Origin: a virus
Reading direction: 5' to 3' (one strand)
IMG/VR virus record: IMGVR_UViG_3300009124_000050
Location: 1 to 34,196 of that record
Length of the DNA: 34,196 bases
Position 1 is the first letter of the stretch. Each line of letters begins with the position of its first letter. Below, piece after piece: positions 1-34,196 of this stretch. Under the pieces are notes generated by a model. The model did no database searches. It saw nothing but the letters and a program-made list of their open reading frames with translations, and had not been told where the DNA came from. The position numbers and the translations under genes are program-made.

Positions 1-75
1 GGTGATGGTGGTTGTGGTGCTGCTGCTGCTGCTTCTGGTGGTGGTGGTGGTGCTGCTGCTTCTGGTGGTGATGAT
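1..75 (+). repeat. GGT/GCT low-complexity coding repeat at window edge
   Basis: Nearly every codon is GGT, GCT, TCT or GAT, read in frame with the downstream gene as a Gly/Ala/Ser-rich tract with two Asp runs. It sits immediately before the conserved PGKAYVKGYEIE motif. It may be a real flexible linker or an assembly artefact of the contig end. Confidence 0.75.
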
Positions 76-3000
76 GCAAAGTTTGTTGCTTTAATGGAAC
101 CTGGAAAAGCCTACGTCAAAGGTTATGAAATTGAGACGACATCAGTAAGATATGTAGATATTGATAAAGCCAGAGATACAAAAGTTGAAGAAAATACTTT
201 TATTAGTCCTAATGAAGGTGCTAATTATTCCGTCAAAAATCTTCTTTCTTTCCCAGATGTTCAGTCCAAGAGTGAAACTTTAATTGTTCAAGGTCTTGTT
301 AGCACCAATGCATATCAAGAACTCAAATTATATGATAAGTATGGAGACATTGCTTTTGGCGAAACCACAGGAAATCTTGATGAAATTTCTCCAGAAGGTG
401 AAAATTTTCACATTCTTACTATAACTGATCTATCAAATAATAGTGTTGTTCCAACAAACACTAATTACACCAATGGATCTATTAATGGACAAGTAAAAAC
501 CTATTTTATTTCCGCTGATGAAACGAGAGCAGTTGCTGTTGTAACAAAATCATCTTCAGTTGCTTTTAGTGTTGGTCAATTTATTTCAATGGGTGCCACT
601 AGTGGAACTGTTCTTACTGCAGAAAGAATTACAACACCATACATTGGTGTTGCTAAAACAAAATATGTAAAATTCTTATCTGGCAACTCAAACAATTCAC
701 TTTATGACACAGATTCTTTATTTAAATTAGGATTGTTTGGAGTAGAATATTTTGTTAAACTTGTCTGCAGAAATCCTCTGAATTTTACTGTAGGTAAGTT
801 TATTACTGGTCAAAGTAGCGGAGCAGTGGGAATTGTTGAACAACTCATTTCCGATACAAAAGAACTTATTCTTTCTAGAGTTGAAGGAACTTTCGTAGAG
901 GGAGAAACTCTTCTTTCTGAACAAGATGGAACAACAACTCCATACAACTTTGTACAAAGAGATGGTACAATTTCATATCTAAAACCAGTTTCATTCGGTA
1001 GTGGATATGTTGATGTTAATGATATTAGTGCAATTAATATTGATGGCAATAATGCTGTAAGCACTATTGGATTATCTAATGTAACGGTTCTCAGCAACGA
1101 AATTAGAAATATTACACTGACTGATGATGTAAGGGTATCTCTTGGTTCTTTTGATGCGTCTCCAGAAGTTGAAATTGTCTCAAGCACTGGAAACGGTGCC
1201 GAATATGTAGCTGTTCTCAACACTAATTCGGTCACAACTTATAATTCATCTTTTGTTAGAAGTTTCTTTGGATCTACGACAGGAAACTTTTTCGGTGGAG
1301 ACATTGCTTCTTTGCAGGATAATTATATCCTTGATAATGGGTCAACGTTTAGTGCAACGGAAGGAAAATATTTCATCGCAGCAGACAATCTAGGATCTAG
1401 ACCAGATATTGAGTTGATCCATGGAGATATTATTAGTTTAACTGATAATGCTGGAATTAATAGAAAATATATCGTCAGATTTGCATCTAAAGATGGTCTT
1501 GGGAATACAGCAAAAATCTATGTTTATGGATCAATTCTCAGTTCCTTTACATCTAAAACAATTTCTAGAGTACGTTCAAAACTGAACAATGCTGCGACAA
1601 ATACACTGCTGTATCCTCTCCCTAACAAAAATGTTCGTTCAATTGTTTTAGATCCAAACGATACCAACATTAACTACACTGTACAAAGAGAATTTTTAGG
1701 AAGTTTTGATGCTAGTGGATCAGCATCAATTACTGTTGGTACAGGAGAGGTAATTTCTGGTTATAATTCTAGTGATTATGTTATGGCAAATCCAGACACT
1801 GGTCGTCTAATTGATTTGTCTGGAGCAACACTGTCATTTACTAATACTAACTCAACACTAACGATTACTCTTAATTCTCAGGCAAATCAACCATTCAAGT
1901 TACTTCTTCCTGTTAGAAAGTTTGACACTACACCAAAAACTAAAGTTCTTGTTGAAGATGAAGAATACAATGTAACTACTGGATTCAGTGATCCTGTAAT
2001 TCCATTGGAACATGCTGATGGATATAGAGTTAAAGCAATTTACATGTCATCAACTGCTGCTAATGCTACGGCAAATGATGTAGATGTAACTGATAGATTT
2101 GTATTTGATAATGGTCAAAGAGATACTCACTATGATCTTGCAAGAATTATTCTGAGACCAGGATCAATCGTTCCTACGAATAAACTTCTTGTTATCTATG
2201 ATTACTTTAAGCATGTTGGCGGCAACGCATCTGGTGATTATTTTAGCGTTGACTCTTATACAAATATTTCATATAAAGATATCCCATCATTCAATTCCAC
2301 AGTATTTGGAAACATTTCTCTAAGAGATGTTGTTGATTTTAGACCAAGAGTATCTGACTACACTGGTTTAGACACAGAAACTGTTATGCCAGGATACAGT
2401 GATAAGAAAACTGTTGATGCACTTAAATTTAGTGGATCAGGTTCTCAAGATCCTGTTCTCCCTGTCGTAGGAACAAGTTTTGATACAAGCTTTGAGTATT
2501 ATCTCAATAGAATTGATGCTATTTACATTGCTAAAAATGGTAACTTCGTAGTTTCAAAAGGAACTCCTTCACTGAATCCACAAGTTCCTGCTGAGATTGA
2601 AGACTCTATTTTACTTTACCACCTTAACATCCCTGCTTACACATATAGTATTGATGATGTTAATATCAAAAAGTACGACAACCGTCGTTACACTATGAAG
2701 GATATTGGCAGCCTTGAAAAGAGAATTGAGAAACTTGAGTACTATACTGTTCTCAGTCTTCTTGAGCAAGATACATTCAACAAGCAAGTTCGTGACGAAT
2801 TTGGCAATGAGAGGTTTAAAAATGGTATTTTAGTTGACAATTTTGAGGGTCATAATATTGGAAATACTTTGTCCCAAGACTATAAGTGTTCCGTTGATAC
2901 TCAGACTGGTGTTTTAAGACCATCTTATTTTGCTTCACAGACAAAACTTATTGAAGAATCCACTAATGATTCTCAAAGATCTGCTTCTAATTATGTTAGA

Positions 3001-6000
3001 TCTGGAGAAGTTGCTTTACTTCAGTACACTGAGGAATCTCTCGTTAATACAAACACAGCGACTACAGAGATTACAATTAATACTGCAAAGGCAACTAAGT
3101 ATAGTGGATCATTAACTTTAAGTCCTAACGTAGATGAATGGAAAAATACTGTTACTACCCCATCAATTTTATCTAACAATAATGGAGTTTTTGATACTTA
3201 CAAAAACAATAATAACAACCAATGGGGTAGTATTTGGGATGAATGGTCTGTAGAGTGGACTGGAACTTCCGCTTATGGAATTTCAAACTCAACCAATTTC
3301 ATAGGTTCATCTGATCAGTTTGCAAATTCTACTAATCCTGTAATCAAAGGAAAAACTAGATCAAGAACTAGAAATGGTACTCAAAATAGAATGACTCCAT
3401 ATGGGTCTAATATCAGAAGTATCAATGGTAGCAGCAAGGTAGTTTCTAATGATATCCTTCCTGTGATGAGATCAAAAATTATTTACTTTGTTGCAAAAGG
3501 ACTGGAACCAGATACACAACTCTATGCTTTCTTTGATGGTGTTGATGTTTCAGCATGGGTTAATCCAGATGATGTGACAAATGTAGCGACTCCATTTACT
3601 GGAACTGGTGGATATGCTCCTAGTGGATATGGAAATTCAATTATTACCGACAGTAATGGAAGTATTAGTGGTTCTTTCTTGATTCCTGATGGATATCCTC
3701 CAACACAAGGAAAGAAAGATTCTGATTTGAAATCAAATCCAGATACATTCTATGATACATCAGCAACTAGTAGAAATTTCTTTGCTGGAGTTAAATCATT
3801 TAGATTAACTTCAAGTTCCACAAACTCTACTGATAACAGTAGTGTGTTTACTTTTGTTGAATCTCCTTTCTTTGCTGCGGGTGCCTTAGAGACAAGAACG
3901 AATTCAATTTCTTCAACAAGACCATCATACATTAACAGAAACTCCCCTTCAAATTCCGATACTGTAAAACCAACTGGATCGTCAATTACTAATATCAATG
4001 AATCTGGTCTTTTAGCACCAATTTCTCAGACATTTAAAGTATCTGGTTTTGATGAGGGTGTATTTGTATCAAGTGTTGATCTATACTTCTCAAACAAAAA
4101 AACTACTTCAAATGTAGATGATACCAGACCAACTACAGTTTATTTAACTGAAATGAAAGATGGGGCACCTTCCCGTACAGTAATTCCATTTAGTCAATCT
4201 ACTGTTGAATCCGATACAAAAGTTAGAATTTTAATTTCTAATGACTATAGCACTGGGATAACCCTAAAAGCAGGAGAGACTATTACTGGATCTACTTCTG
4301 GTGCTGTAGCAACACTTAAATCCGACATCACACTGACTTCAGCAAGTACGAGATACATATTAACTTGCACCACGCACAATGGAACATCTTTCATTCCTGG
4401 TGAATCTCTGATTGTCAATAGATCTCCATCTATTACTGTGTTCACTATTGAAGTGGATCAAGATGCTGGAGTTGTTGAGGAAATTAAAGTAACTAATTTT
4501 GGATCAGGATATGATGAAAATACAACCAGTATTAATATTACTGGTGATATTGGAGGAACTTTCGGAAGTTCTGCTACAGCATCACCAAAAATTTATGATG
4601 GTAGAATCTATGCTATTGAGGTTACTAACCAAGGATCTGGATATAAAACAGCTCCTGGCGTGACTATTAATGGTGGAGACGGTCTTGCTACTGCTACAGC
4701 AGTATTCAGAGTAACTGATCCTGCGGTAAGAATGGGAATTACTACATCAACTGATGGATCAAGCAGAACTAGATTTAATCTAGCATCTCCAGTTTATCTG
4801 CAATCTGACACTACATATGCAATTGTAGTTTCAACACCTTCATCAAGTTATAAATTATATTCTTCTGTCGTTGGTGATCAAGTTCTTAATAGTTCTGCGT
4901 TAGCAAATTCAAACATTAACGTTGGATCTTTATTCAAATCCCAAAATGCAACCGCTTGGGTTCAAGATGCATCACAAAGTTTGAAATTCTCTGTTAATCG
5001 TTGTGTATTTAATACATCAACTACAGCAAATATTATATTGAAAAACGAAGATTTGGATTTTGTTTCTCTTCCAAACAATCCTATTTCTGTTGACAGTACC
5101 CAAGGAGCTGGTTCTTTGTTTGGTGCAAATCAAAAAGTAGCGAGAATTAATCATCCTAATCATGGTATGAAAGAAGGTGATTTTGTAGTCATTGCTGGAG
5201 TACAAGGTTTTGGTGCGAATAATACAATTTTTGGAATTCCAGTATCATTATTCAATGGTTTACACAGTGTGCAGAATGTTGGTATTGATGATTATTGTAT
5301 CCTGTTGGATACAGATTTATGGAACACTGCTAATCCAAGTATGACTGGAAGTGGATCTGGAGGAGGAACTTCAGTCAGAGCCACTACAAACAGACTTTAT
5401 AATCTTATTTCACCTCAAATCGGAATCCTCAACTTCCCATCTACAACAGTTTCTCAAAATATTAGAACTGCTTACGGAAAATCTGTAGATGTGTCTACTA
5501 CAAATGAGTATACTCTTGCAGATTCTGAGGTCATTGAAAATGATGATAATTATTACTTTGAAACTACTAGGGTTGTAGCATCTAGAGTTAATGAAGTTTA
5601 TAGAGGCGGCATTACACTATTAAATGGCGAACCATCAATTAAATACACAATTTCTCTACAAACAAACAAAGATAGTGTGTCTCCAATTGTTGATTTAAAT
5701 CGTTGTAATTTAATTACTGTATCAAATAGATCTGATAATCCAGATCCTACTGATGATAGATTTGGATCAATTGCACAAACTTTAACTGTTCCTACTGGAT
5801 CTGACTATGAAGTTTCAACTGTCTCTCCAGATACAATTGAAACTGTAGAACTTACCTATTCAAATGCTACTGGAGGAGTATTTACTAATACCGTTGATAG
5901 TGCTTCAAGACTAGTACAGGGCGGAATCTCTGGACAAATTGTACAAGTTGATACAACAAATCAAAAACTAAAAGTCATTGATGCAAATGGTTTATACTCT

Positions 6001-6645
6001 ACTACTGGTGGTCAGATAACTCAAGGATCTGTAACTGCTAATATTAGTTCAATTCGGAGAAAATCTGGAATTGTTATTGGATGGGACTCTGGTACTGGAT
6101 CACTAAGAGTAAAACTTACAAGTTCAGATCGTTTTGCTGCAGGTGACATCATTAATGATGATAATACTGGCACAACACCTAAGACTTTTAGGGCAGTAAG
6201 TGCTGTTGATAATGGAAGTGGTTTCCTATATGTTAGCGAAAATGCTGGATTTGGTGGTGTCTCGGCATCTAAATACTTGACGAAGGAAGTTACTCTTGAG
6301 ACTGCTGCAACTTCTCTTGATTGTAAGATTACAGCAAATCTTTATAGTAATAGTGATGTTAAACTTTATTATAAGATCAAACCAGATGGTAGCACTGAGA
6401 ACTTTAATAAGATTTCCTGGGAAGCATTTAATGGCAATGGTCTTTCCGACAATAATGCTGATGTTATTCCAAGTAATTTAAAATCTTTATCTCCATCTGT
6501 GGAAGATCTTGATTCATATGTAGAGTATAAGTACACTGCAGATGATTTGAAACCTTTTATTTCCTTTGCAATTAAGATTGTTTTTGCTGGAGATCCTGCA
6601 CTTGCACCAAGAGTAGAAGATTTAAGTGTTATTGCTCATTCATAA
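1..6645 (+). CDS. DUF4815-like virion structural protein, 5'-truncated
   Basis: Frame 1 is open from base 1, so the ATG at 94 is internal and the gene begins outside the window; 2214 residues are visible. Counting from that ATG, residues 3-14 read PGKAYVKGYEIE. Residues about 865-950 hold a conserved helical block (YTMKDIGSLEKRIEKLEYY, then FKNGILVDNFEGHNIG). Residues about 1310-1380 hold LAPISQTFKVSGFDEGVFV and a VDLYF block. I associate these with the DUF4815 family of cyanophage virion proteins, of unknown exact role. The rest is beta-rich filler: GSGY-type modules near 990, 4480 and 4640, SGA-type modules near 560, 790 and 4260, and an H-G-x(4)-GD module near 5150. The 4250-4730 modules interrupt the otherwise conserved core. 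The position before gp13 suggests a baseplate or fibre-attachment role (inference). Family call fairly sure; function unsure. Confidence 0.72.
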   Translation, partial: GDGGCGAAAAASGGGGGAAASGGDDAKFVALMEPGKAYVKGYEIETTSVRYVDIDKARDTKVEENTFISPNEGANYSVKNLLSFPDVQSKSETLIVQGLVSTNAYQELKLYDKYGDIAFGETTGNLDEISPEGENFHILTITDLSNNSVVPTNTNYTNGSINGQVKTYFISADETRAVAVVTKSSSVAFSVGQFISMGATSGTVLTAERITTPYIGVAKTKYVKFLSGNSNNSLYDTDSLFKLGLFGVEYFVKLVCRNPLNFTVGKFITGQSSGAVGIVEQLISDTKELILSRVEGTFVEGETLLSEQDGTTTPYNFVQRDGTISYLKPVSFGSGYVDVNDISAINIDGNNAVSTIGLSNVTVLSNEIRNITLTDDVRVSLGSFDASPEVEIVSSTGNGAEYVAVLNTNSVTTYNSSFVRSFFGSTTGNFFGGDIASLQDNYILDNGSTFSATEGKYFIAADNLGSRPDIELIHGDIISLTDNAGINRKYIVRFASKDGLGNTAKIYVYGSILSSFTSKTISRVRSKLNNAATNTLLYPLPNKNVRSIVLDPNDTNINYTVQREFLGSFDASGSASITVGTGEVISGYNSSDYVMANPDTGRLIDLSGATLSFTNTNSTLTITLNSQANQPFKLLLPVRKFDTTPKTKVLVEDEEYNVTTGFSDPVIPLEHADGYRVKAIYMSSTAANATANDVDVTDRFVFDNGQRDTHYDLARIILRPGSIVPTNKLLVIYDYFKHVGGNASGDYFSVDSYTNISYKDIPSFNSTVFGNISLRDVVDFRPRVSDYTGLDTETVMPGYSDKKTVDALKFSGSGSQDPVLPVVGTSFDTSFEYYLNRIDAIYIAKNGNFVVSKGTPSLNPQVPAEIEDSILLYHLNIPAYTYSIDDVNIKKYDNRRYTMKDIGSLEKRIEKLEYYTVLSLLEQDTFNKQVRDEFGNERFKNGILVDNFEGHNIGNTLSQDYKCSVDTQTGVLRPSYFASQTKLIEESTNDSQRSASNYVRSGEVALLQYTEESLVNTNTATTEITINTAKATKYSGSLTLSPNVDEWKNTVTTPSILSNNNGVFDTYKNNNNNQWGSIWDEWSVEWTGTSAYGISNSTNFIGSSDQFANSTNPVIKGKTRSRTRNGTQNRMTPYGSNIRSINGSSKVVSNDILPVMRSKIIYFVAKGLEPDTQLYAFFDGVDVSAWVNPDDVTNVATPFTGTGGYAPSGYGNSIITDSNGSISGSFLIPDGYPPTQGKKDSDLKSNPDTFYDTSATSRNFFAGVKSFRLTSSSTNSTDNSSVFTFVESPFFAAGALETRTNSISSTRPSYINRNSPSNSDTVKPTGSSITNINESGLLAPISQTFKVSGFDEGVFVSSVDLYFSNKKTTSNVDDTRPTTVYLTEMKDGAPSRTVIPFSQSTVESDTKVRILISNDYSTGITLKAGETITGSTSGAVATLKSDITLTSASTRYILTCTTHNGTSFIPGESLIVNRSPSITVFTIEVDQDAGVVEEIKVTNFGSGYDENTTSINITGDIGGTFGSSATASPKIYDGRIYAIEVTNQGSGYKTAPGVTINGGDGLATATAVFRVTDPAVRMGITTSTDGSSRTRFNLASPVYLQSDTTYAIVVSTPSSSYKLYSSVVGDQVLNSSALANSNINVGSLFKSQNATAWVQDASQSLKFSVNRCVFNTSTTANIILKNEDLDFVSLPNNPISVDSTQGAGSLFGANQKVARINHPNHGMKEGDFVVIAGVQGFGANNTIFGIPVSLFNGLHSVQNVGIDDYCILLDTDLWNTANPSMTGSGSGGGTSVRATTNRLYNLISPQIGILNFPSTTVSQNIRTAYGKSVDVSTTNEYTLADSEVIENDDNYYFETTRVVASRVNEVYRGGITLLNGEPSIKYTISLQTNKDSVSPIVDLNRCNLITVSNRSDNPDPTDDRFGSIAQTLTVPTGSDYEVSTVSPDTIETVELTYSNATGGVFTNTVDSASRLVQGGISGQIVQVDTTNQKLKVIDANGLYSTTGGQITQGSVTANISSIRRKSGIVIGWDSGTGSLRVKLTSSDRFAAGDIINDDNTGTTPKTFRAVSAVDNGSGFLYVSENAGFGGVSASKYLTKEVTLETAATSLDCKITANLYSNSDVKLYYKIKPDGSTENFNKISWEAFNGNGLSDNNADVIPSNLKSLSPSVEDLDSYVEYKYTADDLKPFISFAIKIVFAGDPALAPRVEDLSVIAHS

Positions 6646-6848
6646 TGGATAAAGTTAAAGTAGAAGGAAACCGTGATTTATATCGCGATTTGAATAACGG
6701 CGCTGTAGTCAATTCAAATCGCGATGAGTATGAAAAGTATATGAGAGCAAAGAAACAGCGAAATACTATGACTAATGAGATAAATAATTTGAAGCATGAA
6801 CTTGATGAAATCAAGCAACTATTAAAGAAATTAACCAATGGCAATTAG
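6645..6848 (+). CDS. Small coiled-coil protein, conserved in marine T4-like phages
   Basis: This 67-residue, highly charged protein starts MDKVKVEGNRDLYRD. From about residue 40 to 63 it forms an amphipathic helix (NNLKHELDEIKQLLKKL) typical of a short coiled coil. It has no signal peptide or membrane segment. The start codon overlaps the stop of the large gene before it (TAATG, 6643-6647), so translation is probably coupled, and its own end overlaps the next start by 11 bases. The family, as I recall it, recurs at this place in cyanophage genomes without a known function. Inference: a small oligomeric adaptor or assembly factor for the two large flanking virion proteins. Confidence 0.75.
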   Translation: MDKVKVEGNRDLYRDLNNGAVVNSNRDEYEKYMRAKKQRNTMTNEINNLKHELDEIKQLLKKLTNGN

Positions 6849-9216
6849 AGAAGTCCTTACTAGCTTTACATTTGAGCAACAGCGCCAGATGATTAATATC
6901 ATCGGCGTTGACATTGGTGATGTTGCTACATTGACGACACCGACGCTAGAGGTTGTTAGTGGCATTAATGAAATCATCAATGGTGATGTTGATCTGAATA
7001 ACCAGACGATCAACATGGATCCTGGTACGCTATTATCACCGAGTTTGTTCTGGGATGCTGGTCAGGGATTTTATCAGGTAGATGCTACGAAACTTGGTTT
7101 AAGCACCAGTCTTGCCATTGCTGGTGATTTAGAAGTAGATGGAGATATTACATTTAGAGCTGGATCTGGATCAGGTGGTACTCTGACGTTTGGTGATCTT
7201 GATACAGACAATATTATTTTCAATGCAGATGTTCAGTCAAGTATTGTACCAGACTCCACTGCAAACTATAATTTAGGTACTGCAACTAAACAGTGGAACA
7301 ATCTTTGGATTGATGGAACTGCTGCTATTGATACTCTCACAGTAGATGAGAATGCCACCATTGTTGGTAGTCTCACCATTGATTCTGGAAACATTTATGT
7401 TCCTCTAACTCAGACAACTGTCAATTTATTTGATGGAACAGCAACTGATGTAAATGCATTTGCTGATGGAACTGCTATTAGAATCGGTGCAACTACAGGA
7501 ACCTTAACTCTTAGGAACCCAGAAATTGTTGGCACAGAGGCAACACAAAATCTTTTCAACACCGTAGCAACAACTGTAAATGCTTTTGGTGCTGCAGAAG
7601 AAATTTTTATGGGAGTTGCACTTGGTGGTGCTCCTGGATCAAACAGTAACTTCACTATTAACAGCGATGACACAATTTTAGTCGGTGACCTCAACGTAAA
7701 TGGTGGTGAGATTCTTTCATCACAGAATACTTTTGATTTTCTGATTAATAATAGTGATGTTAGAATTGGTTCTGCTGCTGGAACTGGAACAACAGTAATT
7801 AACAATAGTCTTCAAGTCAAGGGCAATTTTGACATTGCTACTTCAGCAGTTGATCTTACAATTGTTGATAACTCAGCAACTGCTCTTGACATCAAAGAAG
7901 GAACTAACTCTTATCTGACATTTGCTACAACTGATTCTGCAGAAAGAATTATTGCACATAAAGATTTCTATGTTACTGGTAACCTTTATGTAGATGGTAC
8001 TGAGACCATTATCAATACATCAATTCTTTCTGTTGATGATAAGCAGATTGTCATTGGTGATGTTGTATCTCCAACAGATGCTTTGGCAGACAATGGTGGT
8101 ATTCTACTTCAGGCGACCACTCCTAAGACTATTACATATAACTCAACCAATAACATCTGGGATCTTAATATCGGTGCCCAGATTAATGGTTTTACCACAA
8201 TTCGTAGTAGTGGTGCATTTGTTGGATTGGATGTATCATCAACTTCCATCGCTGATATTTCTTTAATTGATAGAACAAATGACTATGGTTGGGTTGCATC
8301 CAATCGTGGTGACGGAAATTTCCAATTACTTTTTGAAAATCCTACATCCACTTTTGCAGAAAGATTAACTATTACATCTGCTGGACGAGTTAATTTAGGT
8401 GCTGCGTCTAATAGCACCAATAACAATGGTATACAACTTGGGGCTGACATTGGTTCACTGAATCTCTACACCACCAGATATGCTACAGATTGTCTTCAAA
8501 TTATCAACACATCTGGTTCTGGTACAAACGTAGCTCTACAAGCTTTTGGTAACGGAAATCTTACCCTTGCTGGAGAACTTACATCCAACGGAATAACTCA
8601 ATATGCTCTGCCAACAATTGTCAATGGCGGACAACTTGGATATGATGATGGTACAAAGAGTTTGAGATTGTATTCAAACTCTTCTACCAATGTTGATGCT
8701 AAAATACAATTCCACTTCAATCAGAGTGGAACAGCAGGTATTACTTTTGACCAGTCTGGTGCTATGTCGTTTACTGGACAAGAAGTTTCATCAGTCGGAA
8801 ACAATGTAAATAAAACATCCTCAAGTTTTGACCATTACGAACAAGGAACTTTTTCACCATATTACGGAGATGGAATTACTAATCCATCCTATGCTTTTGC
8901 TGGTGGTCATTATATCAGAATCGGAAATCTAGTACATTTTTGGTTAACGATTAGTGCGACAGGAACAAATAATACAGATGCGATATCAATACAGGGACTT
9001 CCGTACAATCCTGCTGGTACTGACGGCGGATCTGCATCTTTCTCATACAACACAGGTTTAGTCACCACTGGAAATACCATGCCCAATGTATACATTTATC
9101 AAAACGGGTCAATTGCATTTTGGGAAACTGGAAGTGGTACTGCTTGGACTGGTAATTCTGGTACTGGACTTAGTGGTGCTCAGATATATCTTGGCGGAAA
9201 TTATTATGTTGCTTGA
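6838..9216 (+). CDS. Tail-fibre-like virion protein
   Basis: This 792-residue protein begins MAIREVLTSFTFEQQRQMIN, a short helix-forming head, and continues as irregular beta repeats. These include LGTATKQWNNLWIDG, VDGDITF and VTGNLYVDGTETIINTS, the last followed by SVDDKQIVIG. Such repeats are typical of phage fibre shafts. The C-terminal ~125 residues (from about 667, DHYEQGTFSPYY, then YIRIGNLVHFWLTI and IQGLPYNPAG) resemble a tip domain common at the ends of marine phage fibres, where the usual form is DDYEEGTW. No autoproteolytic chaperone domain is visible. It overlaps the coiled-coil gene by 11 bases. It probably forms a trimeric fibre for host contact (inference). T4 gp12 occupies the equivalent map slot, but I see no sequence likeness to it. 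Confidence 0.75.
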   Translation: MAIREVLTSFTFEQQRQMINIIGVDIGDVATLTTPTLEVVSGINEIINGDVDLNNQTINMDPGTLLSPSLFWDAGQGFYQVDATKLGLSTSLAIAGDLEVDGDITFRAGSGSGGTLTFGDLDTDNIIFNADVQSSIVPDSTANYNLGTATKQWNNLWIDGTAAIDTLTVDENATIVGSLTIDSGNIYVPLTQTTVNLFDGTATDVNAFADGTAIRIGATTGTLTLRNPEIVGTEATQNLFNTVATTVNAFGAAEEIFMGVALGGAPGSNSNFTINSDDTILVGDLNVNGGEILSSQNTFDFLINNSDVRIGSAAGTGTTVINNSLQVKGNFDIATSAVDLTIVDNSATALDIKEGTNSYLTFATTDSAERIIAHKDFYVTGNLYVDGTETIINTSILSVDDKQIVIGDVVSPTDALADNGGILLQATTPKTITYNSTNNIWDLNIGAQINGFTTIRSSGAFVGLDVSSTSIADISLIDRTNDYGWVASNRGDGNFQLLFENPTSTFAERLTITSAGRVNLGAASNSTNNNGIQLGADIGSLNLYTTRYATDCLQIINTSGSGTNVALQAFGNGNLTLAGELTSNGITQYALPTIVNGGQLGYDDGTKSLRLYSNSSTNVDAKIQFHFNQSGTAGITFDQSGAMSFTGQEVSSVGNNVNKTSSSFDHYEQGTFSPYYGDGITNPSYAFAGGHYIRIGNLVHFWLTISATGTNNTDAISIQGLPYNPAGTDGGSASFSYNTGLVTTGNTMPNVYIYQNGSIAFWETGSGTAWTGNSGTGLSGAQIYLGGNYYVA

Positions 9217-9223
9217 CAAGCAT

Positions 9224-9231
9224 TATAAATT
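9224..9231 (+). promoter_or_regulatory. Probable late promoter (TATAAATT, 7/8)
   Basis: One mismatch from the T4-type late octamer TATAAATA. It lies in the 43-base gap between the fibre gene stop and the glycosyltransferase start, 28 bases upstream of the ATG at 9260. Confidence 0.5.
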
Positions 9232-9259
9232 ACTATAGAATGACAAAAATTGTGATTTG

Positions 9260-10435
9260 ATGGCAAAGAAAAAATTATTGTGGATTGGTGACTGTGTAAT
9301 TCCAAGTGGTTTTGGTAGAGTGTCAGAATCTATTCTGATGGGAATCCATGAGGAGTTTGAGGTTCACGTTCTAGGCATTAACTATTTTGGACAGAAACAC
9401 GATTTTCCATTTACTGTCTATCCTGCCCTATCAAAAGACAAGAGTGATGTATATGGATATAAGTATGTGGAAGATTTATATCGGGCATTGAGACCAGATA
9501 TTGTTGTGGCATTTAATGACATTTGGATCATTAGACAATATTGGGAACTGCTTAAAGGATTCAAAAAAGAAGATGATTATAAGTTCGTAGCATACTTCCC
9601 AATTGATGGGGGTGGATGGTTCCCTCCAGTTGTAGAGTTTATGAATGATTTGGATCTTTGCATTACATATACTCAGTTTGGTGTTGGTGTAATGAGAGAA
9701 GCTGGATATACAGGAAGAATTGAGACACTAGAACACGGAATTGATGACAAAATTTTCAAAAAATTAAATAAACAAAAGTGTCGTGAAAGTATTGGTAAGA
9801 TGAGTAAGGATGATTTCATCGTATTCAATGGTAATCGTAATCAACCTCGCAAGAGAATTGATTTGACGATCATGGCATTTGCTAGGTTTGCTAAAGATAA
9901 ACCAAATGCCAAACTTTATCTCCACATGGGAATCAAAGATGTTGGATGGGACATCATTCCACTATTCAACTACGAGATGGAAAAGAATGGCGTTGATCCA
10001 GAAGGTAAATTGTATCTTTCTGGTCTTGAAATGACTCCAGAAAAGAATGCCATCACTCCAGAAGTATTGAATATCATTTATAATTCTGTTGACGTTGGTA
10101 TCAACACTTCTGAAGGAGAGGGATGGGGTCTTGTCCCATTTGAACAGGCAGCAGGAGGGACACCACAAGTTCTTCCAAACTATGCTGCCAGTGCAGAAAT
10201 CTTTGTTGACTGTGGTGAATTAGTTGATATTAAATTTGTTGGTAAAGATATTCATTATGGTATTGACCGAACTTATATTGATGTTGACGATGCTGTTGAC
10301 AAACTAAATAAATTATATTATGATAAAAAGTATTATGCCAAACAAGCAAAGGCATGTGCTGCAATGGTGGCAAGTCCCAAGTATCAATGGGAAAATATCG
10401 CTAAAAAAATGGCAAATTATTTAAACAACATTTGA
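9260..10435 (+). CDS. GT4-type glycosyltransferase
   Basis: This 391-residue protein belongs to the GT-B fold, retaining type. An N-terminal Rossmann strand and loop (LLWIGDCVIPSGFGRVSESI) matches the acceptor-side domain. The second domain has NGNRNQPRKRIDL, a typical donor-phosphate loop region, at about residues 190-205. Near 285-297 lies EGEGWGLVPFEQ, which is the EX7E motif of GT4 enzymes that binds the nucleotide sugar. The ATG at 9260 is preferred to the in-frame TTG one codon upstream. No signal peptide or membrane helix is seen, so it acts in the cytosol. It is the only enzyme gene among virion genes, so it may glycosylate fibre proteins or a host surface glycan or lipid (inference). 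Donor and acceptor cannot be read from the sequence. Class is secure; role is open. Confidence 0.88.
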   Translation: MAKKKLLWIGDCVIPSGFGRVSESILMGIHEEFEVHVLGINYFGQKHDFPFTVYPALSKDKSDVYGYKYVEDLYRALRPDIVVAFNDIWIIRQYWELLKGFKKEDDYKFVAYFPIDGGGWFPPVVEFMNDLDLCITYTQFGVGVMREAGYTGRIETLEHGIDDKIFKKLNKQKCRESIGKMSKDDFIVFNGNRNQPRKRIDLTIMAFARFAKDKPNAKLYLHMGIKDVGWDIIPLFNYEMEKNGVDPEGKLYLSGLEMTPEKNAITPEVLNIIYNSVDVGINTSEGEGWGLVPFEQAAGGTPQVLPNYAASAEIFVDCGELVDIKFVGKDIHYGIDRTYIDVDDAVDKLNKLYYDKKYYAKQAKACAAMVASPKYQWENIAKKMANYLNNI

Positions 10436-10442
10436 GGTTACT

Positions 10443-10631
10443 ATGAATCCTGAAAATCTGAAAGAAAATCTCGCAGCACAATTCTCCGCTGTTGTAGAAG
10501 AGATCAAAACTCTTGAAGCACAAATGACTAATGCAAGAGAGAAAGCACTGAAACTTAAAGGAGCACTAGAAGCACTAGATCTCCTAGAACAAGAAGCAGA
10601 AGAACCTGTGGAGGAAGTAGCAGTAGAATAA
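10443..10631 (+). CDS. Small acidic helical protein
   Basis: This 62-residue protein starts MNPENLKENLAAQFSAVVEE. It is almost wholly predicted alpha helix with heptad-like spacing (IKTLEAQMTNAREKALKLKG) and a glutamate-rich tail (EQEAEEPVEEVAVE). GAGG at 10434-10437, overlapping the glycosyltransferase stop, gives a ribosome site five bases before the ATG, so the two genes are likely co-translated. I recall close relatives in many cyanophages, always hypothetical. The probable coiled coil suggests a small structural or scaffold-like partner, but no function can be assigned. A terminator-like hairpin follows directly. Confidence 0.75.
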   Translation: MNPENLKENLAAQFSAVVEEIKTLEAQMTNAREKALKLKGALEALDLLEQEAEEPVEEVAVE

Positions 10632-10643
10632 TAAATATATGAG

Positions 10644-10678
10644 GACCTTCTTTATAAATAATAAGGAAGGTCTTTTTT
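10644..10678 (+). terminator. Intrinsic terminator with a late promoter in its loop
   Basis: The 7-bp stem pairs GACCTTC (10644-10650) with GAAGGTC (10666-10672). The stem can extend inward through weak A-U and G-U pairs. Six T residues follow (10673-10678). The loop carries TATAAATA. Confidence 0.8.
10653..10660 (+). promoter_or_regulatory. Late promoter TATAAATA
   Basis: Perfect match to the T4-type late octamer, ending 23 bases before the ATG at 10684. It lies in the loop of the preceding terminator hairpin, so a transcript started here would lack the hairpin's 5' arm. Confidence 0.8.
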
Positions 10679-10683
10679 AGTAC

Positions 10684-11022
10684 ATGTCTGCAATTACGAT
10701 TAACCTAGTGATAGAACAGGGTACTGATTTTTCAGCTAGTTTTGCCATTAAAAACAACAATGGTGCTCCAGTAAATCTGTTGGGGTTTACTGCGGCTGCG
10801 AAATTGAAAACTAGTTACTACACGACGAGTTCACCAACACCATTTAGTGTTACTTTTGTAGACAGAAGTAAAGGTATAATTTTACTTAAGTTGGATGATA
10901 CGGTTACAACTAGTTTGAAAGCTAGGAGGTATGTTTATGACATTGTTTTAACATCACCTAGTGGAGTCAAGACTAGATTTATTGAAGGGATCGCAACAGT
11001 AACTCCAGGAGTGACAGTCTAA
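10684..11022 (+). CDS. Small beta-rich virion protein (BppU-N-like fold suspected)
   Basis: This 112-residue protein starts MSAITINLVIEQGTDFSASF. Its pattern is a beta sandwich: IEQGTDF, then a linker and PVNLLGFTAAAKL, SKGIILLKLDD, ARRYVYDIVLTSPSG and an EGIATVTPGV end. The pattern recalls small phage baseplate-upper-protein N-domains and the small structural proteins of marine myoviruses; that likeness is by eye only. It has no Shine-Dalgarno sequence of note and follows a perfect late promoter by 23 bases. Its stop overlaps the next start (TAATG at 11020-11024), so the two are probably made together and may sit in the same structure. Structural role likely; exact place in the particle unknown. 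Confidence 0.65.
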   Translation: MSAITINLVIEQGTDFSASFAIKNNNGAPVNLLGFTAAAKLKTSYYTTSSPTPFSVTFVDRSKGIILLKLDDTVTTSLKARRYVYDIVLTSPSGVKTRFIEGIATVTPGVTV

Positions 11023-11720
11023 TGGCAGACTACGAAATTAATACTACAAATTTTATAGTTACTCAGGACGTTGCTGAAGATTATAGTGTTGGTCTAAATT
11101 ATGAGGCACCATCAAAGGGTATTCAATACCAGAATTTAATTCTGGATGACTTAACATCTCAATTTGATTGTGCTAGAACAGTTTTTAATCTTGCTGTTGC
11201 TGGTGAAGCATATAGTGCATTAAATGATCAGCAATTGATTATTTCTGTGAATAATACTATTCTCCAACCTGGAGTGGGATATACAATATCTGGTGATCAA
11301 ATTACTTTTGCTACACCACCGTGTAACGTACCATTTTTTGGTATTGCTCTTGCTAACACTGCTGATCTCACCAGGACTATTAATTATGTTGTTGATAATG
11401 GTTCAGTGGCAATGACTACTGGTAAGAAGGGTTATTTGACAATAGATGTCACTGGGGAAATTGAATCTTATATCATAATCTCCAGTGAAGTTGGTAATTT
11501 GGAAGTTGACATTAAAAAATCTACGTTTTCTGATTTCCCTAATACTTTATCAATATGTGGAGGTAATTTTCCAACATTATCTGGGACTAACAAAAGTAGT
11601 GATGTCAATTTGAATGGTTGGACCAAAACCTTAAATGCTGGTGATATTCTGGAATACGAAGTTATAAATACTAGTACAGCAATTACAAGGTTCTCTATCG
11701 CACTAAAAGTAAAATTATAA
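11022..11720 (+). CDS. Virion protein, tail-fibre-associated type
   Basis: This is a 232-residue protein. After a short head (MADYEINTTNFIV) comes a domain at about residues 45-125 with FDCARTVFNLAVAGEAY, LNDQQLIISVNN, ILQPGVGYTISGDQITF and FFGIALANTADLTRTIN. This block recurs in tail fibres of marine phages, where it often links the shaft to tip domains. The C-terminal ~60 residues (LNGWTKTLNAGDILEYEVIN, then TRFSIALKVKL) resemble a small beta tip domain. No enzyme motif is present. Its start overlaps the stop of the 112-residue gene. The gene ends inside a late promoter for the next gene (the TAA lies within TATAAATA). Probably a small fibre or decoration (inference). Confidence 0.7.
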   Translation: MADYEINTTNFIVTQDVAEDYSVGLNYEAPSKGIQYQNLILDDLTSQFDCARTVFNLAVAGEAYSALNDQQLIISVNNTILQPGVGYTISGDQITFATPPCNVPFFGIALANTADLTRTINYVVDNGSVAMTTGKKGYLTIDVTGEIESYIIISSEVGNLEVDIKKSTFSDFPNTLSICGGNFPTLSGTNKSSDVNLNGWTKTLNAGDILEYEVINTSTAITRFSIALKVKL

Positions 11721-11723
11721 ATA
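11716..11723 (+). promoter_or_regulatory. Late promoter TATAAATA overlapping a stop codon
   Basis: Perfect late octamer. The upstream gene's TAA (11718-11720) lies inside it. It precedes the 397-residue gene with a 44-base gap to that gene's ATG. Confidence 0.75.
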
Positions 11724-11753
11724 TAAACAGATTAATCAAAAATCAATCCCCCT

Positions 11754-11760
11754 GGAGGAA
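11754..11760 (+). promoter_or_regulatory. Strong ribosome binding site GGAGGAA
   Basis: The best Shine-Dalgarno match seen in the window, seven bases before the ATG at 11768. It supports this start and high expression. Confidence 0.8.
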
Positions 11761-11767
11761 CATTTAA

Positions 11768-12961
11768 ATGGCACTGTTAGTACCAAATATTGGTGAATTA
11801 GAATCTCTTCGTTATCTTCTTAATTCTACCCATCAGATTCCTAGAAATCTGATCCTGAAACTCTTCACATCAGACACCACTCCTGCTGAAGGCGACGTTC
11901 CTTCGCAGACTGCATATTTTGAACCATATGCCGCTGGTAACACCCTCGGTTATGGTACTGCTCCCGACACTGGTTACCACGCTGTTGTTAACAATCGTTC
12001 AGACCAAGACTATACCAACCAGTATGGTATTCTCCTGAACGGTAACCGCTGGGCAATCTCTACCGCTGGTGATCCTGTTGCTACCGCTACTGGTGCAGGC
12101 ACCTCTGGTGAGTACACAATTACCGTGTCTTCAACAAGTGGAACCATTAGTGTTGGTAACCTTGTTTCTGGTACTGGTATTGGTGCTGGTGCTAAAGTAT
12201 CTAGAGTTAGCGGAACCACTGTTGTTCTGACTGTTGCTAACTCAGGTGCTGTTTCTGGAACAATCAACTTCACTGGTGGCGTTACAACTGCTACATATCC
12301 TGAGCAAACATTCACATTCTCTGCCGCTGCAGATGATGTTTATGGTTACTATCTGGTAAGAGCAAACAACCTGCCTCTCGCTGTTCTTGGTGTAGAAGAT
12401 GCTTGTGATATCGCTGCTGGCACTCAGTTGGTCAAAGGTGATAACACAGACTTCTGTACTGGTATTGTTGGTCAGAGCACAATCACTCTGCCTAACGTTG
12501 CTAACATCATGGACGACATTACTGTCGGTATGGTTGTTGGTGGCAACAACGCTGTTCCAAACGGAACCAAGATCATCGGTATTGACACTCTTCAGAGAGT
12601 ACTTTATCTTGACGCTACCCTGACTGATAACATTCAGGTTGCTACTGACTCCTCTATCACTCTTGACTACAGCACAGTTACAACTTCTGTTGCTCACGAA
12701 CTGGTAGTTGGCGACGTTATCTATGTTGCTCGCGGTACTGGTAACACCACTACAACTGCTGGTGTATACACAGTCTTCTCAACACCTACAACAACCACAT
12801 TCAACACAACTCCTGCCCTTGATGGCGGTGGTTCTGGAGCTGCTGGTGATCTTACACTCTATAATAGCATCATGTATGCTGAGCGTTTCACCAATGGTCC
12901 ATACCCAATTCAAAACGATGGTGACCAAATCAAGATCACTCTGAACGTCAGCCTTGACTGA
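11768..12961 (+). CDS. Probable abundant virion protein with Ig-like inserts
   Basis: This is a 397-residue protein. The N-terminal ~95 residues (MALLVPNIGELESLRYLLNS, then NQYGILLNGNRWAI) and the C-terminal ~30 (YAERFTNGPYPIQNDGDQIK) look like the two ends of one marine-phage structural domain, with YPEQTFTFSAAADDVYGYYL as its middle. Two stretches interrupt it. Residues about 105-175 are an Ig-like module (GEYTITVSSTSGTISVGN, SGTGIGAGAKVSRVSGTTV). Residues about 212-365 hold a second GMVV-type module and an H-x(4)-GD module (AHELVVGDVIYV). A perfect late promoter, strong ribosome site, C-ending codons and a downstream terminator together indicate high late expression. Role inferred as fibre or decoration; the particle position is unknown. 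Confidence 0.68.
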   Translation: MALLVPNIGELESLRYLLNSTHQIPRNLILKLFTSDTTPAEGDVPSQTAYFEPYAAGNTLGYGTAPDTGYHAVVNNRSDQDYTNQYGILLNGNRWAISTAGDPVATATGAGTSGEYTITVSSTSGTISVGNLVSGTGIGAGAKVSRVSGTTVVLTVANSGAVSGTINFTGGVTTATYPEQTFTFSAAADDVYGYYLVRANNLPLAVLGVEDACDIAAGTQLVKGDNTDFCTGIVGQSTITLPNVANIMDDITVGMVVGGNNAVPNGTKIIGIDTLQRVLYLDATLTDNIQVATDSSITLDYSTVTTSVAHELVVGDVIYVARGTGNTTTTAGVYTVFSTPTTTTFNTTPALDGGGSGAAGDLTLYNSIMYAERFTNGPYPIQNDGDQIKITLNVSLD

Positions 12962-12996
12962 TACGTTTTTGAATTCATTTTCGTTATAATTTCAGT

Positions 12997-13024
12997 GGGG
13001 GGATTCTTATGGTCCCCCCTTTTT
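12997..13024 (+). terminator. Intrinsic terminator
   Basis: A 7-bp G/C stem (12997-13003 with 13013-13019), a nine-base loop and a five-T run, 36 bases after the stop of the 397-residue gene. No perfect late promoter lies between it and the next ATG (13042). Confidence 0.9.
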
Positions 13025-13041
13025 GTTGGTACTAGGCATAA

Positions 13042-16000
13042 ATGGCAACATTCACGTTTGATACTACAGCAGTCAGAGACTACACCATTGTTGATAATGG
13101 TGGATTAGATAATGCAGCTCCAGTAACTCTGAGTGCATCAGACTTAACCAACCTTCAGTATACTACTGATGGTGATGTTGTGTTGTCTCAAAATGGAAGT
13201 GGTACTCTGTCAAGTGGTGGTTTTGCCATCGGAGAACATCTTAGATTTTCAACAAATATTGGATCCAGATGGTTCACATTTACATATGATGCAGTTATCT
13301 ACAACCAGATAGAAATTACTGGTATTAAGGGTAATGGTAGTAATGGCGGCGAAGAACCAGACTCTGGAGAAAACTTAATTTTACAGTATCTTGATGGTGG
13401 TGGTAATTGGGTCACTATAAACACTATCATTGCAGAGAATGATACTACTTTTAATACGATAAACACTGCTGTCATTGCACTTCCTCAGGCAGCACAGAAC
13501 AACAATCAAGCATTTAGACTTTATCAAGAAAGTGCTAGTGGAAATCCATATGATCACTACGGCATCTCGTCAATTACTTTTACTGAAACAGTAAGTGGAG
13601 GATCGTCAACAGAAGATTATGGTTTAATTACTACAACAGCAACAGCAACAGAAGAATATCAAGAAATTGTCTTTACTGACGTAGCATATCCATTCGGTAA
13701 GGCAAAGATTTCTGGTGGAGCACAAGCAGCAGTATCATCCACTCCACCAACTAGAACTGTAGAAATAAAATCCCAGGGCATCTCTACTAAAAGCAGTACA
13801 TCAGTTTGGGTTGGATCTGGAACAGCCTTTGAAATGGCTGGTGGTCAAGAACTTATTGTCGCACCATGGACGGTTGCTTCTGGTGTCCTTCGCACATACA
13901 GAACTACCAACTCTTTTGTTGGTAGTGGTGATATTTCTATTAGAGATAGATATCAAATTGAGAATACTACCAAGCAAGAAAGAGTAGTAACTCAAATAAG
14001 TGCGGATCCTGAAGAATATGAAGTATCATACATCAGTGTTCCAACTGTTAGAGAAATAGATGAAGATGTTCGTTTCTCTCCATCATACAACACTTCATCT
14101 GTTGAATACTTTGAGGACGACACAGATTATGGTTCTGTTACCCAGTCCTCTTCCACTAATTTAGATAATGGTAATCTCCAAGAAGGAAGTTACGGCGGTG
14201 CTGACTATGGATTAGTCAACGTAACTCAGGACGATTATCCATTCCTGCCTGCACTCAATGTATATGGAGATGCAGTAACAAATTATTTACCAGTATACAC
14301 CGAAGAAGGTACTGGTTTATTCAACTTTATTGGAGAAGCAAAATCAGAATTTAAACCCAACTGGAGGGGTCGTGGTGGAATCTTTGTTGCAGGTTCAGCA
14401 CAAGATTCGTTCGTCAGACCAGCAGTTATTGAAGGTGGATCTATCGTATCCTTCAATGAGTCTGATAACTCTGTTTCCTACAGATATACAGAAACTTCTG
14501 TTGAAGAATTTGATTCCAATGACTTTGGTCAGATCACAGCAACTGGTTCTGCATCTGACTATGGCACAGTAACTGAAGGATCTTATGCATCCTTTGATTA
14601 TGGTTATGTATTCAACATTGATACTGTTGAACCATTTGGTTTATTCTCTCTGCAAGGATATGCAAAATATGCTTATAAACCAACATTCACTCATCATGGT
14701 TCTGGAAGTATCAGCATTTATGACCACTACACATTCACCAAATTCAATCCTCATTGGAGAGGACGTGGTGGATTCTCTATTAGTGGTGGAGAAGGAGATG
14801 TATTCAGTCGCCCAGCAGTTGTTGAGGGCGGATCTCTCGTATCCTTTAATAAGTCTGCGAACTCTGCAGCATACTCTTATAATGAATCTTCTGTTGAGGA
14901 ATTTAGTTCCAATGATTTCGGACAGATTACTGTCTCAGGATCCTCTACAGATTATGGAACAGTCACAGAAGGAGCATATGCTGGATTTGATTATGGTTAT
15001 GTAATTAATACTGATATTGTTGAACCATATGGTCTCTATACATTCAGTGGTTCTGCTACAACTTCGTTCAAACCAACATTTACTCAGATTGGTACAGGTC
15101 TCTTCACCATCTCTGGTGTATCTGAGAACGAATTCAAACCACACTGGAGAGGACGTGGCGGAATTGTTCTTTCTGGCGGTGAAAGAGATGTATTCAGTCG
15201 TCCAGCAGTTGTTGAAGGTGGATCCATTGTATCCTTCAATGAATCTTCCAACTCTGCAGCATACTCCTATAACGAGTCTTCTATTGAACTGTTCTCTGAT
15301 ACTGACTTCGGTCAGATCACAGCAACTGGATCTACGACTGACTATGGTTCAGTAACTGAAGGATCGTATGCTGGATTTGACTATGGTTATGTATTCAACA
15401 CGATTGATCAATATCCTCTTGATATCAATTCACTGTTCACCATCAGTGGTGTTGCTAATGTTGAATATAATCCAGAACTGAAGCAGATTGGTGATGGTCT
15501 TTATAATGTTACTGGTGTTGCTGAGACTGCCTTCTTACCACACTGGAGAGGACGTGGTGGAATCATTGTTTCTGGTGGAGAGGCAGATTCTGTTGTCAAG
15601 GTATTCACTGGAACAGGATCTCTCTTCAGTGTCATTGATAGCGAAGAGAAGGCAGCATACTCTTATAATGAGTCTTCTATTGAACTGTTCTCTGATACTG
15701 ACTTCGGTCAGATCACATCCACTGGATCTACGACAGATTACGGAACAATCACTGAAGGATCCTATGCTGCCTTTGATTATGGTTATGTAGTTAATGTTCT
15801 GGATGCATATCCTCTTGATATCAATTCACTGTTTGCTATCAGTGGTGTTGCTAATGTTGAATATAATCCAGAACTCTCTCAAACTGGTAGTGGTGGTTAC
15901 AACTTTGTTGGTGTTGCGGAGACTTCCTTCTTGCCTCATTGGAGAGGACGTGGTGGTCTCTTCCTCAGTGGCGGAGAAAGAGATTCTATTATCAAATCCT

Positions 16001-19000
16001 TTACTGGAACAGGATCTCTCTTCAGTGTCATTGATAGCGAAGAGAAGGCAGCATACTCTTATAATGAGTCTTCCATTGAGTTCTTTAATAATGTTGATCT
16101 TGGTACAGTCACAACAACTGGAACGACAGTTGATTATGGCAACCTGATTGATGGATCTTATGGTGGTCTTGATTATGGTTATGTGGTCAGCACTCAAGAT
16201 GATTATCCTCTTGATATCAATTCACTGTTTGTCATCAGTGGTTCTGCTGATGTTGAGTTCCTTCGCAATCTCATGCAGATTGGAACTGGTCTTTACAATG
16301 TCAGTGGTGATGCCAGGACTATCTTCAAACCTAATTGGATTGGTAGAGGTTCTATCAATCTTACTGGCGGAGAAAGAGATTCTGTCGTTAAGGTATTCAC
16401 TGCTACTGGATCTCTCTTCCACATCGGTGAGAAAATTGAAAGGGCAACGTTTAGTTACAATACCTCTTCTATTGATTACTTCAATGATCTTGATCGTGGT
16501 TCAGTCACGAACAGTGGATTACAAGAAGACAACGGATCGGTTGCAGAAGATTCTTATGCAGGATTTGATTATGGCACAGTAATCAATACCAGTGACACTT
16601 ATCCATTCGGTAGTATCAGTATTTCTGGTGGAGCGGCAGATGTAGCTGAACTGAAGGTAATTGTTGGTGGTAATCTCTTCGGATTTGGTGGTGCTGCTGA
16701 GGCAGTCTCCTGGCAGACTCCAGAAAATACTGCACTTTACAGCTTTAACGGTGGATACAGCAACCTCAAAGCATCTGTATCTGAAGTTGGTAGCGGAAGT
16801 CTCTTTAACTATAAAGGTCAATCTGCGCCAGATGACTTTACATTCCGTCCTCATTGGAGAGGTAGCGGTGTTCTTAGACTGTCTGGCGAAGAGGGATATA
16901 TTCGTCTCAGAGAATTTGTTTCTAGACAAGGATCTATTTCTGTCGGTGGTAGTGCTCATGAAGCATTCGTCGCACAGACTCCAGAAGATACCGTCCTCTT
17001 TACATACTCTGGAACCAGAGGTTCAGAAAAAGCAACTACTGCTGAAGTTGGTTCTGGTTCACTGTTTGCTATCGGAACACTTGTTGAAGCTCAGACAGAC
17101 TTCTATACAGTTCCAGTATCTACATCATTGTTCGGTGTATCTGGTGCTGCTGGTGTTGCTCAGGCAGATGATTATACTTCTCGTGATGGAACGCTCAAGA
17201 TCTACACTGATGATACAACGTTCAACTATAGAAATTATAGACCATCTCCTCGTTATGTCAATTCCGAATATGGATTTATTGGTGGTCAACTCAATATCGC
17301 TGGTGAACTTGATGAGGCAGTTACACAACCATACATTGGTTCTGGAAATGTAACGGTTTCTGGTGATCATGTAATTGAACTTACTAAGTTCTTTGCTGGA
17401 ACTGGTTCTTTCAATACTCTTAGTGGTGCTGCAGAATCCAGAGCAATTGCCATCAATGCAGAAACTTCTCTCTACAGAGCATTTGGTTCTGGTGATGACT
17501 CTGTTACTAAGACTAAAATTGGTTCTGGTTCACTGTTCACTGCTGGAGGAGCTGCAGAATCTAGAACCTTCGCTAAGTCGGTAACAGGTCTCTTCAGTAT
17601 TGCTGGTGATCAAACTGATACAAGATATGTACCTAACTTCAATGGTTCTGGTACACTTTCCGTTATCAATTCTGCTGATGATGCATTCAGTAGAATCCTT
17701 ATCGGAACTGGAAGAATCTCCACATTCTCTGGTGGCGCTGAAGCATTTGTTGCTCAGACTCCAGAAAACACAGCACTTTATTCTTTCAACGGCACTGCAA
17801 CAGAGTCGTTCAGCAAAGGAAATTACGACGGAATTGGATCTGTATTCACATCTGGATTCTCTACAGAGAAGCAGACAGATGCATATGCAGGAACTGGTTC
17901 TCTGTTTGCTGCTGGTGGCGCTGCAGAATCCAGAACGATCATCGCAGAGGACAACACAGTTCTCTTTACGATCAATCTGAATACAGAATATGTATTCATT
18001 CGTGGACCATATCCTGCTGGCGGTTCTCTGTTTGCTGCTGGCGGTGCCGCAGAAGCATTTGTCGCTCAAACTCCAGAGAACACAGCACTTTATACATTCT
18101 TCGGAAACAGACTTTCAGAGAAGAAAACATCCAGAGAAGTTGGATCTGGTTCATTGTTCACTGCTGGATCTGGAGCAGAGTCTCGCATTATCAGTCAAGT
18201 TGCGAAGACAGTTCTCTTCGCACTTACTGGATCTGCAGAAGAATCCTTCAGTCAAGCTCCATACAAAGGAAGCGGTTCTCTGTTTGCTGCTGCTGGAGCT
18301 GCCGAAGCATTCTCGGCACAGACTCCAGAGAACACAGCACTTTACACATTCTTCGGCAATATACTCAACGAATCTAAGACAACCAGACTTCAAGGTTCTG
18401 GTTCACTCTTCACATTCGGTGGATCTATTGAAAGATCTACTGTTGCAGAAGAATCAACTGGTCTGTTCTCAATCTCTGGAGCATCTGAGTTCAAATTTAC
18501 CAGAGGGGCATATCCTTCTTCTGGTTCCTTGTTTGCTGCTGGTGGTGCTGCAGAATCCAGAACGATTATTGCAGAAGACAATACTGTTCTGTTTACTGCA
18601 TCAGGAACTGCAGTTGAAAGATTCACTAGAAGTTCCACTACAAAATCTGCTCAGTACTCTTTCTCAGGCGAGCTTACCGAAAAGAAAACTTCTACAGAAG
18701 TTGGATCTGGTTCACTGTTTGCTGCTGGTGGTGCTGCAGAAGTCGCAGTGGTCGGAGCAGAATCCACTGGTCTGTTCAACATCAACGGTTCTACTGATGA
18801 TACGTTCACAAGAACTGTTATCGGATCTGGTTCACTCTTCTCTGTTGGAAGTGCTGATGAAGCGAAGACTACCTTCGTCCCAATTGATCCTGGATTCTAC
18901 AGACTGGTTGGTAGTGCAGATGAGTCGTTTACTCCTGCTCCACACATTGGATCTGGATCAGCAACTCTTTCTGGAACAACCTCACCAGAAATTCGCACTC

Positions 19001-19284
19001 TTGCTAAGCACGGATCTGGTGTTGAAACTATTTCTGGCGAAGGATATATTACACGCACATTTGATTATGAAGGATCTGGTGTTATTACACTCTCTGGTCA
19101 GACAGAATTCAAACTTAAGTATCAGACAGATGCTACCACAATTCTGTTTACTTATCAAGGTGGCGAGGACGATGCATTCACGAGAATTGCTAGAACCAAC
19201 ACTGCTGAAATTAGAATTGATGGAGAATCCGAGAACAGATCCATCCTCTTTACACCTCCAAGAATATTCGGAACGATTATATAA
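13042..19284 (+). CDS. Giant repeat-built virion or fibre-like protein
   Basis: This is a 2080-residue protein. Residues 1-185 form a beta domain (NLILQYLDGGGNWVTINTII, FRLYQESASGNPYDHYG) resembling the sheet-rich extracellular domains of the reelin or F5/8 style. Residues about 340-1270 are a tandem array of ~130-residue units marked by H/N-W-R-G-R-G-G, Y-N-E-S-S-I/V-E and DFGQITATGS followed by DYG. Residues about 1250-1935 switch to a shorter repeat marked GSGSLF, AAGGAAE and ENTALYTF. A last block (to 2080) has G-S-G-V-x-T-I/L-S-G repeats. No catalytic or membrane motif is seen. Ribosome site is weak (AGG at 13034-13036). Likely an elongated fibre or decoration built by repeat duplication (inference). 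Similar GSGSLF proteins occur, as I recall, in cyanophages. Confidence 0.75.
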   Translation: MATFTFDTTAVRDYTIVDNGGLDNAAPVTLSASDLTNLQYTTDGDVVLSQNGSGTLSSGGFAIGEHLRFSTNIGSRWFTFTYDAVIYNQIEITGIKGNGSNGGEEPDSGENLILQYLDGGGNWVTINTIIAENDTTFNTINTAVIALPQAAQNNNQAFRLYQESASGNPYDHYGISSITFTETVSGGSSTEDYGLITTTATATEEYQEIVFTDVAYPFGKAKISGGAQAAVSSTPPTRTVEIKSQGISTKSSTSVWVGSGTAFEMAGGQELIVAPWTVASGVLRTYRTTNSFVGSGDISIRDRYQIENTTKQERVVTQISADPEEYEVSYISVPTVREIDEDVRFSPSYNTSSVEYFEDDTDYGSVTQSSSTNLDNGNLQEGSYGGADYGLVNVTQDDYPFLPALNVYGDAVTNYLPVYTEEGTGLFNFIGEAKSEFKPNWRGRGGIFVAGSAQDSFVRPAVIEGGSIVSFNESDNSVSYRYTETSVEEFDSNDFGQITATGSASDYGTVTEGSYASFDYGYVFNIDTVEPFGLFSLQGYAKYAYKPTFTHHGSGSISIYDHYTFTKFNPHWRGRGGFSISGGEGDVFSRPAVVEGGSLVSFNKSANSAAYSYNESSVEEFSSNDFGQITVSGSSTDYGTVTEGAYAGFDYGYVINTDIVEPYGLYTFSGSATTSFKPTFTQIGTGLFTISGVSENEFKPHWRGRGGIVLSGGERDVFSRPAVVEGGSIVSFNESSNSAAYSYNESSIELFSDTDFGQITATGSTTDYGSVTEGSYAGFDYGYVFNTIDQYPLDINSLFTISGVANVEYNPELKQIGDGLYNVTGVAETAFLPHWRGRGGIIVSGGEADSVVKVFTGTGSLFSVIDSEEKAAYSYNESSIELFSDTDFGQITSTGSTTDYGTITEGSYAAFDYGYVVNVLDAYPLDINSLFAISGVANVEYNPELSQTGSGGYNFVGVAETSFLPHWRGRGGLFLSGGERDSIIKSFTGTGSLFSVIDSEEKAAYSYNESSIEFFNNVDLGTVTTTGTTVDYGNLIDGSYGGLDYGYVVSTQDDYPLDINSLFVISGSADVEFLRNLMQIGTGLYNVSGDARTIFKPNWIGRGSINLTGGERDSVVKVFTATGSLFHIGEKIERATFSYNTSSIDYFNDLDRGSVTNSGLQEDNGSVAEDSYAGFDYGTVINTSDTYPFGSISISGGAADVAELKVIVGGNLFGFGGAAEAVSWQTPENTALYSFNGGYSNLKASVSEVGSGSLFNYKGQSAPDDFTFRPHWRGSGVLRLSGEEGYIRLREFVSRQGSISVGGSAHEAFVAQTPEDTVLFTYSGTRGSEKATTAEVGSGSLFAIGTLVEAQTDFYTVPVSTSLFGVSGAAGVAQADDYTSRDGTLKIYTDDTTFNYRNYRPSPRYVNSEYGFIGGQLNIAGELDEAVTQPYIGSGNVTVSGDHVIELTKFFAGTGSFNTLSGAAESRAIAINAETSLYRAFGSGDDSVTKTKIGSGSLFTAGGAAESRTFAKSVTGLFSIAGDQTDTRYVPNFNGSGTLSVINSADDAFSRILIGTGRISTFSGGAEAFVAQTPENTALYSFNGTATESFSKGNYDGIGSVFTSGFSTEKQTDAYAGTGSLFAAGGAAESRTIIAEDNTVLFTINLNTEYVFIRGPYPAGGSLFAAGGAAEAFVAQTPENTALYTFFGNRLSEKKTSREVGSGSLFTAGSGAESRIISQVAKTVLFALTGSAEESFSQAPYKGSGSLFAAAGAAEAFSAQTPENTALYTFFGNILNESKTTRLQGSGSLFTFGGSIERSTVAEESTGLFSISGASEFKFTRGAYPSSGSLFAAGGAAESRTIIAEDNTVLFTASGTAVERFTRSSTTKSAQYSFSGELTEKKTSTEVGSGSLFAAGGAAEVAVVGAESTGLFNINGSTDDTFTRTVIGSGSLFSVGSADEAKTTFVPIDPGFYRLVGSADESFTPAPHIGSGSATLSGTTSPEIRTLAKHGSGVETISGEGYITRTFDYEGSGVITLSGQTEFKLKYQTDATTILFTYQGGEDDAFTRIARTNTAEIRIDGESENRSILFTPPRIFGTII
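15274..15321 (+). repeat. 48-base exact direct repeat, copy 1
   Basis: Identical to 15670-15717, at an offset of 396 bases, inside the tandem array of the 2080-residue gene. Confidence 0.9.
15607..15677 (+). repeat. 71-base exact direct repeat, copy 1
   Basis: Identical to 16003-16073, at an offset of 396 bases. Both copies encode the segment ending YSYNESS. Confidence 0.9.
16003..16073 (+). repeat. 71-base exact direct repeat, copy 2
   Basis: Second copy of 15607-15677; the same reading frame is kept, as 396 is divisible by three. Confidence 0.9.
16780..18850 (+). repeat. GSGSLF-type short coding repeats
   Basis: About eleven copies of a G-S-L-F core followed by a Gly/Ala-rich AAGGAAE turn, often with QTPENTALYTF between copies. 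Near-identical DNA recurs, for example the QTPENTALYTFFGN coding stretches at about 18068 and 18319. Confidence 0.85.
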
Positions 19285-19293
19285 TCTTGATCT

Positions 19294-19301
19294 TATAAAT
19301 A
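19294..19301 (+). promoter_or_regulatory. Late promoter TATAAATA in a hairpin loop
   Basis: Perfect octamer, 28 bases before the ATG at 19330. It is flanked by the inverted repeat TCTTGAT (19285-19291) and ATCAAGA (19303-19309), which puts the octamer in the loop. No T run follows, so this hairpin is not a classic terminator. Confidence 0.75.
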
Positions 19302-19329
19302 AATCAAGAAACTAATTAGAATCTGTTCC

Positions 19330-19539
19330 ATGACAACCCAGGTACAATTCCGAAGAGGAACAACTGCCCAACATGCCAGCTTTACTGGTGCAGAAGGTGA
19401 AATTACTGTTGATACAACAGAAAGTCTCGCAGTTGTTCATGATGGTTCTACTCAAGGTGGACATCCTTTGGCACGAAAAGATTTCGTCAACCAGGAAATC
19501 ACCAAAAGTATTGCCTTCATGGCAGCTATGGGTTGGTAA
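19330..19539 (+). CDS. Free-standing Mtd_N-like small fibre protein
   Basis: This 69-residue protein starts MTTQVQFRRGTTAQHASFTG and has AEGEITVDTTESLAVVHDG, then GGHPLARKDFV. This is the pattern of the N-terminal domain of the phage major tropism determinant and of many fibre N-termini (RRGT-x(n)-GE-x(n)-D-x(n)-VHDG), here nearly alone. A 15-residue helix (NQEITKSIAFMAAMGW) ends it. No Shine-Dalgarno sequence is visible; a late promoter lies 28 bases upstream. It sits 42 bases before the 3167-residue gene and may be a partner or adaptor for it (inference). It could also be the remnant of a longer fibre. Fold call fairly confident; function inferred. Confidence 0.75.
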   Translation: MTTQVQFRRGTTAQHASFTGAEGEITVDTTESLAVVHDGSTQGGHPLARKDFVNQEITKSIAFMAAMGW

Positions 19540-19565
19540 TTGCAAATTATTAGATATCAGTAAAC

Positions 19566-19570
19566 AGGAG
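19566..19570 (+). promoter_or_regulatory. Ribosome binding site AGGAG
   Basis: Eleven bases before the ATG at 19582. It supports that start, which gives the recognisable N-terminus MAKRLLFDYEFTP. Confidence 0.65.
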
Positions 19571-19581
19571 ACTCCAAAAAA

Positions 19582-22500
19582 ATGGCAAAAAGATTACTTT
19601 TTGATTACGAATTTACACCCGCGTTAAATAAAATTGTAATCCCTGGTAATATTAACCAGAGAAGACTGCTGGTAGTTACCAATACCACGGACAATATTAT
19701 TATCTACAACTTTGCTGATCCTAATCAGACAGCAACGTTCTCATTTGATACTGAGAAAGAAGAGACAACTCTGATTCTTGCTTATGACTGTTCAGCAATG
19801 GACAGCACCGATGCTCTTCAGATTTTTGAAGAATCAGAAGCAGTTCACTTTGAACCATCTGAAACTTATGTTGACCCTGTATCAAAGTTCAGAGTATCAA
19901 ATCCAGAAAACCTGATTGATACTGACTTTGAGTATGGTCCTCAGGCATCTAAGTGGGAAACACTTCAGCTTGTTAACAATATTCCTTCATCATATTCTAG
20001 TTCTTCTGATACCACGATTCCTAACATCGTTTCGGTTCAGTCAACTCAGAACTCTGATATTGTTCTTGTGACGACTCTTTATGAGCATGATTTGATTGCT
20101 GGTACTCCTATTGACGTTAAAGGTCTTTCCAATCCTGGAGCTGAGGGTAACTATCTGATTCAGTCAGTTCCTACAGAAACGACTTTTACTTATCGTTGTA
20201 GAGAAGTTCAGGGAACATCCGATAACTTAGCTGGTGCTTACACATCTGTTATTCCAGGTCAGTTCTATTCCAACTCTCAGATCAACTTAGATTCACAATC
20301 TGGTCTTCTCTCTGATACGAGAACTTACGAAGTTTCAACTCCATATGGAGAATCTGGCGGATATTATATTGATAACGTAGTAAAACCAGATATCACTACC
20401 AATAAGAATGGTATCTACTACTTTAATATGAATTCCACTGAGTATACATCTCATCCATTCAGATTTGCTGATCATGGTGAGTTGCAAACTCTTGCTTCTA
20501 ACGAAGCACCAATGGGTCTTTTTGATAAAAAGATTGTTGGCATTGCTAGTGATGGTGTTAAAGTTGTTGCACTTTCAGAGGACGGTGAAGTTTATGATAA
20601 CGATGATCTTCTGGTAAAATCTCTTGGTCAGACTGCTGCCAACTGGGAGTCAAAACCAATTGATACCACAGCAAAAATTAAATCAGTAGCTTATTCTTCT
20701 GAGTTAAAACTGTATGTTGGTGTTGGTAATGCCGAAGAAATTTGGTACTCCTATGATCTTAGAGAGTGGACTCAAAGCTCCAGAACTCCTAACGCAGCAA
20801 ATGATCTGAGAAGTGTTATTTGGTCTGCAGAGAAGTTCCTCTTCATGGCAGTTGGTACAAATGGTGTCATTCTTACATCACCAACTGGAATTGGTGATGA
20901 TTGGACTGTAAGAGACACTGGTATCACTTTAACTGATATCCACCAAGAAGTAATTTGGGCAAAAGAATCTGAATTGTTTGTTGTTGTTGGCAGTAACTCT
21001 GCTGGATCTTCGGGCAGAATTTACACTTCTCCTGATGGTGTCACTTGGATTTCAAGAACTTCTAACATTTCAGTACTTTTAAATGGAATTAAGTGGAGTG
21101 CTGATATTGGTCTTTACGTTGCCGTTGGTGCTGGCGGTGCATTGACTACATCTCCTGATGGTATCACTTGGACCTCCAGAACATCTGGAACATCAAATGC
21201 CTTGAATGCTATTGATGTTTCTTTCTATAATGGTGTTTCAACATTCCTTGCTGTTGGTGTTGCTCAAACTGCAATTACTTCTACTGATGGTCTTACTTGG
21301 GCTACTAGAGTAACTGGCACGACTGGTGAACTTACTGATGTAATTTGGGATGCAGATAATTCATCCTTCAAAATTACTGATGTAAATGGTAAAGTTATCA
21401 CCACTGACCAGGACGCTCAGACATATACTGACATTTCTGTAGCTGGTCATAGACTGGACAGAATTGTTTATAGTGGATTTACCTATTTCGTATTCAGTGG
21501 AGACGGTGGTCTTGCTGGTACTCAGGCATATTTTGCTAAGAGACAAGAGTGGTCATCTCTGACAACCATTGCTGCTAGTGGTGGTGGAGTAACTACATTC
21601 CGCAAACTTATTCATGCAACAGATTCTCTTGGTCAAGGTTATTATGTAGCAGTCGGTGAAAATAGTATTGGTGGAAATGGTGTAATTATTACATCAACAA
21701 ATGGAACTTCCTGGAACGAACAGCAGACAGCATCCATTCCTGATGACGGATTCTACAATGTTGAATTTGTTGTAGACACATGGTATTTCTTGGGAAATAA
21801 TGGATTATATTCCACCCAAGACTTCACTGCATGGACAACTGTAGTTCTTAGAGAATCTGTAATTGACACTTTCACTGGCGGCAGTTCAACCGATGCCACT
21901 AGATCTGAAGGCACATACAACAGTATTGAAGGAACTACTAATGGTAGTGGAAATGGTGCCCTATTCAATATCAGTATTGATGGTCTTGGTGTTACTACTG
22001 TTACCATGGTCAATGCTGGTATTGGTTATGCTGCAAGTGACACTATTGAAATCAGCAATGCTAATTTTGGTGGTACTGGAGGAGATATTACTCTTACAAT
22101 CCAGACTCTCACATCAACCACTACTGGATTTAGAGATTTTGTACTTATCCAAGGTGCTGCTACAATCGTTGGTAACGGAGGAAGAATTTGGTATTCTGCT
22201 GATCTTGCTGATTGGAGTGTTGGTAAGATTACAACAGAGAATGCTACATCCACAGCAACTACGGGCACAACGTATAATCTTACTTCAACATTTGATCAAG
22301 CTGGTGACTATACCGTTGCTGGAACAGATTCAAACGGTGCAGTCTCTGGATATGATCCTGCTATTACTACGAGACTTGGTGATACTCTAACATTTGATAA
22401 CTCTGCGACTTATAGTGCCCACCCAATGTACATCAGAGTTTCTGATGGTGGTGCTAGTGCATCTGGTGCAACTGGAGAAGGAACAGCTACAGTTTCGTTT

Positions 22501-25500
22501 ACACCAACAACAACTGGCGTTTATTATTATCAGTGCTCAGTTCATGGCACCATGCTTGGAATCATCAATGTTCTTCCTTCATTGACTGGTGTTACCAGCA
22601 CAGGAACAGATTTCCCAACATCACTGAACTTCCATGCAATTGCATATGATTCAACTCTGAATAACAGATATGTTGCTGGTGGTAACGGTGGTTTCTATTG
22701 GTCACAGAATGGTCATGAATGGTATGTAGCATCTTATATACCAGACCTGGATGATGTAACTGTTCATGATCTATATCATGATGGTGTAAGATTCCTGGCA
22801 GCTACAAAAAGAAGTCTTGCCAAGCCTGGTCAGACATATACCACAACACCTTACCTCCATGAAATCTTGGGTTCGTTTGATGGTAAGAATTTCATGCGCG
22901 AAGAAACTCCATTAGTTGGAGATGCTTCAGGAAATGTTGATGGATCAACTGGAGGAAATACAGATTATTATAGTACTATCTTCTCTTATATTGATCCTAT
23001 TGGTACTGACATCTACGTTTACTTTGGTTCGGAGAGTGGTAGAATTGATTTAATGACTGATAGTGTCGTTCCATATACAAAGGACGTTTATTATCATACT
23101 GCTGCTGGAGAAGATCACTACACCAGACTTTATGTAACGACAGCGACTCCAAACAACATCTTCTATTACTGTGCTACGCATGGTCTTACTATGGGTGGAA
23201 ACTTGTTCTTAGATCAAGTTTCTAGTTCTAACGTTTACATGAAGACTCTTGATGAGAATGGATTCTCACAAGGAACTGACTTCTATATTGTCAATACAAT
23301 TTCACCAAAAGTTGTTGAAATTTTTGATGGTACTGCAAATGCTCCTGATGGAAGACCATACATTGATACTGAAGAAACACTCAATGTTGATTTCCAAGAT
23401 GATAAAGAGTTAACAGAAGTAAGAGATTATGAACCATCATATGTTCTGAAATTTGACGAATCGCAGATTAACGTTGCTTCTAGAACCATCACATTTGCTG
23501 AAGATCATAAATTAAAAGATGGTTATGCTCTCTTCTATTATACTGCTCCTGGAGATAAACCAGTCGGTGGTATGGCATCAGGACAAGTTTATTATGCTGA
23601 CATTGTTGGTGCTAAATCAATCAAACTGACTCAGTGTGGATTCTCTACATACGAGAAGAAGAATGAGGGTGACTTCCCCGTACCATTCCACAGATGGTCT
23701 CAGGTTAACCGCCTTAAGGCACAAACTAATGATGGTAATACCAGTGGTCAAACTGGTAGTGCCTACTTCGGTCGTAACGTTGCAATGAGTGGTGATGGCA
23801 ATTATCTCATCATCGGTTCTGACCATGATGATTCTTATGGTTCTAACCGTGGTGCTGCTTATATCTTCAAGAAAGAAAATGGTTCTTGGAACATTAAGCA
23901 AAGAATCGGTGGTGGATCTGGTAACTCAAACAGTGACCACTTTGGTTGGTCCTGTGATATTAACTACGATGGATCAGTTGTTGTAGTTGGTATTCCTTAT
24001 GATGATCCAGCTGGAACAGATTCTGGTAGAATTCACATCTGGGAAAGAAGTGGTGAGTCCTGGTCACAACCCGCAACTGCAACTCCACCAGATAGCAATA
24101 ACTATCAGTATTTCGGTAGACAGGTTTCTATCAACGGTGCTGGTACTATCATTGCTGTTGGTGCATATAATAGAGACCAAGGAGGCAGCGATCGCGGAGA
24201 AGTTTATATCTACACTTATGACATCGCTGGCAATTCACTTTCTTTGGAAGCACAGATTCAACCAACTGATGGTACTATCTCAAATAGCGACTACTTCGGT
24301 TCTTCACTTTGTTTAGATAAGACTGGAACCAAGCTTGTTGTTGGTGCTGAGCGTGATGACCAAACAATTTCAGACAGTGGTTCTGCATATTACTTCTACA
24401 GATCTCCTGGATCTCCATTTACATGGACACAAGGACAAAGACTGAATTCTCCAAACCCATCATCTAGTGCTTACTACGGCAACTCCATTTGTATCTCTCC
24501 TGATGGTACTGTTCTTGCTGTTGGTTCATATAATGATGATACCTACGGTTCTAACTGGGGTGCTGTTTACATCTATGACTGGAATGCTGCTAGTTCAACT
24601 TGGGATTATTCCGAAGCAATTGGACCCGAGCTTCCTGCCACCACCAACAACAATCAAGGTAAGTCAAGTCTTTACTTCAGTTACTCTGAGTCTCAACATG
24701 GAAGAACAATTGGTCTGAGTGATGATGGTTCTATCATTACTGTTGGTTGTGGATGGTATGATGTTAATGGCATCAACCGTGAAGGAACTTGGAGCAATGT
24801 TGGTGCAACATATGTATTTGAAAGATCCACAGGTTCGTATGTTCTTGAAGCAAGAATCCTAGGAACACACTCCAGAGAAAGTTCTTATATGGGATGTTCT
24901 GTTGACATCTCCGAAGATGGTAACTACATTGTTTCTGGTGCTTATAACGAATATGAGTACGGTCCTACAAACATGGGTGCTGCTTATGTCTTTGATGGAA
25001 CCACTGCCGATCATGGTGCTACATTTACTCACGGTAAGCATAATCTGGGTCTTTGCTACAGAATTGCTCGTGAGTCTCACTCTGGTAACAGAAATGACCA
25101 CTATCTGTATACCGCATACTACGCTATGCGTGCTCAGAACATCTATTCCAGCACACCTGATTATCGTAACATTTCTGGTTATGACTTACAAGAGTTTGGT
25201 TCAAACTCCTTCGGTCTTTCTGGAACTGGCGGTCCATACGGATCTACTGATAACGTTGATAACACTTACTTCATTACTCCATACAGAACTGGTCCTGGAT
25301 ATCCAAGAGACTGGACACATATCGGTGGTGCAGGACACTTCGGTGAAGATTATAGAGAGCAAGTTAACTACGGTAGAAGTGCCTGGTGGGGATATGGAGA
25401 CATTCTTCCATTCATGAGTCCTATGAGAAGAACTGGTCTTTTCGGAAGAAATGACTTCATGACTGATGATAAGACAAACTCAGCAAGATATAATGCTCTT

Positions 25501-28500
25501 GGACCATGGGGATCTGGAGACAGTGATATTGCTCCTCACTATGACAGAGTATTTGGTAATAATAACAATCCTTATGTTTATACTACCAATAATGATTATA
25601 TTAACCACAGAGCATCTTACTCCTATGCATGGTGGTATTACTCTGGTGGATACTTCACTGGTCAACACAACTACTTCAGTGGTTGGGGCGATAACTGGAG
25701 TGGTAACTACTATCTGATTCCTCTCAGAAGACTTGTTGAGAAGAACTCTTTCTATTCTGCAGATCATGGTCTTAACACCAATGATGAGGTTCAGTATGAA
25801 GTAGTCTCAGGTCAGACAATTAAGTTCTTAGATGGTACTGGTTTTAGAAACTCACCAATTAATGAACTTTCTACACCAAGACAGATCTTTGTTGAAAAGG
25901 TTGATAATAATAGATTCCGTATTAAGACATCCACTAGTGGAAATGCTCTTAGAATTATGGAAGCAAACGGTCAGTATAGATTTACTGGTACTGTTGTTAA
26001 CTTTAGAAAGAACTCATTGTTTGTTGACGCACATAACTTGTCAACAAACAATGCTCTTCTCTATAACAACGAAGGTATTACACCAATTGCTGGTCTGACA
26101 GATAACACTCTGTATTATGCTAATGTTCTGAACGCAGACAGATTCCAGTTGAGAACTGCTGTTGGTAAGAACTTCAATGGTAATATTAGTGCAAATAGCA
26201 ACCAGATTACTGGTATGACTATTAACCCACAGAATGAACTTACTACTGGTCAGGTTGTTACTATCATCGCCAATGGTGATACATTGAGTCTGCCAACTGA
26301 CACCACAATTCAAACGATTAATAATAGCACAACAATTACGTTGTCTAATACATTTAGTGGTAGTGGAACAATCAACGGCGTCAGCTTTAACTCTGGTCTT
26401 CCTGAAGAAGATCTTACGGGTAAAGGTGCTGGTCTCCAGGCATTTGAAGATCAAACAACTGACTTCGGTGTTTCTGACGGTGGATTTAAGAACACATATA
26501 TCGTTGACGAAAAAACTCTTGAAGTTCGCGTTCCATTTAAGATCCGTCCTTCTAGAAAACTGTTTGATGCTAATTCAGATGTTAATGCTGGTGCAGATTC
26601 CATCACAATTGAGAATCACTTCTTCAAGACTGGTTCTAAGGTAATCTACAGTTCCTTCGGTAATCCAGCTCTGCCTGGTTTAGATGACAATAAAGATTAC
26701 TATGTAATCGTTCTTGATGATGAGCAACTGAAGCTCGCACACTCTTATTCTGATGCACTTGCTGGAAATGCTGCTGATATTACCGCCGCTGCTGGTTATT
26801 CCCAGGAGCATGGTTTAATTCACACTAACGTCGCTGGTGACATTGTTGGTAGCGGTTCAATTGCGATTGAAGATGGTTCTAGAATCGTTATTGGTACTGA
26901 TACTAACTTCAAGCGTTACTTCAAGGTTGGTGATTCGGTAACATTTATTGACACCACCACTTCTCCTGGTACGTTTATCACGAAGGAAATCACAGCTATC
27001 AAGGATGACTTTGAGATGCTGATGGATACCAACTTCGCAACAACTGATCCTAATGGTAAGTATTTGATCGGAACCCTGGTCTACACACGCCCTGATGGTT
27101 ACTATCTGCATAGACCATTTGATGGTGGTATGGAGATTGGTACTTCTAAGTCTCCTGACGGTCTCATCTGTCGTCAGACTCGTAAGTACTTCCGTTATCA
27201 GTCAGGTAAAGGTATTCAGACTTCGTTCGCGATCAACTTTAATCCTCTGACTCCTGCTACAAGTGCAGTTTACTTTACTGCTGCTTCCAGTGGAGATAGT
27301 ACTTCTGGACACTATATTAGAATTTCAACTAAGTACGCACATAACCTCAATACTGATCTTGATATTACTCTCGCACAAGCAAATGAAGAAGAATTTAATG
27401 GAAGTTATGCCGTTACTGAAATCGTTAACGACTTTGAATTCGTTGTTGACGCTGTAAATGCTAAACTTGCCACTCAGGCAACTGGATTCTTCGGTTATCA
27501 CATCGTTCAGTGGGCAAACTCCAACGTTCGCGCTGGTATGTTTGACTTCCAGAATGGATTCTTCTTTGAATATGATGGTTCTATACTTTATTGTGTAAGA
27601 AGATCTGCAACTCAGCAGATGACTGGTGTTGTTAACACAGTACATAATTCTAACGCGATTACTGGTACTGACACGAAGTTTACAACTCAGTTAGCATTCG
27701 GTGATAAGATTGTTGTTAGAGGACAGACCTACAAGGTTGTAAAAGTAACTTCAGACACTTTGATTAAAGTACAACCTTCTTATAGAGGTTCTACTACAGA
27801 GAACGTTATCATCACGAAGGTTATTGATACTCGCGTTCCTCAGTCTGAATGGAACATTGATAAGTGTGATGGAACAGGTGCTACTGGTTTCTCACTGGAT
27901 CTCACGAAGATTCAAATGTGCTACGCTGACTACTCCTGGTACGGTGCTGGTAAGATCCGTTTCGGATTCAAGGATCAGAACGGACATGTTAAGTACATCC
28001 ACTCATTCAAGCACAACAACCGCTTGACTGAATCTTACTTCCGTTCAGGTAACCTGCCTGCGCGTTATGAGATTGAGAATATCGGAACTCCAACGTTTAT
28101 TCCATCTCTGTTCCACTGGGGTACTTCGGTCATTATGGATGGTCTCTTCCAGGATGACGAATCATACGTCTTCACCGCTTCTGGCAACGTTCAGAAGTTC
28201 ACGAACACAACCTCTACCGCTGTTACGCAAAATGCTAACTCCGCAATTCTTATTGAATACGCGGGTTCGGGTAGATACAGATTCTTCATCAGAATTCCAT
28301 TCCCATCAGCTAATGCATCAACTCTGACAACTGGTACTCTGATCTATAACGAGACAACTACTGGATTCCTCCAAGATTACTTCAAGGAAGGTAGAGCAAT
28401 TGACCGTAGATCGTTTATCTCTGGATCTACGTTCTACGCATACATCCAGTACGTTGATGGAAGTGGATCTGATTCATATTCATACAGACCATACATCAAC

Positions 28501-29085
28501 TACCTGAATGCTGACAGACCATCTTCAAGCACAATTTACTACGCTGGTGCTCCTCAGGGCGAGAACAACCAGATTGAAACTGATCTGCCACTGGTATCAA
28601 TCAGACTCGCGCCTTCTGTTGACTCCTCACTGACTGGTCTCCTTGGTGAAAGAGAAATCATCAACAGAATGCAACTGAAACTGGACTCCGTTGACATTCA
28701 GACTACGCACGAAACAGAGATCACGCTGGTTCTTAACCCAGCACTCTCAAGTGATAACTTCGTTACCGCTGATAATCCATCACTGTCTCAGCTGCTCAAG
28801 CATGAAGCAGGCGATACTATCTCGGGCGGTCAGAAGATCTTCACCTTCCGTGCATCTGGTGGTTCGGTTGACTCCACCACTGGTAAGAAGCAGGCAGTTA
28901 CTACAGCGTTTGACCTGAGTAAGATTTCCGACCTCGGCAACTCTATCCTCGGTGGCGACGATGTATTCCCTAACGGTCCTGACGTTCTGACTGTGGTTGC
29001 TAACATTATTGACTCCACGGGTGTTAGTGGATCTAACCCATACACCATCTCTGGTAAGATCTCCTGGTCTGAATCCCAGGCATGA
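19582..29085 (+). CDS. Giant modular virion protein with propellers and cupredoxin-like segments
   Basis: This is a 3167-residue protein. Residues 1-150 (MAKRLLFDYEFTP, then SNPENLIDTDFEYG) match a cyanophage virion-protein head. Residues about 310-715 hold sialidase/Ycf48-like propeller repeats (VGAGGALTTSPDGITW), resuming at about 1020. Between these lie a GIGY module and a cupredoxin-like domain (His947, Cys985-x2-His988-x2-Met991). A second C-x2-H-x3-M motif is at 1197-1204. Residues about 1394-1810 hold seven FG-GAP/integrin-like repeats (YFGRNVAMSGDGN), probably a second propeller. Residues about 1830-2050 are rich in Tyr, Trp, Asn and Gly. H-x(4-5)-D/G modules lie at about 1300, 2060, 2145, 2340 and 2580. 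The C-terminal ~500 residues share a WYGAG domain with the gene at 32570. No membrane segment or enzyme motif is seen. Likely a long fibre or adhesin (inference). Confidence 0.78.
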   Translation: MAKRLLFDYEFTPALNKIVIPGNINQRRLLVVTNTTDNIIIYNFADPNQTATFSFDTEKEETTLILAYDCSAMDSTDALQIFEESEAVHFEPSETYVDPVSKFRVSNPENLIDTDFEYGPQASKWETLQLVNNIPSSYSSSSDTTIPNIVSVQSTQNSDIVLVTTLYEHDLIAGTPIDVKGLSNPGAEGNYLIQSVPTETTFTYRCREVQGTSDNLAGAYTSVIPGQFYSNSQINLDSQSGLLSDTRTYEVSTPYGESGGYYIDNVVKPDITTNKNGIYYFNMNSTEYTSHPFRFADHGELQTLASNEAPMGLFDKKIVGIASDGVKVVALSEDGEVYDNDDLLVKSLGQTAANWESKPIDTTAKIKSVAYSSELKLYVGVGNAEEIWYSYDLREWTQSSRTPNAANDLRSVIWSAEKFLFMAVGTNGVILTSPTGIGDDWTVRDTGITLTDIHQEVIWAKESELFVVVGSNSAGSSGRIYTSPDGVTWISRTSNISVLLNGIKWSADIGLYVAVGAGGALTTSPDGITWTSRTSGTSNALNAIDVSFYNGVSTFLAVGVAQTAITSTDGLTWATRVTGTTGELTDVIWDADNSSFKITDVNGKVITTDQDAQTYTDISVAGHRLDRIVYSGFTYFVFSGDGGLAGTQAYFAKRQEWSSLTTIAASGGGVTTFRKLIHATDSLGQGYYVAVGENSIGGNGVIITSTNGTSWNEQQTASIPDDGFYNVEFVVDTWYFLGNNGLYSTQDFTAWTTVVLRESVIDTFTGGSSTDATRSEGTYNSIEGTTNGSGNGALFNISIDGLGVTTVTMVNAGIGYAASDTIEISNANFGGTGGDITLTIQTLTSTTTGFRDFVLIQGAATIVGNGGRIWYSADLADWSVGKITTENATSTATTGTTYNLTSTFDQAGDYTVAGTDSNGAVSGYDPAITTRLGDTLTFDNSATYSAHPMYIRVSDGGASASGATGEGTATVSFTPTTTGVYYYQCSVHGTMLGIINVLPSLTGVTSTGTDFPTSLNFHAIAYDSTLNNRYVAGGNGGFYWSQNGHEWYVASYIPDLDDVTVHDLYHDGVRFLAATKRSLAKPGQTYTTTPYLHEILGSFDGKNFMREETPLVGDASGNVDGSTGGNTDYYSTIFSYIDPIGTDIYVYFGSESGRIDLMTDSVVPYTKDVYYHTAAGEDHYTRLYVTTATPNNIFYYCATHGLTMGGNLFLDQVSSSNVYMKTLDENGFSQGTDFYIVNTISPKVVEIFDGTANAPDGRPYIDTEETLNVDFQDDKELTEVRDYEPSYVLKFDESQINVASRTITFAEDHKLKDGYALFYYTAPGDKPVGGMASGQVYYADIVGAKSIKLTQCGFSTYEKKNEGDFPVPFHRWSQVNRLKAQTNDGNTSGQTGSAYFGRNVAMSGDGNYLIIGSDHDDSYGSNRGAAYIFKKENGSWNIKQRIGGGSGNSNSDHFGWSCDINYDGSVVVVGIPYDDPAGTDSGRIHIWERSGESWSQPATATPPDSNNYQYFGRQVSINGAGTIIAVGAYNRDQGGSDRGEVYIYTYDIAGNSLSLEAQIQPTDGTISNSDYFGSSLCLDKTGTKLVVGAERDDQTISDSGSAYYFYRSPGSPFTWTQGQRLNSPNPSSSAYYGNSICISPDGTVLAVGSYNDDTYGSNWGAVYIYDWNAASSTWDYSEAIGPELPATTNNNQGKSSLYFSYSESQHGRTIGLSDDGSIITVGCGWYDVNGINREGTWSNVGATYVFERSTGSYVLEARILGTHSRESSYMGCSVDISEDGNYIVSGAYNEYEYGPTNMGAAYVFDGTTADHGATFTHGKHNLGLCYRIARESHSGNRNDHYLYTAYYAMRAQNIYSSTPDYRNISGYDLQEFGSNSFGLSGTGGPYGSTDNVDNTYFITPYRTGPGYPRDWTHIGGAGHFGEDYREQVNYGRSAWWGYGDILPFMSPMRRTGLFGRNDFMTDDKTNSARYNALGPWGSGDSDIAPHYDRVFGNNNNPYVYTTNNDYINHRASYSYAWWYYSGGYFTGQHNYFSGWGDNWSGNYYLIPLRRLVEKNSFYSADHGLNTNDEVQYEVVSGQTIKFLDGTGFRNSPINELSTPRQIFVEKVDNNRFRIKTSTSGNALRIMEANGQYRFTGTVVNFRKNSLFVDAHNLSTNNALLYNNEGITPIAGLTDNTLYYANVLNADRFQLRTAVGKNFNGNISANSNQITGMTINPQNELTTGQVVTIIANGDTLSLPTDTTIQTINNSTTITLSNTFSGSGTINGVSFNSGLPEEDLTGKGAGLQAFEDQTTDFGVSDGGFKNTYIVDEKTLEVRVPFKIRPSRKLFDANSDVNAGADSITIENHFFKTGSKVIYSSFGNPALPGLDDNKDYYVIVLDDEQLKLAHSYSDALAGNAADITAAAGYSQEHGLIHTNVAGDIVGSGSIAIEDGSRIVIGTDTNFKRYFKVGDSVTFIDTTTSPGTFITKEITAIKDDFEMLMDTNFATTDPNGKYLIGTLVYTRPDGYYLHRPFDGGMEIGTSKSPDGLICRQTRKYFRYQSGKGIQTSFAINFNPLTPATSAVYFTAASSGDSTSGHYIRISTKYAHNLNTDLDITLAQANEEEFNGSYAVTEIVNDFEFVVDAVNAKLATQATGFFGYHIVQWANSNVRAGMFDFQNGFFFEYDGSILYCVRRSATQQMTGVVNTVHNSNAITGTDTKFTTQLAFGDKIVVRGQTYKVVKVTSDTLIKVQPSYRGSTTENVIITKVIDTRVPQSEWNIDKCDGTGATGFSLDLTKIQMCYADYSWYGAGKIRFGFKDQNGHVKYIHSFKHNNRLTESYFRSGNLPARYEIENIGTPTFIPSLFHWGTSVIMDGLFQDDESYVFTASGNVQKFTNTTSTAVTQNANSAILIEYAGSGRYRFFIRIPFPSANASTLTTGTLIYNETTTGFLQDYFKEGRAIDRRSFISGSTFYAYIQYVDGSGSDSYSYRPYINYLNADRPSSSTIYYAGAPQGENNQIETDLPLVSIRLAPSVDSSLTGLLGEREIINRMQLKLDSVDIQTTHETEITLVLNPALSSDNFVTADNPSLSQLLKHEAGDTISGGQKIFTFRASGGSVDSTTGKKQAVTTAFDLSKISDLGNSILGGDDVFPNGPDVLTVVANIIDSTGVSGSNPYTISGKISWSESQA

Positions 29086-29105
29086 TCTGAGTCAAACAAT
29101 CAGTT

Positions 29106-29113
29106 TATAAATA
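29106..29113 (+). promoter_or_regulatory. Late promoter TATAAATA for the neck/packaging block
   Basis: Perfect octamer, 31 bases before the gp13 start. Its 3' bases form part of the 5' arm of the terminator hairpin that follows. Confidence 0.8.
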
Positions 29114-29140
29114 CCTCTAGGAAACTAGGGGTATTTTTTT
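29111..29140 (+). terminator. Intrinsic terminator with GAAA tetraloop
   Basis: A 10-bp stem with one G-U pair (29111-29120 with 29125-29134), a GAAA loop (29121-29124) and a seven-T run (29134-29140, its first T being the last base of the stem). It closes the 3167-residue gene and begins only five bases into the late promoter. Confidence 0.88.
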
Positions 29141-29144
29141 ATTC

Positions 29145-29939
29145 ATGGCACGACCCTCATCACGCCAGGAGTTAATTGACTACTGCTTAAGGAAATTAGG
29201 TTTTCCCGTCCTAGAGATTAACGTAGATGATGATCAGATTGAGGATCTTGTGGATGATGCTATTCAATTTTTCCAAGAGCGTCATTTTGATGGAAGCATC
29301 AAAACATTTTTAAAATTAGAAGTTACTGAGCAGATGATTACTGACGCGAAAGCGAACAGTACAATTTCTGGTACAGATTTTAAGGAACAGAATAACTATG
29401 TCACTGTTCCTGAGCATGTCCTCGGGGTGACTCAGGTATATGCTTATGACAATAGTTCATCAGCAGTATCAGGAAACATCTTCAGCATGAAGTATCAGTT
29501 GTTCCTGAATGATTTCTATAACTTCGGTTCAATGGAAATCCTAAACTACTATATGGTAAAGCAATATCTTGAGACTCTTGATTTTGTTATCGGTAACTTT
29601 AAACCAGTAAGATTTAATAAAAGAGAAAATAGATTATATATTGATACTGACTGGGATAATATTACACCTGGACAGCATTTAATTTTAGATTGCTACAGGA
29701 TGATTGATCCTGCTAATGCATCAGAAGTATACAATGATGTCTGGTTAAAGAGATATCTTACTGCTTTAATCAAACGTCAGTGGGGACAGAACCTAATTAA
29801 ATTTAAGAATGTTCAATTGCCTGGTGGAACAACTCTGAATGGCAGAGAGTTCTATGAAGATGCCGAAAGTGAGATCGCAATGATTATGCAAGAATTTAAG
29901 TTAGCAGCAGAGTTACCCCCACTAGACATGATCGGATAA
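29145..29939 (+). CDS. 13: Neck protein gp13
   Basis: This 264-residue protein has the marks of T4-like neck protein gp13 as found in cyanophages: MARPSSRQELIDYCLRKLG, NVDDDQIEDLVDDAIQFFQE, ERHFDGS, and the NDVWLKRYLTALIKRQWGQN block near residue 200. In T4, gp13 and gp14 close the filled head at the portal and make the surface where the tail docks. The start is only five bases after the T run of the terminator and has no strong ribosome site. A short leader from the overlapping late promoter is expected. It is followed after one base by gp14, in T4 gene order. Length is near that of T4 gp13 (about 309). Sure of the identity. Confidence 0.88.
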   Translation: MARPSSRQELIDYCLRKLGFPVLEINVDDDQIEDLVDDAIQFFQERHFDGSIKTFLKLEVTEQMITDAKANSTISGTDFKEQNNYVTVPEHVLGVTQVYAYDNSSSAVSGNIFSMKYQLFLNDFYNFGSMEILNYYMVKQYLETLDFVIGNFKPVRFNKRENRLYIDTDWDNITPGQHLILDCYRMIDPANASEVYNDVWLKRYLTALIKRQWGQNLIKFKNVQLPGGTTLNGREFYEDAESEIAMIMQEFKLAAELPPLDMIG

Positions 29940-29940
29940 G

Positions 29941-31086
29941 ATGAAGAACTTATATTTTACTCAGGGAACAAAGGGTGAGCAAAATTTAATCCAAGATTTA
30001 GTTGACGAACAGATCAAAATCTATGGTCTGGAATGTTACTACATTCCTCGTCAAATCTATGAAGATAAATTATGGAATGACATCTACTACTCACAGTTTA
30101 AGGATAGTTATCTCATTGAGATGTATCTGGAAAACTTTGAGCAGTTTGGTGGCAATGGAGATATGCTATCTAAGTTTGGTCTTCGTGTAACTGATGAGGT
30201 TCAACTCACAGTATCAAGAAGAAGATGGAAAGATTTTGTGGATGTATCTACGAATAAAATTGTTGGCGGAAGACCTAACGATGGTGATCTTGTTTGGTTC
30301 CCACTAAATGAAACTGTATTTGAAATTAAATATGTAGAGAACCAAAAACCTTTCTACCAATTAGGAAGTCTATATACTTACACACTTACATGTGAAGTCT
30401 TTGAATATGGCGACAGTATCTTTGATACTGGCATTCCTACTGTTGACAACACTGAAGCAGAATCTGGAGTACATCCAATTGATCTTAATGTTGGTGGCGT
30501 AGGGCAATTTGACAGAGACGAGAAAATTACTGGAACAAGATTTGATGCTGCTGCAACAACTGTGGTTGCATTTAGTGGTGTTCTCGGTAATATTACTGTC
30601 ACAAGTGGTGGGGGGAGATATACAGAGGCACCAAATGCATTCTGGTATACACCTTCAGGAACAATTATCGGAACATCCACAACTGTAATTAGCGGTGGTA
30701 TCGTAACCAAAGTTAATTCTCCTTCTCTCCCATTCGTTTATGGGGACGAGATATATGATCAACAAGGAAATGTTGTTGGAATTAGTGGATATGCTCCATC
30801 TATTGTTATTGATAAATCCCCAGCAAATGTTGTAGGAAAAGTTGCTACATGGGATCCTTCAACCAGGATTTTGAATGTAGCGTACTTAAATGGAACTTTT
30901 GATGTCAACGAAAGAATTGAAGGCGAAGACTCTGGTGCTAAATGGACTGTAACTTCTTATGATACTTTGAACATGACTGATTCATTCTCTGAAAATAGAG
31001 AACTTGAAACAGTTGCAGATGATATTCTTGATTTTACTGAGCAGAACCCATTTGGTGAATATGGAAATTTTACAGGTAGTATCTAA
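29941..31086 (+). CDS. 14: Neck protein gp14 with a large internal insert
   Basis: This is a 381-residue protein. Residues 1-175 (FTQGTKGEQNLIQDLVDEQI, then LTVSRRRWKDFVD, DLVWFPLNETVFEIKYVE, YTYTLTCEVFEYGDSIFDTG) and the last ~30 (VADDILDFTEQNPFGEYGNF) match T4-like gp14, the partner of gp13 in the neck. Between them, about residues 180-350 form a beta-rich insert with ITVTSGGGRY, VFGDE-like and GEDSGAKWTVTSYD modules, of the same kind as those in the DUF4815-like gene. T4 gp14 is about 256 residues, so the insert explains the extra length. It could be exposed on the neck as a decoration or whisker-like part (inference). The stop overlaps the gp15 start (TAATG). Confidence 0.87.
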   Translation: MKNLYFTQGTKGEQNLIQDLVDEQIKIYGLECYYIPRQIYEDKLWNDIYYSQFKDSYLIEMYLENFEQFGGNGDMLSKFGLRVTDEVQLTVSRRRWKDFVDVSTNKIVGGRPNDGDLVWFPLNETVFEIKYVENQKPFYQLGSLYTYTLTCEVFEYGDSIFDTGIPTVDNTEAESGVHPIDLNVGGVGQFDRDEKITGTRFDAAATTVVAFSGVLGNITVTSGGGRYTEAPNAFWYTPSGTIIGTSTTVISGGIVTKVNSPSLPFVYGDEIYDQQGNVVGISGYAPSIVIDKSPANVVGKVATWDPSTRILNVAYLNGTFDVNERIEGEDSGAKWTVTSYDTLNMTDSFSENRELETVADDILDFTEQNPFGEYGNFTGSI

Positions 31087-31889
31087 TGTTAGGAACTTAT
31101 TTTTATCACAAAATTATTAGAAAAACAGTTACCGCTTTTGGTACACTGTTTAACAACGTCCAGTTGAACACATATGATGCTACTGGATCCATCATTCAAA
31201 CTCAAAAGGTTCCATTAGCGTATGGTCCCCAACAGAAGTTTATTGCAAGATTAGAGCAAGCACCAAATCTTGATAAGAAATATACTATTACTGTTCCGAG
31301 ATTGTCATTTGAAATGACAACTATTCAATATGATGCTGGTAGAAAAGTTCCCCCCATCCAAAGAAAAGTAGTAACTAATGATGATGGAGATGGAGTAAAC
31401 GCTCAATACTTACCAGTTCCATATACATTAGGATTTGAACTAGCAGTCATTGCAAAGTCGCAAGATGATGCACTTCAAATTCTTGAGCAGATTCTCCCAT
31501 TCTTTCAACCACAATTTACTGTAACTATTAATTTAATTCCAGAGATGGAAGAGAAGCGTGATGTACCCATCACTCTTGAAAGTATTAATTTCACAGATAA
31601 TTATGAAGGTGATTATATGACTAGACGATACATAGTGTATACACTGTCATTCAGTGTTAAAACTTACATGTACGGTCCTGTCTCTGCTCCTGGAATTATC
31701 AGAAAATCTATTACCGATATCAATATTGGTGATAGACAATCTAACTCTAGGGTTATCACTTACGAAGTTACTCCAAAAGCATTGGAAGATAAAAATAATG
31801 ATGGTGTAATCAACTCTGCTGATGATGCACTACTTACATGGGAAGATGATTTTGGATTCAATGAAGGTATAGAGTATCATGGACAATAA
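31086..31889 (+). CDS. 15: Tail sheath stabilizer and completion protein gp15
   Basis: This 267-residue protein is about as long as T4 gp15 (272). MLGTYFYHKIIRKTVTAFGT, LFNNVQLNTYD, VPLAYGPQQKFIARL and DNYEGDYMTRRYIVYTLSF are the cyanophage gp15 pattern. In T4, gp15 forms the hexameric ring that caps the tail tube and sheath and joins the tail to the neck. Near the C-terminus, residues 235-246 (DKNNDGVINSAD) match an EF-hand or dockerin-type calcium loop, with acidic or amide residues at positions 1, 3, 5, 9 and 12. It overlaps gp14 by one base and gp16 by 11. Identity secure; calcium binding is a prediction. Confidence 0.88.
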   Translation: MLGTYFYHKIIRKTVTAFGTLFNNVQLNTYDATGSIIQTQKVPLAYGPQQKFIARLEQAPNLDKKYTITVPRLSFEMTTIQYDAGRKVPPIQRKVVTNDDGDGVNAQYLPVPYTLGFELAVIAKSQDDALQILEQILPFFQPQFTVTINLIPEMEEKRDVPITLESINFTDNYEGDYMTRRYIVYTLSFSVKTYMYGPVSAPGIIRKSITDINIGDRQSNSRVITYEVTPKALEDKNNDGVINSADDALLTWEDDFGFNEGIEYHGQ

Positions 31890-32295
31890 ATTTCAAAAGA
31901 ATATGGAGGATGTTTTTGACATTTCTCCTATTGATGAAGTAGAAGAACCCAAACCCGAGAAGGTAGAAGTTGATACTGCTGATGTAGAGACTGACTATAA
32001 GTATGCCCGTGGTGAGTTGTATGAACTCATCCAGAAGGGTCAGGTTGCCATTGAGGAGTTGCTAGACGTTGCTAGGAGCAGCAACCACCCAAGGGCGTAT
32101 GAAGTCGCCTTCCAGGGCATTAAGAACGTTGCTGACATCACTGATAAATTATCTGATCTTCAGAAAAAGATGAAAGATCTTGGCGAAGAGAAGAAGAAGG
32201 GTCCTTCTACTGTAAACAACACTATGTTTGTTGGATCTACTGCTGATCTCGCTAAAATGCTCAAGCAGGCAAAGAATAATTTGGAAGATAAATAA
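31879..32295 (+). CDS. 16: Terminase small subunit gp16
   Basis: This 138-residue protein is somewhat shorter than T4 gp16 (164). An acidic N-terminus (VFDISPIDEVEEPKPEKVEV) is followed by a helical core with ARGELYELIQKGQVAIEELL, RSSNHPRAYEVAFQGIKNVA and a coiled-coil stretch (LSDLQKKMKDLGEEKKK). It ends with NNTMFVGSTADLAKMLKQ. This is the pattern of small terminase in cyanophages. It binds DNA or concatemers as a ring and stimulates the large terminase gp17 during packaging. Its start lies inside the gp15 gene (11-base overlap). gp17 is expected downstream, as in T4, but lies beyond the window after at least three further genes. Confidence 0.87.
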   Translation: MDNKFQKNMEDVFDISPIDEVEEPKPEKVEVDTADVETDYKYARGELYELIQKGQVAIEELLDVARSSNHPRAYEVAFQGIKNVADITDKLSDLQKKMKDLGEEKKKGPSTVNNTMFVGSTADLAKMLKQAKNNLEDK

Positions 32296-32312
32296 TTAAA
32301 AAGTATAGACAG

Positions 32313-32561
32313 ATGATTATTAAACCTCTATCAGCACCAGCTGACCTTGACTCGGCGGCGAGTAATGTATCTTCAGCAGTATTGGTTTCAATTGTAAATA
32401 CTAACAGTACTGCCTGCTTAATTACTAATAGCAATGGCAATGGTTTTTACATTGGTGCTGGTGAGCGTGTTGTAGTGGAAAAACTGGCAACAGAAACTCT
32501 TGAGGCAACCACAGGATCTTCTTCCCCTGTGTGGGCATCTGCTGTAGCTTATCTTAACTGA
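32313..32561 (+). CDS. Small conserved beta protein (hypothetical)
   Basis: This 82-residue protein starts MIIKPLSAPADLDSAASNVS. Its short strands (AVLVSIVNTNSTACLITNSN, GFYIGAGERVVVEKLATETL) suggest a single small beta sandwich. I recall small proteins of this pattern near gp16 and gp17 in cyanophages, sometimes counted as virion parts. No motif indicates a catalytic role. It follows gp16 by 17 bases and ends eight bases before the next gene, whose ribosome site overlaps its stop, so all three are likely in one late operon. Real gene: likely. Function: unknown. Confidence 0.7.
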   Translation: MIIKPLSAPADLDSAASNVSSAVLVSIVNTNSTACLITNSNGNGFYIGAGERVVVEKLATETLEATTGSSSPVWASAVAYLN

Positions 32562-32569
32562 GGTGAATC

Positions 32570-33844
32570 ATGGCACAGTGGAATAAGAAAACACAATCCT
32601 TTCTACCGCAGGAAACATCTTTATTTGAAACTATTAATATTGCTGACCACTGGGGTGAGCAAACTGATTGGAGACCACAGTTTACTGGTAAGAATAGATT
32701 AAAAACATCTCCATATCAAACAACTTTCTTTAACACCTTTCAGTATGGTTTAGAGACAGACATTTGGGAAACTGATATTACTGGAACTGCCTCTGCTGTT
32801 CACAATCCCGATGCTTCCAATGTCACGATGTCAGTTGGCAGCACTGCTGGTGACAAAGTAATCAGACAAACTCGTCAGGTAATGAGATACATTCCTGGCA
32901 GAACATCCACCTGCTCTTTTGCTATTCGTTTGGAAACTCCAGTAGCAGGAGTTCGCAGAAGACTTGGTATATTTAACGAAAATAATGGTGCCTACTTTGA
33001 AGATGATGGTAGCACCTATGCTTGTGTCCTTCGTAGTAAAGCAACTGGTAGTGTAGTAGAAACCAGAGTAACCAGAGATAACTGGAACGGTGATAAGTTA
33101 GACGGCACTGGTCCTAGTCAGATTACTATTGATCCTACTGCCATTCAGATGATCAACATTGAGTATGAATGGTATGGTGCTGGACAAGTAATCTTCACTT
33201 ATACTATTGGTGGTGAAACTCACGTCATTCATAAGTTTAACACCGCAAACTATATCAATAATGTTTGGAGCTCCACTCCGTTCCTTCCTATTCGTGTTGA
33301 GTTAGAGAATGTAACTGGTGCTGCTGGAACTCATTACATGTATCAAGGTTCTAACTCTCTAATCCAAGAAGGAGAGCCAGAAAAACTTGGCACACTGGTT
33401 AGTTATGCCAACCCCATCACTGGCACTACACTGGTAGCAGCAAATACATTCTATCCTGTTTTAAGTTTGCGTCTCAAACCTGCCGACCTTGCTGGTATTG
33501 TATTACCAAGGTCTCTACAGGTAGCAACAAACGATAACACGAATGTATTCTGGAGACTGGTTGAGAATCCAACTCTTACTGGTGCTAGTTGGACGGATCA
33601 TCCAAACCCAGATGCGATTACTCAGATTGATACTACTGCGACTGCTTCTACTGGTGGTGTAGTGCTTCTATCAGGATTTACTGTTGGTGGTGGTGCTAGT
33701 CTGATTGAACTTGATACAAAAGCAGGATTACAGATTGGTAGAAGTTCATTGGGAACGGTGAGTGATATCTACACTCTAGAGTGTGCCTCTCCCAACACTA
33801 ACAAAGCAGCACTGGCAGTCCTCAACTGGTTGGAGCAAAGATAA
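32570..33844 (+). CDS. Virion protein paralogous to the giant protein's C-terminus
   Basis: This 424-residue protein starts MAQWNKKTQSFLPQETSLFE. Residues about 130-260 (NNGAYFEDDGSTYACVLRSK, WNGDKLDGTGPSQITIDPT, YEWYGAGQVIFTY, IRVELENVTG) align by eye with the C-terminal part of the 3167-residue protein (FFFEYDGSILYCVRRSA, WNIDKCDGTGATGFSLDLT, YSWYGAGKIRFGF, ARYEIENIGT). The two diverge at the end, here IYTLECASPNTNKAALAVL and a WLEQR finish. The fold looks lectin-like, a jelly-roll by pattern only. GAGGTG at 32560-32565 provides the ribosome site. Probably a virion surface protein (inference). I recall that this domain is widespread in cyanophage structural proteins. Confidence 0.73.
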   Translation: MAQWNKKTQSFLPQETSLFETINIADHWGEQTDWRPQFTGKNRLKTSPYQTTFFNTFQYGLETDIWETDITGTASAVHNPDASNVTMSVGSTAGDKVIRQTRQVMRYIPGRTSTCSFAIRLETPVAGVRRRLGIFNENNGAYFEDDGSTYACVLRSKATGSVVETRVTRDNWNGDKLDGTGPSQITIDPTAIQMINIEYEWYGAGQVIFTYTIGGETHVIHKFNTANYINNVWSSTPFLPIRVELENVTGAAGTHYMYQGSNSLIQEGEPEKLGTLVSYANPITGTTLVAANTFYPVLSLRLKPADLAGIVLPRSLQVATNDNTNVFWRLVENPTLTGASWTDHPNPDAITQIDTTATASTGGVVLLSGFTVGGGASLIELDTKAGLQIGRSSLGTVSDIYTLECASPNTNKAALAVLNWLEQR

Positions 33845-33845
33845 C

Positions 33846-33853
33846 CATAAATA
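33846..33853 (+). promoter_or_regulatory. Possible late promoter (CATAAATA, 7/8)
   Basis: One mismatch from the late octamer, starting two bases after the stop of the 424-residue gene and ending 24 bases before the next ATG. Confidence 0.5.
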
Positions 33854-33877
33854 AACTAGTAAACCCTCCCTGCTGGC

Positions 33878-34196
33878 ATGAAGACTTTTAAAGAATTTCA
33901 GAATCTGTGCGAAGCGAAGCGTGGTCTTTATGCTAACATCCACGCTAAAAGAAAGCGTGGAGAAGCACCTGCTAAACCTGGATCCTCCGACTATCCAGAC
34001 AAGGATGCTTTTAAAAAATCAGAGAGGACTGCTAAAGAAGAATTTGAACTCACCCAAGAAGGAGCAGCCTGGACAAAAAAGTCAGGAAAAAGTAAGTCAG
34101 GAGGACTTAACGCAAAAGGGCGCAGATCTTATGAAAAGGAAAATCCAGGATCTGACCTTAAAGCACCAAGCAAAAAGGTTGGAAACCCCCGTAGGA
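33878..34196 (+). CDS. DUF6321-like protein, 3'-truncated
   Basis: The frame is open from ATG 33878 to the window end (106 codons). It starts MKTFKEFQNLCEAKRGLYAN, continues IHAKRKRGEAPAKPGS, and then EGAAWTKKSGKSKSGGLNAK, GRRSYEKENPGSDLKAPSK and KVGNPRR. The second half is the hallmark of a small basic family I know from phages and bacteria as DUF6321, usually ending in a CARMKGM-type segment, which would lie beyond the edge. Function unknown; the strong basic character suggests nucleic-acid contact (inference). The MKTFKEF start recurs in other cyanophage proteins and includes L-C-E-A, a possible (L/I)-x-E prohead-protease site. A CATAAATA octamer lies 24 bases upstream. Confidence 0.75.
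   Translation, partial: MKTFKEFQNLCEAKRGLYANIHAKRKRGEAPAKPGSSDYPDKDAFKKSERTAKEEFELTQEGAAWTKKSGKSKSGGLNAKGRRSYEKENPGSDLKAPSKKVGNPRR

Follow-up and report, generated by a model that had tools for sequence, protein, structure and literature searches.

Residues ~897-1000 of a giant viral protein of 3167 residues form a true cupredoxin domain with a complete predicted type-1 copper site, as judged from structure prediction and homology. The protein is encoded in the window, i.e., the whole stretch of 34,196 nucleotides that was analysed (IMG/VR record IMGVR_UViG_3300009124_000050, positions 1 to 34,196). The cupredoxin site recurs in phage particle proteins, namely in Prochlorococcus, Synechococcus, Pelagibacter and Methylophilales phages, and marine phages may well carry copper on the virion surface. 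Coordinates of all features are presented in Table 1.

Table 1. Location of the features in the window, with the evidence for each
Feature	Position	Strand	Evidence
Giant virion protein P0001, 3167 aa	19582..29085	+	ATG-start open frame; PHROG virion matches, C-terminal part
Possible N-half of second cupredoxin, aa ~255-300, H291 in SHPFRF	20344..20481	+	family profile, weak
Repeat region aa ~318-1150, BNR/WD-like blades ('YVAVG..GGALTTSPDGITWTSRT'), probable beta-propeller(s)	20533..23031	+	visible repeats
Inner cupredoxin domain, aa ~897-1000	22270..22581	+	AlphaFold2, Foldseek, phmmer, profile matches
His947, predicted first type-1 Cu ligand	22420..22422	+	codon cac; column 88 % His in 43 diverse representatives
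Cys985, predicted Cu ligand	22534..22536	+	codon tgc; 93 % in 43 representatives
His988, predicted Cu ligand	22543..22545	+	codon cat; 93 % in 43 representatives, top column for conservation
Met991, predicted axial Cu ligand	22552..22554	+	codon atg; 91 % Met in 43 representatives
C-half of second cupredoxin, aa ~1160-1210, C1197, H1200, M1204, C-x2-H-x3-M	23059..23211	+	family profile
FG-GAP_2 repeats, six stretches, approx. aa 1450-1800	23929..24981	+	Pfam PF14312, 6.8e-45; limits approximate
Conserved virion structural module, aa 2435-2836	26884..28089	+	phrog_5838

Fold and ligands of the inner domain

AlphaFold2 modelled residues 891-1003, with an alignment of 46 copies from the window and IMG/VR (A2) as input, as an all-beta structure of nine strands (mean pLDDT 94, pTM 0.87). 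The best 50 matches listed by Foldseek against the PDB were all cupredoxins/type-1 copper proteins or multicopper enzymes, with E-values of 2e-5 for a three-domain Cu-nitrite reductase, 2.5e-4 for rusticyanin and 6.2e-4 for pseudoazurin; small laccases were found too. TM-scores were moderate, about 0.4-0.55 on the query, and the domain is therefore a divergent cupredoxin. On sequence only, phmmer retrieved pseudoazurin (3.6e-4) and amicyanin (8.9e-4), while a 12-row profile against the PDB matched Cu-nitrite reductase (8.5e-11), rusticyanin (1.9e-7), amicyanin (2.3e-7) and plastocyanin, the whole set ranging from 1e-10 to 1e-6. Copper-bind was the best Pfam family across the members of the profile and was matched by nine of the twelve, the NCBIfam amicyanin model by ten; the window domain itself scored 13.1 bits, below the Copper-bind (PF00127) gathering threshold of 21.2 bits. 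The cupredoxin fold proposed in the preliminary description is borne out by the confident prediction of a Greek-key beta-sandwich and its matches to type-1 copper proteins, and the structure prediction suggested there as a check left this reading standing. His947, Cys985, His988 and Met991 follow each other in the order His, Cys, His, Met/Gln and are conserved in the family; from the fold and the homologous positions, we infer that the four predicted ligands converge on one site.

These four residues had been described as H-x37-C-x2-H-x2-M, and their positions were confirmed. The giant protein contains only 15 cysteines. Shuffles of the same protein yielded C-x2-H-x2-M in 11 of 2000 cases and H-x25..60-C-x2-H-x2-M in 5 of 2000, a rarity (<1 % of the shuffles) that by itself is suggestive, not decisive. 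A chance motif with no cupredoxin fold behind it would fit a single match arising in about 0.3-0.6 % of shuffles, but it is contradicted by fold, homology and ligand conservation. The AlphaFold2 model, the Foldseek matches and the column conservation rule it out, leaving it a probability close to nil.

An iterative search, covering about 100 loci of marine viruses plus nine regions of cyanophages, gathered copies of the domain. Among 131 distinct full copies, 104 carried the ligand set HCHM, 11 HCHQ and one HCHL; the remaining 15 had other sets, and for some of these the alignment covers the C-half only. Ranked by entropy over 43 representatives with <55 % identity to each other, the four ligand columns held places 1, 2, 4 and 5 of 96, a Tyr near the Cys completing the top five. 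Were the ligands placed at random, the probability of finding the whole set among the top five would be about 1.5e-6. It is this conservation that decides whether the motif is real. The C-x2-H-x2-M loop was present with Met in 97 and with Gln in 11 of 116 parsed copies, C-x4-H-x2-M in seven, and the spacing between His and Cys varied across the family (median 45 residues between, range 37-68). Glutamine is the natural axial ligand of stellacyanin, a type-1 copper variant, and the Foldseek list included rusticyanin M148Q and M148L (PDB entries 1e30 and 1gy2). By analogy with these proteins, changes from Met to Gln or Leu would be tolerated variants; the main natural substitution, Met to Gln, should leave a usable site, since stellacyanin uses Gln and the rusticyanin structure 1e30 carries it as well.

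A count of ligand conservation, proposed together with the first description, revealed that the homologues do not shed the ligands freely. In some lineages Cys and His are lost jointly (HNTM), which is expected if the pair is retained for metal. Both residues are gone in L053, L058, L068 and L071 (FYNVTTAGMG) with the remaining domain present. The full ligand set can thus be dispensable in some copies: 15 of the 131 lost ligands while the domain persists. Such degenerate copies (HNTM, KCHM) would suit a relic cupredoxin, a beta-sandwich used purely for adhesion or as spacer like the Ig domains of phages, its ligands surviving by recent descent; phage fibres often recruit beta-sandwich domains. 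The ligands, however, are the most conserved columns among copies down to 20-30 % identity, and the change to Gln retains a usable site. The adhesion-only relic, raised as an option in the preliminary description, is hence disfavoured and appears quite improbable, and predicted copper binding is much better supported, because ligands are not freely lost.

A site for another metal (Zn, Ni, Fe), or an apo structural site with copper irrelevant in the ocean, is unlikely, somewhat less so than the relic. Type-1 sites take Zn, Ni and Co in vitro, free copper is nearly absent from the cytoplasm in which virions assemble, and the identity of the metal is read from sequence and model. Against another metal stands the conserved axial Met or Gln, Met being a soft ligand typical of copper; for apo use, retention of the complete set across the 43 diverse representatives would be unexpected.

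The giant protein and a possible second cupredoxin

Towards its C-terminus, the giant protein matched the virion structural phrog_5838 (4.9e-178) and phrog_1645. The module of residues 2435-2836 was present in 173 phage records, mostly of Synechococcus phages. The giant gene adjoins gp13/gp14/gp15/gp16 homologues. It is followed downstream by counterparts of gp13/head-tail adaptor, head closure, tail sheath stabiliser and terminase small subunit. The gene order in P-HM1 is alike, the equivalent slot being occupied by PHM1_104, a protein of 1832 aa with two cupredoxin-like domains. Because of this shared gene order and the cyanophage virion module, we infer from homology that the source virus is a T4-like marine myovirus and that the 3167-residue protein probably forms part of the particle. 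In the earlier term 'phage fibre protein', the virion part is supported by the PHROG matches and the gp13-gp16 neighbours; the label itself is partly interpretation. Two further proteins of the window are of note. A 424-aa protein (32570-33844; phrog_1645) has ~110 aa in common with the giant protein's C-terminal part and resembles an internal paralogue. A 2080-aa protein (13042-19284) consists of degenerate repeats, e.g., 'GSGSLFAAGGAAESR' and 'HWRGRGG', and its sole match was phrog_11522, function unknown.

The inner cupredoxin sits inside the propeller-like repeat region, between blades of what is probably a beta-propeller. In a low-confidence model, residues ~365-600 showed blade-like strands with pLDDT 70-80, and propeller-type matches were found in other phages; a search for relatives of the propeller region returned none. 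The FG-GAP_2 repeats constitute an integrin-type propeller in the same protein, downstream of the inner cupredoxin.

A second cupredoxin, split into two halves, may plausibly enclose the propeller region and the inner cupredoxin. The C-half is well supported, with the family profile matching residues 1146-1222 at i-E-values of 1.3e-6 in the window and 2.2e-8 in a homologue (L002), and a second profile at 6.8e-5; this stretch has the Cys-His-Met half only (CATHGLTM). The N-half is weakly supported, with family-profile i-E-values of 0.018 in the window and 0.034 in the L002 homologue, and 15.7 bits as an isolated piece. A marine-subgroup profile gave 6.8 bits for the N-half in another homologue (L103) and nothing above 2 bits in P0001, the best of 300 shuffles reaching 7.4. 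Between the candidate halves lie ~860 residues, which include the inner cupredoxin and the propeller. Joined, they scored 43.6 bits as a single domain versus about 22-32 bits in controls with shuffled or unrelated N-halves. A model of residues 235-1225 from a six-row alignment had a mean pLDDT of 46, too poor for a judgement on the split cupredoxin; the search for relatives of the outer C-half returned none, that for the N-half only the contig of L002. Three cyanophage copies (L165, ORF aa 590-756; L166, aa 867-1027; L167, aa 666-814) contain an insert of ~80 aa ('STTGI..GM'). All three inserts lie in the same loop, after the His strand and ahead of the Cys strand, and the loop therefore tolerates insertions.

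Occurrence in phages and bacteria

The occurrence of the cupredoxin is far wider than the single protein noted at first. With the window copy as query, 31 INPHARED records were retrieved, all from Prochlorococcus, Synechococcus or related marine phages; a more diverged copy retrieved 135 records, Pelagibacter and Methylophilales phages among them. Annotations of the phage proteins with copies read tail fibre, baseplate wedge or virion structural. Eight named cyanophage genomes (181-252 kb) among ten records searched had two to five matches each, in ORFs of up to 4460 aa, and IMG/VR contributed at least 420 relatives. The family profile assigns a functional label to many proteins listed as 'hypothetical' or 'virion structural'.

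Cellular relatives came almost all from marine Flavobacteriaceae and other Bacteroidetes. In the bacterial forms the cupredoxin either makes up a small lipoprotein entirely (about 140-150 aa) or lies at the C-terminus of a surface protein. Two relatives, L117 (22.3 bits) and L108 (25.7 bits), exceeded the Copper-bind gathering score. L117, L111, L144 and L148 are single-domain marine Bacteroidetes proteins of about 140-155 aa, most with a lipobox-like start, and apparently unstudied. In an unrooted tree, bacterial copies group amid the viral copies, and the label phage or bacterium takes three changes. An exchange of the domain between phages and bacteria, in either direction, is likely. A contig of a Euryarchaeota MAG (L152) holds a phage-like ORF with multiple cupredoxins, grouping with a Synechococcus phage copy, and is probably a mis-binned phage.

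Proposed role and comparison with known systems

The explanation that we consider rather probable as a whole is an inner cupredoxin with a type-1 site in which copper captured on release stabilises a surface module of the virion. The apo-domain would fold in the reducing host cytoplasm while the virion assembles, and copper would be captured at lysis, from copper proteins of the host, or in seawater. The bound metal could lock the beta-sandwich into a rigid, durable surface module of tail or fibre, which would support contact with the host. Electron transfer may occur as a secondary function; it is ranked behind stabilisation since no redox partner is evident. A site for electron exchange, either on the surface of the host or with reactive oxygen, for example in triggering adsorption or protecting the virion, would explain why the complete type-1 ligand set rather than a generic metal site was retained; the hosts are photosynthetic, and cyanophages carry the plastocyanin gene petE as a separate gene (PMC3037559). 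Such a redox role is nevertheless doubtful: a partner domain or docking patch was not identified, the domain lies between propeller blades of a giant protein, and ligands are missing in some copies. Copper stabilisation of the surface module is therefore the favoured reading. The boldest extension, with only a small chance of being correct, is that virions of marine T4-like phages bear arrays of redox-active type-1 copper centres, several per genome, on fibres and baseplate wedge for host-surface chemistry or copper transport from cell to cell, the giant protein having one centre nested in the split cupredoxin (H291/C1197/H1200/M1204). Provided that copper does bind, virions in the sea would form a copper pool and carrier so far unrecognised, and the domain a new class of copper protein, located on viruses.

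Cupredoxins are familiar as mobile electron carriers and as enzyme domains. The spacing C-x2-H-x2-M is that of amicyanin, as described before, and the amicyanin loop CTPHGFM aligns with CSVHGTM of the window copy. The likeness in the distance from His to Cys, also pointed out earlier, holds in so far as both are nearly equal in the window copy; it is not diagnostic, and because the distance varies within the family it is no evidence of descent from amicyanin. A relation to amicyanin in particular was not borne out, as the same loop spacing is common to the whole virion family. The window domain scored 17.3 bits with the NCBIfam amicyanin model (TIGR02657) against a curated cut-off of 110.2, and membership was rejected. 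General PHROG and Pfam scans of window proteins, from what is a contig fragment, brought up no methylamine genes. The domain thus shares with amicyanin (PDB 1aac, 3ply) the cupredoxin fold, the His/Cys/His/Met ligands and the loop, but amicyanin is a free periplasmic carrier for methylamine dehydrogenase, whereas the window domain is embedded in a virion protein. The plastocyanin/azurin family PF00127 is the best Pfam family of the members and its threshold is exceeded by cellular relatives, while the viral copy is sub-threshold and one domain within a huge multidomain protein.

The open-access literature, with subscription journals and preprints outside the scope, yielded no description of a cupredoxin in a phage virion. 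A cupredoxin encoded by phage is known in the cyanophage plastocyanin PetE, an auxiliary metabolic gene product; it is a small stand-alone protein from a separate gene and serves host photosynthesis (PMC3037559), whereas the domain described here belongs to virion proteins. A transition-metal site on tail proteins of marine phages was proposed in the 'Ferrojan horse' hypothesis, e.g., for the tail fibre of Alteromonas phage R22Y; the metal proposed there is iron (PMC11705849), in contrast to the type-1 copper ligand set and the cupredoxin fold predicted here.
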